This document shows positions 1 through 64,000 of a DNA stretch of 64,000 bases, one piece after another (within the stretch, counting starts at the first letter, position 1; each line of letters starts with the position of its first letter). The notes below the pieces were generated by a model, which was given only the letters and a program-made list of their open reading frames with translations, was not told where the DNA came from and did no database searches. The stretch lies in the NCBI RefSeq assembly GCF_000304355.2, contig NC_018227.2, positions 992,001-1,056,000 on the forward strand, in the 5' to 3' direction. The position numbers and the translations under genes were made by a program. The stretch comes from Methanoculleus bourgensis MS2 (GTDB lineage: Archaea; Halobacteriota; Methanomicrobia; Methanomicrobiales; Methanoculleaceae).

Positions 1-978
1 GAACCCCGCCTTCCACGCCTCCAGCGCGATGGAGAACGTCGCGATCTGGATGCACCGCGGGTCAAGTTCGAGCCCATGGAGGTTGTCCCTTACAATATCC
101 CTGATCGCGTCCTCGGTCTCCTCGCCGAGTTCCCTCCGCATAGCAAGCAGCATATGGAACGCCGCGACCAGGAAGTGCCCGCTCCCGCAGCAGGGGTCAA
201 GGATCTTCAACTCAGCCGGGCTCTCCGGCCAGGCGGAGAAATCGTGCTGCACTTGCTCCTTGTAGTAGACCCACTCCTCCCGAAGCGAGCTATCAGGATG
301 GAGGTGAAGCCACCAGGCGCCGAGCGTGTTCTGGAGCAGGAACTGCACCATATAGGGCTCGGTGAAGAGCTGGGTCACCGCACAGATATCATACCCTTCC
401 ACCTTCTTCCCCGATGCGTTCACCTCCTTCTTCTTCTCCGTCTGCCAGAACTGGTAGGTCCACCCAAGCGCATCCTCGGCGCGGAACGTCTCCTCAGGTA
501 TCCCCGCAAGGATCGCCTCGAGCGCGGCGGTATCCTCGGTCGCGTACCGAACTTGAGTGAGCGGGCTCTCCTGCCGGAAGATCCCCGGGAGCATCTTGGC
601 CGCGTAGCCCGCCGCGACCTCCCAGAGATCCCGCCCCTCCTCACGGGCGATCTCCTCACACTCAGCAAGAGTGACCGGCACTCCAAACTCCGGGTGGATC
701 AACAGGCGGTTCTCTGCCAGGAACCGTGCAAAGAGCATCCGGTGCCACTGCTCGTAGGCCACCGACCTGACAAGGTCATCAAACGACCCGAGCCTGCGGC
801 ATTCAGCCCGCAACCGCCTGCGGAGCTCCGCCTGCTCTGCGGTGAGGTATGCCGGCTTCCTCTCCTCCCGAACACCGAGCGCCGAAAGAGCATTCTTTGC
901 GCCGAGTTCGGCCTTCCTGCGAGCCTCCTGTACCGCTCCATCAAGGGCATTACGTTCTTCCCGGGTGAGCACCGTCAT
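1..978 (-). CDS. pglX: BREX DNA methyltransferase PglX (5' part, runs off window)
   Basis: The first 326 codons are visible and the frame is still open at the left edge. PglX is the adenine-specific methyltransferase that marks host DNA and is required for BREX phage defence. A class I SAM-binding and amino-methyltransferase motif (LDPCCGSGHFLV) lies at about residues 257-268. It is preceded by a helical region with RMLFARFLAENRL, as is usual for PglX. The ATG overlaps the brxC stop as ATGA, so the two are translationally coupled. The catalytic NPPY motif and target-recognition part lie outside the window. The neighbours brxC, brxB and brxA make the BREX assignment firm. Confidence 0.9.
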   Translation of the reverse strand, partial: MTVLTREERNALDGAVQEARRKAELGAKNALSALGVREERKPAYLTAEQAELRRRLRAECRRLGSFDDLVRSVAYEQWHRMLFARFLAENRLLIHPEFGVPVTLAECEEIAREEGRDLWEVAAGYAAKMLPGIFRQESPLTQVRYATEDTAALEAILAGIPEETFRAEDALGWTYQFWQTEKKKEVNASGKKVEGYDICAVTQLFTEPYMVQFLLQNTLGAWWLHLHPDSSLREEWVYYKEQVQHDFSAWPESPAELKILDPCCGSGHFLVAAFHMLLAMRRELGEETEDAIRDIVRDNLHGLELDPRCIQIATFSIALEAWKAGF

Positions 979-3900
979 CTGAGCACCACCGGGTTCCCCT
1001 TCTCAAGTTCGGCCACCGCCCGTCCGCGAACCTCCTCCAGGTACGCATCGAGGTCATCCCGGGTCTTCACCGTCACCGGCGCCCCGAGAGAGACGACCAC
1101 GGTCTCCGGTTCAAGGATCTTTGCCACCTTCACCCTGATCCGGTCAAGCGCCCCCCTGACCAGCAGAATCCGGCCGTCAAAAGACGTCAGCGGAGTCTTC
1201 CTGAGGTGCTCCACGATCTCGTCATCGGTCCCCGTCCTCAGCGGGAGAGGCTCGTTAAGGTAGTGTGCCCGGACCAGACTCGCCCGCTGCTTCTCATCCA
1301 GCCTGTGCCAGTCTGGGTCGGCATCCAGCGCGAAAAGCACCTCCTGTCGGGTCTCCTCCAACCGGACCGTCCCGGCCTTCAGGGACTCACGCAGCCCCCT
1401 CCGAAGATCAGCAAGCAGTGGTTCGACCGGGTCAGGATCATTGAGCAGGCTCCGGTTCTCACGGATCGCCGTCACCTCGGTCTTGATGTCCGGAAGGTCC
1501 AGAAACCCCTCAGCGTGCGAGATCAGGTGCTGCAGGGCATCCCAGGCAGGCACCCGCTCCTCGATCTTCGCTTTTACCGCTATCCACCGGTCAATATCCT
1601 GTTTGATATCGACACGCCGCGCAACCAGTTCCCGCACCAGCTGGTTGCCCGAGTATGCCCGGAGTTCAGCAAGGTACTGGGGTGACACCCGTGGCGGCAG
1701 CGGGGGATCTCCGCCGGTAGCCTTGACCAGGGAATGGAGGCAGTCAAGGAACTGCACCGCCTCTTCCACCTCACGTCCGGGCTCTGAAGGCAGATCAAAC
1801 TTCGTATAGAGTTCCCGGGCCGCCACCTTCTCCATGGGAGAGAGGACGATATTCTCCGCTTCAAACGTCGCCTTACCTATCTTCGTCTTATCCAGTTCGG
1901 GGGCAGAAACCGGCTTGTTATTGAACCGGGCCTTCAGGTGACCGGTGGCCACCAGCACCATCAACGCCCCGTCCACCGCGTCCCGCGGCCACCCAAACGG
2001 CGGCGCATCAAGAGCCTTTCGCACCTCCTTCCCGGTCTTTGGTGTGTTCAACCGTTTCAGGATCTCCTTGCAGACCGGATGCTCCTCAGGTTCGCGTTCA
2101 AACCCGATCTGTTTCATCGGCGTCTTGTCCCCGCCCTTCACCCTGTTGATGACCCGGTCCCATCCCACGGCATCAGCATCAGAGAACCGGTAGTACATCC
2201 GCTGGATCGCCCGGTCTGCCGCCTTCCGGACAGCACCCGCAAACGAATCATTCTCGACGAGGATCCCGCCACCGAGATACACCCTCGCGTGCTTGAAGAT
2301 CTCAGCTGCTATCGAATCGATCCGCTGCATATGCCCGCTCAGCTTCGCCTCGATGTTGGATCTCGCCTGGCCCCCCTCAGGCGTGGTCGGAGCCGGGCGG
2401 TCCCGTATCACGCCCTCGGCGGCCAGCAGACCGCCGATCTCATCTTTGAACGCATCATGGTCGATCCGTGGTAAAAAGACCATCACCATCGGGCTTTCGC
2501 TCCCTTCAGCGGCTGCCTCCGACTTGACAGCTCCTTCGGTAACCTCCCACTCGTGTCGTATCCATACCGGCACATTCGACCGGATCTCGGGTTTCTGTGA
2601 TGTAAAATAGGTTGATTCAATGCCACGCGGGGTTTTACTCTCGCCCTGCGCGAGCGTGAGCCTCTCAAGGTGCTTATTGGCGAAGGTTTTGAGGATCTCA
2701 TCGCGCCTGAACATGATACTGGTGTCGCTCGCCCTGGCGTCGGCCTTTCGTTTCTGGTAATCCCCTTCCCAGACACTCCCCTCCTCAGTCTGGATGCGAT
2801 ACTCATCCCCGACTTTTGCGATCACCCCGCGGTCATGGAGATCGTTGAGCAGGATCGGGACTTCTCGCCTGAGGTCTTCACTCCCAGCCACAAGATCCGT
2901 GACCAGGAGATCAGCGAGGGTATCCGGCGTAGCCCTAATCCCGAAAGATTCGTCCACCTGCTGGATCAGGAAAAGAAGCGCAGCTATCCGGGAACGAAGC
3001 TGTCCCTCTGGAGTCCCGTCATCCTCCTTGCTGATACTCTCGTAGATCTTCGGGGAGAGGATATTATTCCGTATCAGGTAGGTGCTCTGCTGAGTGAAGA
3101 TAAAGTCTGCCGGGATGACCGTTCCAACAGGGTCCGCCGCAAAGGTGCGTGCGCCGTCAAAGGTTAACCGCAACTGATTGCGCAACTGGGTGCTCATCCC
3201 TCCCCTGTCGACACTCTGCAGGATCCGCTCCCAGAACCGCTTCCTGGTAGGCAACAGGGGATAATCAAGCAGCAGAACCTCCTCATCCTCAACCTGTGAC
3301 GCCAGGTTCGAGCCATCAAGATGGCGGGAGATCTCACCACTGGCCAACTCCAGCACTTCCTCTAGCGGTTCTTTCATCGACTCCTTCTTCCTGAGGATGG
3401 TCTGGCGGAGCACCACATCGACATCCTTTGACTCGAGGGGAACATCTAGAGAAAATCTCCCCTGGAGGCGCTGTAATATCTTGTTGGCCTCCAACGCATC
3501 CTGCCCTGTTGCGACAAAGAGAATTTTTGAACTAAATCTTTTACTACAAGCCTCAACAACATCTTCGAAGGTATCCAATCCCTCTGACCCCTCACCAAGC
3601 GTCAGGTATGATTGGACTTCATCGAGAACAATCAGCACCAGCGGCATCTTCCCGGGCACGGTGCTCTTCATGGCAAAGATATCCTTGAGCATCTCAACCA
3701 TGAACGAATCCGTTATCTGGAAGTTTGTCTCAAATTGCCGTCGCAGATCTTCCCTGACCTGCTCTACAGTCATGCCCCGAAAATCAGGGTGAAGTTCTAT
3801 GAGGGCTTCTGTGAACTTTCGGGAGACAAAGGGGCGGTTCATATCTCTATCTCTCCCCTGCTCGCGGAGTTTCTCCCACATTGCATCGAGGATCCCGAAT

Positions 3901-4442
3901 TCTGCGAGCCAGAGATGAACACGTGCGATATCAATATCATCAGGGAGTCCTGCAGAACGGAGAACTACCTGAAGTACCGCAATCCGTGGATCACCAGAGC
4001 AACCGGAACGCAATTTCCCTGCTGCAGACCAGATACCTCCATGCCTCCGGCCTTCACTAGAGAGATTGCGAAGCGCATCCTTTACATCATCCGGAAGTTG
4101 ACAGATCTCCCGTGCGTTCGCCCCATCAGGGAAAACCAGGTCGCTCCAGAGAAATTCCAGCACGCGGACGAGGTGCGATTTCCCGGAACCAAAGAACCCG
4201 CTCACCCACACCGGGGGCTGCACCGACTTGTCAAGGTTATCGAGAAACGATTCGAGAATATTTTTCAATCCTCTGTGATATGATCCTTTACAGATAAAAT
4301 TTTCAAGTTCATAACGAGCGACGGCCCATTCTTGTTCCGTCGCGATCGGGCCGACTTCCGTTACACCATCGTTCGGGATGGTGTAACCGAGCGGATCCCG
4401 GTGGAAGACATCTTTATTTAAGATTACATCATGAGAAGCCAT
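975..4442 (-). CDS. brxC: BREX P-loop ATPase BrxC
   Basis: This 1,155-residue protein has the length and start typical of BrxC/PglY, the large ATPase of BREX phage-defence systems. A Walker A motif (GFFGSGKS) is at residues 82-89, right after the family's N-terminal block. A Walker B-like stretch (LVLIVLDEVQS) lies near residue 270. The rest is helical with no other recognisable domain. It sits 11 bp downstream of brxB and overlaps pglX by 4 bp. The reading frame is intact. BrxC is essential for defence in characterised type 1 systems (family knowledge); activity here is uncertain because brxA is broken. Confidence 0.93.
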   Translation of the reverse strand: MASHDVILNKDVFHRDPLGYTIPNDGVTEVGPIATEQEWAVARYELENFICKGSYHRGLKNILESFLDNLDKSVQPPVWVSGFFGSGKSHLVRVLEFLWSDLVFPDGANAREICQLPDDVKDALRNLSSEGRRHGGIWSAAGKLRSGCSGDPRIAVLQVVLRSAGLPDDIDIARVHLWLAEFGILDAMWEKLREQGRDRDMNRPFVSRKFTEALIELHPDFRGMTVEQVREDLRRQFETNFQITDSFMVEMLKDIFAMKSTVPGKMPLVLIVLDEVQSYLTLGEGSEGLDTFEDVVEACSKRFSSKILFVATGQDALEANKILQRLQGRFSLDVPLESKDVDVVLRQTILRKKESMKEPLEEVLELASGEISRHLDGSNLASQVEDEEVLLLDYPLLPTRKRFWERILQSVDRGGMSTQLRNQLRLTFDGARTFAADPVGTVIPADFIFTQQSTYLIRNNILSPKIYESISKEDDGTPEGQLRSRIAALLFLIQQVDESFGIRATPDTLADLLVTDLVAGSEDLRREVPILLNDLHDRGVIAKVGDEYRIQTEEGSVWEGDYQKRKADARASDTSIMFRRDEILKTFANKHLERLTLAQGESKTPRGIESTYFTSQKPEIRSNVPVWIRHEWEVTEGAVKSEAAAEGSESPMVMVFLPRIDHDAFKDEIGGLLAAEGVIRDRPAPTTPEGGQARSNIEAKLSGHMQRIDSIAAEIFKHARVYLGGGILVENDSFAGAVRKAADRAIQRMYYRFSDADAVGWDRVINRVKGGDKTPMKQIGFEREPEEHPVCKEILKRLNTPKTGKEVRKALDAPPFGWPRDAVDGALMVLVATGHLKARFNNKPVSAPELDKTKIGKATFEAENIVLSPMEKVAARELYTKFDLPSEPGREVEEAVQFLDCLHSLVKATGGDPPLPPRVSPQYLAELRAYSGNQLVRELVARRVDIKQDIDRWIAVKAKIEERVPAWDALQHLISHAEGFLDLPDIKTEVTAIRENRSLLNDPDPVEPLLADLRRGLRESLKAGTVRLEETRQEVLFALDADPDWHRLDEKQRASLVRAHYLNEPLPLRTGTDDEIVEHLRKTPLTSFDGRILLVRGALDRIRVKVAKILEPETVVVSLGAPVTVKTRDDLDAYLEEVRGRAVAELEKGNPVVLR

Positions 4443-4453
4443 ACTTACCGCTC

Positions 4454-4999
4454 CTACGCCTCAATAGGCGTTGCGAGGTAGCTCCATCCATCACGGGCTT
4501 TCAGCAGCCGATAATTGCGCCTATCCCGGTCCCCCGGAAAGAAGAACATCAGGCGACCGGGGATGTCCGTGGATCTGACCAGGCGGTCGATAACTGCACT
4601 TGCCCGGACGATTCCATAGAGGCTGCCAATCCCGATTACGGCGACCACGGTTGAATTTTCAGCAGATCTTATCTTCTCTGTAAGGTGATCTGCGAGGCGG
4701 GCAACAAAGTCATCAAGGTCGTACCTGAGCAGTGACGGATCCGTGAAGAAGTCCTCACGGTACTCGTTCCCTGCCAGCCAATTCTCAAACAGCCCGGTGA
4801 TATCGACCTCCTGCCAGGTGTGCCCGGACTGCACGGTAACTATCTTGAATTCGCTGAGACGAGCGCGTATGCGCCGCTCGTAGGAAGGATCGTAGACGCA
4901 GAACCAGACCTTTTCCTGTCCGGAGAGCATCTCATTCCATTGCAACGAAACTTGCGTCCTGTAAACTTCAAGAAGGTCGTCAATCTTACTCATAACCAT
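4454..4999 (-). CDS. brxB: BREX protein BrxB (DUF1788 family)
   Basis: This 181-residue protein matches the usual size and position of BrxB, between brxA and brxC. Visible family traits are the N-terminal helix (SKIDDLLEVYRTQVSLQWNE), a central FVYDP-like segment (VWFCVYDPSYERRIR) and a C-terminal strand-turn with PGRLMFFFPGDRDRRNYRLL. Its start overlaps the 3' end of brxA by 10 bp and it ends 11 bp before brxC, so it sits in one operon. Its biochemical role within BREX is not well defined. The frame is intact. Confidence 0.88.
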   Translation of the reverse strand: MVMSKIDDLLEVYRTQVSLQWNEMLSGQEKVWFCVYDPSYERRIRARLSEFKIVTVQSGHTWQEVDITGLFENWLAGNEYREDFFTDPSLLRYDLDDFVARLADHLTEKIRSAENSTVVAVIGIGSLYGIVRASAVIDRLVRSTDIPGRLMFFFPGDRDRRNYRLLKARDGWSYLATPIEA

Positions 5000-5464
5000 C
5001 GAGTCCCATCAGCAAAATCAGAGGAGAAGGAGACCTCAACGATCCCTCCTGCATCCTTATAGATCAGCCAGCCTTTCCTCATCGATTCGTCAACATACTC
5101 GCGGATTTCCGTGTTTGTCGCATCCAGCACATCTGCCCAGACGGTATGGAAGAGCAGGTTTCCCCGCACACCACAGAGATAACCAAGAAACAGGGCATAC
5201 GTCAGTGACGCCGGGCCTGCAGCTGCCTTTCTCCTGACCTTCCTGACTTTCCCCTCCAGGTGCCCGGATTGGGTCCAGGACGAGAGGAGATTCTCGCTTA
5301 TCGCCCTGACCGTCTTCGGACTGTACCTCTGAGGGAACTCTTTCTCGACCAGATCCATCAGCGGTTCTTTGCGAGCCTCCTCCCCCTTCTGTAACGAGAG
5401 TATGCACGGTGCGGATGTACGGAGGATGGGATCCCGGGCGAGGGCGCATTGGAGAGCAAGCATC
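4990..5464 (-). pseudogene. brxA: brxA, 3' fragment (downstream of IS insertion)
   Basis: This is the C-terminal part of BrxA (DUF1819), a small DNA-binding BREX protein. It carries the family features LMDLVEKEFPQRYSPKTVRAISENLLSSW and a WLIYKDAGG-like end. The N-terminal part lies on the other side of the IS element, at 6475-6739. A TTG at 5493 inside the IS end keeps the frame open, but a functional start there is doubtful. Removing the IS and one 8-bp duplicate (CAAGCATC) joins the two parts in frame, giving ...GERQMLALQCALARD... and about 243 residues. The insertion is therefore recent and the gene is otherwise undamaged. Confidence 0.85.
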
Positions 5465-6474
5465 GGCTCTGTTGAATTCCTCCCTGATAGCAACGATCTA
5501 GACTGCTTGACCTGCCTTCGTCAGGTTATGGAGAATCACCTTGCTCTTGATCTCCTTGACCTGGTACCAGTATTTTCTTGCCTTCAGTTCCTCTCCGAAC
5601 CTTCTTTTGAGGACTGAAAAGGCTGTTTCGACTTTGTTTCGTTCTCGGTACCGCTCCTGATCGAAGTCGGTGTACATCTCCTGTCGATAGATCCCCGATC
5701 GGACCCTTCCTTTCCAGGTTCGGACCGGGATCACCGAATCCGCACCGATCTCTTCCCGAATCTGGCGATGCAGTCGTTCAGCATCGTATCCTTTATCCAT
5801 GACATAGCACGCGGTTTTTCTGACTCTCTGACACTGTCTGAGCAGCGGTGTCGCATGGTTGACATCGTGTACGGGGTGTTGGGAGATCTTGACGCACAGG
5901 ATCACCTGCTTGTGGGTATCCACTGCGATCGAGGTCTTCAGGAAGTTCTTTCGTGTTTTTCCGGTTCGCCAGGAGTAATAGTGACTGGCGTAGGAACTGG
6001 TGAACCCGGATGCATCGATGGCGGTGATGGGTATTATCTCGCCCCAGGAATAAAAGAGTGTCAGAGTCTTCTTGAGCATTCGCGTGAAGAGGAGCGAAGG
6101 AATCCGGGTCATGAACTTATGAATCGTTGAATAGTGAGGCACCTGTTCCAGCTGGAGCAAGTCTTTAATCGGGTCCAGCAGATCGATGAGTTCCACCGTG
6201 TCCCGGTAGTCAGTACCAAGGGTCTCCCGCAAGAGCAGAAGTGTCATGAGTTGATGCTGAGTATACGTTCTCCGGGAGTATTTGCAGGAATAGAGCGGTA
6301 AATGGGAGGAACGGACGACCGCAAGGATCGCTTCGGTAAGGTTGATATATCTGTTCGTTGACACTATCTCTGCTCCTTGGCGTTGGTTTGGTCATTAACA
6401 CAAGGAGCAACAATTTTGATAGACTTTTCTCTTTAGGTGTGACCGAGCCTCGACAAGAGGGTTTCAACAGAGCC
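5465..6474. mobile_element. 1,010-bp IS5-like insertion sequence inside brxA
   Basis: Both boundaries can be read directly. Terminal inverted repeats begin GGCTCTGTTGAA at 5465 and at 6474 on the other strand, with 16 of 18 outer bases identical. The element is flanked by a perfect 8-bp direct repeat, CAAGCATC (5457-5464 and 6475-6482). It carries a single transposase gene on the minus strand, the same orientation as brxA. Intact ends, intact transposase and exact target duplication point to a recent insertion. No second copy is seen in the window. Confidence 0.93.
5498..6364 (-). CDS. IS5-family DDE transposase
   Basis: This 288-residue DDE transposase has the catalytic D in AIDASGFTS, the second D in [11 protein letters not shown] and the E in [17 protein letters not shown]. 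The last segment matches the Y-x2-R-x3-E-x6-K signature of IS4/IS5 transposases exactly. An N-terminal DUF772-like helical region ([14 protein letters not shown]) is also present. The frame is complete with no stops, so the element may be active. It fills nearly all of the IS between the inverted repeats. Confidence 0.92.
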
Positions 6475-6739
6475 CAAGCATCTGCCTCTCCCCGGCATCA
6501 AAATCCCACAGAAAGCGGAGTGCGCGGAATACAGAAACCTGGATATCAAGTCCGTATGATAGTTTCAGATGATAGAAACTCTTCTTTCTCCCTGAAACGC
6601 TGCTCTTCTGGAGTATGTTATCACTGTAGACACGCCTGTGGATATCGTCGAATGAACTGTTGTGTGGAGTAACTTTGAGGAGCAAAGAGAGCTCGTTAAA
6701 CATAATTGTGCGGCCGGCATGGGCACTCGCTGAATCCAT
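6475..6739 (-). pseudogene. brxA: brxA, 5' fragment (upstream of IS insertion)
   Basis: This is the N-terminal part of BrxA, ending ...FRALRFLWDFDAGERQM before the IS. Translation through the IS end adds LGLC and stops at 6464. The family-like core starts at MFNELSLLLK, and the ATG at 6739 (MDSASAHAGRTIMFNE) is the nearest good start. The frame also has an ATG at 6844 that would give an unusually long N-terminus. The upstream stretch contains a T-rich run (TTTTTATCTA near 6820) that might serve as the operon TATA element. Without BrxA the BREX operon may be impaired, and IS read-through may also affect brxB, brxC and pglX. Confidence 0.8.
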
Positions 6740-7303
6740 GAATCCAAGGTCTTCTGGGAAAGAATGGACTCCGGAAATCCTTCTGTTCACATGTTCGAAT
6801 CTTGTCCCCGGTAGATAAAAATCTATTGAAGTAGTTCCCTGCATGCATAGAGACCGTTCTCAAAAAATCGGTACCTGGTGGGATATGGAGCCTATCGGAG
6901 ACCAGATTGGGATAATCTCACTGGTGGCGGTCACGAATGTACCGAAAACTTCCCCCTATCAATAGGACTGGATTTTGTTGTGCGATGATCTACGCACTCA
7001 GTCCTTGGACTCTCCGGACGAGCTCTCATCTCATGCACCTTGACCGGGGTCAGCACCGATTTCAGGGAATGATAATCGCTGCCGCAGACCAACCCGATCC
7101 TCGGATCAATTATGGACTTGATACGCTTCGCTCCTTCACGTACGGGTTATTTTCCTCGAATCCTGGCCCTTAACGTTAGTGCGTATATGCCTCGTTCTCC
7201 CGCGAGACGATGCCTGAAGGGAAACTGTATCCGCCGTTCCGGATGTCAGGTGTGGCTTAACTCACCACGAACATGCGCAAAAGAGCTCTGGACCATGGGG
7301 CAT
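6740..7303. other. Intergenic stretch upstream of the BREX operon, no convincing gene
   Basis: Between the brxA start and the next gene there is no gene I can support. It must hold the BREX promoter on the minus strand. A stop-free minus-strand run of about 67 codons (about 7150-6945, containing KSIIDPRIGLVCGSDYHSLK) has no start codon or ribosome-binding site and matches nothing I recognise. It may be a fragment of a lost gene. Confidence 0.4.
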
Positions 7304-8257
7304 TCAATCATCGGATTCTTCTGATGGGCATACATCATCACCATCCTGCCCGTCACACTCAAAACCATCAATATCAGCCTCAAACAAGTCTATTTGTGTT
7401 GTATTCGCCCATTCCATTAGTTTTGATGATATCCGCTCAAGGGTCTTTGGATGTTCCCTGAACGTATCAGTGGGGGCGTATGTGCCATCATCTTTCAGCT
7501 CCAGATAACCTTTCAGATAATGGTGCATCAGGACCTTCATCTCTTTTTCCACCCTGGTCCTCATTGCGGTCTTCTTGCCTGCTCCAACACTGCCCGATAG
7601 CTTGTCCAGCCCCTCCTCTACCATCTGATGCGCTGTCTTTCCCTTGCTACCCGGCTGGAAGATCTGCATCACAATATCAACCAGCCCTCTCCGGACCTCG
7701 TGATTTTTGGACTCCGGCAGCAGGCTAATCGGGATAGTCGGCAGCTTGGTCAGCTCGGTTCCGGAGAAATCGCGAAGAGCAAGTTTGAGTTTCTCGTCTT
7801 CCAGAAGATCCATCTTTTTGACGACAACAGTATCCTTAACGATTATCTGGGTATGCTTGCCATCGTCGATCTCTGAGAGCCTGCTACAGATCGTGTCAGG
7901 AGCACTCTGGTGGACCTTCAAACCATACATGCCCAGGTTCCTCGGATCGATTTGCCTGTAAGAGTCCAGCTTATCCTCTTTGGAGCGATCATTGCAGGTC
8001 AGCTCAAGGACCAACCATCCGGAGGGGCCGCTTGCGACGATATCCGGGCTCCTCTCTTCCCCGGTTCTGCGCGTCGACAGGACCGTCTCGACACGATAGG
8101 CGTATCCGGCCTTCCGGAACGGTCCAACGAATCTCGGCCGATTTCGCTCATGAAAGAGTGCGATAGTGTTACGCCAGAGGACAATCCTTCTGTCCAGTTT
8201 AGCCAAAGACTTCCACTCCGTCAAAGAAGATAGAGGTCCTGCCGGCGTTATCCTCAC
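7304..8257 (-). CDS. Unrecognised 317-aa protein with a PD-(D/E)XK-like nuclease motif
   Basis: I do not recognise this family. Residues about 70-105 show a strand-turn-strand-helix pattern with SPDIVASG..GWLVLELTCN..KEDKLDSYRQI. This resembles the PD...ExK core of restriction-type nucleases, with T in place of the final K, followed by the helix carrying the conserved K and Y. The remainder is mixed alpha/beta, and the C-terminus is acidic (DGFECDGQDGDDVCPSEESDD). The annotated ATG overlaps the upstream gene by 59 bp; a TTG a few codons later is an alternative start. It forms a two-gene unit with the 345-aa protein, divergent from the phosphoesterase/ATPase pair. A nuclease role is inference. 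Confidence 0.6.
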   Translation of the reverse strand: MRITPAGPLSSLTEWKSLAKLDRRIVLWRNTIALFHERNRPRFVGPFRKAGYAYRVETVLSTRRTGEERSPDIVASGPSGWLVLELTCNDRSKEDKLDSYRQIDPRNLGMYGLKVHQSAPDTICSRLSEIDDGKHTQIIVKDTVVVKKMDLLEDEKLKLALRDFSGTELTKLPTIPISLLPESKNHEVRRGLVDIVMQIFQPGSKGKTAHQMVEEGLDKLSGSVGAGKKTAMRTRVEKEMKVLMHHYLKGYLELKDDGTYAPTDTFREHPKTLERISSKLMEWANTTQIDLFEADIDGFECDGQDGDDVCPSEESDD

Positions 8258-9236
8258 CCTGGATCGTTGCTATCCGGGGGGCAGCGTTGACACACCCTCT
8301 GCCTGGGACCGTCAGGTACGCATAGTCGGGCCCGACATCCAGGAAGACCCTATCCCAGGTGTGCAGGTCTACGCCCTTGAAACGCCTGAAATCGGGCTCT
8401 GTCTCGGTCTCGATGAGCCAGAGATTCATCCTTCCCCTGCCCATCGCTACGGTCTTAGAAAATGCTTCCAGGTCGATACTCTGAGTGAAGTTCAATTCAA
8501 AGGCGCCCAGACCATCATCCCTCAGGTTTGTTGCCTCATCCAGCGCATCCTCGTAGCGATTCGCCATATCAGAGATCGAGAGCATAACCTCGTCAATATC
8601 AATCGCCCTGTTGATGGTCGCCTTTCCATTGCTATACCACTCTACAGCCAGTGTCACCGAGTCTTCCTTAAGCTTCTGCCAGCGCGTACTGTATATTGCA
8701 AAATTCTCCTTCGCCGTATCCAGCACATCCGCTAGGCCGGGTATTTTCTCCGTCGCCCCATACCAGGCCTTCAGGCTGAAGCGCCCGGCCTCCTCATCCG
8801 ATGCCAACCCGTCGGAGAACTTCAGGCCAAGACCTCGTTGCTGCCATGCTTCATTACCGTCGTAATGAAGAAGGTGGTTTCTCGATAACCAGCACCTGTC
8901 AAGACCCTTTATGCACCTGACCCAGTTATCGGTGACCGCATCCGCTTCTGTCGCATCAAGTATGGTATACAGAATCCAGATCCGTTTGCGGGTTGCATCT
9001 AAAAAGAGGGTACTGGGCGACCGGCCTCCACGATTAATATACCAGCCGGCACCGCCGAGGCTGCTCCAGGATCCAAGAGGGCATTCAATCTCGTCGATCG
9101 GATAGTTAGTCTCCAGCAGGTAGGCTTTGAGCTGCGTGAGATGTGTCTGGCCATACTGCGCTAAAAGCGCCTCATTGTCCTCAAAACCAGCCTGTAACAT
9201 CTCTTTCAGGTTCTGGAGTGTCTGGATGCGTCCCAT
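8199..9236 (-). CDS. Unrecognised 345-aa protein, partner of the PD-(D/E)XK-like gene
   Basis: No family recognised. The protein is soluble, with no signal or membrane segments. It is Trp-rich, with motifs LGSWSSLGGAGWYINRGG near the N-terminus and DAVTDNWVRCIKGLDRCWLSRNHLLH around residue 110-140, then a helical middle and a beta-rich C-terminus. The gene overlaps the downstream 317-aa gene, so the two are probably made together. Its start is 184 bp from the oppositely oriented phosphoesterase start. The spacing and the nearby BREX operon suggest a defence-island gene. A substrate-sensing or DNA-binding role is speculative. Confidence 0.6.
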   Translation of the reverse strand: MGRIQTLQNLKEMLQAGFEDNEALLAQYGQTHLTQLKAYLLETNYPIDEIECPLGSWSSLGGAGWYINRGGRSPSTLFLDATRKRIWILYTILDATEADAVTDNWVRCIKGLDRCWLSRNHLLHYDGNEAWQQRGLGLKFSDGLASDEEAGRFSLKAWYGATEKIPGLADVLDTAKENFAIYSTRWQKLKEDSVTLAVEWYSNGKATINRAIDIDEVMLSISDMANRYEDALDEATNLRDDGLGAFELNFTQSIDLEAFSKTVAMGRGRMNLWLIETETEPDFRRFKGVDLHTWDRVFLDVGPDYAYLTVPGRGCVNAAPRIATIQGEDNAGRTSIFFDGVEVFG

Positions 9237-9304
9237 ATCGATTGTTCAACAGTACGAAGAACATAGTGAAATAGGTTTCTAATAGTTTCAACGGGGCCTC
9301 TTCC

Positions 9305-9321
9305 GGTCACCACATGTGACC
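9305..9321. promoter_or_regulatory. Palindrome GGTCAC-5-GTGACC in a divergent promoter region
   Basis: A perfect 6+6 inverted repeat with a 5-bp spacer lies near the middle of the 184-bp gap between two divergent gene pairs. Its position suits an operator controlling one or both transcripts. This is inference from symmetry and position; no repressor gene is adjacent. Confidence 0.4.
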
Positions 9322-9420
9322 CCCGGAGAAATTAGACGCATGATCCCCACCCCCCAAAACCCAAACCGGCGCCTTTAAGGCAACCCGCAGGGATATCAAC
9401 CTCTACCGAGAGGCGGTCAG

Positions 9421-10554
9421 ATGGTCAGGTTCCTGCATACAGCCGATTGGCAGATCGGCATGAAAGCGGCCCATGCCGGGGAAAAAGCGAAAGTTGTCAG
9501 GCAAAAGAGGTTTGATGCGGCCAGCCGTATCGTTGAACTCGCAGAAGAGAAGGACGTCGACTTTGTGATCCTCGCCGGCGACACGTTTGAAGATCACAAC
9601 GTGGGTGATGTCGCCGTGAAGCGGACGGTCGACATCCTCAACCGGCTCGGCCCAACCCCCGTCTATGTCCTGCCAGGCAACCATGACCCCATGGTGCCGG
9701 GCGGCATATGGGACCGGGACAGCTGGAAGCGGATCGACCCGCATGTTACCCTGCTTCGAGAGCAGCAGGAATACCGTCACAGTGACGACGTCGCCCTCTA
9801 CGCATGCCCGCTTGCCCAGAAACAGAGCAGCCTTGACCCAACCGCCCGGATCCCGCGCCGCGAGGACGGAGACAACCGGATCCGCATCGGCGTCGCGCAC
9901 GGATCCCTCAACATCCTTCCAGACCATGTCAACTTCCCCATAGCTGCAGATCGCCCGGAACAGAGCGGGCTTGACTATCTCGCGCTCGGGGACTGGCACA
10001 GCCGTGGTATTTATGGGCGAGCGGTATACCCGGGCACGATGGAGCCCACCAGTTTCAGCGAAAAGGACTCCGGCAACGTGCTCATCGTCGAGATCGAAGA
10101 AGCACATGCCGAACCGCAGATTGAGGTCTGCCCTGTCAACTCCCTGACATGGGTTGGTATCACACCGGAAATCTCTACGGTAGACGATGTCGAGATGCTC
10201 GATAGAACCATACGGGATCTGGGGCCGCTGGCGTCGGTTCTCCTCAAAATCTCGCCGGATATCAGTGGATGCACCGATAGCAGAGCCCTGCAGCGCCTTG
10301 AGACGCTCCGGGAGGAGGTCAGGGAGAGCGCCTTCTTCCTGGAGTGGATAGATCCCGTTCATCAGCCCGTCATCAGCGGAGGGGCGGACCGGATCCCGGA
10401 CGGGATACTCTACGAGGTCGATGAAGCCCTCGCCACCATCCTTGACGGCCGCATCCCTGAAGGCCCCGGGCATCAGTTCGCTGATCAGGATCCAGAGGTT
10501 GTCTTGGCAGCGCGATTGCTCCTGCACCGCCTTGCCGGGGTGCGGTCGGCATGA
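9421..10554 (+). CDS. DNA repair metallophosphoesterase (SbcD/YhaO/Mre11-like)
   Basis: This 377-residue calcineurin-like phosphoesterase is the nuclease half of a Mre11/Rad50-type pair. Motifs in order are FLHTADWQIG (motif I), FVILAGDTFEDHN (motif II), VLPGNHDP (motif III), IGVAHGS (motif IV) and YLALGDWHSRG (motif V). Motif I has D-W-Q where classical Mre11 has D-x-H, a variant I associate with SbcD-like subfamilies. The start follows a GAGAGGCGG ribosome-binding site. It overlaps the downstream ATPase by 4 bp (ATGA), so the two are coupled and probably form a complex. Likely acts as a Mn-dependent nuclease on DNA ends or structures. Confidence 0.88.
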   Translation: MVRFLHTADWQIGMKAAHAGEKAKVVRQKRFDAASRIVELAEEKDVDFVILAGDTFEDHNVGDVAVKRTVDILNRLGPTPVYVLPGNHDPMVPGGIWDRDSWKRIDPHVTLLREQQEYRHSDDVALYACPLAQKQSSLDPTARIPRREDGDNRIRIGVAHGSLNILPDHVNFPIAADRPEQSGLDYLALGDWHSRGIYGRAVYPGTMEPTSFSEKDSGNVLIVEIEEAHAEPQIEVCPVNSLTWVGITPEISTVDDVEMLDRTIRDLGPLASVLLKISPDISGCTDSRALQRLETLREEVRESAFFLEWIDPVHQPVISGGADRIPDGILYEVDEALATILDGRIPEGPGHQFADQDPEVVLAARLLLHRLAGVRSA

Positions 10555-13271
10555 TCGTCGAAGAGATCACGATCCGGAACTGGCGCAGTTACCGCGAGCC
10601 GCACACCTTCCGGTTCGATGAGGGGTTCAACCTCCTCGTCGGCCGCAACGAGGCCGGGAAATCGACCCTGTTTGAGGCGTTCACCCGGGTCCTCTTCGAC
10701 CGGCATACCTCAACAGCTGAAAAGATCCGGCGGATTCAACCGCTGGGAAGCTCGCTCGGTCCAGAGGCGACGATCTTCTTTCAGGCAAACGGCAATAGGT
10801 ACAAGGTCTGGAAGCGCTTCCTCAAGACACCCGCTTCCGAATTCTTCACTTGGCGGGGGGACCGCTGGGAGCTCGATCACGAGGGAGATGCGGCAGATAA
10901 CGCAGTGCGGGAGATCCTACGGGGGGAAACACCCCCGGGCGCGTCACAAACCAAGCACCGTGGGCTCTGCCAGGCGCTCTGGTACCTCCAGGATGATGCC
11001 CCTCTCCCAGAAGAGGCATGGGCAGAGGGAGTAAATGAAGGACTTTCGGGTATTGTCTCGCTGGCTGCCAAGTCCCAGGAAGAGGACCGGATACTCAAGA
11101 AGATTGAGAAAGTGTACAGTGCGATCTACACTCCAAAAAACGGTGAGGTCAGTTCCAAAAGCGATCTTGCTCTCCTCCAGAAGGAGATCCAGGATATCGA
11201 GGAAGAACTGCAGACCCTCCATGAGCGTGCCCGGCGCGTGGAAGCTCTCCGCCTGGAATTGGAGAGTTTTGCCGAACAGCAGCAAATGAAGGACGCTGTC
11301 CTCAAAGCCGCCCACACCGAGGTTGCCGACCTTAAACAGAAACTCAAAGAAGGGGCCGCCCTCGAGGAGGAGAAGAACCAGAAGGAAGAAACTCTTCGGC
11401 GGGTAAAGGAGACCCGGGAGAAACTCGCGGGAGACCTTGCGGCGATAGATAAGCGCATAATGCAGATCGATGAGTTAAACAGGGATCTCGAAGAGGAACA
11501 GCGTGAGGCAGACGTTCTCCAGGCTGATGCACGCGTTGAGCAGAGGACGGCTGATGCTCACCATAATACCTGGAAGACGGTCCATGAGCCCGAACTGCGG
11601 CAGGTGGAGAAGGAGCTCGGTATCCTCCAGGCAATAGAACGGATAAGGCGGTTCGAAGAGGAGGTGGCGAGAGTTCTGGAAGAGATCGGCCGTATCGAGA
11701 CCACTGAGACCAAATTCCGGAAACGGCAGCAAGAACTCTCCACAACCCCCCTCCCCAGGAAGAAAGACCTCAAAACATACCAGGATCAGAAACTGGAACT
11801 TGCCACCGTCAACGGCCAGATAGAACAGGCTGCCATTCGTATCGGGTTTGATCTACAGGTAGAGGACGTATCAATCACCGCAGAACCTGATGTGGAACGT
11901 CTTACCGAGGATGGCGAGTATCTGGTTCTCGGGCCGACGAAGTTTACGATCGGCGATCTCGGAATGATCACTGTCCGGGGTGGTGGTTCATCGCTTGGAG
12001 AACTGCAGGCGAAGGCAGAATCTCTCTCCACCGAAATTGCGTCAATCTTTGAACATTTTGGTGTGGCGGATGAGCAGGAACTCTCTGACCTCCAGCAGCG
12101 CCGCCAGGATCTTGAGCAGGAGATCAAGCGTCTCAAGAAGACCCTTGAAGACCTCACCTCCAAAAAAGGACTTGACCAACTCAAAGAAGATGTTGCCCGG
12201 ACCCGGCAGAAGATTACAGATGAGAGGAGCAAGCTCAGTGCAACCCCTCCCGGGTGGCAGGACCTTTCAGGCGATGTTATCAGGGAGATGTCTGAAGATC
12301 TCGCCCAGAAGAAAGAGGAACTCAATAAAAAGATCGAGCATGAGCAGGACAGAGAGGCTGAGGCCCGAACCGCTTTTGCCGAGGCATCCCGGAAAGCAGA
12401 GGAAGCATCCAGCCACCTGGTCGAACTCAAAACAGAGATTAGAGGGCTTAGGCGCGCGAACGATGAGACGCTGAAGTCATACAGTACATACGAGAACCTG
12501 CAAGCGGCGCTCGCGAAAGAGACTGAAGCGCTCAAGCAAGCAGAAGAGGATTTCGCTGGTCTCCTTACTGAGTACAGGATCCGGGTCGAAGAACCGAGAG
12601 CGCAGTACGATGAGGCTCTGGAAAGACTCAGGGGTCTCGAAGAGCAGATGCAATCCGTCGAGAGGGAGATCGTAGATAGAAATGCCCGGATCGAGGAGGC
12701 TGTATCCAAAGACTTCTACTCCAGCATCGGAGATCAGGAAGCATTACTCGATCTCAAGAGACGCAAACTCGATCAGGTCACCCGGCAGGCCGAAGCCGTA
12801 AAACTCCTGCGTGATATGGTGCAGGCATTCAAGAAAGAGCAGTCCACGGCACTCTCCGGCCCGGTGGCCGATCTCATGAACCGTTGGGTCGTGATGCTCA
12901 CCAGTGGGTCGTATGATTCGGTCCAGATGGATGAGAACCTCTTCCCGGTAGGGATCTTAAACCCACAGTATAACGAGGCATTACCCCTGGATAATCTGAG
13001 TTACGGAACCCGCGAACAGGTCATTGTCCTCCTGCGTCTTGCTATGGGCGTCCTCTTAAGCAACGACGAGCGCAACCTTGTCGTCATTGATGACCGGCTG
13101 GTGAACGCAGACCCGGTCCGGATGCGGCGTCTCTGCCAGATACTTGAGGAGGTGGCGACGAACCACTGCCAGGTCGTCGTCGCCACCTGCAACGACACAC
13201 CGTATGCCGGGATTCAGGGAGAGGTAATTTGGGTGCCGGGGGATGGAGAGGTAGCGGACCAGAGCAGCTAA
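10551..13271 (+). CDS. SMC/Rad50-like AAA ATPase (YhaN-type)
   Basis: This 906-residue ABC-type ATPase has a long central coiled coil (about residues 190-750, rich in E, K, Q and R). Walker A is GRNEAGKS at 31-38, the signature is LSYGTREQ at 816-823 and Walker B is VVIDD at 844-848. The LSxGTREQ signature is typical of YhaN-like proteins rather than canonical Rad50 (LSGG). There is no CxxC zinc hook in the coiled coil, which also argues against true Rad50. It is co-translated with the phosphoesterase. The pair is predicted to be an ATP-driven DNA-end-processing nuclease; whether it serves repair or defence is open. Confidence 0.88.
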   Translation: MIVEEITIRNWRSYREPHTFRFDEGFNLLVGRNEAGKSTLFEAFTRVLFDRHTSTAEKIRRIQPLGSSLGPEATIFFQANGNRYKVWKRFLKTPASEFFTWRGDRWELDHEGDAADNAVREILRGETPPGASQTKHRGLCQALWYLQDDAPLPEEAWAEGVNEGLSGIVSLAAKSQEEDRILKKIEKVYSAIYTPKNGEVSSKSDLALLQKEIQDIEEELQTLHERARRVEALRLELESFAEQQQMKDAVLKAAHTEVADLKQKLKEGAALEEEKNQKEETLRRVKETREKLAGDLAAIDKRIMQIDELNRDLEEEQREADVLQADARVEQRTADAHHNTWKTVHEPELRQVEKELGILQAIERIRRFEEEVARVLEEIGRIETTETKFRKRQQELSTTPLPRKKDLKTYQDQKLELATVNGQIEQAAIRIGFDLQVEDVSITAEPDVERLTEDGEYLVLGPTKFTIGDLGMITVRGGGSSLGELQAKAESLSTEIASIFEHFGVADEQELSDLQQRRQDLEQEIKRLKKTLEDLTSKKGLDQLKEDVARTRQKITDERSKLSATPPGWQDLSGDVIREMSEDLAQKKEELNKKIEHEQDREAEARTAFAEASRKAEEASSHLVELKTEIRGLRRANDETLKSYSTYENLQAALAKETEALKQAEEDFAGLLTEYRIRVEEPRAQYDEALERLRGLEEQMQSVEREIVDRNARIEEAVSKDFYSSIGDQEALLDLKRRKLDQVTRQAEAVKLLRDMVQAFKKEQSTALSGPVADLMNRWVVMLTSGSYDSVQMDENLFPVGILNPQYNEALPLDNLSYGTREQVIVLLRLAMGVLLSNDERNLVVIDDRLVNADPVRMRRLCQILEEVATNHCQVVVATCNDTPYAGIQGEVIWVPGDGEVADQSS

Positions 13272-13296
13272 TACTCTCACGCCCCGCAGAGACGGC

Positions 13297-16116
13297 TCAC
13301 CGCACCCCCTCCCGCCCGTTCCACTCCCGCACCAGCCGGGCGTAGCACTGATCGCAGATATTCGCCTGTGCTTCCCGCGACCGATACACCGCCTTCCCCG
13401 TCTTACAAACATCACACCGGCCGAGTTCCGTCTTCACCCGTTCGAACGTCCGGTGGTCGAGCACCCCCGGGAGCGGCTCTTGCAGCATCGCCCCTCCCTT
13501 TGCATCCACTTTCAGCACGTTGTAGCAGATGCTGTTCCTCAAAGGATGATTTATCTGCCCGGGATTCGGGTTTCCGCCCCTGGTCAGCGATATCGCAAGA
13601 TCGTTTCCGGCATTCCGGGTTTCGCATGCACCCGCACACTCACCCGCTCCAGAACCGGTGCCGGGGACTGTGTGCGCATTCTGCTGTACTTTAGTACTAA
13701 GAGAGAGATGCGTCTCTCTATCTGTACAAGTACTGGCAGATCCGGCGCCGCTCCCGGCCGTTTGTTCGTTGCACCCGGTGCTGGAATCCTGCGGTAAACC
13801 TGCTGCAATGTTGCAACTTGCAGTGCTCCCGCTCCGGTCTGGTGGGCATCGCGAGTTGCAAGGGCCGGGACCATCATCCCGGTCCCGGTCCCCGGCCTCA
13901 TCCAGCCAGACCCCGCCACCGTGAGCCCAGTGCTGGTAGACGGTGCGGTTGAAGGAGAAGAGGTGCTCCCGCCGCCGCACCGCGTATCCTTCCACGTCCT
14001 CGGTGACCATCGTATCAAAGAAACTGACCGCCGGGCACTTCTCCAGGAGGCCTGAGTAGATCGTGCCCCGGCTCGAGTAACCGTGGAGGATGCGATAGGT
14101 CTGGTGGTAGGAGAGCCCGAGCGCCTCCTGGAGCATCTTGATCGTGAACTGCTCCCAGCCCATCGTGGCCACCGTCGCAAGCGCCGCGGCCTCGTTCTTC
14201 GTCATCTTCGTCTCCTGCCCGCCGGCCTCGCCGTTGATCGCCGCATAGATCCGGGCTGCTGCCGCAAAATCATCCCGGTTTGCCCTGATGCCACCATCGT
14301 ACTCCTCCCTCTGGAAGCGGTGGAGGAGGGCGGAGGCCTTGATCAGGTCAAAGAGGATACCCGGGTTGCGGCGGTTTGTGGTTGCGGCGAAATGCACTCT
14401 CCGGGCGTACGGGATGGAGACGTGAAGGCGCTCCTCTTTGAGAACCCTCCAGACCGCCCGGCAGACAGGGAGGTCGGGATCCTCGCCGTCGCCGCCGTCC
14501 TCTCTGGCCTCACGCTCTTTCATGTGCTGAAGCACCCGCTCGTCCTGCTCGGCCGAGTCGTCGATCCAGACCGTGAGCATGCGGTTCGCCACCTGGTCGT
14601 CTCCGGCGTCCTCGACCTTCGCGAGCCACCAGACGCACCGCTCCGGGATGCGGCATACCTGGAGTTTGCGGTCCGGGGTGACCGTCTGGTGCTGGATGCC
14701 TGTCCGGAAGTTTGCGGTCGCGGCCTTCAGGACTTCCTGGAGGTCGTCGGAGAGCGAGACGTCGTCGAAGAGGAAGACTGTCCCCGGGCGGATGTTCTCG
14801 TTGTAGTAGAGCGCCTTATCCGAGACGGTGCCTGCGAGGCGGTACTCCTCCGGGACCTGTTGGAGCATCGTCGTGCAGGCGTGGCTCTTGCCCTTCCCGG
14901 AGTTGCCGGATATCGAGACGTGGAGGCCGTTTGTGTTCTCAACCGACTGCGAGGCGATCGACATGACGAGGCATTCCGCGACGGTCCGGTCGCCGACGTG
15001 CTCCTTGTTGAAGGTATCAAGGAGGAAGGTGAGCGGGTCGCCGTCACGGAGGATCGTTAAGGCCCGTTCGCGGTATTCATCCTCGGCGGGAGCGGGGGGA
15101 GGAGTTGGCTTCTCCTCCTGCTTCCGGGTCGGCTTCTTCTCATACATCGCCCGGAGTTCCGGCCAGCGTTGCGCCCCTCCGCCGCAACTTGCGTGATGGC
15201 AGCCGGCGAAGACGGCGCCGTTCGCAAACTGGATGGCAAACGCCCCGTCCCGGTGCGCCCCCGAGAACGGGCACTCCGCAAGAACGTAGAGGGTCCCGCC
15301 CTGCCAGGGCCTCGTCGACCGGACAGCGATGCCGTGCTCTGCGAGCCAGGAGGCGAGGTCGATGCTGCCGCCCCTCCTCCGCGGCGCCGGCTCATCCCGC
15401 GGGAGGAGCCCGGCGAGGTGCTGCAGTCGCTCCCGGGGAACGGTCTCCATCTCCGGTGGAATAGAGAGAACCTTCGCCCGCCGGTGGGGGCGCTCCGGGG
15501 TGGAATCCCCCTTTCTTGAGAGTGTCCCGTAGAGTTTCCAGATCCGGGCGGCGTTGTAGTTCGCGGTATCGACGGTGATCAGATCGTTTGAGAAGAGGGC
15601 GTCGAGGGTTGTAAGAACCCCTTTCACGACCTCAGTCGCGGCCTCGTCGTTCGGGAGGTCCACCCGGTACAACAGGTGCGCCCCATTCCCCGAGTCGGCC
15701 CGGACCGGCTCCCCGAACCCCTGCTCAGAAAGATACGCCGCGATCCGCCCCGCAGCGTCGAGCGCCGCGTCGTGCTCCGCGTCCGTCGACGAGACCCCGC
15801 TCGGCCGGACCGGGTCGATGTCGACCGGGAGCCAGCGGCGCCGGAGGATATCGGTATCCGCGGTCGTCGCATCCTTCCGGGAGAGCCGCATCTTGATCCG
15901 GTTCGCCCGCCGGGCGAGGAGCGCTGGGTTTGCGGCATTGAGCGTAGCGTAGATCCCCGCAACCGCCGGGTCGGCGTCGAGCGCCTCGACAGCCCGGGCG
16001 AGGGCCTCCTGGTCATCAAAGTAGCCCGAATGCGTCGCACCGTCGGCGAGCGCCCGGACCTCGACCACCCCGTCAGGGGCGAGGAGTCCCACCGCCCGGC
16101 GGATCTCTGCACTCAT
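13297..16116 (-). CDS. Primase-helicase replication protein of a mobile element
   Basis: This 939-residue protein carries several replication domains. Residues 100-240 look like an archaeo-eukaryotic primase core: a D-x-D (VDIDPVRP), then SGNGAHLLYR, then an Arg-containing RIWKLYGTLSRKG. A CHC2-like zinc motif follows near 290-320 (CPFSGAH..CHHASC). A P-loop (SGNSGKGKSH) lies near 410 with Walker B VFLFDDVS near 455. A winged-helix-like part (GLSYHQTYRILHGYSSRG) follows. The C-terminus has a low-complexity linker rich in C, S, T and G, then a zinc ribbon (CDVCKTGK..CDQCYARL). Such fusions replicate plasmids and viruses. It overlaps the upstream small gene by 4 bp. Confidence 0.75.
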   Translation of the reverse strand: MSAEIRRAVGLLAPDGVVEVRALADGATHSGYFDDQEALARAVEALDADPAVAGIYATLNAANPALLARRANRIKMRLSRKDATTADTDILRRRWLPVDIDPVRPSGVSSTDAEHDAALDAAGRIAAYLSEQGFGEPVRADSGNGAHLLYRVDLPNDEAATEVVKGVLTTLDALFSNDLITVDTANYNAARIWKLYGTLSRKGDSTPERPHRRAKVLSIPPEMETVPRERLQHLAGLLPRDEPAPRRRGGSIDLASWLAEHGIAVRSTRPWQGGTLYVLAECPFSGAHRDGAFAIQFANGAVFAGCHHASCGGGAQRWPELRAMYEKKPTRKQEEKPTPPPAPAEDEYRERALTILRDGDPLTFLLDTFNKEHVGDRTVAECLVMSIASQSVENTNGLHVSISGNSGKGKSHACTTMLQQVPEEYRLAGTVSDKALYYNENIRPGTVFLFDDVSLSDDLQEVLKAATANFRTGIQHQTVTPDRKLQVCRIPERCVWWLAKVEDAGDDQVANRMLTVWIDDSAEQDERVLQHMKEREAREDGGDGEDPDLPVCRAVWRVLKEERLHVSIPYARRVHFAATTNRRNPGILFDLIKASALLHRFQREEYDGGIRANRDDFAAAARIYAAINGEAGGQETKMTKNEAAALATVATMGWEQFTIKMLQEALGLSYHQTYRILHGYSSRGTIYSGLLEKCPAVSFFDTMVTEDVEGYAVRRREHLFSFNRTVYQHWAHGGGVWLDEAGDRDRDDGPGPCNSRCPPDRSGSTASCNIAAGLPQDSSTGCNEQTAGSGAGSASTCTDRETHLSLSTKVQQNAHTVPGTGSGAGECAGACETRNAGNDLAISLTRGGNPNPGQINHPLRNSICYNVLKVDAKGGAMLQEPLPGVLDHRTFERVKTELGRCDVCKTGKAVYRSREAQANICDQCYARLVREWNGREGVR

Positions 16117-16454
16117 AACCCCACCTCCGGGAGGAGGGGGAAGAGCGGGGCGGAGATGGCCTCCCCGCGGGTCACCCGCTGGAAGGAGACAAGCGGGATG
16201 ATGTAAGAACCAACCCGGGTATGGAGCATCACTGCCCTGCCGGAGGCGTTCATCGCCGCGTGTCCCTCGATGACGATCTCGCTCACCAGGATGCCGCCCG
16301 GAGTCGTCCGAGAGCGCTCCAGTGTGATCGGGATCACCCTGCCGTAGAAGAGCAGGTTCTTCGCGTCCTCAGCCTCGATCCGGTAGGCTTCGGCATCAAC
16401 GGAGATATAGAGCGCTCCGCCGGCGCCATGGGTGAGGGTCCCGGGTTCAGTCAT
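16113..16454 (-). CDS. Small hypothetical protein upstream of the primase-helicase
   Basis: The chosen start (MTEPGTLTHGAGG) gives 113 residues and overlaps the stop of the previous small gene by 8 bp. A longer start at 16520 would overlap it much more. The protein looks beta-rich (GALYISVDAEAYRIE, FYGRVIPITLERSRTTPGG, HTRVGSYIIPLVSFQR). It has no signal peptide or membrane segment and no recognised family. Tight overlap on both sides places it in the mobile-element operon. Confidence 0.6.
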   Translation of the reverse strand: MTEPGTLTHGAGGALYISVDAEAYRIEAEDAKNLLFYGRVIPITLERSRTTPGGILVSEIVIEGHAAMNASGRAVMLHTRVGSYIIPLVSFQRVTRGEAISAPLFPLLPEVGL

Positions 16455-16731
16455 GCCCGGCTGCCTCCTGCCCTGACTGGATGACGGTGACGATGTAATA
16501 GTGGCAGCGGGTCCGGACAATGCGGATCTCTCGCAATTTCTGGCCGCATCTGCCGATTTCAGTGGCTACGACCTGTTTGATCAGGTAAAGGGGGACGACC
16601 CCGGCTCTTCGCTCGCTGGTAGCTGATCTTATTACTCCGGACGGAGAAGAGTTGTTGGCAGTCCCGTGTGAATCGATGTTGGCGCACGTTTCATCCTGTG
16701 GGCTGCCCTTTATTCTCGCTGGTTCTTGCAT
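16447..16731 (-). CDS. Small hypothetical basic protein, first gene of the primase operon
   Basis: Up to 94 residues. The first 40 or so (Ser/Asn/Gly rich) may be non-coding. The conserved-looking part is VVPLYLIKQVVATEIGRCGQKLREIRIVRTRCHYYIVTVIQSG, a mix of strand and basic helix. Its stop overlaps the next gene, which argues that it is translated. Function unknown. Confidence 0.4.
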   Translation of the reverse strand: MQEPARIKGSPQDETCANIDSHGTANNSSPSGVIRSATSERRAGVVPLYLIKQVVATEIGRCGQKLREIRIVRTRCHYYIVTVIQSGQEAAGHD

Positions 16732-17376
16732 TCTGTTTCCTCGTTGTGTGGCGTTATCAATCCGACTTTACCGTTGACGATCTGCGTCTCCCGGGCGGGG
16801 TTTGCGACCGGATCCGGGATACAGCCGAGTATTTCCAGGTTACTTTCTCTCAATGTTCTGCTCCTGTGCGGGTGGACCTGACTGATCGCTGCCGAAGGAG
16901 GAAGGCGACGCCGTGATCCGGGTATTCGGCCTTAAGACAGGTTCCCGCACGCAAAAAGAGGTGGGTGCGAGGGGGTTATAAGCGTGAGCTGCGCATGGTG
17001 TGAGTGAGCAACGACGGTGCAGTCCCTCCCGGAGGCCGGATCTGCCACAATGGTCGAGTACGCTTTACCGGAGATACAACATTTGTGCTACCCAAACCGC
17101 CCACCTCCCCCTCCTCCCGGGAGGAGGGTAATCTGTCGCGATAGCCCGGAACCGGGTTCCCTCTGCCGATATGCCGGGGAACAGCAACGTGAGCCGGACG
17201 GTGGATTTCATCACTGGGGGTGGGCTTCCTCGCCTGTGATGCTCACATGGAAGGAACAGCACAATCGGATTAACGTTATGGGGTCACCTGCGACCCGGGA
17301 CGATTGATAAAACAACAGGAGATATCTTCAAATTGGGCAGGCTCCCCGGTAGAAAAAGGGGGTGAAGTCCCCCTCT
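16732..17376. other. 645-bp stretch without a gene, contains a 20-bp palindrome
   Basis: No ORF here has coding character. It contains a perfect 20-bp palindrome centred at 17118/17119 and a possible TATA-like GGTTATAAGCG near 16975. Since it separates a 168-aa gene from a replication operon, it could hold an origin or promoter for the element. This is inference. Confidence 0.35.
17109..17128. repeat. Perfect 20-bp palindrome (CCCTCCTCCC/GGGAGGAGGG)
   Basis: The two 10-bp arms are directly adjacent with no spacer. The arms are pure purine or pyrimidine. It could form a cruciform, act as a dimeric operator or be an origin motif. No copy is noticed elsewhere in the window. Confidence 0.5.
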
Positions 17377-17883
17377 TCACTCCAGCGCGGGGACCAGGTC
17401 TGCCCAGGTCTCGATCTTTTCTTTGATCGCGTCGTCCTGGTAGGACGAGATCCGGACGGTCTTTCGGGTGAAGGTGACGTAGTAGTCGTCGCCCGAGGGG
17501 TCGTGGCACTTGAGCTGAGCGTAGTAGCTCTCGCGGCCGAAGTCGCGGACGGCGGTGCCGCCCATCGCGGTCGCAAGGCCTGCATTTGCAAGCGCCTCGG
17601 CGGCGTTCGCCTCGAACGCGGCGATCGAGGGGGACTGGAGCGAGACGGTCCCGACCCGCTTCCCTGCACCGTTGACGAAGTTCACCTTCGCGGTGTAGTG
17701 CTCGCGGTTCCGGACAATCCCCGGCACCTCGACGCCGTCGTTGTCGGTATACGCGACGCACCCGAAGGAGTTGTCATCGATGACCATCTGGATGAGGTTG
17801 TTAAACGACGTTACGTCGGCGATCGGGACGGAGATGTCCCGGACCGCCGATTTGTTCACGGTCTTCTGGACGAAGTCTGCCAT
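17377..17883 (-). CDS. Hypothetical 168-aa protein of the mobile-element-like module
   Basis: A complete gene with a good ribosome-binding site (GAGGAGTAACC) before its ATG. The sequence is soluble and beta-rich, with repeated aromatic strands (NREHYTAKVNFVNGAGKRV, ESYYAQLKCHDPSGDDYYVTFTRKTVRISSY). An Ala-rich helix (AAFEANAAEALANAGLATAMGG) lies in the middle. The small size, strand-rich pattern and placement near a primase-helicase and an XhlA-like gene fit a virion or element-surface component, but no family is recognised. Confidence 0.6.
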   Translation of the reverse strand: MADFVQKTVNKSAVRDISVPIADVTSFNNLIQMVIDDNSFGCVAYTDNDGVEVPGIVRNREHYTAKVNFVNGAGKRVGTVSLQSPSIAAFEANAAEALANAGLATAMGGTAVRDFGRESYYAQLKCHDPSGDDYYVTFTRKTVRISSYQDDAIKEKIETWADLVPALE

Positions 17884-18024
17884 GGTTGGTTACTCCTCGC
17901 CTGCCAGGGTTCCCGGGAATATGACAGACAAGCATAAGATATGCATCATAGGGATATTAGCCTGACTTTATCAGGGCGAGGAGGGGCGTAGATTTGCCCG
18001 GGATTTTGCATATAATACTTTCAG

Positions 18025-18041
18025 TCAGCCTTTTTGGGGTC
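18025..18041 (+). promoter_or_regulatory. Promoter-proximal region for the 80-aa gene
   Basis: A TATA-like GCATATAATAC lies just upstream (about 18008-18018). It sits about 60 bp before the ATG at 18075, which has a strong GGAGG ribosome-binding site (CAGGAGGCATACC). Confidence 0.35.
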
Positions 18042-18074
18042 GCTAACCTATCGTCCTTCAGGAGGCATACCTGG

Positions 18075-18317
18075 ATGACCGAGGAGAAGACCACCCGGGA
18101 ACTCATTTACGAGACAAACCGGGATGTGAAGTGGATTTGCCGGACGCTCCAGAGAATGGAGGCGCAGGATCTGGATTTTGAGGCCCGGCTCCGGGCGCTC
18201 GAGGGCTGGCGGGCGGAGAAGGTCGGCGAGGAGCGGCGGCTCTCGACGGTGAGCGCCGGGACCGGCGGGGTCGTCGGCGGGGTGGTGGCGGTGCTGGTGA
18301 AGGTGCTTGGCGGATGA
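18075..18317 (+). CDS. Small XhlA-like membrane protein (80 aa)
   Basis: The N-terminal half is a charged amphipathic helix or short coiled coil (TRELIYETNRDVKWICRTLQRME, then DFEARLRALEGWR). It ends in a single hydrophobic Gly/Val segment (TGGVVGGVVAVLVKVLGG). This coiled-coil-plus-one-TM layout is that of XhlA/holin-associated proteins of phages and of small proteins in archaeal viruses. The start is fixed by GGAGG. It is divergent from the 168-aa gene, with 191 bp between starts. Membrane location is predicted; a lysis or egress role is inference. Confidence 0.55.
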   Translation: MTEEKTTRELIYETNRDVKWICRTLQRMEAQDLDFEARLRALEGWRAEKVGEERRLSTVSAGTGGVVGGVVAVLVKVLGG

Positions 18318-18432
18318 TCATCCTCATTGAATTCTTGCACACAGTGCCTCTATTGGATACAGCAAGGGCGGTATGAGCGTAGAAGTTCTCGACACAATGC
18401 CTTTTTCACTTTCACCACGCGCACGGTCCCTG

Positions 18433-18441
18433 CTTATATAA
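18433..18441 (+). promoter_or_regulatory. TATA box (TTATATAA) upstream of a lipoprotein gene
   Basis: A good archaeal TATA element on the plus strand. Transcription would start near 18465, leaving a leader of about 110 nt before the lipoprotein ATG at 18573. Confidence 0.45.
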
Positions 18442-18572
18442 CCAGACTCCGACGTTCCTTGTATGAGGAAAAACCGGCGTGTCCGGATCGAGAAGGTCGT
18501 TGATCGATAGCCATACCGGTGAGAACCCCCCTCCACCCGCAGATTAATCACCCCCCAATCCGACTCAGTACC

Positions 18573-19019
18573 ATGAATCTCCGCAAAACCCCATTCCTCG
18601 CCGCCCTCCTTATCCTCCTCGCGGTCGCCGCATGCGGCTGCATGGACCGGGAATCAGTCGTCCCCGACGAGGCGAAGGTGCAGGTGCTTGCCTACGCAGA
18701 TCCGGTCGCCGACAACCTCCTTGCCGGCTTCAACGAAGACAACTACACGAAGTACTCCCGCGACTTCAGCCCGGAGATGAAACAGGCCCTGGATGAGGCC
18801 GCGTTTGAGCAGAACCGCGAATTCGTCACATCCCGGATCGGGCTCTACGAATCCAGACGAGACCCTGTCGTCACAGAGACCGGCGACTACATCGCCGTAG
18901 TCTACAAGGCGACGTTTGAGCGGGAGGACGGGGTGGATATCCGGTTCGTCTTCAAAAAAGGCGACGAATCCCACCAGCTCCAGGGGCTCTGGTTCAACTC
19001 CCCGAAGCTCCGCAGTTGA
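18573..19019 (+). CDS. Secreted lipoprotein, DUF3887-like
   Basis: 148 residues from MNLRKTPFLAALLILL. An N-terminal hydrophobic segment ends in a lipobox-like AACGCMD, so it is probably a membrane-anchored lipoprotein. The mature part (DEAKVQVLAYADPVADNLLAGF, SPEMKQALDEAAF, VFKKGDESHQLQGLWFNS) has the cystatin-like pattern of DUF3887 domains. The upstream in-frame ATG at 18519 would add a non-hydrophobic leader and is rejected. A T-tract at 19054-19060 probably ends transcription. Function unknown. Confidence 0.7.
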   Translation: MNLRKTPFLAALLILLAVAACGCMDRESVVPDEAKVQVLAYADPVADNLLAGFNEDNYTKYSRDFSPEMKQALDEAAFEQNREFVTSRIGLYESRRDPVVTETGDYIAVVYKATFEREDGVDIRFVFKKGDESHQLQGLWFNSPKLRS

Positions 19020-19250
19020 GGCGCCCCCGGCGGGACCTCTCGGGTTGAACCTCTTTTTTTCCGGGTCCGTCCCGCTGCCGCCGCCCTCCCCGCCTCCAGA
19101 CATTGCCCTCGTTCCTTCAGCGTCGGGAACTGCCCGGTGCCGGCGCAACGATTAAGTATGCGCCCTGACGACGACGGGCCCACGGCGACTCCCCTGGAGT
19201 ATCGGATGGGTATGGTTCGCATCCATCCTCGACAGGGTGATGGAGGTCGT

Positions 19251-20320
19251 ATGGCAACGACGCCCCACGACGGAACGCAGGCAAGCAGACTCTCGCGAAG
19301 ACTGACAACCGGAGACGCCACCGTTATCGGGCTTGGCTCCATGATCGGCGCCGGCATCTTCACGGCTCTCGCACCGACGGCCGCCGCCGCTCAGGCGGGG
19401 CTGGTCATCGGGCTTGCGATTGCGGCGAGTGTTGCATACTGCAACGCCACCTCATCTGCACAGCTCGCCCGCCTCTACCCGGCATCAGGCGGCACCTACT
19501 GCCGAGTCAACGACAAATTGTCGCAATAGTGCATCGTGTCACGTTATTTTGATGCGTGAGATGCAACGCCGATGACCTCACGCGGAAGCACGCGAAGTTC
19601 GGTATAATCCCCTGCAACGCCTCATCAAGTCTTCGCGCGAGAGCGCGAGCGGCTCGATCCCCCTGTGCTGAAAATTCACGCAGAAGTGCGCGAAGACGCG
19701 AAGATTGGTCTTGGGTACCTGCAACGCCCCTTCGCGGCCTTCGCGACTTCGCGTGAGGCAGTGCGGTAACAGAGAGCACCAACGTCTCATGCGGGAGGTC
19801 GCCCCTGCCCGACGTTTGATTGTTGACCCGGCACCTACGTCTATGCGAGGGAGCGGTTGAGCGGGTTCTGGGCCTGGGTGGCGGGCTGGGGCTTCGTGGT
19901 CGGGAAACTCGCCAGCTGTTCTGCGGTTGCGCTCACCTTCGGCTACTACCTCTCCCCTGACTGCGCACGCTACCTTGCCGCGGGGGCGGTGATCGCGTTT
20001 GTGGCGCTGAATTATTTCGGGATCGAGAAGACCGCCGGCGCAACGAAGATCATTGTTGCGGTGGTCCTGCTCGCGGATCTCCGTGCGGCAATAGGGTTCA
20101 GTTCCTTTACGGTGCTGCTGTGTACTACGCGGTCACAAACATCTCTGCATACACCCTGACGGGGCAGGAGAGGCTGTATGGCAGGAACCTCGCGGTGCCT
20201 GGTCTTCTGGGCTGTCTTGCGCTCGCGTTCACGCTGCCGGCCGCATCAGTCGGCATCGGGAGTGCGGTCATGCTGGCGGGCATACCGGTTTACCTCCTGC
20301 AGAGGCGGCGCTTCCCGTGA
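19251..20320 (+). pseudogene. APC-family amino acid permease, broken
   Basis: The start at 19251 follows GGAGG. The N-terminus (RRLTTGDATVIGLGSMIGAGIFTAL) is a textbook APC transporter first helix. The gene is interrupted at codon 83 by a 334-bp element. Beyond it the protein resumes exactly (VYARERLSGFWAWVAGWGFVVGK), so the original read ...ASGGTYVYARERLSG.... After VAVVLLAD the frame is lost and much of the middle is missing. The last part (YYAVTNISAYTLTGQERLYG to PVYLLQRRRFP) continues in another frame. At about 240 recognisable residues against the usual 430 or more, it cannot be functional. Confidence 0.85.
19500..19833. mobile_element. 334-bp non-autonomous element in the permease gene
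   Basis: The ends are near-matching inverted repeats: TGCCGAGTCAACGAC on the left, TGCCGGGTCAACAAT on the right read in reverse. It is flanked by a 5-bp direct repeat, CCTAC (19495-19499 and 19834-19838). Deleting the element plus one repeat restores the permease frame. It encodes no transposase. Its core has GCGAAG-rich repeats and phrases (GTTCGGTATAAT, CCTGCAACGCCCCTTCGCGG) shared with the CTAG-bounded element at 42478-42711, so the two families share internal sequence. Confidence 0.8.
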
Positions 20321-20485
20321 GGCCGGATCCCCTGTGAGGCGGTGTGGTTCGTGCAGGAATCGGCCGGAAGAGTACGGTCATCTCGCCGGCGACTGCGAGC
20401 CCAATCCGTCACGCCCGTCAGTGATAAGGCTTCCTGGGTATCCGGAACGATTCTTTTTTGGCACTGGAGAACAGACTCCTTGAAA

Positions 20486-21649
20486 ATGAGTTCTACGGCT
20501 GACCGCCCGCCGATCATCTACGTAAACAACGCCGCCACGACCTGGCCGAAGCCCCCGGAAGTGCTGGAAGCTGTCAGGCAATCCCTTGCCCTCCCGGTCT
20601 TCGGGTCGGGGAGGACCACCGGCAGCCAGGGAGAGGATTACGTCACGCTGGCCCGGGAGGCAGTCGCGAGCCTCCTTGCCGCAGACCCGCCGGAGCACGT
20701 GGTCTTCACCCAGAACGCGACCGACTCCTTAAACCTCCTCATCCGGGGATTCCTCGCCGAGAAAGAGGCAGGCTGCCACGTCCTCACGACCGAACTCGAC
20801 CACAACTCGGTCTTAAGACCGCTTCATGAGCTCGAACGGCAAGGCCGCATCAGGCTGACGGTCCTCCCCTTCGAAGACGGCTCGGTTCATCCTGATACGG
20901 TTGAAGCAGCCATCACACCCGATACCAGGCTTATGGTCACGACCCATGGGAGTAACGTGCTCGGCTTGGTGCAGGACGTCTCCCGCATCGGGGAGGTCCT
21001 GCACGATCACGGGGTCTCCTTCATCGTCGACGGCGCCCAGACCGCCGGCCACATACCAATCAACCTCCGGGATCTCCCGGTCGACGCCTACGCCTTCACC
21101 GGCCACAAGGGCCTTTTCGGCATCGCGGGCACCGGCGGGTTCTACCTGCGGGACCCGGAATCGGTCGCTCCCGTCCGCTATGGGGGGACCGGGACAGACT
21201 CTTTCTCGCTCTTCCAGCCCCGCGAGATGCCGGAGCGGTTCGAGTCAGGGACCCATAACTACCCCGGCCTTGCGGCCCTCGCAGCCGGCGTGAACTATAT
21301 AGCATCTATCGGTGTTGCGGCCATCGCAGAGAAAGCAGAGCGCCAGACCGGGTTCATCATCGGAGAGTTAACGAAGGAGCCAAACATCACCGTCTACAAC
21401 GAACACCCCTCTCTTCCCATCATCTCGTTCAACATCTGGGGCATCGAGAACGATGACGTGGGGTTCATCCTCGCCCGCGCCTACGGGGTCGTTGCCCGCA
21501 CCGGGCTCCACTGTGCGCCTCTTCTGCACAGGGCGATCGACGGGGGAGTAGGCTCCGTGCGGCTCAGCCTCTCCTGGTTCACGACTGATGAAGAGTGCCG
21601 GATCACGGCCAGAGCAATCAGGGAGATTGCAAGGAATGCGGATTCTTAG
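20486..21649 (+). CDS. Class V aminotransferase, cysteine desulfurase-like
   Basis: 387 residues from MSSTADRPPIIYVNNAATTWPKPP. It is a PLP enzyme of the NifS/SufS fold: substrate-side YVNNAATT, TELDHNSVLRPL, the PLP-binding VDGAQTAGH and the lysine in AFTGHKGLFGIAGTGGFYL. An RTGLHCAPLLHRAI segment carries the catalytic-type Cys. The C-terminal SVRLSLSWF is also typical. It likely releases sulfur from cysteine for Fe-S or thio-cofactor synthesis. The upstream in-frame ATG at 20342 lies in permease debris and is rejected. The next gene overlaps its 3' end. Confidence 0.85.
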   Translation: MSSTADRPPIIYVNNAATTWPKPPEVLEAVRQSLALPVFGSGRTTGSQGEDYVTLAREAVASLLAADPPEHVVFTQNATDSLNLLIRGFLAEKEAGCHVLTTELDHNSVLRPLHELERQGRIRLTVLPFEDGSVHPDTVEAAITPDTRLMVTTHGSNVLGLVQDVSRIGEVLHDHGVSFIVDGAQTAGHIPINLRDLPVDAYAFTGHKGLFGIAGTGGFYLRDPESVAPVRYGGTGTDSFSLFQPREMPERFESGTHNYPGLAALAAGVNYIASIGVAAIAEKAERQTGFIIGELTKEPNITVYNEHPSLPIISFNIWGIENDDVGFILARAYGVVARTGLHCAPLLHRAIDGGVGSVRLSLSWFTTDEECRITARAIREIARNADS

Positions 21650-22004
21650 GTCGGTTCGTCATAAAGTCTGTGCAGACGGCTCCTTCATGAAGGAGTTCCT
21701 CCTCGACGCTCCGGTGCCGGAGGGGTTCTTTGCCTACCTTGAGAACTTCGGGAAGGTTGAAGCGCTCCCCAACCTCGGTGAGGGGTTCTACAAGTTCGAG
21801 AAGACCGACTGGTTCTCCATCAAGGGGTTTGCCGGGGACACCACCGTTGAGGTCAGGTTCAAGAAAGAGGTGATGGACCTGACGGTGGATTTCGTCTACT
21901 TCCTCTTCTCAGCCTACCGGGAGGGACCGATGGACCTCTCCCTGCTGAAACGGCGGGAGGAGGCGATCGAGAGACGGGTGCAAGAGCATCTCTATGGGTC
22001 GTGA
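21636..22004 (+). CDS. Conserved hypothetical protein (122 aa), overlaps the aminotransferase
   Basis: The start at 21636 (MRILRSVRHKVCADGSFMKEF) lies 14 bp inside the aminotransferase gene, implying coupling. The protein is small and soluble with alternating strands and a C-terminal helix (DLSLLKRREEAIERRVQEHLYGS). KVEALPNLGEGFYKFEKTDWFSIKGFAGD looks like a conserved core. No family recognised. Its place between the aminotransferase and a methyltransferase suggests a shared pathway. Confidence 0.65.
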   Translation: MRILRSVRHKVCADGSFMKEFLLDAPVPEGFFAYLENFGKVEALPNLGEGFYKFEKTDWFSIKGFAGDTTVEVRFKKEVMDLTVDFVYFLFSAYREGPMDLSLLKRREEAIERRVQEHLYGS

Positions 22005-22584
22005 CAGCACGTTGCCTGAGGATGTATTTGAGCGGTTCGCAGAGGAGTACGACCACTGGTTTGAGGAGCACCGCGCCGAGTACCACGCGGAACTCGCCCG
22101 GGTCCGGCGCCTCCTCCCCCGCCCCGACTCCCGTGCCATCGAGGTGGGGGTTGGGTCCGGGCGGTTTGCCGCCCCGCTCGGGATTACGCTCGGGCTCGAG
22201 CCCTCGCTTGCCCTCGCCCGGATGGCACGCGGGCGGGGGATCGAGGTGATCCGCGGGAGAGGAGAATCAATCCCGATCAGGGACGAGGCGTGCTCGTCGG
22301 TGCTCCTGGTGACGGTCATCTGTTTCCTGGACGACCCGGTCCCGGTATTTCGGGAACTTCACCGGATCCTCGCTCCGCGGGGGACTCTTCTGATCGGGTT
22401 TCTTGAGCGCGAAGGAGCAGTTGCCCGGAAGTACCGGCATGATAGAGGAAAACACCGGTTCCTCTCCCGCGCCCGGTTTTACTCATCGGATGAGGTGCAG
22501 GACCTCCTCGGGCGCACCGGGTTTTGCGTAACTGAGGTCGAGTCAAAGGCCGGGTTCACGGTCATCGCTGCAGAGAAGACTTGA
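21994..22584 (+). CDS. Class I SAM-dependent methyltransferase
   Basis: 196 residues with a UbiE/type-11 fold. The SAM-binding motif is AIEVGVGSGRFAAPL, and LGLEPSLALARMA supplies the ribose-binding acidic residue. Also present are RGRGESIPIRDEACSSVLLV and FRELHRILAPRGTLLIGF. It overlaps the upstream 122-aa gene by 11 bp. The substrate is not evident. Confidence 0.8.
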   Translation: MGRDSTLPEDVFERFAEEYDHWFEEHRAEYHAELARVRRLLPRPDSRAIEVGVGSGRFAAPLGITLGLEPSLALARMARGRGIEVIRGRGESIPIRDEACSSVLLVTVICFLDDPVPVFRELHRILAPRGTLLIGFLEREGAVARKYRHDRGKHRFLSRARFYSSDEVQDLLGRTGFCVTEVESKAGFTVIAAEKT

Positions 22585-22692
22585 ATGGACAACCTGCCGG
22601 AACAGCACCCCGGAGCCCTCGAGAGCGCCCGGTCAAACGACCCGGGCGAACGAAGGCGCATCTCTGCAGGAAAACGAGGAGGAGGGCGGGCG

Positions 22693-23535
22693 TCAGTACA
22701 CGCCCTCGCCCGTTACGAGAACGCCCCTCACCGGGTAGGTGCCGTTGCACGCACCCCGGAACTCGTGACGCACACTCTCGGAGTACGAATTCGACTGCCA
22801 GCCAAGAACCCACCACTGGTTCGTCCCCAGGAACCCGCATGAGACGGCAAGGACGTTCTCGTCGTCGGCATCGAACGAGAGGATAAACGGCACCTCCACG
22901 ATGTACCCGGAAGTCCCCGGGCTCACGTAGAGGCCTTCAACGCGTCCGCCGGACTCGTTGATGGTACCGGCAATCTGGTAGGGCATGAAGAGAGGTTCGG
23001 TTCCTATCGGCGTTCTGGTGTCTATCTCGTGCTCAGGACCGGTACCAGGCACGTGAAGCTCCATCTCAACGAGCACCGGTGTCTCCTCTGAAGACCTGTT
23101 CGAGTAGATTTGAGTGGGTTTTGGGAGCTCCGACTCGTTCTGCCCCGGCGCAATCGGAATCGGTGTAATACGGTTTCTATAGACGGGATCGATCCGGTCG
23201 GCCGAGATCTTCAGCATGGGGACTCCATCGACGTGTTCGATCGTTACTGATATCTTGTCCCGGTCAAAATGGCTGAAACTCGCACGGGAGAGGTCGAGGG
23301 GCGTCACGTTCGTTCCGGTCTCCGGGTCGTACCGGGAAGGGATGGGGATCAGGAGGACCGCATCGTCAAGAGGTCCCGACGTTGAGACCTGAAGGTCGTA
23401 ACTCCACGACGACCTGAAACTCTCTGATGCGGATTGGCCAAGGATTGCTGCAAGCAGCGCTATACATACGAAGAGGATGACCGCGAGGATGCCTGCCGCG
23501 ATGAGCACTTTCCTGAGAACATTCACCTTATTCAC
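22693..23535 (-). CDS. Membrane-anchored extracellular hypothetical protein
   Basis: 280 residues with one N-terminal transmembrane segment (KVLIAAGILAVILFVCIALLAAILG) and a long beta-rich outer domain. The outer part has several N-x-S/T sites (NVT, NES, NRSS, NGT) and paired strands such as WSYDLQVSTSGPLDDAVLLIPIP. There are few cysteines. It resembles methanogen-specific surface proteins of unknown role. It lies convergent to the methyltransferase gene and 100 bp from a peptidase gene. Confidence 0.65.
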   Translation of the reverse strand: MNKVNVLRKVLIAAGILAVILFVCIALLAAILGQSASESFRSSWSYDLQVSTSGPLDDAVLLIPIPSRYDPETGTNVTPLDLSRASFSHFDRDKISVTIEHVDGVPMLKISADRIDPVYRNRITPIPIAPGQNESELPKPTQIYSNRSSEETPVLVEMELHVPGTGPEHEIDTRTPIGTEPLFMPYQIAGTINESGGRVEGLYVSPGTSGYIVEVPFILSFDADDENVLAVSCGFLGTNQWWVLGWQSNSYSESVRHEFRGACNGTYPVRGVLVTGEGVY

Positions 23536-23635
23536 TCCCGTTGATCACCATATCTGGGAGTTGACCATAGTATACCCACTGGTTTTCCGGGCTGCCCTCG
23601 TTTCATGGTACCGGGGCCCCGCGACCGAATCCCCC

Positions 23636-24835
23636 TCAGTACACCGGGACCAGCCCGGCGTTCGTCCCCGTGATGCACCGGCCGCCCCCGCGGGTGACCA
23701 CGAAGGTGTTCTCGATCCCGACCATCCCGACACCCCGGATCCCCTTCTTGGGTTCGAGGGCGAGCACCATCCCCTCCTCGAGCGGCTCCTCAAAGCCCCG
23801 TGCGATCACCGGCGCCTCGTCCACGGTGAGGCCGATGCCGTGGCCCAGGAACGGCACCCTTCGATCACCAAACCCCATGAAGTTCTTGAGGAATGCGGGC
23901 TCCAGGCCGCCGATCACCGTCTCGTAGACCTCCGACGGCCGGGTCCCCGCCCGCAGCAGCGCGGCCGCCTCGTCCTGGATCTCGACGCACAGGCGATGGG
24001 CATCTATCGCCTCCTCAGGGAGCGATCGCCTGAAGATATACGTCATCGTCTTGTCGGTGTGGTAGCCCTGCACCCCGCACGCGCAGTCGAGGAAGACCAG
24101 GTCACCGGCTTTGAGCGTCCGGTCGGGGCTGCCGAGAACCGGTGCGCCGGGAGCCGCTCCAAGGCATCCCCCCGGACCGTCGAAGTTGGTCGGGTAGAGG
24201 GAGTTCTCCCCGAAGCCGAGTTGTCCGAGCACCATCTCCGTCCCGAACCTCCCAAACCGGGCAATCCCGTGATACCCTTCCCTGACCATGAGGCAGAAGA
24301 TCTCGGCCCCCAGTTCAGCCTCGCTCATCCCCCCCCGGAGCATCCCGGGGACGCAGTCTTCCAGCACGTGCCGGTGGATCCTGCCGGCCTGCTCCATGAT
24401 CGCGAGTTCGTAAGCGCTCTTCTTCGCCCGGACCTTCGCCGCCTGGGTATCGAGCGCCGCCGTCTCCCTGAAGGAGAAGTACTTCCGGAAGCGTTCGAGC
24501 TGCGCGAGGGGCACCGTCTCCGCATCAACGTGGACCGTCCCGGGGCATGCGCCCATCCCGGCGGCTGCGTCGCGGAAACTCTTCATCGGCCGGATATCGG
24601 GGAAGAACGACTCGTCAAGCGCCCGCTCAAGGCTCCGGCGCACCCAGAGCACGGCCTCATCGTCGCGGGGGATCAGGAGGACCCCGTCCTGCATCGTCCC
24701 GGTGAGGTAAAACTGGTTTACTCTGCCGAAGATTGCGGCAGACTCCCATGACGGGTTTTCCGTGTCCATGCGGAGCCGGAAGCGCTCCATGCGGTCCCGG
24801 AGTTCGGAGGCAGGGGTCCTTCGCTCCATACGCAT
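23636..24835 (-). CDS. M24 family Xaa-Pro aminopeptidase
   Basis: 399 residues with an N-terminal creatinase-like domain and a C-terminal pita-bread metallopeptidase domain. Metal ligands are visible in order: D in LVFLDCACGVQGYHTDKTM (two Asp), H in FLGHGIGLTVDEAPV, E in MVLALEPKKG and E in VGIENTFVV. It probably removes N-terminal residues ahead of proline, or hydrolyses Xaa-Pro dipeptides, in the cytoplasm. It is divergent from a methyltransferase gene less than 100 bp away. Confidence 0.88.
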   Translation of the reverse strand: MRMERRTPASELRDRMERFRLRMDTENPSWESAAIFGRVNQFYLTGTMQDGVLLIPRDDEAVLWVRRSLERALDESFFPDIRPMKSFRDAAAGMGACPGTVHVDAETVPLAQLERFRKYFSFRETAALDTQAAKVRAKKSAYELAIMEQAGRIHRHVLEDCVPGMLRGGMSEAELGAEIFCLMVREGYHGIARFGRFGTEMVLGQLGFGENSLYPTNFDGPGGCLGAAPGAPVLGSPDRTLKAGDLVFLDCACGVQGYHTDKTMTYIFRRSLPEEAIDAHRLCVEIQDEAAALLRAGTRPSEVYETVIGGLEPAFLKNFMGFGDRRVPFLGHGIGLTVDEAPVIARGFEEPLEEGMVLALEPKKGIRGVGMVGIENTFVVTRGGGRCITGTNAGLVPVY

Positions 24836-24921
24836 GAATGGGCGGCGCTGGTATTTATCATGCCGGAACGGCAGCCGTGCCGCCGTGCGGGTTTATGCGG
24901 CCATACGACATACTACCGGTA

Positions 24922-25659
24922 ATGGACAACTCCTTCATCTTCACCATCTTTGAGGGCCTGCCCCGCCAGGGACCGGGGAGCAACGAGTGCACGAGAAAGG
25001 CGTTCTCGATGCTTACCGATCTCCCGGCCCAACCGGAGATCCTGGATATCGGGTGCGGGACCGGGATGCAGACGACTGAACTGGCCCGGATCTGCCCCGG
25101 CTGTCGCATAACCGCCGTCGACGTCCACCAGCCGTACCTGGACGACCTCGCCCGGAGAGCGGCAGCGGCCGGGGTGGGGGAGCGGATCACCACGGTCCGG
25201 GCCTCGATGGACGACCTGCCTTTTCGCAACGCTTCGTTCGACGTCCTCTGGGCGGAGGGTTCGATCTTTGTCGTAGGGTTCGCGGAGGGGCTCGCTTCGT
25301 GGCGGCGGCTTCTCCAGTCGGGCGGCTACCTCTGCCTCACCGAGGCCGTCTGGTTCACCAAGAACCCTTCCCCCGGGGTGGCAGCGTTCTGGAACGAATG
25401 CTACCCCGGGATAACGACGGTCCCGGAAAACTGCGCGATCGCTGAGGACGCCGGCTACGAGGTCGTTGCGACCTTCCCACTCCCCGAGTCGGCGTGGTGG
25501 GATGACTACTATACGCCGCTCATCAAACGGCTGGCAGACCTACGGGGCGACCCCGATGCAGAGGCCCTTATCGATTTTTCAGAGCGGGAGATCGCCGTCT
25601 ACCGGGAGCACGCCGGCGAGTACGGCTATGAGTTCTTCGTCCTCAGGAAGAACCGCTGA
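24922..25659 (+). CDS. Class I SAM-dependent methyltransferase (UbiE-like)
   Basis: The chosen start (MDNSFIFTIFEGLPRQGPGSNECTRKAF) gives 245 residues. Two upstream in-frame ATGs (24895 and 24838) are possible, but the added residues look non-coding. Motif I is ILDIGCGTGMQTTELA, then TAVDVHQPYLDDLARRA and VLWAEGSIFVVGF. Substrate unknown. Confidence 0.8.
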   Translation: MDNSFIFTIFEGLPRQGPGSNECTRKAFSMLTDLPAQPEILDIGCGTGMQTTELARICPGCRITAVDVHQPYLDDLARRAAAAGVGERITTVRASMDDLPFRNASFDVLWAEGSIFVVGFAEGLASWRRLLQSGGYLCLTEAVWFTKNPSPGVAAFWNECYPGITTVPENCAIAEDAGYEVVATFPLPESAWWDDYYTPLIKRLADLRGDPDAEALIDFSEREIAVYREHAGEYGYEFFVLRKNR

Positions 25660-25671
25660 GGTGCCCGGCGC

Positions 25672-26829
25672 TCACTTCGTTGCCATCGTCTGGAGGATCC
25701 ACATGATCCCCGGCTTTGCCTTCCTCCGGAGCGGCGAGCCGAAGTCTTCCGTCTCCATCACCGGGGACCCGTAGAGTTCTTCATTCACCCGGTCGTTGAT
25801 CTCGTCGAAGATCCGCTTGTAGGCGACGCAGTGGGGGTCGACGCCTTGGATCTCGCCGCCTGTCGGTGCTATCGCGTTGTAGGGGCACCCGCCCCGGCAG
25901 TACTTGATGTGGGGGCATCCCCCGCATTCGCGGTCGACGTAGTCCTTGAACGCCTGCATCAACTTCCCGGCGTCCGACCGGGCGAGGTCTTCGGGTGTGG
26001 GGCGGTCGTAGACGTTGCCCATCACGTACTCCGGCATCCCGACGAAGCGGTAGCAGGGGTATATGCTCCCGTCCGGCCCGACGGCCAGGGTGGTTCCCAT
26101 GCAGTCCACAAATGTGCAGACGGTGCCGTGCCGGGTGAAGACGCACTTGCAGAGGTCGTTGATGTTCATGATCTCGATCCTCCCCAGGTTCTCCAGGTAC
26201 TTGTCGAGGAGATACACCAGCAGTTCCCCGTACGCCTCCGGCTCGAGCGCCCACTCTTTCGGGTTCTCGTTCCGGAGAGACGGCAGCGCCGGGTGGAGTT
26301 TGAGCGGGAACCCATTCTGCAGGAAGAAGTTGACGATCTCTTCTTTATGCTCGACCGACCGGGAGGTGAACGTGCAGATAAACCTGACCTCGAGCCCATT
26401 TGCCCGCGCGATCTCGTAGCCCCGCATAGTCTTTTTAAAGTAGCCCTTTCCTCTCTGCAGGTCGTTGATCTCCTCCGGACCGTCGATGCTGGAACCGACG
26501 GGGATATTGTATTGGGCAAGTATCTGAGCCAGTTCCGGAGTGAGCCTCCAGAGGTTGCTCTGCAGGGCGAACGTCGGTGCGAGATGGGCGAGACCCTCGG
26601 AGAGGATCGGCAGGGCCTGTCGATAGAAATCCGCACCTGCAAGGAGTGGCTCTCCCCCGTGGAAGGTGATGGTGACCTGGTCGGACCGGTAGTCTTTGAG
26701 CCATTCGGTTATCTCCCGGACCGTCTCGATGCTCATTATCGGGGACCCTTCATCGGAACTCCAGCAGTAATGGCATTTGGAGGGGCACCCGAGCGTGGGT
26801 ATGATCATGACGTGAAAAGGGCTCTTCAT
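25672..26829 (-). CDS. Radical SAM/SPASM enzyme, putative peptide-modifying
   Basis: 385 residues from MKSPFHVMIIPTLGC. The radical SAM cluster is CPSKCHYC (C-x3-C-x2-C), followed by TFHGGEPLLAG. The C-terminal SPASM region has CVFTRHGTVCTFVDC, DGSIYPCYRF, CGGCPHIKYCRGGCPYN and a final HC, enough for two auxiliary 4Fe-4S clusters. It resembles the methanogen rSAM family thought to modify peptides (family knowledge). The frame stays open further upstream; an ATG near 26945 with a strong GAGGAG site would add about 39 residues. No precursor peptide gene is seen beside it. Confidence 0.83.
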   Translation of the reverse strand: MKSPFHVMIIPTLGCPSKCHYCWSSDEGSPIMSIETVREITEWLKDYRSDQVTITFHGGEPLLAGADFYRQALPILSEGLAHLAPTFALQSNLWRLTPELAQILAQYNIPVGSSIDGPEEINDLQRGKGYFKKTMRGYEIARANGLEVRFICTFTSRSVEHKEEIVNFFLQNGFPLKLHPALPSLRNENPKEWALEPEAYGELLVYLLDKYLENLGRIEIMNINDLCKCVFTRHGTVCTFVDCMGTTLAVGPDGSIYPCYRFVGMPEYVMGNVYDRPTPEDLARSDAGKLMQAFKDYVDRECGGCPHIKYCRGGCPYNAIAPTGGEIQGVDPHCVAYKRIFDEINDRVNEELYGSPVMETEDFGSPLRRKAKPGIMWILQTMATK

Positions 26830-26871
26830 TATACCGTGGTTCTCTCTGATGAGGTTAAAGTCTATGCATAT

Positions 26872-26887
26872 GCCCATCCGGATGGGC
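26872..26887. promoter_or_regulatory. 16-bp palindrome GCCCATCCGGATGGGC between divergent genes
   Basis: A perfect spacer-free palindrome lies in the gap between the radical SAM gene and the flavin-oxidase-like gene. TATA-like sequence (GCATATGCATAG) on the minus strand adjoins it, so it could be an operator for the radical SAM gene. If the longer radical SAM start were used, it would fall inside the coding region. Confidence 0.4.
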
Positions 26888-26988
26888 AAAACCCCTGTCG
26901 GCAACCACGCAGAGTCGTCGCTCGGTATCGGGGTGGTCGGCGCAACCATTTTCTCCTCTCTTGGCGTATGCACGTGTGAGGAAGGAAT

Positions 26989-27417
26989 ATGGACTTTTCC
27001 GATTGCGTGACGTTCGCAAACGAAAACCCGACAACCTACATTGCAACCATGGACGGCGACCAGCCCAGGGTCCGGGCGTTTGCCATGTGGTTTGCCGATG
27101 CAACTGGGTTCTATTACCATACTGGGACCCCGAAGGCCGTCTGGCGGCAACTCGTGAAGAACCCGAAGGTCGAACTCTGTTTCTACGCGCCCGCGGGTAT
27201 GGGAAGGATGATGCGGGTCGCGGGGGAGGCCGAGTTCCTCGATGATGCGGCCCTGAAGAGGCGGCTCGTCAAGGAGCGCCCGTGGCTCCTCCAGATCGGG
27301 ATCTCCGGCGCGGACGACCCCAAACTCGCTGTCTTCCGCGTGGCCCACGGCGAGGCGTACTTCTGGACCATGGAGCATAACATGCGGGAGGGCGAGGCGC
27401 CCCGGGTCAGGTTCTAG
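26989..27417 (+). CDS. Pyridoxamine 5'-phosphate oxidase-like flavin-binding protein
   Basis: 142 residues, starting after GAGGAAGG. The split-barrel pattern is clear: NENPTTYIATMDGDQPRVRAF, FYYHTGTPKAVWRQLVKNPKVELCF and MMRVAGEAEFLDD. Members bind FMN or F420 and reduce or oxidise small molecules; the substrate here is not predictable. The stop codon TAG is part of the CTAG end of a MITE. The terminator that probably served this gene now lies beyond the MITE. Confidence 0.82.
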   Translation: MDFSDCVTFANENPTTYIATMDGDQPRVRAFAMWFADATGFYYHTGTPKAVWRQLVKNPKVELCFYAPAGMGRMMRVAGEAEFLDDAALKRRLVKERPWLLQIGISGADDPKLAVFRVAHGEAYFWTMEHNMREGEAPRVRF

Positions 27418-27592
27418 TGGAGCATTTCATCTAATATTGTCCATGCAATACCATCTCACGCGAAGGGCGCGAAGCCGCGAAGTTCGGTTGCTGGGCGGCA
27501 GAGTCCCCTTCGCGTTCTTCGCGTCTTCGCGTGAGGTGGCGATCGCTCGCCCCGCATCAGGACCCGCAACATAAGGTGAAACGGTCCACTAG
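27414..27592. mobile_element. CTAG-bounded MITE, copy A (179 bp)
   Basis: The ends are CTAGTGGAGCATTTCATCT and, inverted, CTAGTGGACCGTTTCACCT. The core has GCGAAG-type direct and inverted repeats. It is the reverse complement of the copy at 42136-42314 with a single base difference. It encodes no protein. CTAG at both edges may be a target duplication or part of the element; because CTAG is self-complementary the two cannot be told apart. Confidence 0.88.
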
Positions 27593-27597
27593 GTGTG

Positions 27598-27625
27598 CAG
27601 GGGTCTTTTTACCCCTGTCTTTTTG
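27598..27625 (+). terminator. Hairpin-plus-T terminator
   Basis: CAGGGGT (27598-27604) pairs with ACCCCTG (27611-27617), then TCTTTTTG follows. It lies just past MITE copy A and is best read as the terminator of the flavin-oxidase-like gene. Confidence 0.6.
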
Positions 27626-27826
27626 TGCCTCCCCTCTTTGGGCAGAGAATGACGCCTAGTACGGCATCCTAAAGAATTTGTGAGCCTTTTTTCCGATTCG
27701 ATCCACCCCTAAGTGAGCGGGTCGATAAGAATATGGTGGCCCTTTGCTTTGATCTCTCCCCGCAGTCTTTTCTCCTTATTTATCTGGTCCATACCCGCTA
27801 CTTCTTCGAATTAAACCCACAATGAG

Positions 27827-28774
27827 TCAAGTGTACAAGGGATTTTGCTGTACTTCCTTAAGTGTGAAATAGATAAAGTAACGATAACCTACCTTAGGCT
27901 TATATATCGTCCAAGTGATTTGCTCGTCTGAATATTTGGGGATAATTCTCTTTTCCTTTAAGATATTCTCATAGTTTAGCATGCGCTGGTCAGAAGCATC
28001 AGCAATCGCAAAGATTTTTCGCAGTCCTCCCGAAAAGTTTTCGCTTCTGGCCAATTGATATTTATTTCTTATATCTCCCTCTAGTTTGACTGTAATGCGC
28101 AATTTATCAGTCTTTTGGTTAATTCTCATCCCTATATATTCTGTTTTATTTCTATATGCATTATCATAAGCTGTAGTAAGGTATCGAATTGTAAAAGTGC
28201 TAATGCTCCGTGGCTCGATTTCCACTGGGATATAAAATTTACTTGTCATATGTTTTAGTGTCTCTTTCCCCTCAGAGTCAAACTTTTTTGTGCTGCAGAG
28301 TTCGTATTCAGCATCCTTCTCAGAGAGATGTATGGGTTCTCCATTGAGTAGAATATTGCATTCACTTGATGATGGAGCATAAATATCGGAGTTTATTTCG
28401 ACAAGATACTGTTTATATATGCTGTCCATGTGGTTTTCAATGTCATGGGTTGTCTCTACAACACAGACACTATTACCTTCAGTATTAGTGCTAAATGTCA
28501 CAGTCTTAGAAAAATCGCGCAAGGTTACATCTTTGAAAAAGAATTTCTCTCGAAAATCTTCAAAAGTCCTTACTAACTCAAGAGAATACAATACAACTCC
28601 AACAATGATTGCAAATATTAATATTGCAATAAGTAATTCTATGAACAGAACAGTGTCATTAGAGAATAAGTACCCTCCAATTGCTGTTAGAGTCACAGAT
28701 ACAACGATTACAACGATATAACCGATAATCTTTTTAACGATATTAAAAAAGAGCCCTCTCCGCGATGCAACCAT
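27827..28774 (-). CDS. AT-rich hypothetical protein with two N-terminal TM segments
   Basis: 315 residues. Two hydrophobic helices (IIGYIVVIVVSVTLTAIGGYL and VLFIELLIAILIFAIIVGVVLY) are followed by a soluble, mostly beta-stranded domain (RDFSKTVTFSTNTEGNSVCVVE, FTIRYLTTAYDNAYRNKTEYIGMRINQ). The gene is far more AT-rich than its neighbours and uses codons such as ATA, AAT and TTT freely, which suggests recent transfer. The layout (TM pair plus cytosolic beta domain) recalls membrane effectors of some defence systems, but that is only a resemblance. No family recognised. Confidence 0.65.
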   Translation of the reverse strand: MVASRRGLFFNIVKKIIGYIVVIVVSVTLTAIGGYLFSNDTVLFIELLIAILIFAIIVGVVLYSLELVRTFEDFREKFFFKDVTLRDFSKTVTFSTNTEGNSVCVVETTHDIENHMDSIYKQYLVEINSDIYAPSSSECNILLNGEPIHLSEKDAEYELCSTKKFDSEGKETLKHMTSKFYIPVEIEPRSISTFTIRYLTTAYDNAYRNKTEYIGMRINQKTDKLRITVKLEGDIRNKYQLARSENFSGGLRKIFAIADASDQRMLNYENILKEKRIIPKYSDEQITWTIYKPKVGYRYFIYFTLKEVQQNPLYT

Positions 28775-29186
28775 GAATGTAAATTAATTAGAGATTTAAT
28801 AATAGTTTCTAATTAACATCTTCTTCGCCAAACATAATCTCCCATCCTCATGCACTGTAAGCACTATTTCTTTCATCTATACTGTTAGGTGTATATATCC
28901 ATTTTGTTCCGATGTTGCAAGCTTAACTAACGTCCTTCCAGTTAGTTCCTGACTGATTGCAGCATATGACGACTGATTTCATAATGTTCACGATGCTGGT
29001 TGCCAGCATGACGGGCATGAAGGGCTAGCCGTACTTCTGGCAGTGCTTCTCTCGCATCTCAGGCGCTTGCCTCCTAAGTGCCTGTGCCTATTATCCACAC
29101 ACTCGATTGTTTCATCATGCTATGAAGGCCTTCAGAGAAGAAGCCGTTGGAGATTCTAGCGGACCCCCGCCGCCTGTACTGGAGAC
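28775..29186. other. 412-bp gap, AT-rich near the unknown gene, with a short hairpin
   Basis: No gene found. It contains a perfect 7-bp inverted repeat with a 3-bp loop (ATGCTGG-TTG-CCAGCAT, 28993-29009). Its left part carries the promoter of the minus-strand AT-rich gene. Composition shifts from AT-rich to normal across it. Confidence 0.4.
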
Positions 29187-29900
29187 TCACCAGTCCTTCT
29201 TCATCGCCTCCGCCTTCAGGTCCTCTGGCATCCGCTCGATCGCGTACCGGAGCGCCGTCCGGGGCATATCCCGTTTGTTTGCCATGACGTAGGAGAATAC
29301 TTCGTCCGTGTGCTTGCGGCTCGCCTCTTTGAGGAGCCACCCGTAGCCTTTCTGCACCAGATCATCAGTATCGGTGAGGAGCAGGTCGGCGATTGCGAGG
29401 GCTTCGGTGAGGAACATCCCGCGCTTTGCCGGCACGACCAGCGAGACCGCCGCCGCCCGCCGCATCCAGCGGTTCTCAGACTGCGTCCAGCGTTGCAGTT
29501 CCTCGATCCCGCCGGGGTACCGCACGATAAAATCGCCGACAGCATGGTTGCAGAGACCGTCGCAGGCAGCCCAGTTGGTGATATAGGTATCAATCCAGTG
29601 CCGGAAGACGGCGATGTCTTGGGGCTCGTAGCGGTCGGCAAGCAGCGGAGCCCACGCGGATACGACAAAAGCCTCCTCCAGCATCCCCGACCGGTAGAGG
29701 TCCTCGCAGAGCGCGAAGATCTCCTGCTTCTCGCGGGGCCTGACCTCCTTCCAGTACTTCTTCGCGATCGAGGATACGGTCGCGGTCTTTATCCCGTAGC
29801 ACCGGATCTCCTCCCTGAAGAACCGTCCGGAACACTTCCGGACATCAGGGTCCCCGTGCGCCGTGAGTTCCTGCCGTATCGCATCGATAACCGGGTCCAT
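29187..29900 (-). CDS. DNA alkylation repair protein, AlkD-like
   Basis: 237 residues made of HEAT-like helical repeats. Family marks are FFREEIRCYGIKTATVSSIAK, DLYRSGMLEEAFVVSAW, NWAACDGLCNHAVGDF and NRWMRRAAAVSLVVPAKRG, then LVQKGYGWLLKEASRK. AlkD removes bulky N3- and N7-alkyl bases without base flipping. A second base-excision enzyme (Mpg-like) is encoded 6 kb away. The gene is complete. Confidence 0.87.
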   Translation of the reverse strand: MDPVIDAIRQELTAHGDPDVRKCSGRFFREEIRCYGIKTATVSSIAKKYWKEVRPREKQEIFALCEDLYRSGMLEEAFVVSAWAPLLADRYEPQDIAVFRHWIDTYITNWAACDGLCNHAVGDFIVRYPGGIEELQRWTQSENRWMRRAAAVSLVVPAKRGMFLTEALAIADLLLTDTDDLVQKGYGWLLKEASRKHTDEVFSYVMANKRDMPRTALRYAIERMPEDLKAEAMKKDW

Positions 29901-30552
29901 AGGAAGGTGTACGGAGGGCTAGAGGATAAACGATGCGGCAGGCGGGGCTTCTGCTACCTTCTGCGGCGATCCGGTGACCGTCGTTTCCCGAGGTATCGCT
30001 CGATATGGGTCTTCTTCCCATCGCAAGCAGGCGATCGACAGCCTCAGCCCGAGGGGTCTCCCGCTTTGCCCGCTGCATTACACTCGGTTGCGGTGACCCC
30101 CCTGCCGGACACGCCCCGCTCCCTTGGCCCCCACGAAAGATCGCTGAATGCGAGTATCTTCATCGGAGGGTTGAGCCGCGGGGGGTGATAGGTCTCGCGG
30201 TCGGGGCAGGCAGAGCCTGTCCTTGAAAGAGACACGTTCTTTCGGTTTTGTCTTCTCTCCGCGGCCGGAGGCAAGGATGCAGCGGCGGACCTCTGTGGTC
30301 GTTGGCCGTGAGCGGGTCGGGGCGCGTGAGCCATGCAGGCCTCCCCCTGGTTGGGTTCAGCCCTGCCCGGACAACAGGGACCCGGACGCCGGGATGTCCA
30401 GGTCCGGCAGGTGCGGGAAGGGCTGGCGCACGCGGTGGAGAAGAGTACGGCACGAAAAACCAGTATCTTCATCCAAGGGCCTGACATGGGAGTTTGCTGG
30501 TAAACAAGTTATTATGTAGTATGAACGGATTCTATTCCTCAGGGCGTGCCGT
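29901..30552. other. 652-bp stretch without a convincing gene
   Basis: The long frames here are antisense or low-complexity and lack ribosome-binding sites. The phrase AGTATCTTCATC occurs twice (30151 and 30464). The right end holds the sensor-kinase promoter; a possible TATA is AGTTATTATG near 30508. Confidence 0.35.
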
Positions 30553-32733
30553 ATGAATGACCTGTTGGTAGTGGACGATGAGCCGGACTGGCTGGCTCTC
30601 GTGAAACTATTCCTTGGCCAGATGGGAGAATTCAGGGTCGACACACGGACGTCGGCAACCGACGGGCTTGCTGCTCTCGGGCAGCACCAGTACGACGCCG
30701 TCATCTCCGACTACGAGATGCCGGGGATGAACGGCATCGAGTTCCTCAGGGCGGTCCGGAGCGGGTTCGGGCGCATCCCATTCATCGTGCTGACCGGGAA
30801 GGGGCGGGAGGAGGTGGTGATAGATGCCCTGAACAACGGTGCCGACTATTATCTGCAGAAGGGAGGGGATCCCCGGGCACTCTTTGCTGAACTGGCACAC
30901 GTCGTCGGGCGGTCCATCCAGTTGAAGAACGCCGGGGAGACTCTGTACGAGCGGGAGCAGCGATATCACGACCTCCAGAACGCGAACGACCTGATCCAGA
31001 GCGTGGCGCTGGACGGACATTTCATCTACGTCAACAACCGGTGGCTGGAGACCCTTGGTTACCGTGAGCAGGACGTCGCAGACCTCAACGTCTTTGACAT
31101 CGTCCATCCGGACAGCCTCCCCCACTGCAGGGAGATCTTCCAGCGGCTGATCTCGGGGGAGAACGTCGGGATCATCGAAGTCGTCTTTAAGACGAGCGAA
31201 GGACGGAAAGTCTTCGTGGAAGGGATGGCAACCTGCAGGATGAACGGGGGAGCGCCGCAATCCACGAGAGGGATCTATAGGGACGTCACCCGGCGGAAGG
31301 TTGCGGAGCAGAAACTCGCCGAGGCCGAGGAGTTCAACCGGAGGATAGTCGAGAGCTGCCAGGAGTGCATCAAGGTGCTTGACCTGGACGGAAACCTGCT
31401 CTCGATGAACTCCTACGGGCAGCAGCAGATCGGGGTTACTGATATTACGCCCTATATCGGCACGAGTTTCCTGCACTTCTGGCAGGAGGTCAGCCCGGAG
31501 AAAGTCTCCGAGACCCTCGAAGCAGCACGGCAGAACCGCAGGGGGCAGTTTGAAGCCCTCTGTACGGCGGTGACAGGAGAGTCGAAGTACTGGGACGTGG
31601 TGATCACGCCCATCTGTGATGCCCGGGGTATCCCGGAACGGCTGCTCGCTACGTCACGCGACATCGACGAGCGTAAGCGGGCCGAAGAGGTCTTGCGCCG
31701 GAGCGAACGGGAGTTGAAGGTGTTGCTTGATTCGCTCCCGACGGGCGTGGTCATCGTTGATGCAGCGACCCACCTGATAACCGACGCGAACGCCACGGCA
31801 CTTGCCCTCTTTGACGCCCCGCGTGGTATGGTCATCGGAAGACACTGCCATAATTACATCTGTCCGGCAACAGAGGGAGACTGCCCGATCACCGATCGCG
31901 GCAACACCATTGATAGATCCGAACGAATCGCCGTCACCGCTCACGGAGAGGAGATCCCGGTACTGAAATCGGTTGCAAAGATGCACCTCTCCGGGCGGGA
32001 ATGTCTCGTCGAGAGCTTCATGGATATATCGGACCGGAAGCGCGCCGAAGAAGCGCTCATGCGGGCAAACCGCCAGCTCAACATGATGGCGAGCATCACG
32101 CGGCATGACATCCTCAACAAAGTCACGGTACTCCTCGGGTACATCGCCCTGCTTCGCGAACGGGTCAACGATCCTGGCGTTGCACAGTATCTGGATATAC
32201 TCGAGTCCACGACGAACATAATACAGTCCCAGATAGAGTTCTCAAGGAGATTCCAGGAGATCGGCGCTCAAGAACCGCGATGGCTGCTTGTGAGCGATCT
32301 CCTTCCCTACCTCCACCTTCCACCCGGTGTCCGCATGTTGACAGATCTCTCGGGGGTCGAGATCCTGGCCGATCCTCTCCTTGAGAAGGTCTTCTTCAAC
32401 CTTCTTGACAACTCCGTGCGGCACGGGGGGAGCGTGACGAGTATCCGGGTATACTCTACCGGAGGGCCGGACGATACGAAGATTGTCTGGGAGGACAACG
32501 GTACGGGGATACCCGATGAGGAGAAGGAGCGGATCTTCCGTCGCGGGTACGGGAAGAACACCGGCTTCGGCCTCTTCCTCGTCCGGGAAGTCCTCTCGAT
32601 CACCGGCATGACGATCACGGAGACCGGTTCGTTCGGCACCGGGGCACGGTTTGAGATCTGCGTGCCTCCCGAGAAGGTGCGGATACGCGGCCCGGCCGCA
32701 CCCTCCCCCAGCGCCGGGACGGGCGACCGGTGA
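30553..32733 (+). CDS. Hybrid sensor: receiver, three PAS domains and histidine kinase
   Basis: 726 residues. An N-terminal receiver has LLVVDDE, phospho-acceptor D53 in VISDYEMPG, the T in VLTGKG and a following K. Three PAS regions begin near 135, 260 and 385 (SVALDGHFIYVNNRW, DLDGNLLSMNSYG, SLPTGVVIVDAATHLI). The third includes a Cys-rich GRHCHNYICPATEGDCPI. The kinase has the His in ASITRHDILNKV near 517, N box NLLDNSVRHGG, and GTGIPDEEKERIF then NTGFGLFLV. Its receiver-first order is typical of methanogen signalling. It has no membrane segment, so it probably senses a cytoplasmic cue. Confidence 0.9.
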   Translation: MNDLLVVDDEPDWLALVKLFLGQMGEFRVDTRTSATDGLAALGQHQYDAVISDYEMPGMNGIEFLRAVRSGFGRIPFIVLTGKGREEVVIDALNNGADYYLQKGGDPRALFAELAHVVGRSIQLKNAGETLYEREQRYHDLQNANDLIQSVALDGHFIYVNNRWLETLGYREQDVADLNVFDIVHPDSLPHCREIFQRLISGENVGIIEVVFKTSEGRKVFVEGMATCRMNGGAPQSTRGIYRDVTRRKVAEQKLAEAEEFNRRIVESCQECIKVLDLDGNLLSMNSYGQQQIGVTDITPYIGTSFLHFWQEVSPEKVSETLEAARQNRRGQFEALCTAVTGESKYWDVVITPICDARGIPERLLATSRDIDERKRAEEVLRRSERELKVLLDSLPTGVVIVDAATHLITDANATALALFDAPRGMVIGRHCHNYICPATEGDCPITDRGNTIDRSERIAVTAHGEEIPVLKSVAKMHLSGRECLVESFMDISDRKRAEEALMRANRQLNMMASITRHDILNKVTVLLGYIALLRERVNDPGVAQYLDILESTTNIIQSQIEFSRRFQEIGAQEPRWLLVSDLLPYLHLPPGVRMLTDLSGVEILADPLLEKVFFNLLDNSVRHGGSVTSIRVYSTGGPDDTKIVWEDNGTGIPDEEKERIFRRGYGKNTGFGLFLVREVLSITGMTITETGSFGTGARFEICVPPEKVRIRGPAAPSPSAGTGDR

Positions 32734-32857
32734 GTGCGCCCGGCCGCCCCTCCTGCATCCGGGCCGGTCCCGCGACCACGGATGCGGCGCCGTCCTGATC
32801 AATCTGGTGGCGGGCGCTGTTCCGGCCGGCCGAGAGCGCCGCCGGACGCAGTACCCG

Positions 32858-34028
32858 TCATGGGAGATACCTGTCCACGTACCCGAGGAACCGCTCCACC
32901 GTTGCCGTCGAGTAGGGCCCCTCCTCATACGCCGTCATGACCGTCAGCCGGCCGCGGAAGGTGGAGGCCGTCATCAAAAACCCGTACGGCCAGCAGACGC
33001 AGGGGAGGTACTGGATCTCCACGAGGTCGAGCAGCGTGCCGTCCCGGCCGGGGACGGGCAGGTAGTCGCCGGGGTCGAATATCCCGAGGTTCGCAAAGAC
33101 CGGGTTTTTCAGGCCGGACGAGAGGTACCGCCCCATCATATCGTCAAAGAACGCCCGCACCGCCAGCATCCCGCCCGCCATGATCCCTTCGTAGAAGAGG
33201 ATGGCCGCAAGCCCGAGACTTCCTGCCTTGCGGCGGGTGGTTATCGCCGTTACCTGGTCGATGATCTCCTCCAGATCTGCTCCCTCTTCCGCGGAGAGGG
33301 TGACCTCGTAGGCGATCGAGAGGTTCATGGGCGGGCACTCCTCAGGGTGCCTGAGGTGCCGCCGGCGCAGGTCGGCCGAGGTCAGGAGTGAGCGGGGCGC
33401 ACCCCAATCAGAGGGGTCGTCCCGGATCTTCAACAGGGCGAGGAAGAACGCACCGATGAGGACGTCGTTCACCGTGGCCCCGTGCTCGCGCCCGAACTCC
33501 TTTATGCGCCCGAGCCGTTCGGGGGCGAGCGTCCGGGAAGCGATCCGGGGCGTCCCCCTCCCGGTCCGCTCGACCGGGAAGCGCCACCGGTCGACGAAGG
33601 GTTCCTCCTCTGCAAGCGCCTGCTTGCGCTCCTCATCTGAGTAGAGCGCAAGGATCCGGTCTGTGCTCCGGTCGTAGGGTTCTACCGGGACCGGTCGGAA
33701 CTCCGGATCTTCCAGAATCCCCCGGTAGGCCGCAAAGACCTGCGGGCAGGCTCACACCCTCCCCGGCCGGGACGAGGACGAACGCCCTCGCCCCCTCTCC
33801 CTCCGGGATCTCCTCCCAGGCGGGGAGCCCCTCCCGCTCATCCGCAAACCGCGACCGAAGGTAGGGGTCGGACGCGACGAGCCTCACCGCCGCCTCCCGC
33901 AGAGCCCCGGCGTCGATCTCGCCGTTGAACGTGAAGACGACGTGCATCGTGGGGTCATAGAGGCGCTCGAAATAGACGTTGAAGAGATCAAAGGCGGGTG
34001 CAGGACGGCGAACCGGTGCGGGGGACAT
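32858..34028 (-). pseudogene. Condensation/acyltransferase-like protein, frameshifted with internal loss
   Basis: The first part begins at 34028 (MSPAPVRRPAPAFDLFNVYFERLYDPTMH) and runs in frame to about 33745. It reads ...AFVLVPAGEGVSLPA and then switches frame to ...FAAYRGILEDPEFRPVPVEPYDRS. It ends in the long C-terminal part (GATVNDVLIGAFFLAL, STFRGRLTVMTAYEE). This is the fold of condensation-domain acyltransferases. The segment that should hold the catalytic HHxxxDG is missing at the junction, so a deletion of roughly 35 residues with a frame change is the simplest reading (inference). A sequencing error alone would not restore the motif. Confidence 0.65.
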
Positions 34029-34169
34029 TACCTTAACCGTCTCTTTGTCCGGGGATAACTGCTTTCTTCTTCGGCGGCCGGCAGGCTGCCCCTGACCCGG
34101 CCACAAATGTTTTTTGGGTACCGGGTCGTTAAGAGAAGCAGCAGGGGCAATGGATACAGGGGGATTCTG

Positions 34170-35024
34170 ATGAAGAGAAAGATCATCGATATCGACGAGG
34201 AGAAATGCACCGGGTGCGGGCTCTGCATACCCGACTGCCCGGAAGGGGCGCTTCAGATCATCGACGGGAAGGCGCGGCTCGTGAGCGACCTCTTCTGCGA
34301 CGGGCTCGGCGCCTGTATCGGGACGTGCCCGGAGGGGGCGATCTGCGTCATCGAGCGGGAGGCCGAGCCGTACGATGAGAAGGCCGTGATGGCAGAAAAG
34401 ATCGTGCCCCAGGGAGAAGCGGTCATCAGGGCACACCTTGAGCACCTCCTCGGCCACGGGGAGACGGGGCTCTACCGGCAGGCGGTCGAGTATCTGACCG
34501 CGAACGGTATTCCCATACCCGAACACGAGACCGCGGGCGTTGCAGGGGTGTGTCCAGGGTCTGCCGCAAGGAGCCTCTCGCGAGCGGATACCATGGACCG
34601 GGAGCCCGCCGCACGGACGGAGTCGGAACTCCGGCAGTGGCCGGTCCAGTTGAAACTCCTCAACCCCCGGGCCTCGTACTTCGAGGGTGCGGATCTCCTC
34701 ATCTCCGGGGACTGTGTTCCCTTTGCCTACGCAGACTTTCACCGGGATTTCCTGCGGGACAGGATCGCGATCGTCTTCTGCCCGAAACTGGATACCGACA
34801 TTGATGGGTATGTCGCGAAACTCGCGGAGGTCTTCTCGCAGCACGCGGTCCGGTCGGTCACGGTCCTGCACATGGAGGTGCCCTGCTGCAGCGGGGTGCG
34901 GTACGTCGTGGACCGGGCCCTGGAGCGCTCGGGAAAGGAGGTGCCGGTGAACGAGTATACCGTCACACTGCAGGGCCGGGCCGAGGAGGGAAGCCTGGTC
35001 CGGCGCCGGACCCCGCCGGAGTGA
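34170..35024 (+). CDS. Ferredoxin-domain protein with two 4Fe-4S motifs
   Basis: 284 residues from MKRKIIDIDEEKCTGCG. Two cluster motifs are at about 13-24 (CTGCGLCIPDCPEG) and 45-58 (CDGLGACIGTCPEG); the first is classical, the second is spaced GLGAC. A long C-terminal domain follows, containing GADLLISGDCVPFAYADFH, AIVFCPKLDTD and LHMEVPCCSGVRYV with conserved Cys. This layout is common in methanogens as an electron carrier or MinD-linked ferredoxin of unknown partner. A longer start at 34107 is unlikely because it lacks family features. Confidence 0.8.
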   Translation: MKRKIIDIDEEKCTGCGLCIPDCPEGALQIIDGKARLVSDLFCDGLGACIGTCPEGAICVIEREAEPYDEKAVMAEKIVPQGEAVIRAHLEHLLGHGETGLYRQAVEYLTANGIPIPEHETAGVAGVCPGSAARSLSRADTMDREPAARTESELRQWPVQLKLLNPRASYFEGADLLISGDCVPFAYADFHRDFLRDRIAIVFCPKLDTDIDGYVAKLAEVFSQHAVRSVTVLHMEVPCCSGVRYVVDRALERSGKEVPVNEYTVTLQGRAEEGSLVRRRTPPE

Positions 35025-35148
35025 GGAGAGAACTGCCTTGAACGGCAACGTACGACGTTTTCAGCGGGCGTGTGGCGCATCTGCTCTTCAGGGGGAAGAC
35101 CGAGCGGCACCTTAAAGCGATCTGGTTGAGAGAGACAGAGCAGGAGCT

Positions 35149-35442
35149 ATGAAAACCCGCGCTGAAGTCCTCGACACCCTTCGGTCTCTGAAAGGTGAGT
35201 TGAAGGATCGGTATCACGTCCTGAGCATCGGCATCTTCGGGTCGTATGCTCGCGAGGAGCAAGGGGAGAGCAGTGACATCGACGTACTCGTTGAGTTCGG
35301 CCCTGAAGCGGACCTCTTTGATTTTGTCGGGTTTTCACAGTATCTAGAAGAGAAACTCGGCCTGAACGTGGACGTCGTACCGAAGGCGGCGTTGCGCCCG
35401 GAGTTCCGCACCCGGGTTACGCGGGACCTCCTCTTCGCATGA
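35149..35442 (+). CDS. mntA: MNT-type nucleotidyltransferase antitoxin
   Basis: 97 residues, starting after AGGAGCT. The minimal nucleotidyltransferase motif GSYAREEQGESSDIDVLVEF (GSxAR...DxD) is complete. In MntA/HepT systems this protein AMPylates and silences a HEPN RNase toxin. The toxin gene should begin at the overlapping ATGA at 35439, but it is destroyed by repeat elements. The antitoxin is therefore an orphan here. Confidence 0.85.
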   Translation: MKTRAEVLDTLRSLKGELKDRYHVLSIGIFGSYAREEQGESSDIDVLVEFGPEADLFDFVGFSQYLEEKLGLNVDVVPKAALRPEFRTRVTRDLLFA

Positions 35443-35455
35443 GGGTATATACCGT

Positions 35456-35654
35456 CTACTGCACCATTTCACCCAAATTTTCCACGAAGACCTCTCCGGG
35501 TTGACGACTGGGAGACTCCCAGGTCTGTTCCATCGTGCCCCGGTCCGGGTTGTGCGGGGAGGGGGAGACTCCCTCCTCTGCCCCATGAATTCTCCCATGT
35601 GCTGTCGCGTGACGCAACAATCGCATGGAAATATTGGATGCAATGATCCTCTAG
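35456..35654. mobile_element. CTAG-type MITE, degenerate copy B1 (199 bp)
   Basis: The left end CTACTGCACCATTTCACCC resembles CTAGTGGACCATTTCACCT. The right end is ATATTGGATGCAATGATCCTCTAG. It abuts the next copy, sharing CTAG at 35651-35654. It lies in the HEPN gene. Confidence 0.6.
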
Positions 35655-35820
35655 CGGGTCATTTCGCCTTCTTTTGCGGATCCTGGTGTGGATCGCTGGC
35701 CGCACGCGGAAAAACACGCGGGAGAGCGCGAAGGGAGACAGGGGAGGAACGACACAACCTTCGCGGCTTCGCGCTCTTCGCGTGAGACGAGTGTAATAAT
35801 TAGACGCAATGCTCCACTAG
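35651..35820. mobile_element. CTAG-type MITE, copy B2 (170 bp)
   Basis: It starts CTAGCGGGTCATTTCGCC and ends TTAGACGCAATGCTCCACTAG, with GCGAAG-type repeats inside. It provides the last bases before the HEPN 3' fragment. Confidence 0.75.
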
Positions 35821-35997
35821 TCTGGAGAACCGTCATCAATCGCGTCCCGAGACTCCGTCAGGAGATCTGTTCGATCCTCGAGTTGGAATGTGGAAGGTAA
35901 TCTGTTTTGAGCGGCCTCTACGCCGCACCGTTTTGAGTACGGCACCTCACATTGGGCGGGCCGAGAGGAGCCGGCACGAACCCGACTTTGCCCCGGA

Positions 35998-36591
35998 TCA
36001 CCGTCGCGAGACGTAGTGGCTCCCCTTCAGGTAAAACCGGAGGGGGCGGTCCGCAGCCTTCGTGACCCCGATACGGGTCGTCTGCACGACCTCTCCCGGC
36101 CAGCCCTCAGGCCGCCGGTCCGGGAGGCTCTCTGGCGCCCAGACCTGGAGGGGACCGTCGCTGAGGGAGGCTCCGTCGAGGTCCATCGTGATGCCGAGCG
36201 CCTCCGTCAGTTTCCCCGGGCCGCTTGCAAGCGCGAGCGGGTCGTCCGTCCCCCGCCTCTCCTGCATCAGGTCAATCCCGACCGCCGGTTCGAGCGCCCT
36301 GATGAGGACCGCACCCCCTGCGCCCTCTGGTCCCGTCACGGCATCGATGCAGGTGTACAGCCCGTAGATCCGGTAGATATACGCACGGCCCGGCGGCCCG
36401 AACAGAACGCGGTTCCGCTTCGTCTCTCCCCGGTACGAGTGGGCCGCCGGGTCCCCCCGGAGGTACGCCTCGTCCTCGACGATCCACCCGGCTGCTGTTC
36501 CTGCCTCTCCCTGGTGCACGAGCAGGCACCCCAGCAGGTCCTTTGCGACGGTCACGGCGTCGTGCGCATAGAATCCAGGCGGGAGAATCAT
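35998..36591 (-). CDS. 3-methyladenine DNA glycosylase, Mpg/AAG type
   Basis: The start MILPPGFYAHDAVTVAKDLLGCLLV gives 197 residues; the ATG at 36663 would add an unlikely leader. Family motifs are VEDEAYLRGDPAAHSYRGETKRN (catalytic Glu and base-binding pocket), FGPPGRAYIYRIYGLYTCIDAV (DNA-intercalating Tyr) and GPGKLTEALGI. It excises alkylated and deaminated purines. Distinct from the AlkD-like gene at 29 kb, it gives the cell two alkylation-repair glycosylases. Confidence 0.92.
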   Translation of the reverse strand: MILPPGFYAHDAVTVAKDLLGCLLVHQGEAGTAAGWIVEDEAYLRGDPAAHSYRGETKRNRVLFGPPGRAYIYRIYGLYTCIDAVTGPEGAGGAVLIRALEPAVGIDLMQERRGTDDPLALASGPGKLTEALGITMDLDGASLSDGPLQVWAPESLPDRRPEGWPGEVVQTTRIGVTKAADRPLRFYLKGSHYVSRR

Positions 36592-36704
36592 GGTTTCCCT
36601 GGTCCTCTTCCGCCTGCCATCAAGGTTTTGGGTGAGTGAGCCGGCACGCCCGGGTATACCCATGCCGCCATACCCCTATCATGGGGCGGGGCAGCGCGTC
36701 TACA

Positions 36705-36879
36705 CTAGTGGAGCATTTCATCTAATATTTCACCTGGCATCCCATCAACTCACGCGAAGAGCGCGAAGACGCGAAGTCCGTATACCTCCCCCAACCGGAA
36801 CCCTTCGCGATCTTCGCGGCTTCGCGTGAGGTGGCGGTCTGCATCAAGACCTGCAAGATAAGGTGAAATGGTCCACTAG
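36705..36879. mobile_element. CTAG-type MITE, copy C (175 bp)
   Basis: The ends are CTAGTGGAGCATTTCATCT and, inverted, CTAGTGGACCATTTCACCT. The core has GCGAAG inverted repeats. Orientation is the same as copy A, with a somewhat diverged interior. Confidence 0.85.
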
Positions 36880-37187
36880 CACGGAGACCTCCTGACCGGG
36901 CGGGTGATGAGGTTCCGGAGCGGCGGCCATCACTTCTTCCTGTTTCAGAAGCAGGTGAACCACGGCCGATAGCGGCGCCGGAGCCGGTTCCTGGTTGAGT
37001 CTCCCTGGTGGTATGGCAGTCCAGGGGCGCTCTCGTTCTCTTCCGGCACCATCCTTGACTCAAAACTATTTTTCCCAGAATTTCCTTTATTTTGGCCTGA
37101 TCGCACAGCAACAATTTTATCCTCCTGGATCTATGGGCGGAGTCGTGTCCCGCCATGCGGGATGCACCAACATTGGTGGTGAGAAGT

Positions 37188-37442
37188 ATGCCGGAAGAAC
37201 GACCGTCAGTTAAGGGTGGACAGGCCTCTGCAGCACAGGCCGCATCTGTTGAAGCGCTGAGCGCATCCGCATTCCAGAAGTTCCTCGGAGGCATGGACTA
37301 CCCCGCCGGGAAGCAGGACATGATCAGCCATGCCCAGAAGAACAAGGCGCCGGACGCGGTGATCCAGGTCCTGGAGATGTTCGAGGACAAGACGTACCAC
37401 TCTGCGGCAGACGTAAGCAAGGAGTTTGGCAGGGTCAAATAA
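37188..37442 (+). CDS. DUF2795 domain protein (small)
   Basis: 84 residues from MPEERPSVKGGQASAAQAASVEAL. The DUF2795 core is visible: FQKFLGGMDYPAGKQDMISHAQKNKAPDAVIQVLEMFEDKTYHSAADVSKEFG. The fold is a small helical bundle, common in archaea and actinobacteria, of unknown function. An upstream ATG at 37155 is less likely. The terminator overlaps the stop codon. Confidence 0.8.
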   Translation: MPEERPSVKGGQASAAQAASVEALSASAFQKFLGGMDYPAGKQDMISHAQKNKAPDAVIQVLEMFEDKTYHSAADVSKEFGRVK

Positions 37443-37455
37443 CCCTGTCTTTTTT
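37430..37455 (+). terminator. Hairpin-plus-T terminator overlapping the DUF2795 stop
   Basis: CAGGGT (37430-37435) pairs with ACCCTG (37442-37447), loop CAAATA, followed by TCTTTTTT. Confidence 0.6.
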
Positions 37456-38223
37456 GTGTCTCAAAATGCTCTCTGCTGACCAGTCTTTGAGAGAAAGTGG
37501 GGGTCACTCTGTGCAGAATGGCTTTATCAGTTCCGCAAGGCGGGCAGTCAACTTCTCTATGAAGAGGCGGCAATTATGTGCGCCGACCGGGCAGGTCTAT
37601 GTGGATGCAGGTGGTCCCTCGTGTCTCCTCGTCTGCTTGCTTATGCCGCGCCGACCACTTCGTTCTTCTCCATCGTAATTGACTGTTCAGGATGGTCTCA
37701 CTCTATCTCACACCGGGAGTAACACGCGGAAACAATTGCAATTATGACCGCCTTCTCTGCAATACCAAAAAGAAATCCTCTCGCTACTCACAGACCATTC
37801 CGCCCCATCTCCGCAACGTAGTAGTCAGGGTATACCCGCACGAAGACCGGGCCTGCGTTTCGGAGGTCTGAATCTTGTGTCCTTCGCTCGATGACAGGAT
37901 TACATTCTGTCGGGGGGTTACAGATAACGATCAGGTATCCCAGTACTTCGCTAATTCTGACAGCTGACATCGAATGATGCGGCCTCACGTGACGCCTCAA
38001 CGTGAGTTCTCAGCGCCCGGAAACTGGATTTCGCGGCTTCGCGGCTTCGCGTGAGGCTCTATCCCCCCGTGCTGAAATCTCACGCGAAGCCGCGAAGAAC
38101 GCGAAGGGAAATCGATGGTTTGCCCTCCTGAGGACGGGCTCAAACATTTTAGCGAAGTACTGTATCCGGGGAGGAGCGACGAAATCAGAACCCTTATCCC
38201 TCCCGCTAGAGATATTAGGCAGT
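37456..38223. other. 768-bp stretch without a supported gene
   Basis: A minus-strand frame at about 37788-37960 reads LGYLIVICNPPTECNPVIE...GPVFVRVYPDYYVAEMGRNGL. It looks protein-like near its end but has no start signal and no recognised family; it may be a gene fragment. GCGAAG-type repeats lie at 38035-38115. Confidence 0.4.
38035..38115. repeat. GCGAAG-type inverted repeats
   Basis: TTCGCGGCTTCGCGGCTTCG faces CACGCGAAGCCGCGAAGAAC across a spacer (CCCCCCGTGCTGAAA). The spacer resembles one inside the 334-bp element at 19.6 kb. No clear CTAG ends, so this is probably an eroded element. Confidence 0.6.
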
Positions 38224-38889
38224 ATGGAGAGACTGTTTCCGATTATAGCCCTCCTCGTGGCCGCGATGCTCGTTGCTGGATGCACAGCAGCACCCCGCTC
38301 GTCGTACAACTACGAAGCAGACCCCACGACCGCGACGCCGCCTGCACTAATCACCGACTACCGTGACCCCCAGCCCCCCGAAGAAGACGACGATTCGCTG
38401 TCCCTCGGGGAGATCGTGACGTTCCGGGACGCGGGCGAGGAGAATGAAATATCTCTGAAGGTTGTCTCATCCACCGACCGCGGCAGTTACGAGCCTGCGG
38501 GGGAGTCTATCAAAATCACTGCGCCTCAGGGATGGCGCTACCTCTTCGTTCATGTTGTGGTCACTCACCGCGGACACCGGGGAGACGGCTACCGGACCAC
38601 TATCTACGCGCCGCTGGCACAACAGTTCAGCCTGGTAGACGATGGCAGAACCTACTATCCAGTGCCCGTCCAGGCGGACCACCTGGTGAATATCGGGGAG
38701 GTTTATCACGGGAATAAGTGGGTGGACCGGAATGGGAAGTATGAGGGATATATGGTGTACAAGGTGCCGGAGTCTGTAGTTGATTCGGATGCGGTCGTCG
38801 TCGCCAATATCGTCGGCCTGAAGAATCTGTATGGGCGCGATTACTACAATTTCAGGCAATATGACAAAAACCCCGCCTGGAGATTATAG
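38224..38889 (+). CDS. Secreted lipoprotein with a DUF4352-like domain
   Basis: 221 residues from MERLFPIIALLVAAMLVAGCTAAPRS, with a clear lipobox VAGC. A linker rich in P, D and E is followed by a beta-sandwich pattern: SLGEIVTFRDAGEENEISLKVV, WRYLFVHVVVTHRG, AQQFSLVDDGRTYYPV and YMVYKVPESVVDSDAVVVANI. This fits the telokin-like DUF4352 family of cell-surface lipoproteins. The in-frame ATG at 38002 lies in repeat sequence and is rejected. Confidence 0.75.
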   Translation: MERLFPIIALLVAAMLVAGCTAAPRSSYNYEADPTTATPPALITDYRDPQPPEEDDDSLSLGEIVTFRDAGEENEISLKVVSSTDRGSYEPAGESIKITAPQGWRYLFVHVVVTHRGHRGDGYRTTIYAPLAQQFSLVDDGRTYYPVPVQADHLVNIGEVYHGNKWVDRNGKYEGYMVYKVPESVVDSDAVVVANIVGLKNLYGRDYYNFRQYDKNPAWRL

Positions 38890-39592
38890 ATGATGGCAGG
38901 TATGGGTATCCTGGCTTAGAGGTCGTCGCAAAACACCTCTTCCAGGAGGGGGTGTCCCCCCATTGGCGCGAACGCAACCATGGGTGCACTTGCGTTCCCG
39001 GGTTGGCTATCGGCGAGGTTCAAACTCTGTTGAACCCCATGTCGGTTCTGGTGAACGCGGAGTATCCCCGGGCAGTGGACCGTGGTGGGCATCGCCCCGG
39101 GGGGGGACCGGGAAGGGAGCGAGCCCCCTCCCCGCAGGCGGCGGTATCGCGAACCCCGATACCCGGTGGAAAGCCGTGTCAGCGATCCAATGCTGGCTAG
39201 TGCTCACTTCTTTGCGAACCCGCGTCAGCAATGACACCGGTGGATTCGGTGGAGGTATCCTTGTGCCCACCTTCCGCAGTAAGACGATCCCGTCCTGGAA
39301 TAATGAACGAGTGGACCGGTTCGCCGTATGGTGCGGGTGCGTGGGCGTGATCGCCAGCCGCACGCGAAGAGCGCGAAGGACTGTCTTCCCTCCCCCGTCA
39401 CCCTTCGCGCTCTTCGCGAACTTCCGCGTGAGACCTCGTCAGCTGGCCTTGGTACTCTGATGTAGCGAGAGGAATGTGAGAAAAATGCCGGGCCAGAACT
39501 CTTACTGCGGAAAGTCGGTTGTGTGGAAGAACACCTGTCTGCTGGAGAAAGACTGAATCTCCTGCTTCTAAATAATTCAGAGAAGAAAGAAT
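38890..39592. other. 703-bp repeat-rich stretch without a gene
   Basis: It holds a GC-rich block (39067-39136) repeated at 42809-42880, and GCGAAG inverted repeats at 39357-39440. Long frames here are repeat-driven and not credible genes. The tRNA-Leu follows at its right end. Confidence 0.5.
39067..39136. repeat. Second repeat family, copy 1 (partner at 42809-42880)
   Basis: It shares CCGGGCAGTGGACCGTGGTG at the left and GCGAGCCCCCTCCCCGCA at the right with the partner copy, in the same orientation, with a diverged G-rich middle. Confidence 0.65.
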
Positions 39593-39676
39593 GCGAGGAG
39601 CCGGATTCGAACCGGCGAACTCCTACGAGACTAGGCCCTGAACCTAGCGCCTTTGACCTGGCTTGGCAACCCTCGC
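39593..39676 (-). tRNA. tRNA-Leu (anticodon CAG)
   Basis: The 84-nt minus-strand gene folds as a class II tRNA. The acceptor is GCGAGGG with UCCUCGC, the T arm is GCCGGTTCGAATCCGGC and there is a long variable arm. The anticodon stem CUAGG-CCUAG encloses UUCAGGG, so the anticodon is CAG. No intron and no encoded CCA. Confidence 0.95.
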
Positions 39677-39713
39677 GCCTAATATCATAGTACCTTCAAC
39701 AAAATAAAGGTGA

Positions 39714-41447
39714 TCACTCCCCGCATTTCCTGGACGAACGGGAGTCGTGGGAGTTGTTCTCCATAGACCGCTTCATCTCCAGTTCACGGAGTTCATGCCG
39801 CTTGATCTTGCCCGAGATCGTCTTTGGGAGCTCTGACACAAACTCGATCGCGCGGGGATACTTGTAGGGCGCCGTCACCCGCTTGACGTGCTTCTGGATA
39901 TCCTTGACCAGTGTCTCAGTGGGCCGGTACCCGGGTTTGAGGACGATGAACGCCTTGACGATCAGCCCCCTGATCACGTCGGGCGACCCGACGACCGCCG
40001 CTTCCTGCACGGCGGAGTGCTCCATGAGCGCGCTCTCCACCTCAAAGGGCCCGATACGGTAGCCGGAGGACTTGATGACGTCGTCATCGCGGCCGATGAA
40101 CCAGAAGTAGCCGTCCTCATCCATGCACGCCTTGTCGCCGGTGTAGTAGAACCCGTTCTGAAAGACCCGCTGATTCTCCTCTTCGTTGTTCAGGTAGCCG
40201 CGGAAGAGCCCGACCGGGCGTGGATCCAGTTTGACCGCGATGCGCCCCTCCTCCCCGATGCCGACCACATTTCCGTCGTCATCGTGGAGTTCGATATGCC
40301 AGCCCGGCGAGGGCCTCCCCATGGAACCGGGTTTACACTTCATGCCCGGGAACGTCCCGATACAGAGCACCGTCTCGGTCTGGCCGTAGCCCTCGTAGAT
40401 CGTCCTGCCGGTCCCCTCCTCCCATGCCCGGATCACCTCGGGGTTGAGCGGTTCGCCGGCGCTGCAGCAGTGCCGGAGGTCGGCAAGATCAAACTTATCG
40501 AGGTCGGCGAGGATCAGCATCCGGTAGATGGTCGGGGGGCAGCAGAACGTCGTGACCCCGTAGCGCTCCAGCAGCGGCAGGATCTCGGTGGCGTGGAACC
40601 GGCCCCTGATATCGTAGACGAAGATGCACGCGCCGACGATCCACTGGCCGAAGAGTTTCCCCCACGCGCTCTTGCCCCAGCCGGTATCCGAGATCGTCAG
40701 GTGGAGATCGTTTCCGTGCAGGTCATGCCACACGCGCCCGGTGACGAGGTGCCCGAGCGGGTAGGAGTGGTCGTGGACCACCATCTTCGGCTCGCCGGTG
40801 GTGCCGGAGGTGAAGAAGATCAGCAGCGGGTCGGTCGATTTGGTCCGGTGCAGCCCCGGGAGGTTCACCAGTTTGTGCGAACAGGGCGCGGGGTAGTCGA
40901 GCTCGACGGGGTAGCTGACCCACCCGTCTCTCGTGCCGTCGATCATGAGCCGGACCCGCAATGTCGGGCACTCGTCCCGGATCTCCTCGACCTTATCCGC
41001 ATGCTCGGCCATGGTGATGATCATCCTGATGTTCGCCGCCTGGATGCGGTACTCCAGGTCTTTGGGCGTCAGCATCGTCGTCGCGGGGCAGTATACGGCG
41101 CCGAGTTTGATGAGGGCGATTGTAAAGATCCACCATTCAGGAGTCCGGGGGAGCATCAGCATGACCCGGTCGCCTTTCTTGATGCCGTATTTTATGCAGA
41201 TGTTGACCGCCTGGTTCGAGAGGCGCATGAGGTCGAAGAAGGTGTATTTCTTCTCGTTTCCCTTCTGGTCGGTCCAGATCATGGCAAGCCGGTTCCGGTC
41301 CTTCTTCGCCCATGCGTCGATCACGTCGAAGCCGAAATTGTAGTATTCAGGGACGTCTATCTTGAAATTCGCGCAGAGGTCTTCGTAGGACATCGGTTTT
41401 TCTTCATCATCCGCCATAACGTGATCAATAAAGGTTTGCGCGCTCAT
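39714..41447 (-). CDS. AMP-forming acyl-CoA synthetase (medium-chain/ACS-like)
   Basis: 577 residues. The AMP-binding motif is LLIFFTSGTTGEPKMVVHD, then GYGQTETVLCIGTFPG, then YTGDKACMDEDGYFWFIGRDDDVIKSSGYRIGPFEVE. The catalytic lysine is in LPKTISGKIKRHELRE. It activates a carboxylic acid to acyl-AMP and then acyl-CoA in the cytoplasm. The length and the TGWGKSAWGKLFG segment suit ACSM-type enzymes more than strict acetyl-CoA synthetase. The exact substrate cannot be read from sequence. Confidence 0.9.
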   Translation of the reverse strand: MSAQTFIDHVMADDEEKPMSYEDLCANFKIDVPEYYNFGFDVIDAWAKKDRNRLAMIWTDQKGNEKKYTFFDLMRLSNQAVNICIKYGIKKGDRVMLMLPRTPEWWIFTIALIKLGAVYCPATTMLTPKDLEYRIQAANIRMIITMAEHADKVEEIRDECPTLRVRLMIDGTRDGWVSYPVELDYPAPCSHKLVNLPGLHRTKSTDPLLIFFTSGTTGEPKMVVHDHSYPLGHLVTGRVWHDLHGNDLHLTISDTGWGKSAWGKLFGQWIVGACIFVYDIRGRFHATEILPLLERYGVTTFCCPPTIYRMLILADLDKFDLADLRHCCSAGEPLNPEVIRAWEEGTGRTIYEGYGQTETVLCIGTFPGMKCKPGSMGRPSPGWHIELHDDDGNVVGIGEEGRIAVKLDPRPVGLFRGYLNNEEENQRVFQNGFYYTGDKACMDEDGYFWFIGRDDDVIKSSGYRIGPFEVESALMEHSAVQEAAVVGSPDVIRGLIVKAFIVLKPGYRPTETLVKDIQKHVKRVTAPYKYPRAIEFVSELPKTISGKIKRHELRELEMKRSMENNSHDSRSSRKCGE

Positions 41448-41518
41448 GATTTAAACTATTCACGAAACTGAAAAACGCTCCGCACCCCAGAGACCCATAA
41501 AGATTATCCATTAGTATT

Positions 41519-42100
41519 ATGGTCCAAAAAATGATACTCATACCGATGGATGAGAAGGGATACGAGTCACTGAAAATTGAGAACATTGTTGCTTCCGGGG
41601 TGATTGCCGACTCGATCGACCTCGAAATAATATCTAATAAAATAAAAAACTGCGAGCTGAATTCGAAGAGGTTCCCCGGGGCGGTCTACCGTATCGAGAA
41701 ACCGAAGATTGCGTCCCTGATTTTCTCCTCCGGGAAAGTGGTGCTCACTGGTATCAGGAGGAAAGAGGATCTCCCTGTTGGTCTTAACATCATCATGGAA
41801 TCGCTCCGGGACGCCGGCATTGAGACCTACGATGTGCCGCAGGTCGCGGTTACGAACATCGTCTGCTCGTATGACATGGGCAGGTACATTAACTTAAACA
41901 AGGTGGTAATCACCCTCAACCTCGAGAACATCGAGTACGAACCCGAGCAGTTTCCGGGACTCGTATACCGTATCGAGGATCCGAAGATTGTTGCCCTCCT
42001 CTTCAGTTCCGGCAAGATTATCCTGACCGGCGGGAAGAACATCGAGGATATCAAGAAGGGGCTCGATTTCCTGGAGCAGCGGCTCGAAACCATTATGTGA
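41519..42100 (+). CDS. TATA-box-binding protein, divergent paralogue
   Basis: 193 residues in the two-repeat TBP saddle. Both halves carry the DNA-kinking Phe pair: RFPGAVYRIEKPKIASLIFSSGK in repeat 1 and QFPGLVYRIEDPKIVALLFSSGK in repeat 2. It has an N-terminal extension (MVQKMILIPMDEKGYESLK) and lacks the acidic C-terminal tail often seen in euryarchaeal TBPs. Repeat 1 is more diverged than repeat 2, and base use is AT-richer than the neighbours. It may be a second TBP for selected promoters. A T-tract at 42117-42123 ends the unit. Confidence 0.88.
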   Translation: MVQKMILIPMDEKGYESLKIENIVASGVIADSIDLEIISNKIKNCELNSKRFPGAVYRIEKPKIASLIFSSGKVVLTGIRRKEDLPVGLNIIMESLRDAGIETYDVPQVAVTNIVCSYDMGRYINLNKVVITLNLENIEYEPEQFPGLVYRIEDPKIVALLFSSGKIILTGGKNIEDIKKGLDFLEQRLETIM

Positions 42101-42135
42101 GTCCGGTTTTCCAGACTTTTTTTGAGGCGGGTCTA

Positions 42136-42314
42136 CTAGTGGACCATTTCACCTTATGTTGCGGGTCCTGATGCGGGGCGAGCGATCGCCACCTCACGCG
42201 AAGACGCGAAGAACGCGAAGGGGACTCTGCCGCCCAGCAACCGAACTTCGCGGCTTCGCGCCCTTCGCGTGAGATGGTATTGCATGGACAATATTAGATG
42301 AAATGCTCCACTAG
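42136..42314. mobile_element. CTAG-type MITE, copy D (179 bp), inverted twin of copy A
   Basis: CTAG ends at 42136 and 42311. Its reverse complement matches 27414-27592 at all positions but one. It is the first of four abutting elements. Confidence 0.88.
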
Positions 42315-42481
42315 TGGAGTATTTCACCTTACCTTGAGGGTGCGTGGGCGTGATCGCCAGCCGCACGCGAAGACGCGAAGAGCGCGAAGGGTTCTGATTG
42401 GCGATACACGGGCATCAAGGCTCCGCGCTCAACGTGAGAGGCGATATTGCACAGGCAATATTAGATAAAATGCTCCACTAG
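42311..42481. mobile_element. CTAG-type MITE, copy E (171 bp)
   Basis: CTAGTGGAGTATTTCACCTTAC at the left and ATTAGATAAAATGCTCCACTAG at the right, with GCGAAG repeats near the left third. It shares a CTAG with copy D and with the next element. Confidence 0.8.
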
Positions 42482-42711
42482 TGCATCGTGTCATCTTATT
42501 TTAGAAACGTTTGTCGCATGTTGGGACGGGCGGCACTCTGGTCTCACGCGGGAGGACGCGAAGTTCGGTATAATGCCCTGCAACGCCCCTTCGCGGCCTT
42601 CGCGTCTTCGCGTGAGACGTCGGTACTCTCGATTACCCCTCACACGGAAGCACGCGGGAGACCGGAAGAGGGATGGGGGAACTCTACATTTAAGATGACA
42701 ACAAGCACTAG
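42478..42711. mobile_element. CTAG-type element, copy F (234 bp), divergent
   Basis: It starts CTAGTGCATCGTGTCATCTT and ends at CTAG 42708-42711, with a GCGAAG-rich core. The core shares GTTCGGTATAAT and TGCAACGCCCCTTCGCGG with the 334-bp element at 19.5 kb. Confidence 0.65.
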
Positions 42712-42958
42712 TAGACCACTTCATCGTATTTTGTGGGTTCTGGTGTGGATCACCAACCGCTCGCGTGAGGCGATGGTGCCCATGAACACGACCTATTCCC
42801 CGGGCGAGCCCGGGCAGTGGACCGTGGTGACTATCACCCTGGGGGTGGGGGCAGGGGAGGGGGCGAGCCCCCTCCCCGCACAAGCCGGACCCGGGGGGCC
42901 TCCCGGTCGCCAACCCGGGGATCTCTTCGTGGAAAATTCAGGTGAAATGCTCCAGTAG
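42708..42958. mobile_element. CTAG-type element, copy G (251 bp), carries the second repeat
   Basis: It starts CTAGTAGACCACTTCATCG and ends AGGTGAAATGCTCCAGTAG. Its middle contains the GC-rich block shared with 39067-39136, so it is probably a composite element. Confidence 0.6.
42809..42880. repeat. Second repeat family, copy 2
   Basis: Partner of 39067-39136, with shared outer parts and a G-rich centre. Embedded in element G. Confidence 0.65.
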
Positions 42959-43146
42959 CGGGGGCTTCCGGCTTTTTTTTCGCGGCTCTCATCTGCTCGC
43001 GAAGGCTGCCGCCCGGTGGTGTTCCTCCAGAGCGTCGTCGGAGCGCTGTGTCTCAAGTGCGGAAGTGCACCACAAAAAGCGTATGAGACTGGACCAGGGC
43101 ACCACCCGGAGTGTCCCGCGTGGAGATCGGTGGTATCACCCTGCCC

Positions 43147-45876
43147 CTACCAGAACCGGTGCGTCCTGACGTAGTTCCTCTCCGCCTTCAGGATCTCGCG
43201 GTAGAAGGCGTCCCCTTCGGTCAGGGTGGCGAGGATCCGGGACGCCGCTTCCGGGCCGACGCCCTTTGCGGCGAGGGCGGTCACCGCCTTCCTGCCGCTT
43301 GAGAGGACGATGTTTGCGTTCCGGAGGAACCTGACCTCGATCGCCCGCTCCTCTTCGGACTTGTTCTTCTTCCTCATCGCCGGGATGAACTGCTCGTCCC
43401 AGGGCTTCAGCGCGGCGATGAGGCGGGCGTTGCAGAGCGGGCACTGCGGCCGGTCAGGGACCCGCTCGATGACGGTCCGGCTCTTCCACTTCCGGCAATG
43501 CATGCAGAAGAGGACGACGTCCTCCTTCTCAAGGCGGCGCATCAGCGTCCCGATCACCGCCTGGTCGATCAGCGGCGGCGGGATCATGTCTCGTGACGAC
43601 GAGAGCCCCTCACTCCCGAGCGGGCTCAACCCGCCGGTGGTGACGGCGATCCGGCCGTCCTGGACCCGGGAGAGGATCTCCTGCGCCGCGTCCACGTCCA
43701 TGTAGTTGCTGAAGAGCTCCCGGTAGGCCTCGTCCGCGATGACGGTATCGTCGAAGAGACCGATGAGCCGGTGGATGCTGAACCGCTCGTAGTCGGCGTC
43801 CGCATCGATGGCGCCGAACTTCTTCGCCACCTGCACCAGTTTCCACTTAAAGAGCGCCGTCCGCTTCAGAGCGAGTTTCAGGACCCCGGGGAGGTGCGCG
43901 GGCTCGAGCCCGGCGATGGTCTCCTGGACCTCAAGCGCCCTGACGTTCTCGGGCAGGCGGAGGAGGAACCGGTAGGCGCCGACCTCGATCCCGACGGTCG
44001 AGCCGTAGCGGGCCGAGAGGAGGACCGAGAGCGCCCGTGCGAGCGCCTCGTTCGCCTTATGCCCGCCGCAGACGTTGCAGACCACCCCCTCGTCAGTGTT
44101 TTCGAGGGTGACCAGACGGTCCGAGGGGACCGGGTAGTTGCCCTGGTCCATCCGGGCAAGCGACCGTTCAGCGTAGGCGATCGCGCCGGGAACGCTTGAA
44201 TACCGGTCGAACGTCCGGGTCCTCCGGAGCGCCCCGACCTCCCGGGCGACGGCGAACGGCACCGGGATCTGCTCCCCCTCCCACGACGGGACCTCACCGT
44301 TCGCCCTGGTGGCCGGTTCGACCGAGATCCTGCCGTCCTCCATCTCGAGCACCTGCCAGAGCTGGCCCTTTGTGATGAAGACCGCGCCGGTGTGCATCCA
44401 CCCGACGACGAACGACTCGTCCAGGGTCCCGACCGTGCGGCGCGAGACGATATCGAAGACCTCCATCTTCCGCTCATCGTGGATCATCGAGAGGTTCTCG
44501 ATGAGGTAGCGCCGCGCCCGCCCGGTCCGGATGATCCGCGACCCGTCGAGCCTGATCAGGCGGTGTTCCGCCATCTGCCTGCAGACGGCGTCAAGCAGCG
44601 GCCCGCACCCGGCAAAGACGCTCGACGCCTCGACGATCTCCCGGACGCGGGAGACCTCGATCTCCCCGTACTCGACCGCGATCGCAGCCACCTGGTTGGC
44701 GAGCACGTCGGCGGCACCGGCTGGCGGGACGATCCGCTCGCACTCGTTCGCCTTTGCCCGGCGGGCGATCACGAACGACTCCAGGAGGTCGTCAAACCCC
44801 GTGGCGAGGACGGTGCCCCGCGAGACGGCGTCGAGGCGGTGGCCGGCCCGGCCGACCCGCTGCACCAGGCGCGAGACCTGCCGGGGGGAGCCGAACTGGA
44901 CGACGTGCTCGATGTGCCCGATATCGATCCCGAGTTCCATCGAGGATGTGGCGATGAGCGTCCGGATATCGCCCGTCCTGAACCGCTCCTCGGCATCGAC
45001 CCTGACGTCCCGGGAGAGTGAACCGTGGTGGACCTCGACGTCGCCGCGGGGAAAGAGCTCGTGCCCGAGGGCTTCGGCGGTCACCCGGGTGTTGACGAAG
45101 ACCAGGGTGGAGCCGGGCGCGTCCAGGCATCTGCCGACGGCCCGTGTCTGGGTTGCGAAGTCTTCCCCGGCAAACCGGACACTGATATCGAGATGGCTTG
45201 CGACCGGCACCTCGGCAAGCGAGAACGGTCTGGTCCCGCAGAGGTACCGGCCGATCTCGTCCGGGTTTCCCACGGTCGCCGAGAGCCCGATCCGCTGGAA
45301 CTCCCCCGCGTAGGCGGCCAGCCGTTCGAGCGCCACCGCGAGCTGGGCTCCCCGTTTGCTGTCTGCGAGTTCGTGGATCTCGTCGACGACGACGTACCTG
45401 ACATTCTTCAAGTGCTCGCGGAGGCGTTTGCCCATGAAGAGCGCCTGCAGGGTCTCGGGCGTCGTGATGAGCAGGTCAGGAGGATTGAGCGACTGTTTCC
45501 TTCGATCGTTCTGCGGGGTGTCCCCGTGCCTGACCCCGACCGAGAGCCCGAGTTCCCGGCACCACCACTCCATCCTTGAGAGGATGTCCCGGTTCAGGGA
45601 CCGGAGGGGCGTGATGTAGAGCGCCTTAAACCCGGGTCCGGCGGTCCCAAGAAGCCGGTCGAAGACCGGAAACATCGCGCTCTCGGTCTTTCCCGTGCCG
45701 GTCGGCGCCACCAGGATCAGGTTTCTCCCCTCAAGGAGCAGCGGGATGGCCTGCTCCTGGGCCTCCGAGAGTTCGACAAACCCCCGTCTCCGGGCGACCT
45801 CCCGCACCTCCGGGTCGAGGAGGTCAGCCGCCGTCTCCGGGGCAGAGCGTGGCAGGGGAGCCGACGTATGTGCCAT
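43147..45876 (-). CDS. Lhr-type ATP-dependent DNA helicase
   Basis: 909 residues, superfamily 2. Motif I is LVAPTGTGKTESA, II is VVDEIHELADSKRG, III is IGLSATVGNP, and V/VI are RTLIATSSMELGIDIGH and RLVQRVGRAGHR. The C-terminal Lhr extension ends in a zinc motif (CMHCRKWKS..CPLCNARL) and a helix-hairpin-helix-like AVTALAAKGVGPEAASRIL. Archaeal Lhr proteins act on branched DNA and RNA:DNA hybrids in repair. The start overlaps the upstream phosphoesterase by 53 bp, so a slightly later start is possible. Confidence 0.92.
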   Translation of the reverse strand: MAHTSAPLPRSAPETAADLLDPEVREVARRRGFVELSEAQEQAIPLLLEGRNLILVAPTGTGKTESAMFPVFDRLLGTAGPGFKALYITPLRSLNRDILSRMEWWCRELGLSVGVRHGDTPQNDRRKQSLNPPDLLITTPETLQALFMGKRLREHLKNVRYVVVDEIHELADSKRGAQLAVALERLAAYAGEFQRIGLSATVGNPDEIGRYLCGTRPFSLAEVPVASHLDISVRFAGEDFATQTRAVGRCLDAPGSTLVFVNTRVTAEALGHELFPRGDVEVHHGSLSRDVRVDAEERFRTGDIRTLIATSSMELGIDIGHIEHVVQFGSPRQVSRLVQRVGRAGHRLDAVSRGTVLATGFDDLLESFVIARRAKANECERIVPPAGAADVLANQVAAIAVEYGEIEVSRVREIVEASSVFAGCGPLLDAVCRQMAEHRLIRLDGSRIIRTGRARRYLIENLSMIHDERKMEVFDIVSRRTVGTLDESFVVGWMHTGAVFITKGQLWQVLEMEDGRISVEPATRANGEVPSWEGEQIPVPFAVAREVGALRRTRTFDRYSSVPGAIAYAERSLARMDQGNYPVPSDRLVTLENTDEGVVCNVCGGHKANEALARALSVLLSARYGSTVGIEVGAYRFLLRLPENVRALEVQETIAGLEPAHLPGVLKLALKRTALFKWKLVQVAKKFGAIDADADYERFSIHRLIGLFDDTVIADEAYRELFSNYMDVDAAQEILSRVQDGRIAVTTGGLSPLGSEGLSSSRDMIPPPLIDQAVIGTLMRRLEKEDVVLFCMHCRKWKSRTVIERVPDRPQCPLCNARLIAALKPWDEQFIPAMRKKNKSEEERAIEVRFLRNANIVLSSGRKAVTALAAKGVGPEAASRILATLTEGDAFYREILKAERNYVRTHRFW

Positions 45877-46579
45877 CCGCTAAAAACACCTCCGCAGTCT
45901 TCTCGTCTATGCACCGGGAGAGGGGGCCAAGCCCGCTCCCCCGCAGCCGCCCGATATCGATGCCGCCTGCAAACTCGTTGAAGGCCGGGACGAAGAGGAG
46001 CCGGGTGCGGCTCTCAGGCTGCGTCTCCTCCGGGAGGCAGGATGCGGCGAGCCCTGAGTAGAGGTAGGCCGGCCGGGCGCGTGCGGCACATCCGACGGTA
46101 TCCAGAAGCGACACGACCGGGTGGTGGTGGCCGAGGATGATGAGGTGGCCGAAGAGTCCGGGGTCGGGGTGGGTGTGGCCGTGGAGGTAGCCGATATCGT
46201 CGATGATCGCACCGTCAGGGGGCAGGAGTTCTCCGGGTTCGAGGAACCGGCCGATACCGCCGTCATGGTTCCCGGGCGCGATCTGGAGCGGCACGCGGTC
46301 CCGGAACGCATCGAGGATGCCGGGGAGTTCCAGGTACTCCTGCCTGCTCGTGACCGGGACGTTGTGTTTGACGTCACCGAGGAGGAGAAGGAGGTCGGGC
46401 TCCGTCTCCTCGATGCAGGCGAGCACCCGGTCTCTCCGGGCGGCGCTCCGGCTCGTTACGTGGACGCCGTGACGTTCGAGGCCCGATTCGATGCCCATGT
46501 GCAGGTCGGCGATGACCAGCACGCGCCGGTCGTGCTCGACCAGGAGAGCCGGGCCGTTCTCAACAAAATGCAGGCGCAT
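45824..46579 (-). CDS. Metallophosphoesterase (COG1407-type, ICC-like)
   Basis: 251 residues. Motifs are VLVIADLHMGIESGLER (D-x-H), LLLLGDVKHNVP (GD), IAPGNHDGGIG (GNHD) and HGHTHPDP with LGHHHPV. Archaeal members are routinely encoded beside RPA genes, Lhr helicase and the RPA-associated protein, as here, and are presumed nucleases or phosphatases in DNA repair. It lies 6 bp downstream of the RPA-associated gene. Confidence 0.88.
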   Translation of the reverse strand: MRLHFVENGPALLVEHDRRVLVIADLHMGIESGLERHGVHVTSRSAARRDRVLACIEETEPDLLLLLGDVKHNVPVTSRQEYLELPGILDAFRDRVPLQIAPGNHDGGIGRFLEPGELLPPDGAIIDDIGYLHGHTHPDPGLFGHLIILGHHHPVVSLLDTVGCAARARPAYLYSGLAASCLPEETQPESRTRLLFVPAFNEFAGGIDIGRLRGSGLGPLSRCIDEKTAEVFLADGTYVGSPATLCPGDGG

Positions 46580-46585
46580 ATCGTG

Positions 46586-47332
46586 TCAGATCGGTTTTAT
46601 CGTGCCCAATGTGGGCTGGTAACATTCCCCTGCAGCGAGGAGTTCCTCAAGCGCCCTCCGCGCCTCCTGTGCGGAGAGGCCGGACCGCACCCCGAGGGCG
46701 ACGGCGTCGTCGACCGGGATCTCCCCGGACCCGAGGGCGGCAAGGAGGAGGTCACGCCCGGCGATGGGCGCGATCTCGGCGGTGGCACCCGGGCAGACGC
46801 TCTCAAGCGCCGTCCGGACCATCCCGGCTATATTCCTGATGTCCTCATCTGTGGTCCCGTAGAGCCCGATGACCGTCGCGGTCCGCTCATCGCCGCCGCC
46901 CTTCTCGAGCGCTTCGAGTCGATCAAGCGTCGCGCCGGCGGTCTTCTGCACCCAGAGGTCGCGGACGGTGCGGTCCACCACGTTGACCGCCTCGGCATCT
47001 ACGGTCGCGTACGCCCGTGGTCCGGAACCGGTGAGCGCCGCCCGGCCGGTGACGGCGACAAACGCGGGCGGCTCGATGTAGCCGAGCGTCTCGACCGCAT
47101 CAGGGCTCTGCCAGTCAGCCGTGACCTGGAACGTGCCGGTGGGGTCGGCGATCCGGGCCTGCATGATATCGCTGCTCCCCCTCCGCCCGGTGAGGGCGCC
47201 GACGATGAAGATGCGACGGCACCAGGCCCCCCCGGGCGTCACCACGTATGATGCGTCCCCGGACTCCACGGTATGCCGCGCGGCGGAGAACTCCTGTGCA
47301 AATACCCGTTCTGCAGGTTCCATATCAGTCAT
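46586..47332 (-). CDS. RPA-associated protein (COG3390-like), OB-fold
   Basis: 248 residues from MTDMEPAERVFAQEFSAARH; an upstream ATG at 47389 adds a low-complexity leader. An OB-fold-like strand set (RRIFIVGALTGRRGSSDIMQARIADPTGTFQVTAD, FVAVTGRAAL) is followed by a helical linker. A C-terminal winged-helix pattern (SAQEARRALEELLAAGECYQPTLGTIKPI) ends the protein. In haloarchaea this family sits in RPA operons and supports single-strand-DNA binding. It is first in the Lhr operon and divergent from rfcS. Confidence 0.8.
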   Translation of the reverse strand: MTDMEPAERVFAQEFSAARHTVESGDASYVVTPGGAWCRRIFIVGALTGRRGSSDIMQARIADPTGTFQVTADWQSPDAVETLGYIEPPAFVAVTGRAALTGSGPRAYATVDAEAVNVVDRTVRDLWVQKTAGATLDRLEALEKGGGDERTATVIGLYGTTDEDIRNIAGMVRTALESVCPGATAEIAPIAGRDLLLAALGSGEIPVDDAVALGVRSGLSAQEARRALEELLAAGECYQPTLGTIKPI

Positions 47333-47470
47333 CTGTCCCGGAGGTGAGGGACGGCGATCTCCACTCGAACCCCCGGTGTTTCCTTCCACTCTATATTCAC
47401 CCTCACCCCTCTAAAAAGGATCACCGGAGGGGAGCGACGATCCTTTTACGATACACGAGCACCAACTTCT

Positions 47471-48445
47471 ATGCAAATGGAAGGTAACCACACCATCTGG
47501 ATAGAGAAGTATCGGCCAAGAAGGCTCGACGAGATGGTCGGACAGCAGGACATCGTGGTGCGCCTTCAATCCTACGTGAGGACCGGCAACCTGCCGCATC
47601 TCCTCTTCACCGGGAGCGCCGGGATCGGTAAGACGACCGCCGCAGTGGCGCTTGCGCGGGAGCTCTTCGGCGACTCCTGGCAGATGAACTTCCGGGAGAT
47701 GAACGCATCCGATGAGCGCGGTATCGACGTCGTCAGGAACCAGATCAAGGAGTTTGCCCGGACGTCGCCGCTCGCCGGAGCGACGTTTAAGGTCCTCTTC
47801 CTGGATGAGGCTGACGCGCTCACCACGGATGCACAGGCAGCTCTCCGGAGGACCATGGAGACCTACGCCCGGACCTGCCGGTTCATCCTCTCGTGCAACT
47901 ACTCCTCAAAGATCATCGACCCCATCCAGAGCCGGTGCGCCATCTACCGGTTCAGGCCGCTTGACCGGGAGGCGGTCATCGAGGAGATCACGAGGATCGC
48001 CGCCATCGAGGGGCTCACCGTCACGGAGGGGGCGCTTGACGCCATCGTCTACGTCGCCTCAGGGGATATGAGGAAGGCCATCAACGCCCTGCAGGGGGCT
48101 GCCATCCTCCGGCCCGAGATCGATGAGGAGATGATCTACGAGATCACCGCGACGGCCCGCCCGGACGAGATCGACGAACTCCTTGACCTCTCGATGGAGG
48201 GGCGGTTCGACGAGGCCGAGCAGGCGCTCTCTGAACTGATCCGCGGCCGGGGCATCGCCCCGAACGAACTGATCAACCAGTGCTACCGCTCACTGGTCAG
48301 GCGTGACCTGCCCCGGCCGCTCAAGGTGAGACTGATAGATGCTCTCGGCGAGACCGATTTCCGCCTCTCGGAGGGAGCGAGCAGCGATATCCAGATGGAG
48401 GCGCTGCTTGCTAAGTTCGTCCTTGCCGCAGAGCAGCACAGGTGA
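47471..48445 (+). CDS. rfcS: Replication factor C small subunit
   Basis: 324 residues. Walker A is [11 protein letters not shown], Walker B is [11 protein letters not shown], and the sensor/Arg-finger region has [12 protein letters not shown] (SRC motif). The RFC box II start [16 protein letters not shown] is present. It forms the clamp loader that places PCNA on primed DNA, with the large subunit. The gene overlaps mcm by 4 bp (GTGA), tying clamp loading and helicase expression together. Confidence 0.96.
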
Positions 48446-51400
48446 GGGGTCAGGCCGTGCCTGAAGAGGTAACCGTCGAGGTCACCGATGTCGTCGGTGA
48501 GTGGACGAAATTTTTAAAGAAGCAGTACAAGCGGGAGCTCGCCGAGCTCTCCCGCGAGTATCCCCATAACCGGTCGCTCATCATCGATTACCGGACGATC
48601 CTGAATAACCGGCTGGCGTTTGAGCTCCTGCGGAGTCCGGGGAAGGTCATCGGGGATATCAGGGATGCGATCATCCAGAACAAACTCATCAAGCTCAAGG
48701 ATGGCGAGGACCCCGAGCTTCTCAATATCAGGTTCACGAACCTGCCGCAGAGGACCGATGTCCGGGATATCAGGGCCGAGCAGATCAACACCTTCGTCGC
48801 AATCGAGGGGATCCTCCGAAAGACCACCGAGGTGCGCCCCCGGATCGTCAGTGCGGTCTTCCGGTGCCGGTCCTGCGGGAAACTCACCGATCCGGTCATC
48901 CAGGGCTACGGGCGGTTCGATGAACCGGATTTCTGCCCGAACTGTGAGAGGAAGACCCGCCTTGACCTGGTCATGAACCGGTGCCGGTTCGTCGATACCC
49001 AGAAACTCAGGATCCAGGAGTCGCCCGAGGGTCTCAGGGGCGGCGAGCAGCCCCAGACGCTTGATGTCGATGCCACCGACGACCTCACCGGCCAGGTTGC
49101 GCCCGGCGACCGGGTTGTGGTGAACGGCATCCTGCGGTCGGTGCAGAGGGTCAACTACGGCCAGAAGAGCACGCTCTTTGACATCTACCTTGAGTGCAAC
49201 TTCATCGAGATCGCGGAGAAGGAGTTTGAGGAGATCGCGATCAGCGAGGAGGACGAGGCTGAGATCAAAGCGCTCGCCCGCGATCCGATGATCTACAAAA
49301 AGATCACCCGGTCGATCGCGCCGACGATCTACGGCACCGATGACGTGAAGGAGGCGATCGCGCTCCAGCTCTTCGGCGGCATCGCAAAGGATATGCCGGA
49401 CGGTTCCCGTCTCCGCGGCGATATCCACGTCCTCCTGGTCGGTGACCCGGGTATAGCAAAGAGTCAGATCCTCCGCTACGTCGTGAAACTCTCGCCCCGC
49501 GGGATCTACACGAGCGGTAAGTCGTCGACATCGGCCGGTCTGACGGCGACGGCGGTCAAGGACGAGTTCGGCGACGGCCGCTGGACGCTCGAGGCCGGTG
49601 CGCTGGTCCTTGCGGATATGGGGATCGCGGCCGTCGATGAGATGGATAAGATGGCGAAGGAGGACCGGAGCGCGCTGCACGAGGCGATGGAGCAGCAGTG
49701 CTACGATAGCGAGACCGAGGTCCTCACGGCGGATGGGTGGAAGTTATTCCGGGACGTAACCACGGACGATCGTGTCGCGACGCTCTCCCCCGACGGCAGG
49801 CTTGAGTATGCACATCCGTCTAATTTTGTGGCGTCTGAGTATGACGGGGAACTCTACTATGTCAAATCGCGGCAGGTGGATCTCGCGGTCACGCCGAACC
49901 ACCGGATGTACGTCAACCTGAACCGGCGTGCCGACGAGTGGGAGGGCTACCGGCTTATCCGCATGGACGAGATCCCTGTCCATAAGCGGATGCGGTTCAA
50001 GAAGAACGCTGTATGGGCGGGAGAGCGGCAGGATACTTACGAGATTCCGCCCGTCGTTAAGTTCGCGAACCAGAACTCCAGAGGAAGGCTTACTGATCCT
50101 ATCCTTGTCGGGATGGATGACTGGCTTGAGTTCCTGGGCTACTTCCTCTCCGAAGGGTCGGTCCAGCGGCACTACCAGACCAGGGTTCCTTACCGCGTAG
50201 TCGTATCGCAGAAGAATCCCGAATCGGCCGGGAAGATCCGGCAGTGTCTCGAACGGCTGCCGTTCCGGTTCTCCTACGACGGCGTGAACTTCGCGATCAA
50301 CGCAAAGCAGCTTGCAGAGCACCTTGCACCGTTCGGCAAATGCCACGAGAAGTACGTCCCCGACTATGCTAAACGCCTCCCCCCTGAGCAGATCGGGATA
50401 CTGCTCGACGCGCTCATGCTTGGGGACGGTTACGTCAACAAAACGACTGGAGTCTCGATATACACCACTTCCTCGAAAGTCCTTGCCGACGACGTCACCG
50501 AACTCCTGTTGAAGAAGGGATGGTCCGGGAACGTTTACCGTATGCGGGAGGCCGGAACCGTCGTACCCAACCCACGGGGCGGAACCTCGACTGTGACCCA
50601 CGATATCTACCAGGTGACCTTCATCCGCGACGGTCAGAACGAGCCGAACGTCAACACAAACGGACAGCGGCATATCGAGAGACGACTGTATAAGGGCATG
50701 GTCTACTGCCTTGAGGTCCCGAACCACACCCTGTATGTCCGGCGCAACGGGATACCGGTCTGGTGCGGCAACTCGATCTCGCTCGCCAAGGCCGGCATCA
50801 CCGCGACCCTGAAGTCCCGGTGTGCGCTCCTCGGTGCGGCGAACCCGAAACTCGGGCGGTTCGATCAGTTTGTCCCGATCGCCGAACAGATCAACATGCC
50901 CCCGTCGCTCCTCTCGCGGTTCGACCTCATCTTCGTGATGACCGACCAGCCTGAGGCCGAGCGCGACGGGGCTATCGCGAACCACATCATCAAGACGCAT
51001 TCCGTCGGCGAGTTGATCAAGCAGCACGAGTACTCGCCGCTGCCCGACGTCGACGAGGAGTACATCGAGCGTGCGCTTGCGCCCGTCACCCCGGACATCG
51101 ATCCAGTGCTCCTGCGCAAGTACATCGCCTATGCAAAACGGACCTGCTTCCCCATCCTCTCCGACGGCGCGAAGGAGGCGCTGATCGCCTACTACATGCG
51201 GCTCCGGAACCTCGCGAGCGGGAACAAACCGGTCCCGGTGACTGCCCGGCAGCTCGAGGCGCAGGTCCGCCTTGCTGAGGCGAGCGCCAGGATGCGGCTC
51301 TCAAACACTGTCGATACCGAGGATACCGACCGGATCCTCCGCATCGTTGATGCCTGTCTCCGGCAGGTCGCCTACGATGCAGAGAGCGGGAGTTTCGATA

Positions 51401-51636
51401 TCGATAAACTCGTGACCGGCGTCACGAAGTCGCAGCGCGATATCATCAGGTCGGTCAAGGAGACCATCAGGAATCTCTCCGGGGAATCCGGCGGCCAGGC
51501 GAAGGTCGATGAGGTCATCGATATCCTGATTCAGCAGGGCTTCTCCCGCGACAAGATCGAGTACACCATCGAGCAGCTGAAACGGGGCGGGGAGCTGCTC
51601 GAACCCCGGCACGGGCTTATCAAGCTGATCGGATAG
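48442..51636 (+). CDS. mcm: MCM replicative helicase precursor containing an intein
   Basis: The 1,064-codon gene encodes a 706-residue MCM plus a 358-residue intein. The N-terminal domain has a zinc motif ([16 protein letters not shown]) near 135-175. The AAA+ core has Walker [10 protein letters not shown] near 335, Walker [18 protein letters not shown] and arginine finger [14 protein letters not shown]-terminal winged helix follows ([24 protein letters not shown]). The intein interrupts [15 protein letters not shown]. After protein splicing MCM forms the hexameric replication helicase. It begins with a GTG overlapping the rfcS stop. Confidence 0.95.
49699..50772 (+). other. Intein in MCM (358 aa, with LAGLIDADG homing endonuclease)
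   Basis: It starts with Cys ([15 protein letters not shown]) and ends [16 protein letters not shown] before Ser of the extein. Block B is TPNHRMYV. The two dodecapeptide motifs are LGYFLSEGS and [11 protein letters not shown], so the endonuclease domain is present and could be active. The penultimate residue before the terminal Asn is Gly rather than the usual His, an atypical but known splice end. It sits in the highly conserved ATPase core just after Walker B. Confidence 0.93.
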
Positions 51637-51943
51637 GGGCCCTGCCATCGGGGGCCATATCGATACTCCAGGCGGGCCGCCTGAAGGATGAAGGGCCCGG
51701 CCCACCACAGATGGTCACCCGCCGGAGGTGGAGGGGGATACCGGGATCAGGCCGGGAGGATGGCGATCATCTGCATCGCCCGGTTCATCTCGCAGGAAAT
51801 AGTGTCGATTGGAGTTCGATCAGGAAGAGGTGGCCTTCCCGGACGCTCCCGGCGGGCGTACCGTGGCTTCCGCACTTCGGCGGCGAATGTCTCTCTCGCC
51901 GCTGCGCACAACCTCGCGGAGAGGTGTCGTTTGTCTGGCAGGG

Positions 51944-52132
51944 TTACCTGCTCCAGGGTGACCGACCGGCGACCAGGAGTCTCCCTGGCGGCTGGCGTCC
52001 CCGTTCGCCGGTATCCTGCTTTTCTGCTGCCATCCGGCACTCAGCGCTGCAAAACTGCATATCCTCGGGCATGGCCTGCCGCTCCGGCAAAACCTCCCGC
52101 TCGCAATATTCGCAATAGATTGGTTTCGGCAT
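51944..52132 (-). CDS. Small zinc-ribbon protein (DUF2116-like)
   Basis: Up to 62 residues. The first 40 have a treble-clef-like zinc site: YCEYCEREVLPERQAM...FCSAECRMAAEKQ (C-x2-C, C-x3-C). The tail looks less conserved. It matches the small single-domain Zn-ribbon proteins seen in archaea. It lies alone, with no strong ribosome-binding site visible. Confidence 0.45.
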   Translation of the reverse strand: MPKPIYCEYCEREVLPERQAMPEDMQFCSAECRMAAEKQDTGERGRQPPGRLLVAGRSPWSR

Positions 52133-52578
52133 TACGAATCACCGATGGTAGGAGAGGCGCGCCAGAAGATAAATTTTTCCGCTGGTCCCGGAAAACTGCC
52201 TTCATACATCCGATCGAGGTCGTTCTCGTCGATGAATCCGGCAGGCGAAGTATGCCCTTAAGGCGAGTATGCCGGGATGGTTTTATGCAAGCCCGCTTCA
52301 GCGTAAACCGGAACGCCGGCCCGGCACCCGGTCCCCGACCCGGATACTCCCTCCGTAGCGTGCAACAAGGGCCCGGACGACACAAAGCGGCATACAGCAA
52401 TCGGTTGTGCGGGTGGCTCGTCGACGACAATGGGTTTCCTGTGACGAGATGTATCACGAAGATTCCAGGCGGGGTGTCGGTCAACTGCCACCGGTTCCAC
52501 GCCTTCGCCCCCGGGATCGGGATCGATCGCTTCGCTTTTTCGAACAACCGGCAGGCGTGTGAAGAACCAGGAGGGAAC

Positions 52579-52588
52579 GTATAAATAG
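52579..52588 (+). promoter_or_regulatory. Strong TATA box (GTATAAATAG)
   Basis: A consensus-like archaeal TATA box on the plus strand, with transcription predicted near 52610. The next ATG is at 52762, so the leader would be about 150 nt. The TATA element is followed at once by inverted-repeat sequence (TAGACCCAGGCCCTGGTCTA). Confidence 0.5.
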
Positions 52589-52761
52589 ACCCAGGCCCTG
52601 GTCTATGTGTAGACCGGGCCCCCGCTTGCAGAGCCGCGGAGGCTCATTCGATCTCTCCAGGGCCGGCATAGAGGCGATCCGGACTACTCCTGAAATACCG
52701 GGGTTACCCGGTGGATTGCGTAACGGGGTGGCGAATTTACTCTTGGCACCCGGTGGTGTGT

Positions 52762-53385
52762 ATGAAACTTGATCCTATTGTCAAAGAGGAACTCTGGCGC
52801 TCAACTGCAATCTTTTTCATATCGGTCATCATCGTCGCCGTCGTCATCACGACAGGCCCCTTCCCAATACCGGCGTTCTTGTTGTTTCCCCTGGCATTGG
52901 CGATCACTGTGGCGCACTTTCTCGTCATGGTGTGGTACAGGCGAAAGGAGAATCTGGCCGACCCAAACCCCATAAGCATTCTCCATCATGCCCTCCGGTC
53001 TGGAGAGCGGAGAGAGGAGAAGACGAAGCAGAGGAGGGGCGCCGTCGATAAGGTGACCGACGGTGTTCTTCTCGTCACGATCTTTTTGATCTATCTCTAT
53101 GCATCCCGTGCGTATTCCATCAACCAGGTACTCTGGCTCCCCGTCCTTCTCATCATCGGCATGTTTCTGGCGCGGATCGTCTTCACCGACGGCGGCGAGC
53201 ACCGCGTCACCCTCACACGATCGGTTGTCTTCTACCTCCTGGCTGCCGGGATTGTCCTTCTGCGTCGTCTGGCACTGGGGTATCCGGTTATTCCCACTCT
53301 CCAGGGGGTCATACTCGTCGGTATCATCGCTTATTCCATACTCTACGTCTGGGAACGGCGGCGTGGACAGGGGGTCGCGGACTGA
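52762..53385 (+). CDS. Multi-pass membrane protein, unknown
   Basis: 207 residues from MKLDPIVKEELWRSTAIFFISV. About six hydrophobic segments are visible: IFFISVIIVAVVITT, IPAFLLFPLALAITVAHFLV, VLLVTIFLIYLYA, WLPVLLIIGMFLARIV, SVVFYLLAAGIVLL and GVILVGIIAYSILY. They are separated by a charged loop (RSGERREEKTKQRRG). No family recognised. Two further small membrane proteins follow in the same direction. Confidence 0.7.
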   Translation: MKLDPIVKEELWRSTAIFFISVIIVAVVITTGPFPIPAFLLFPLALAITVAHFLVMVWYRRKENLADPNPISILHHALRSGERREEKTKQRRGAVDKVTDGVLLVTIFLIYLYASRAYSINQVLWLPVLLIIGMFLARIVFTDGGEHRVTLTRSVVFYLLAAGIVLLRRLALGYPVIPTLQGVILVGIIAYSILYVWERRRGQGVAD

Positions 53386-53407
53386 TGACGACCGTTTTGT
53401 GACAATC

Positions 53408-53599
53408 ATGATTCGCAATTATCTGCCGTTGCTATGGAAACTGGTATTCGCTCTTGCAGTAGTTCTTCTCATCGCAAACTTTTACGAGAGTGTACAGAGC
53501 GGCCATTATGACCGCCCCAGGCAGTGGTTATTTTTTGCCCTGTTGTTCACGAGTATTATCATCCGGTTCATCAGTCAAAAAACCACGAAAAATACGTGA
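53408..53599 (+). CDS. Small membrane protein (63 aa)
   Basis: From MIRNYLPLLWKLVFALAVVLLIANFYESV, with two hydrophobic segments; the second is WLFFALLFTSIIIRFI. It starts 22 bp after the preceding membrane gene in the same direction, so it is probably cotranscribed. Function unknown. Confidence 0.55.
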   Translation: MIRNYLPLLWKLVFALAVVLLIANFYESVQSGHYDRPRQWLFFALLFTSIIIRFISQKTTKNT

Positions 53600-53700
53600 T
53601 TTCCCATGGAGTCATCCTGATACTCTTCCCACTCACACCAAACCGATACACATCCGGGACAGACCGGGAACTTGAAATCCAAAAAATCCTCTTGATTAAA

Positions 53701-54141
53701 ATGACTGCAAAAACAGAGAAAAAACCCGGGAAACTCATGGGCGTCGTGGGTGCAGTCTGCGGCTTACTCCTGTATTACCTCTGGGTCGCTGTTATCATGG
53801 CAATCCTGTTCACGTTCTTCGCAGAACCAACCGCCATGGGTGTATTCAAGGTCGCATTCCCGCTCATGGCACGAACATGGCTCATCGCCGGGACCTTGCC
53901 GTTCTTCATCATCTTCGGCCACTACCTGTTTACCCGTGAGCCGATGTCTGAGGCCGAACTCCTTCTGGACAGATCGGGACTTGCCGCCTCAGCCTCGGGT
54001 TTCCTTCTGTGGCTCGCGGTGCTGGTTGTCCTGGAGGTTCTGGGGGTTACCGTGGCATACCCCTATTACGTTGCCGGAGGTTACCTTGTCATCCTTATCC
54101 TGTTTGTGTGCCTCCGGAAAGCCTGGAGTCGGGGAGCATGA
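53701..54141 (+). CDS. Membrane protein, four TM segments, unknown
   Basis: 146 residues from MTAKTEKKPGKLMGVVGAVCG. Hydrophobic segments lie at about 15-40, 55-75, 95-115 and 118-137. The upstream in-frame ATG at 53524 overlaps the 63-aa gene and is rejected. No recognised family. Confidence 0.65.
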   Translation: MTAKTEKKPGKLMGVVGAVCGLLLYYLWVAVIMAILFTFFAEPTAMGVFKVAFPLMARTWLIAGTLPFFIIFGHYLFTREPMSEAELLLDRSGLAASASGFLLWLAVLVVLEVLGVTVAYPYYVAGGYLVILILFVCLRKAWSRGA

Positions 54142-54296
54142 ATCTGGCCGCCGGGAGAAGAACCGTCAATGTCCGTGGGCAAAAGATCGGTTTGCGTTCT
54201 TCGTTGGCGGAGAAACCGGGCTAAAGTATATCGCCAGACAGGTCGAATACCAACACTGATCGCCCCTGTTCTGATCGAAGGAGGAGAGATGAACCC

Positions 54297-54512
54297 ATGA
54301 AGACCTTAAAGATCATCGTCGAGAAGCACCCTGACGGCTATGTCGCCTACCCCCTGGGTCTCAAAGGAGTCGTCGTTGCGGAGGGGGAGACCTACGAAGA
54401 AGCACTTGCTGAGGTGAAATCCGCCATACGGTTTCACATCGAGACCTTCGGGAACGACGCGTTCGAGAACGACGACATCATGGAGACCTTCGTTGCCGAA
54501 GTCGCCGTCTAG
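54297..54512 (+). CDS. hicB: HicB-like antitoxin
   Basis: 71 residues after a GGAGGAG site. The pattern KIIVEKHPDGYVAYPLGLKGVVVAEGETYEEALAEVKSAIRFHIE is the HicB partial RNase-H fold, without an added DNA-binding domain. It lies directly before hicA with no gap. HicB neutralises HicA and may autoregulate. Confidence 0.82.
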   Translation: MKTLKIIVEKHPDGYVAYPLGLKGVVVAEGETYEEALAEVKSAIRFHIETFGNDAFENDDIMETFVAEVAV

Positions 54513-54749
54513 ATGAAGTTTCCGCACGATGTGCCCCAGCGAAAGGTGCTGAAGGCGCCGGGAGCGCTCAGGTTTGAGGTCGTCAGGAGGGCGAACCATA
54601 TCGCGCTTGTCCGCAACAATCCAGGTGGCACAACGACACCGCTCACGATGCCGAATCACCCCAAACTCAAAGGCCCGACCCTGCGGAGCATCTGCACGCA
54701 GGCGGGAATTCCGCGCGAAGAGTTCCTGCGGGTGTATGAGCAGAGTTAA
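54513..54749 (+). CDS. hicA: HicA-like mRNA interferase toxin
   Basis: 78 residues. The dsRBD-like core has LRFEVVRRANHIALVR (the active His in RANH where most have GSHH), PNHPKLKGPTLRSICTQAGI and EEFL. It begins right after the hicB stop. The pair is intact, unlike the MntA/HepT pair at 35 kb. Confidence 0.8.
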   Translation: MKFPHDVPQRKVLKAPGALRFEVVRRANHIALVRNNPGGTTTPLTMPNHPKLKGPTLRSICTQAGIPREEFLRVYEQS

Positions 54750-54812
54750 AACAGAATCCTCATATTCGGGCGACAGCCCCTTATTACCCTACACTACAAA
54801 CCTACTATTATT

Positions 54813-55142
54813 ATGATCACCGACCGCGAGAAGGCCGCGTTTGAAGCAGGCATCAAACTCGGCGCCATCTACCACCAGTTCGTCGGGACGCCCATCGCCC
54901 GCGAGACCGCAGCGTCCGTTGAGGCCGCAATCGAGCAGGCCGTCAGCCTCCAGCCCTACGTGACCAAGATCCGTGTCAGGCTGAACCGCGATCTCATGGT
55001 CTCAAACCGGTTCGGCTACTCGGAACTTGCCGGGAAGATGTTTGATGTCGAGATCACGACCACGGTTGGGGAGACCGTCTGCCGGGCCAGACTGCGCCTC
55101 GAGGACGACTACCCCATGATGGAGGTCGTCGAGATCTCATGA
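54813..55142 (+). CDS. mptD: Dihydroneopterin aldolase, archaeal MptD type
   Basis: 109 residues of the MptD (DUF372) family: EKAAFEAGIKLGAIYHQFVGTPI, ETAASVEAAIEQAVSLQPYV and FGYSELAGKMFDVEITT. It splits dihydroneopterin to 6-hydroxymethyl-dihydropterin in tetrahydromethanopterin synthesis. It is first of the long plus-strand operon and overlaps the next gene as ATGA. Confidence 0.9.
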   Translation: MITDREKAAFEAGIKLGAIYHQFVGTPIARETAASVEAAIEQAVSLQPYVTKIRVRLNRDLMVSNRFGYSELAGKMFDVEITTTVGETVCRARLRLEDDYPMMEVVEIS

Positions 55143-55990
55143 AACTCTCCGGGATACCGATCACCGACGACCATATCCACATCGACCCGGTAAACGGCCG
55201 GGGCATCGAGGCCGCGAAGGACTTCCGGCGCAGCGGGGGGACGCATATCTTCCTCGTCTCAAAGCCCTCCTGGTCGTTTGGCATCACACCCTCCTCGGGC
55301 GAAGACTATCGAGGGGTCTTCGATGCAACGCTCCGGGTGGCCGATATGGTCAGAGAGACCGGGCTCGTGGTCTTTCCGGTCCTCGGCGTCCACCCGGCAG
55401 AGATGAGCCGTCTCGCTGAGAGGATGAGCCTGGATGCGGCCGCCGGGGTTATGATGGCGGGGCTTGACCTCGCGGCCCGCTACGTCGAGGAAGGGGAGGC
55501 GGTCGCCTTAAAGAGCGGCCGGCCCCACTACGAGGTAGCCCCGGAGGTGCTTAGCGTCTCAAACGCGGTCCTCTTCCACGCCCTCGAACTCGGGGCCGCG
55601 TGCGGGTGCGCCGTCCAGCTCCATGCCGAGAGCGGCCCCTGCGCCGACGTCGTCGAGATGGCCGGGCGGGCAGGAATCCCGGTTGAGCGGGTCGTCAAAC
55701 ACTTCGCGACCCCTGATACCCCGCTCACCCCCTCCCTCATTGCGCGGCACGAGGATATCCCGGCGCTTGCCCGGGCCGGGCGGCGGTTCACCATGGAGAG
55801 CGACTACATGGACGAGAACGACCGGCCCGGTGCGGTGATCGGCCCGAAGTCGGTCCCGCGGTTCACGCGCCGTTACCTGGAAGGGGGGCTCATCACCGAA
55901 GAGGATGCCTGGCGCATCCACGCCGATACCCCGTCGCGCACTTACGGCGTGGATATCGTCCTTCCTTCGCGGAACAGCGCACCTTTTTGA
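55139..55990 (+). CDS. TatD-like metal-dependent hydrolase
   Basis: 283 residues. The TIM-barrel metallohydrolase marks are ITDDHIHIDPVNGRG, VFPVLGVHPAEMSRL, QLHAESGPCADVVEMA, VERVVKHFATPD and FTMESDYMDEN. It is coupled to mptD by ATGA overlap. The substrate is unknown. It is conserved next to methanopterin and translation genes in methanogens. Confidence 0.83.
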   Translation: MKLSGIPITDDHIHIDPVNGRGIEAAKDFRRSGGTHIFLVSKPSWSFGITPSSGEDYRGVFDATLRVADMVRETGLVVFPVLGVHPAEMSRLAERMSLDAAAGVMMAGLDLAARYVEEGEAVALKSGRPHYEVAPEVLSVSNAVLFHALELGAACGCAVQLHAESGPCADVVEMAGRAGIPVERVVKHFATPDTPLTPSLIARHEDIPALARAGRRFTMESDYMDENDRPGAVIGPKSVPRFTRRYLEGGLITEEDAWRIHADTPSRTYGVDIVLPSRNSAPF

Positions 55991-56011
55991 TAACCCCCAC
56001 CCAAGAGATCT

Positions 56012-56308
56012 ATGATGTACCTGAAAGTGCACCACATACCGGGTGCCGGTGAGGTGGTGGCCGCCTGCGACTCCGAGCTCCTGGGCGTCACCCTGATGCA
56101 CGGAGACGTGGAAGTCTGCATCACCGGAGGGTTCTACGGCACGGAGCGTGCCACCGAGGAAGAGGTCGGCCGGGCTCTTGCTGACGCAACGAACGCAAAC
56201 ATCATCGGGAAGCGTGTCGTAGCCATCGCCATCGCCCTGGGGCTTGTCAGTGAAGATGACTGCGTCATGATCGGCGATATCCCCCATGCCCAGGTATTTG
56301 GGATATGA
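56012..56308 (+). CDS. DUF424 family protein
   Basis: 98 residues. The archaeal DUF424 pattern is MMYLKVHHIPGAGEVVAACDSELLGVTL, FYGTERATEEEVGRALADATNANIIGKRVVAIA and IGDIPHAQVFGI. Possible RNA-related role from its constant association with nmd3 and translation genes. Overlaps nmd3 by 4 bp. Confidence 0.85.
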   Translation: MMYLKVHHIPGAGEVVAACDSELLGVTLMHGDVEVCITGGFYGTERATEEEVGRALADATNANIIGKRVVAIAIALGLVSEDDCVMIGDIPHAQVFGI

Positions 56309-57351
56309 CCATACAGACAAGCATCTGCCCCCGTTGCGGGCAACCGACCGAGGGAGGACTCTGCCCGCAGTGCCGGGCCGCTGATACCAGGCTGCTCTCC
56401 TGCGAGTCCCGCGTGACCGCGGTCTACTGCCCGGTCTGCGACTCGCAGAAGCGCGGCAAGACCTGGTCTGACCTGCGGATGCCGCGTGAAGACCTCATCG
56501 CCGAACTGGCGGTATCGGCGATGAGCATCCATGAGGATGCAAAGAACGTCAGGCTCACGGTCCGGTCGGAGGAGACCGCGTCGAACAGGACGGCCTGCAC
56601 CCTCGATGTGGAGGCAACCCTCTACTCGGTCCCGGTCCACGAGACCTGCGAGGTCGAGATCCTCTGGCAGAAGGAGGCCTGTGACCGGTGCAGCCGGATC
56701 TCAGGCGGCTACTACGAGGGGATCGTCCAGGTGCGGGCTACGGACAGAAAGATCAACGGCTACGAGCGCGAGGTCGCCGTGAGCATCGCGGAGCAGACCG
56801 AAGAGTCCCTCCAGCAGGCCGGGGACCGGCTCTCGTTTATATCGGAACTTGAGGACTCCAAGGACGGCGTCGATATCACCGTCGGGTCCCAGCACCTCGG
56901 CCAGGAGATCGCCCGGATGATCACGGGGGCGCTCGGCGGGCGGTATACGACCCACCCGAAACTGGTCGGCGAGAAAGAAGGCAAAGCGCTCTACCGCGTC
57001 ACCTACTCCATCCGTCTCCCCTACTACCAGAAGGGGGACGTGGTGGTGTCCCGGGGCGACTACTTCGAGGTCCGCGAGATCGAGAGGCAGCAGCGCCTCC
57101 GGGTCTTTGACCTGAAGGCGGGCGTTGCCCGGACCCTCACCGAAGCGGAGGTCGAGCGCCTTATCGGAAACGTCCGTGAGGCTGAGTCGGCGCTCGTCGT
57201 CTTCACGCAGCCAAACGTCGTGGGGCTCATGGACCCGAGGACCTACCGGACCCGGGAACTCGACGCTGTTCCCTGGACGTTCCCGGTGGAGGGGCAGCCG
57301 ATACGGGTGCTCCGCGACGAAGAGCAGGACCGTCTGGTCATCGTCGGGTGA
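56305..57351 (+). CDS. NMD3-family ribosome-associated protein
   Basis: 348 residues. The N-terminus has paired zinc ribbons: ICPRCGQPTEGGLCPQC and YCPVCDSQKRGKTW, then CDRCSRISGGYYEGIVQVRA. Domains of mixed strands follow, as in eukaryotic NMD3, the 60S export adaptor. The archaeal form presumably binds the large ribosomal subunit. The gene is followed immediately by the methyltransferase. Confidence 0.88.
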   Translation: MTIQTSICPRCGQPTEGGLCPQCRAADTRLLSCESRVTAVYCPVCDSQKRGKTWSDLRMPREDLIAELAVSAMSIHEDAKNVRLTVRSEETASNRTACTLDVEATLYSVPVHETCEVEILWQKEACDRCSRISGGYYEGIVQVRATDRKINGYEREVAVSIAEQTEESLQQAGDRLSFISELEDSKDGVDITVGSQHLGQEIARMITGALGGRYTTHPKLVGEKEGKALYRVTYSIRLPYYQKGDVVVSRGDYFEVREIERQQRLRVFDLKAGVARTLTEAEVERLIGNVREAESALVVFTQPNVVGLMDPRTYRTRELDAVPWTFPVEGQPIRVLRDEEQDRLVIVG

Positions 57352-58227
57352 GTGGCGGTGCGTGCGCGGAAGGTGCCGGCTGCCGCTCTCGCCGGTCTTC
57401 TGGACGCTGAGTGGGTGGACCGCACCCGTCGGCCCTACGTCCGCGACGGTACCGCCTGGGTCCCGGTCAGGGAGGGGTTCCCGGCCGATGAGGACCTCCC
57501 TGAGCGGGAGGTCTACCGCGGCCGCGGCTACCACCTCGTCGGGGACGTCGCTGTGCTTCACGGCGATGCACCGACTGAGGAGGAACTGGCCGGACTCGTC
57601 CACCACTGCCGTCCCCGCGGGGTTATCCGGGTGAAGGGATTTGTGGGCGAGATGCGCATCCCTGATGTGGAGGTTCTCTACGGCACCGTCGGGGAGGTGC
57701 GCCACCGTGAAGAGGGCTACACCTTCATCCTCGACCCGGGCCGGGTTATGTTTGCGCAAGGCAACCGCAACGAGAAGGCGAGGATCGCCGCTCTCGTCAG
57801 GCCCGGGGAGCGGGTCGCCGATATGTTCGCCGGGATCGGCTACTTCACCATACCGGCGGCCTCAAGCGGCGCGACGGTCCACGCGATGGAGATCAACCAG
57901 ACAGCATTTGAATACCTGCAGCGAAACATTATAGAAAACCATGTCGCGGACCGTGTCAGGGCAGAGGTCGGAGACTGCCGGGCGCTCCTCTCCGGCGTCT
58001 ATGACCGGGTCCTGATGGGGCACTTCGACGCCCCGTCGATGCTCGCCGACGCTCTCGCCCATGTCCGTAGCGGGAGCGTGCTGCATGTCCACAGTATCGG
58101 CGATGCGGAACCCACGACCCGGGAGGCGGTGGCCGAGGCCGGGCTGGCGGCGACGGTCACCTCCCGCCGGGTGAAGAAGTATGGCCCGCACGCGTGGCAT
58201 ATGGTGCAGGATGTGACGATATCGTGA
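57352..58227 (+). CDS. tRNA (guanine-37) methyltransferase / Taw2-like enzyme
   Basis: 291 residues starting at GTG directly after the nmd3 stop. The Trm5/Taw2 core has FILDPGRVMFAQGNRNEKARI, VADMFAGIGYFTIPAASSGA (SAM motif) and VHAMEINQTAFEYLQRNI. The motif-IV region reads DRVLMGHFDAP, unlike the N-L/M-P-x of Trm5. It may therefore be Taw2 (wybutosine side-chain transfer) rather than Trm5; sequence alone does not settle this. Confidence 0.8.
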   Translation: MAVRARKVPAAALAGLLDAEWVDRTRRPYVRDGTAWVPVREGFPADEDLPEREVYRGRGYHLVGDVAVLHGDAPTEEELAGLVHHCRPRGVIRVKGFVGEMRIPDVEVLYGTVGEVRHREEGYTFILDPGRVMFAQGNRNEKARIAALVRPGERVADMFAGIGYFTIPAASSGATVHAMEINQTAFEYLQRNIIENHVADRVRAEVGDCRALLSGVYDRVLMGHFDAPSMLADALAHVRSGSVLHVHSIGDAEPTTREAVAEAGLAATVTSRRVKKYGPHAWHMVQDVTIS

Positions 58228-59354
58228 AGAGACTCTCAGGAAAGACGGTTGTCCTTGCAGTGACCGGGAGCATCGCGGCCGTGGAGACGGTGAAACTCGC
58301 CCACGCCCTGCGCCGCCGGGGTGCGGAGGTGCAGGCGGTCATGACGGAGGCAGCGGCCGGGATCATCCACCCCGACGCCCTCACCTACGCGACCGGGCGG
58401 CCGGTGGTGACCCGGATCACCGGGCTTGTGGAGCACGTCCTCTACTGCGGGGAGGGCGGGGCTGCCGACCTCCTGCTGATCGCCCCCTGCACGGCAAACA
58501 CCATCGGGAAGATCGCCTGCGGGATCGACGATACCCCTGTCACGACCTTCGCGACGACTGCGCTCGGGCGGGGGATGCCGGTGGTGGTGGCCCCGGCGAT
58601 GCACGAGAGCATGTACCGCCACCCCGGGGTTGCTGAGAACCTCGAGCGGCTCCGCTCCTGGGGTATCGATCTCATCGCTCCCAGGATTGAGGAAGGGAAG
58701 GCAAAGGTCGCCGATAACGAGACGATCGTCCTCCATGCCGAGCGGGCGATCCTCGGCCGGCCACTGGCGGGGAAGCGGGTCCTCATCACGAGCGGGGCGT
58801 GTGCGGAACCCCTCGACGATGTCCGGGTCCTCACCACCCGGTCGACCGGGCAGATGGGGCGGGCGCTCGCGCTTGAGGCCTTCAGGCTCGGCGCCGACGT
58901 GACGGTGGTGCATAGCGGGTCGTTCCCCTGTGTGCGGAATATCCATGCCACGAGCGCCGCTGAGATGCGCTCGGCGGTCCTCCGTGTCTGCCGGGACGAG
59001 GGGGTCGATATCTACGTGAGCGCGGCGGCGATATCAGACTTCGCGCCTGAGCGCCGGGAGGGAAAGATCCCGAGCGGCTCACCCCTGACGGTCAGGCTCA
59101 AGCCCCTCCCGAAGGTCATCGACGAGGTTATGGCTGCCTGCCGTCCCGTGACGGTGGCCTTCAAACTGGGGTGGCATGAGGAGGAGCGGGCACGAGCCAT
59201 GCTCAAAGCGGGTGTGCGGATGGTCGTGGTGAACGCTCCACCGGTGATGGGGGCGGCGGAGGGGTCGTTCTCGCTCATGACCGCCGGGGGGGTTACCGAG
59301 GTCTCGGGGAGCAAAGAGGAGGTCGCGGCAGCGGTATGGTCAGAACTGCTGTAG
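58224..59354 (+). CDS. coaBC: Phosphopantothenoylcysteine synthase/decarboxylase CoaBC
   Basis: 376 residues from a GTG (VKRLSGKTVVLAVTGSIAAVETVK) overlapping the previous stop as GTGA. The decarboxylase (CoaC) part has the flavin-binding TGSIAA, ADLLLIAPCTANTIGKIACGIDD and VVVAPAMHESMY. The ligase (CoaB) part has VLITSGACAEPLDDVRVLTTRSTGQMG and VAFKLGWHEEE. It joins cysteine to 4'-phosphopantothenate and decarboxylates the product. It is followed by the archaeal CoA genes pok and pps. Confidence 0.95.
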   Translation: MKRLSGKTVVLAVTGSIAAVETVKLAHALRRRGAEVQAVMTEAAAGIIHPDALTYATGRPVVTRITGLVEHVLYCGEGGAADLLLIAPCTANTIGKIACGIDDTPVTTFATTALGRGMPVVVAPAMHESMYRHPGVAENLERLRSWGIDLIAPRIEEGKAKVADNETIVLHAERAILGRPLAGKRVLITSGACAEPLDDVRVLTTRSTGQMGRALALEAFRLGADVTVVHSGSFPCVRNIHATSAAEMRSAVLRVCRDEGVDIYVSAAAISDFAPERREGKIPSGSPLTVRLKPLPKVIDEVMAACRPVTVAFKLGWHEEERARAMLKAGVRMVVVNAPPVMGAAEGSFSLMTAGGVTEVSGSKEEVAAAVWSELL

Positions 59355-60178
59355 CCTTCTCTCCCGGACATATATCCGGCTACTTCAAGCGCGTTGAGGG
59401 GAGCGGGCCCGGGAGCACCGGGAGCGTCGGGGCCGGTGTGGTCATCGACGAGGGAGTGCGCTCGACGGTCGCCCCTGCCGCGGCGACGAGCGTCCGGGTG
59501 GTCTGGCGGGGTCGGGTCGCCGCCGGGTCGCCGCCGGTCGAGTACGCCCTCGACCGGCTGGGGGTTGCGGCCCGTGTCACCACCGAGTGCAGGCTCCCCA
59601 TCGGCGCCGGGTTCGGGCTCTCAGCGGCCGCGGTCCTTGCGACGCTCACGGCCGCAAACCACCTCTTCGACCTCGGGCTCTCTGCTGACGATGTGGCCGC
59701 CCGGGCTCACGAGGCCGAGGTCGTCCACCGCACAGGCCTCGGGGACGTCGCCGCGAGCCAGGCCGGCGGGGTCGTCTGCAGGATGGGCCCCGGCATCCAC
59801 GCGGAGATCATCCGGTTCTACCCGGAAGAACCCCTCTACGCCGTGAGCCTCGGCCCGCTCCCGACCGCGTCGGTCCTCTCGTCCCCTGAGGCGATGGCGC
59901 GGATAGCAGCCGCGTATCCCGACCGCTGCCCCGGGGACCTCACCGACTTCTGCCTCCTCTCGCGGAGGTTCGCCCAAGCGAGCGGGCTCATCGCGCCCGG
60001 GGTGCAGCGGGTGCTCGCGGCCTGCGACGCCGCGGGGGTCCCGGCGAGCATGACGATGCTCGGGAACGGCGTCTTTGCCTGCGGCGACGCCGCCGACCGG
60101 GTGCTCTCGGGATTCGGAGAGGTCGAGCGCCTCAACGTCGCCCGCCGCGGCGCATACTTGATCGAGATGAAACCATGA
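59336..60178 (+). CDS. Pantoate kinase (GHMP family)
   Basis: 280 residues: AFSPGHISGYFKRV, the GHMP motif RLPIGAGFGLSAAAVLATL and VHRTGLGDVAASQAGGVVCR. Archaea phosphorylate pantoate before coupling it to beta-alanine. This enzyme does the first step and the next gene the second. Overlaps coaBC by 19 bp and pps by 4 bp. Confidence 0.92.
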   Translation: MVRTAVAFSPGHISGYFKRVEGSGPGSTGSVGAGVVIDEGVRSTVAPAAATSVRVVWRGRVAAGSPPVEYALDRLGVAARVTTECRLPIGAGFGLSAAAVLATLTAANHLFDLGLSADDVAARAHEAEVVHRTGLGDVAASQAGGVVCRMGPGIHAEIIRFYPEEPLYAVSLGPLPTASVLSSPEAMARIAAAYPDRCPGDLTDFCLLSRRFAQASGLIAPGVQRVLAACDAAGVPASMTMLGNGVFACGDAADRVLSGFGEVERLNVARRGAYLIEMKP

Positions 60179-60906
60179 TTCCAAAAGACCATCCACGGTA
60201 CCGCTCTCTCGTCGCCCGCGAGCGGCTGGCCCGGTGCGCCCGCGAGGGCGTCGTCGCACTCGAAGGGCTCGCCGCCCACGGGCGCGGGGAGGCGTTTGAT
60301 TACCTGATCGGCGAGCGGACAAGCGAAAGCGCGCTTCTCGCCGCCCGCACGGCCGCTGCCATGCTTCTTTCAGCCCGGCATGCGGTGATATCGGTGAACG
60401 GCAACACGGCAGCGCTTGCGGCCCGCGAGGTTGCGGCGCTCCAGCAGGCGAGCGGTGCCGACGTCGAGGTGAACCTCTTCCACCGGACCGATGAGCGGAT
60501 AGCACTGATCACCCGGCTCCTCGAGGAGCACGGCGTCCGGGTCCTCTCCGGGACGGCGGAACGGCTCGTCCCGCTCGCCCACGACCGCGGGCTCTGCCTC
60601 CCTGAGGGGATCGGGGACGCCGACGTGGTCCTCGTTCCGCTCGAGGACGGGGACCGCTGCGAGGCGCTCAGGAAGATGGGGAAAGCGGTCATCACCGTCG
60701 ACTTAAATCCCCTCTCCCGGACCGCCCGCACTGCAACCCTGACGATCGTCGACGAACTGACCCGTGCGCTCCCCGCGATCACCGCGGCCTGCGCCACGCT
60801 TGAGCCCGGCGAGCGCGACCGTCTCATCGCCTCACTTGACAATACCTATCTTCTTCGGGCGGCAATAGATGAGATGAGAGAGAGACTGGTTCATGCTCTG
60901 GAGTGA
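60175..60906 (+). CDS. 4-phosphopantoate-beta-alanine ligase (phosphopantothenate synthetase)
   Basis: 243 residues, DUF137 family: IPKDHPRYRSLVARERL, FDYLIGERTSESALLAARTAAAMLL, HAVISVNGNTAALA and GKAVITVDLNPLSRTARTA. It makes 4'-phosphopantothenate from 4-phosphopantoate and beta-alanine. Completes an in-order CoA block. Overlaps the following RFC-like gene by 14 bp. Confidence 0.92.
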   Translation: MIPKDHPRYRSLVARERLARCAREGVVALEGLAAHGRGEAFDYLIGERTSESALLAARTAAAMLLSARHAVISVNGNTAALAAREVAALQQASGADVEVNLFHRTDERIALITRLLEEHGVRVLSGTAERLVPLAHDRGLCLPEGIGDADVVLVPLEDGDRCEALRKMGKAVITVDLNPLSRTARTATLTIVDELTRALPAITAACATLEPGERDRLIASLDNTYLLRAAIDEMRERLVHALE

Positions 60907-61897
60907 AGTCTACCGCCCGAAGGGGTGTGAGGATATCATCGGGCAGGACGAGGTCGTCCGCTACCTCGTCTCGTTTGCGGAATCCGGCAGCGTACCCCAC
61001 ATGCTCATCTCCGGGCCGCACGGCACCGGGAAGACCGTGGCCGTCGAGTGCCTGGCAAAAGGGCTCTACGCCGAGAACTGGGAGGCGAATGTGAGCACGT
61101 TCAGCGCCGCCGACCTCCTCGGGCGGGGGAGGAGCGCGCTTGAGGCAGACGAGCGGTTCGGCCATATCTACCGGAAGGACCAGAGCCTGATCGTCAACTT
61201 CAAGTACATCGTGAAGTGGTACGCCTCGATGCGCCCGCTGGACGCTCCGTTCAAACTGATGGTCTTTGAGGACGCCCACGACCTGACGTTTGAGGCGCAG
61301 CAGGCCCTGCGGCGGACCATGGAACGCTACAGCGCTACCTGCCGGTTTATCTTCATAACCACCCGGCCGTCGGCGATCATCCCCGCGATCGCATCACGGT
61401 GCCTGCCGCTCTTCTTCGCGCCGATAGAGAGCGGGATCATCCGTGCCCGCCTCGAGGAGATCCTCGCCGCCGAGGCGGCCACCCTCCCGGCCGACGACCT
61501 CGACCTGATCGTCCACGCCGCACAGGGCGACCTTCGGCGGGCGATCATCTACCTGCAGCTCGCCGCCGGGTCCGGTGGGGACGCCGACCTCGCCGAAGTT
61601 CTCGCCGAGGTGTCGCGCTCAGAGACCGGCAACGTCGCCGCATCGGCGTTCGACGCGCTCCGGACCGGGAACTTCGACGCCGCAAGCCGTATCGCTGAAT
61701 CGCTGATGATCGAGTACGGGCTCTCGGCACGGGAGGTCGTCCACGAACTTCGGCAGGTGGTCAGGCGCGAGTACAACCACCCGGTCCTTGCCGTCGCGCT
61801 CGCCGACGCTGACCACCGGCTCTGCCACAACGCAAACGATTTTGTGCAGGTTAATGCACTTCTTGCCCGGATTGCAAAGGAGGTGTTTTGTGAATAA
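60893..61897 (+). CDS. Second RFC small-subunit-like protein with altered Walker B
   Basis: 334 residues of the RFC small-subunit family: WSEVYRPKGCEDIIGQDEVV, Walker A GPHGTGKTVAVE, LRRTMERYSATCRFIFITT and SRCLPLFF. Walker B reads LMVFEDAHDLT where the paralogue at 47.5 kb has [13 protein letters not shown] may be bound but hydrolysed differently. Some methanogens use two distinct RFC small subunits in one clamp loader (family knowledge). Confidence 0.85.
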   Translation: MLWSEVYRPKGCEDIIGQDEVVRYLVSFAESGSVPHMLISGPHGTGKTVAVECLAKGLYAENWEANVSTFSAADLLGRGRSALEADERFGHIYRKDQSLIVNFKYIVKWYASMRPLDAPFKLMVFEDAHDLTFEAQQALRRTMERYSATCRFIFITTRPSAIIPAIASRCLPLFFAPIESGIIRARLEEILAAEAATLPADDLDLIVHAAQGDLRRAIIYLQLAAGSGGDADLAEVLAEVSRSETGNVAASAFDALRTGNFDAASRIAESLMIEYGLSAREVVHELRQVVRREYNHPVLAVALADADHRLCHNANDFVQVNALLARIAKEVFCE

Positions 61898-62606
61898 AGT
61901 ACAGCAACACTACGACGAGATCGCAGATATCTACGACGACCGCTACGACGGCCACCGGGGGAGGAGTTACCACCGGCATATCTCAGACCACGTGATGAGC
62001 GTGCTCCCGAAGGGGGGTTTCCTTCTTGACCTCGGGTGCGGGACAGGGCTCTTTGTGGAGCGGTATATCCAGGAAGGCGGCCGGGCGGTCGGCCTCGACA
62101 TCAGCCCGGGGATGGTGCGGCACGGGCGGCAGCGCTGCCCGGAGAGCGGGTTCTGCGTCGGGACCGCCGACGTCCTCCCGTTCCGGGATGGGACCTTCGA
62201 CGCCCTCGCAAGCCTGCTCGCCTTCAGCTACGTCCCGGATCCCGAGGCGATGCTCGAAGAGTCGTACCGGGTCTTAAAGCCCGGCGGCCGGATCGCGATC
62301 TGCACCCTCTCGCGGACGGTCTTTACGAGCATCGTCCCTGTCATCTACCAGGTGGGGGAGAAGGTCGGCCTGAAGAAGGTGGGCGTGGGAGACTTTAACG
62401 AGCGCTACTACACAAACGGTGAGATCGCGTGTCTCCTCGAGGATGCCGGGTTCGCTGATATCTCGGTCGGCCGGTGCTCGTTTGCGCACTTAAACCTCGC
62501 TGACCCGGTCTTTTCACTTGCCCGGAAGGTGGAACCCTTCATCGAGGAGAAACTGCCGTACCTGGCCTACAACGTCTGCGCGGGTGGGAAGAAACCGGAA
62601 GGTTAA
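61890..62606 (+). CDS. Class I SAM-dependent methyltransferase
   Basis: 238 residues from a GTG (VNKVQQHYDEIADIYDDRYD) inside the RFC-like gene's end (8-bp overlap). Motif I is LLDLGCGTGLFVERYIQ, then AVGLDISPGMVRHGRQR and YRVLKPGGRIAICTLS. UbiE-like. Substrate unknown. Last gene of the operon. Confidence 0.83.
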   Translation: MNKVQQHYDEIADIYDDRYDGHRGRSYHRHISDHVMSVLPKGGFLLDLGCGTGLFVERYIQEGGRAVGLDISPGMVRHGRQRCPESGFCVGTADVLPFRDGTFDALASLLAFSYVPDPEAMLEESYRVLKPGGRIAICTLSRTVFTSIVPVIYQVGEKVGLKKVGVGDFNERYYTNGEIACLLEDAGFADISVGRCSFAHLNLADPVFSLARKVEPFIEEKLPYLAYNVCAGGKKPEG

Positions 62607-62805
62607 GAGGGGCAGATTTACCCCGGGTCAGGTCCGCAGGAGGCAGGGGTCGCTATCCACTTTGACCGGCGCAGGGTGGGGCCGTAGAGCGGTTATGCCC
62701 TGTCCTCGCGGCAGATCGCGCCTCCACTTCTTGACCGGGCGGTCACGGTCGTTAGGTACCGCCCACATGGGGTGGCTTCGTTTTTACGGAGACGATAACA
62801 GAACC

Positions 62806-62813
62806 GTTATATC
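62806..62813 (+). promoter_or_regulatory. TATA-like element for the winged-helix regulator
   Basis: GTTATATC lies 24 bp before the ATG at 62837, so the mRNA could be leaderless or nearly so. Confidence 0.4.
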
Positions 62814-62836
62814 CTGTCTTTCCGAACAACTCTCTC

Positions 62837-63379
62837 ATGGAGCCGGTCGATATCGTCCTGACGAAGGATACGTTTGAGGTCCTTGCATCCGAGACCCGGC
62901 TCGATATTTTAAAGACCTTGTCCACACGCAGGATGACGGTCACAGAGCTCGCAGACACCCTTGACCTCGCAAAGTCCACGGTCCATCACCACCTGCAGAG
63001 ACTGGCCGACGCCGGTCTTGTCGCTGCCGATGACGACGGGCGCGCCTGGGTGTACTACGCGCTCACGCAGGAGGGGCAGGGCCTCCTGCAGCCGCACGAC
63101 GGCACCCGGATCAGGGTCCTCCTGGCTGCAGGACTGGCAAGCCTCGTCGGAGGGGTCTGTGCCGTCGTGGCCTTCCTGACCGCGCCGGTCCGGGAAGGGC
63201 CGGTATCCCCGCGGCCGGGAGGGGGAGGCCTCCCGGTCCCGGCGGGGCCTCCCGTGGAACTGCTCGTTGCCGGGATCGCGCTCGCGGTGATCGGGGGGAT
63301 CCTGGTGGCGTATGCCTGCATCCGGTGGCGGAACAGGCGTGCGACGGAGGACTTCTGTGCCGGTGAGGAAGTTACGTGA
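62837..63379 (+). CDS. ArsR-like winged-helix regulator with two TM segments
   Basis: 180 residues. The HTH is EVLASETRLDILKTLSTRRMTVTELADTLDLAKSTVHHHLQRLADAGLV, with the wing DDDGRAWVYYALT. The C-terminal half has two hydrophobic segments (VLLAAGLASLVGGVCAVVAFLTA and ELLVAGIALAVIGGILVAYACI) joined by a Pro/Gly loop. A membrane-tethered regulator of this type is common in methanogens. It is next to the serpin and may control it (inference). Confidence 0.8.
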   Translation: MEPVDIVLTKDTFEVLASETRLDILKTLSTRRMTVTELADTLDLAKSTVHHHLQRLADAGLVAADDDGRAWVYYALTQEGQGLLQPHDGTRIRVLLAAGLASLVGGVCAVVAFLTAPVREGPVSPRPGGGGLPVPAGPPVELLVAGIALAVIGGILVAYACIRWRNRRATEDFCAGEEVT

Positions 63380-63380
63380 C

Positions 63381-63390
63381 CGATATATAG
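63381..63390 (+). promoter_or_regulatory. TATA box (CGATATATAG) of the serpin gene
   Basis: Good TATA element, 125 bp before the serpin ATG, just past the upstream gene's stop. Confidence 0.5.
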
Positions 63391-63514
63391 TTTTTGAACC
63401 CGTTCGACCGGGATCGAACGCTTTCGCCGGTATTATCGTCTTTCTGCGAGAGAGAATCCATGTGGATGCCCGGGGGAGACCCGGCCTTTTCCCCGATGCG
63501 ATCCACGGGAGAGA

Positions 63515-64000
63515 ATGATGAAAAGACTATTGATATTCTCCGGAATAAGCATCCTGGCTCTGGCGCTCATTCTTGTAGGACTGACCGCCGCCGGCACCGC
63601 ACCTCAGACCACGACTTCAATCTCCGGTGAACCCGTTGCCGGGGATGCCCATCCCAATACGCTGGACGGCGCCGGCAACGTGGCGGCCGGGAATAACCGG
63701 TTCGCGTTCGACCTCTACCGGCGCCTCGCGACCGACCCGGCGTACGCGGGAGGCAACCTCTTCTTCTCGCCCTACAGCATCTCGTCGGCTCTCGCGATCA
63801 CCTATGAGGGCGCCCGCGGCACGACCGCAGATGAGATTGGGGCGGTGCTGCACCTCCCGGCAAACGATACCCTCCGGCGGGAGGGATTCGCTGCCCTCAA
63901 TGCCGCCCTGAACCGCGGGAGCGGTAACTACACTCTCCGCACCGCAAACGCTCTCTGGGCTGAAGAAACCTACTCGTTCCTCCCTGACTACATCGACGTG
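63515..64000 (+). CDS. Secreted serpin (5' part, runs off window)
   Basis: At least 162 residues, open at the right edge. An N-terminal hydrophobic segment (LLIFSGISILALALILVGLTAAG) suggests export. Serpin N-terminal marks are NNRFAFDLYRRLATD, NLFFSPYSISSALAITYEGARGTTADEIGAVLHLP and TANALWAEETYSFLPDYID. Serpins are suicide inhibitors of serine or cysteine proteases; the reactive loop lies outside the window. The start follows GGGAGAG; two ATGs in a row are possible. Confidence 0.9.
   Translation, partial: MMKRLLIFSGISILALALILVGLTAAGTAPQTTTSISGEPVAGDAHPNTLDGAGNVAAGNNRFAFDLYRRLATDPAYAGGNLFFSPYSISSALAITYEGARGTTADEIGAVLHLPANDTLRREGFAALNAALNRGSGNYTLRTANALWAEETYSFLPDYIDV

Follow-up and report, generated by a model that had tools for sequence, protein, structure and literature searches.

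EndoMS/NucS, the mismatch endonuclease of archaea and actinobacteria, has a RecB-like nuclease core of the PD-(D/E)XK type and, at its C-terminus, a motif for binding PCNA or the beta clamp (PMC8228993, PMC4929162), a motif for which the A. fulgidus consensus PCNA-binding peptide, KTTQSTLDSFFK, serves here as the comparison (PMC4929162). It is a single housekeeping protein with an N-terminal DNA-binding domain of its own. The Holliday junction resolvase Hjc is likewise a stand-alone protein, of about 120 aa. In the RnlAB system, some RNase LS proteins are described as having a TBP-like domain (PMC3710099), whilst the SbcCD/Mre11-Rad50 and YhaO/YhaN systems pair a phosphoesterase with a Rad50-type ATPase. 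In this report, we compare with these systems four genes, designated A to D, found in a 64,000-nucleotide stretch of the Methanoculleus bourgensis MS2 chromosome (the window). The real find here is A-B, an uncharacterised conserved gene pair.

As the first-pass annotation described, A and B are overlapping open reading frames of no assigned function (our searches gave no assignment in Pfam or NCBIfam and no match in PADLOC) that diverge from C and D across a 184-bp gap containing an imperfect palindrome (Table 1). The A/B overlap is 59 nt and that of C and D 4 nt. For gene B, a TTG at codon 12 lies nearer to the start sites of homologues than does the first GTG. The palindrome is a possible operator of unclear conservation; its candidacy as a conserved operator was dropped when just a loosely similar palindrome was seen in one relative (L025). 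The same annotation had placed the genes between BREX and a mobile-element module. BREX genes lie on one side, with brxA interrupted by an insertion sequence whose transposase belongs to DDE_Tnp_1 (Pfam), and with pglX, pglZ and brxL following brxB and brxC beyond the window (locus L058). The opposite flank encodes a 939-aa protein, found in multiple copies in 148/231 genomes of the order and thus a genomic commonplace; that it forms part of a carrying element, as its presence near A-B in three loci might suggest, is ruled out by the same figures.

Table 1. Features of the A-B and C-D gene pairs and of the adjoining BREX genes (window positions)
Feature	Positions	Strand	Description
brxC	975-4442	-	PADLOC match
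brxB	4454-4999	-	PADLOC match
brxA, C part	4990-5493	-	brxA is split
Insertion sequence	5465-6474		interrupts brxA; 23-nt terminal inverted repeats; 8-bp target duplication CAAGCATC
brxA, N part	6464-6844	-	brxA is split
Gene B	7304-8257	-	317 aa from first GTG; putative PD-(D/E)XK-type protein
Gene B, putative clamp motif	7382-7396	-	QIDLF, residues 288-292, degenerate
Gene B, core motif	7979-8047	-	P71-D72 ... E85-L-T87 ... K93
Gene A	8199-9236	-	345 aa, uncharacterised; leads the A-B pair
Palindrome	9302-9327	none	imperfect, 26 bp, TCCGGTCACCACATGTGACCCCCGGA; between the divergent gene pairs
Gene C	9421-10554	+	377 aa, calcineurin-like phosphoesterase, SbcD/Mre11-like; outside the A-B module
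Gene D	10551-13271	+	906 aa, coiled-coil ATPase, Rad50/SbcC-like, lacking a zinc hook; outside the A-B module
Gene D, Walker A	10641-10664	+	GRNEAGKS
Gene D, signature	12996-13019	+	LSYGTREQ, residues 816-823

The first-pass annotation proposed the four genes as a single undescribed system and named independent occurrence of the two pairs in most genomes as the finding that would speak against it. That is what the genomes of the order reveal: A-B is present in 15/232 and C-D in 9/232, with three genomes carrying both, and the pairs are adjacent in the window alone. In the other two double carriers, A-B and C-D lie on different contigs amongst unrelated neighbours, the two pairs were not adjacent at any further locus of either, and in relatives each is preceded by upstream sequence of its own. 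A single defence system of A, B, C and D, with a shared divergent promoter and a palindromic operator, would fit the divergent layout, the palindrome in the gap and a slight co-occurrence at genome level (three genomes against 0.58 expected, P 0.015; within the genus, P 0.049), yet with conserved co-localisation failing and both gene order and distribution against it, we regard this reading as highly improbable and reject it. The cassette in the window is two unrelated pairs, back to back by chance, and it teaches that two unrelated island modules can mimic one system until gene order is checked across genomes.

Profile searches of the four proteins, a check that the annotation had proposed, left A and B without a named family and matched C and D to the SbcD/Mre11 and SbcC/Rad50 families (Metallophos, SbcD, Rad50 and SMC_N in Pfam/NCBIfam), that is, to a phosphoesterase paired with a Rad50-type ATPase. 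C-D resembles both SbcCD/Mre11-Rad50 and YhaO/YhaN in architecture and sequence, whilst scoring far below the equivalog cut-offs. Gene D has no CxxC zinc hook in its sequence and reaches 88 bits against a Rad50/SbcC equivalog cut-off of 700, so the earlier view that it is not Rad50 proper stands; the missing hook and the LSYGT[RHY]EQ signature are, however, constant among its orthologues and mark an orthologue group rather than a new system. Its YhaN match (AAA_27, PF13514) is 26.2 bits, above the gathering cut-off of 22, with AAA_15 and SMC_N scoring higher. The Lamassu LmuB match (54 bits) covers part of the coiled coil together with the C-terminal part, matches to other ATPase defence systems (Gabija, Septu and others) are mainly to the P-loop, and no LmuA, GajB or PtuB match was found among the scanned neighbours. 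Gene C has orthologues in nine of the 232 genomes; in one C-D locus (L054) the pair is followed by AddB/AddA-like genes, and two more (L056 and L057) have neighbours of similar size. Judged from these sequences, C-D is a mobile SbcDC/Mre11-Rad50-type pair, known in kind and predicted to process DNA ends, that elsewhere appears to head an AddB/AddA-like repair operon. The earlier statement that the set matches no named defence system holds for A-B, which goes unnamed in Pfam, NCBIfam and PADLOC; C-D is a repair-type pair of known kind.

Turning to A-B, B immediately follows A in 51 of the 54 non-redundant loci and overlaps it in 49; A is retained in two loci (L022 and L025) where B is broken or absent. 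The pair is common to archaea and a few relatives of Bacillus, its range taking in Methanoculleus, ANME archaea, haloarchaea including Halobacterium, M. jannaschii and plasmids of Bacillota. Within this range it is patchy, occurring in about 5-6% of the sampled methanogen-order and haloarchaeal genomes. Both genes are under purifying selection, with dN/dS of about 0.05-0.10 for A and 0.10-0.29 for B. The only families matched are two PHROGs, sequence clusters carrying no function annotation: phrog_22469 is the same family as A (E 1.5e-9) and phrog_27163 the same family as a distant B. Viral carriage of the pair was considered and set aside, as three queries of IMG/VR returned no relatives and the phage records of the collection searched gave no match.

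A PD-(D/E)XK-like motif had been noted at first pass and is indeed found in B. The PD dipeptide is present in nearly all members and the canonical PD...(E/D)xK, seen in distant members, in 15 of 35 homologues; the window's B reads PDIVAS...LELT, and its clade has threonine at the position of the catalytic lysine (ExT) with a conserved lysine six residues further on. The predicted structure of B (pLDDT 74) has secondary structure that fits an alpha-beta core, and its best PDB matches are Hjc (2wcw, Foldseek E 0.035, probability 0.90) and NucS, followed lower down by RecU and restriction enzymes; all are weak, none reaching E < 0.001, and a profile search against PDB sequences gave nothing usable. 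On its motif, the B family is assigned to the PD-(D/E)XK superfamily, the window's copy being an ExT variant with weak fold matches. The exchange of lysine for threonine makes cleavage by the window's B uncertain, and A may carry the activity there. B differs from Hjc in its length of about 300 aa, its helical C-terminal half and its near-constant partner gene.

The C-terminus of B carries a putative sliding-clamp-binding motif. Q..[LIM]..[FYW] occurs in the last 30 residues of 19 of 35 B tails, against a mean of 0.78 and a maximum of 6 in 5000 shuffles, statistics that overstate the number of independent events since B homologues are not independent samples; the same pattern is found in none of 29 A tails and in 3 of 310 other B windows. 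The glutamine is conserved in 33 of the 35 and is invariant in 15 distant B proteins. Tails of homologues include QRSLSSF, QSTLDDF (in one archaeal protein the very C-terminus), QRTMADF and QTSIWAFL, whilst that of Lysinibacillus has QLSLF (QLSLFDY), the bacterial form of the motif. The bacterial evidence comes from two sequences, a point that we count against the explanation preferred below, along with the ELT in place of ExK and the QIDLF in place of a full PIP box in the window's B. The layout of nuclease core and C-terminal clamp motif is shared by EndoMS/NucS and the B family, as a family trend that is degenerate in the window; neither A nor B has a NucS match in Pfam or NCBIfam, and B, unlike EndoMS/NucS, is paired with A, patchy and often plasmid- or island-borne.

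Gene A has 12 residues invariant across 29 divergent homologues (K37, E42, R85, D113, W116, T207, Y228, D290, H292, C315, N317 and R321), the polar ones suggesting a ligand-binding or catalytic site. Structure prediction, also proposed at first pass, gave for A a model of low confidence (pLDDT 59.5, likewise counted against our preferred explanation), with no PDB match at E < 0.01. It weakly resembles TBP (Foldseek E 0.013-0.1) and RnlA/RNase LS. A weak HMM hit to TBP was lost with a larger alignment and, the model being poor, a TBP-like fold is only a lead. No HEPN RNase domain was found in A with Pfam, NCBIfam or PADLOC, and nothing indicates that B is RnlB-like.

A defence-type setting, claimed at first pass, is borne out for A-B. 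Its 82 immediate neighbours matched 95 PADLOC families at 1e-15, including DruE and DrmD/HmaA/BrxH-like helicases, against three for 80 control proteins. Its neighbours often include BREX, Druantia-like, DISARM-like or restriction genes, BREX being adjacent in L025 and L031 as well as in the window. In ANME and Methanoperedens many copies lie among housekeeping genes, which we also count against the preferred explanation. We discarded PglZ prevalence as a baseline for BREX, since the window's own PglZ escapes the Pfam model.

What, then, does A-B do? The explanation that we prefer, and to which we give about an even chance, is that two independent modules stand back to back, C-D of known type and A-B most likely a clamp-directed nuclease-type system acting against replicating foreign or mobile DNA. 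In such a system B would be tethered by its PIP-like C-terminal peptide to PCNA in archaea and to the beta clamp in Bacillota, and A, in complex with B, would recognise the target or license cleavage. If A-B were instead a horizontally mobile module for repair or for work at the replication fork, akin to EndoMS/NucS or Hjc and not primarily a defence, this would fit the NucS architecture of PD-(D/E)XK core and clamp motif (PMC8228993, PMC4929162), the best fold hits of B, which include both of these enzymes, and the housekeeping neighbours in ANME and Methanoperedens; such a role sits poorly with presence in just 5-6% of genomes per group, plasmid-borne members, enrichment next to defence genes and variable catalytic residues in B, and we think it rather unlikely.

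It is improbable that A-B assists or regulates BREX, Druantia-like or DISARM-like systems. In the window the pair shares its strand with brxA and lies upstream of it; elsewhere it is divergent from a DruE-like helicase (L023 and L024) or accompanied by BrxL remnants (L027 and L029). Yet it has no constant partner and most of its loci have no such system nearby; together with the absence of any PADLOC match for A or B, this also led us to reject them as BREX components. A toxin-antitoxin or addiction module would suit an operon of two overlapping genes found on plasmids and islands, and the weak likeness of the A model to RnlA/RNase LS and TBP folds. Against this, A and B are both large, neither yielded a HEPN or any other toxin domain, and the persistence of A without intact B in L022 and L025 speaks against A as a toxin restrained by B, making such a module a decidedly poor prospect.

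The preferred explanation, a clamp-directed system, yields a concrete prediction, that the B subunit binds the sliding clamp, for a conserved pair that escapes PADLOC-DB 2.0.0. Such pairs matter in that immunity in archaea is under-described, nothing other than CRISPR and RM having been detected in nearly a third of their genomes (PMC12988326). In a more specific form, which we offer tentatively, A-B would be an undescribed and mainly archaeal defence in which B rides replication forks by a clamp peptide matched to its host (PCNA or beta clamp) whilst its partner A senses or destroys invading, replicating DNA. If true, A-B would be a rare case of a defence that reads the replisome itself.

Every element named in the first-pass annotation lies where it had been placed (see table): two overlapping uncharacterised genes (A and B), an SbcD/Mre11-like phosphoesterase (C) and a Rad50/SbcC-like coiled-coil ATPase (D). 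The proposal that the four form a single system is wrong, as A–B and C–D are adjacent in the window only. Homology searches across 232 genomes of the order identified A in 15 and C in nine; B overlaps the end of nearly every intact A, and C is followed by D. A and C occur together only in the window's own genome (G000) and two others (G064 and G067), where A–B and C–D are on separate contigs, each with other neighbours, and among the loci compared none except the window has A–B adjoining C–D. Three co-occurrences against 0.58 expected is a slight excess (P 0.015 for the order, P 0.049 for the genus) that can be explained by shared lineage. In the window, A and C each have an upstream sequence similar to that of their counterparts in relatives, a pattern to be expected if two units had come to lie back to back.

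Genes A to D in the window (G000:C1:992001-1056000; whole genome 2.79 Mb)
Gene	Position	Strand	Sequence
A	8199-9236	-	window
B	7304-8257	-	window
C	9421-10554	+	window
D	10551-13271	+	window

C matches the Metallophos and SbcD/Mre11 profiles and D those of AAA_15, SMC_N and Rad50, all far under equivalog cut-offs; in PADLOC, D gives only partial matches (LmuB, GajA and others). All six full-length D orthologues possess LSYGT[RHY]EQ and lack CxxC. At one locus (L054), two genes stand behind C–D, one for a 1026-aa PDDEXK_1 protein and one for a 1103-aa UvrD helicase that also carries PDDEXK_1; L056 and L057 encode proteins of similar size at these positions. This gene content matches an SbcDC–AddBA-type end-processing cluster, and C–D is thus most simply seen as a mobile repair pair. 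Elsewhere in the window's genome, a decayed fragment of a second D (L039, G000:C1:2706029-2706309) has stops and 63-75% identity to the C-terminal ATPase part of D.

Close relatives of A–B are found in Methanoculleus, Methanoregula, Methanolinea, Methanoperedens, Methanophagales and other ANME-type genomes, with distant pairs (~20-35% identity) on plasmids of Halobacterium hubeiense, Methanocaldococcus jannaschii, Lysinibacillus irui and Metabacillus. Prevalence is ~5-6% of the genomes sampled in each group (21 of 391 in the haloarchaeal class). B lies directly downstream of A in 51 of 54 non-redundant loci, overlapping it in 49; the exceptions are L022 (B broken), L025 (B absent) and one contig-end fragment. 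Both genes are under constraint (dN/dS ~0.05-0.10 for A, ~0.10-0.29 for B). Methanoculleus sp. Afa-1 has two copies (L022 and L023), the former with A intact and B broken by stops and a frameshift. In three haloarchaeal loci (L153, L154, L155) a 510-534-aa gene, in L153 encoding a pentapeptide-repeat protein, lies divergently upstream of A and is a possible third component in that subclade.

Profile searches gave neither A nor B a Pfam, NCBIfam or PADLOC assignment; A matches phrog_22469 and one distant B phrog_27163, both of unknown function, and within these libraries A–B is indeed undescribed, as first proposed. Twelve residues of A are invariant in 29 sequences (K37, E42, R85, D113, W116, T207, Y228, D290, H292, C315, N317, R321), the polar set suggesting a catalytic or ligand site. 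The A model is poor (pLDDT 59.5), and its weak matches to TBP and RnlA (PDB) and to an RNase LS-like protein and viral TBPs (BFVD) offer a lead only to a TBP/RnlA-type fold.

The PD-(D/E)XK-like motif reported for one of the two genes belongs to B, where alignment of 35 proteins gives the pattern E/D57 - P71-D72 - E/D85-x-K/T87. The canonical lysine is present in 15 (PDLILTSRGHNHSIVIDCKS and alike). The methanogen/ANME clade, including the window B, has ELT, EIT or DLT with a clade-conserved lysine six residues on; E, R or S appears in a few others. Fold comparison of an AlphaFold model (pLDDT 74) gave weak matches to Hjc, NucS and related folds, the best at E 0.035 (prob 0.90). From alignment and model, B is a PD-(D/E)XK-type protein, its catalytic competence in the window's clade being uncertain given the lysine replacement.

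Q288 is shared by 33 of the 35 B proteins (invariant in 15 distant ones), and in 19 it heads QxxhxxF/Y/W at or near the C-terminus (last 30 residues), for example QSTLDDF-COOH, QRTMADF-COOH, QTSLDDFE-COOH and QTSIWAFL. As controls, 5000 shuffles averaged 0.78 and never exceeded 6, a test that overstates independence as the proteins are related (though identities go down to ~20%), and the motif was present in 0/29 A tails and 3/310 other B windows. The window tail, QIDLF, is a degenerate version. Bacterial clamp-binding pentapeptides have the consensus QL[SD]LF, and the Lysinibacillus B C-terminus, QLSLFDYENY, contains a pentapeptide of this type. The PIP motif is QXXhXXaa, and A. fulgidus PCNA has been seen in complex with the consensus peptide KTTQSTLDSFFK (PMC4929162). 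NucS/EndoMS, a PD-(D/E)XK nuclease stimulated by PCNA or the beta clamp via a C-terminal motif (PMC8228993), is a known analogue of the architecture predicted for B.

The 82 immediate A–B neighbours have PADLOC matches in 95 families at 1e-15 (DruE, DrmD/HmaA/BrxH-type helicases and others), against three families for a control set of 80 proteins drawn from random sites in the same genomes; these are family counts rather than a per-protein union, making the enrichment qualitative. BREX lies beside A–B in the window, BrxC and BrxF by A (L025), PglZ by A–B (L031), BrxL remnants nearby (L027, L029), an HmaB-like methylase and PLD/SNF2 helicase at L118, and HsdR upstream in M. jannaschii; L149 has a putative type I RM-like operon by ORF reading. 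In Methanoculleus (L023, L024), A–B and a gene for a DruE-like helicase (1786-1815 aa) are arranged head to head, and at L023 a DrmMI/type IIG-like methylase also adjoins A–B, a Druantia/DISARM-like combination in an archaeon. The window brxA (4990-6844) is split by a 1010-bp insertion sequence (5465-6474; 23-nt terminal inverted repeats, 8-bp target duplication CAAGCATC), and this BREX copy may thus be inactive. On the other side, a 939-aa neighbour (13297-16116) comes from a multi-copy family present in 148 of 231 genomes in the order, with three copies in this one; judged by reading, it resembles the primase/helicase-type proteins with which mobile elements replicate. In ANME and Methanoperedens, housekeeping genes surround many of the A–B copies, and thus no single partner is obligate.

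That A–B is instead a repair module is a live alternative. The best-supported reading is of a clamp-directed PD-(D/E)XK module whose partner is conserved and which has spread along with defence genes and mobile DNA. The gene pairing, the motifs, the selective constraint, the distribution and the genomic setting are observed; on this reading, B would bind the sliding clamp and cleave there, A would be its partner, probably in a complex, and the pair may serve in defence. What is new to the libraries searched is the A–B pair; C–D is most simply of the SbcDC-type repair kind.
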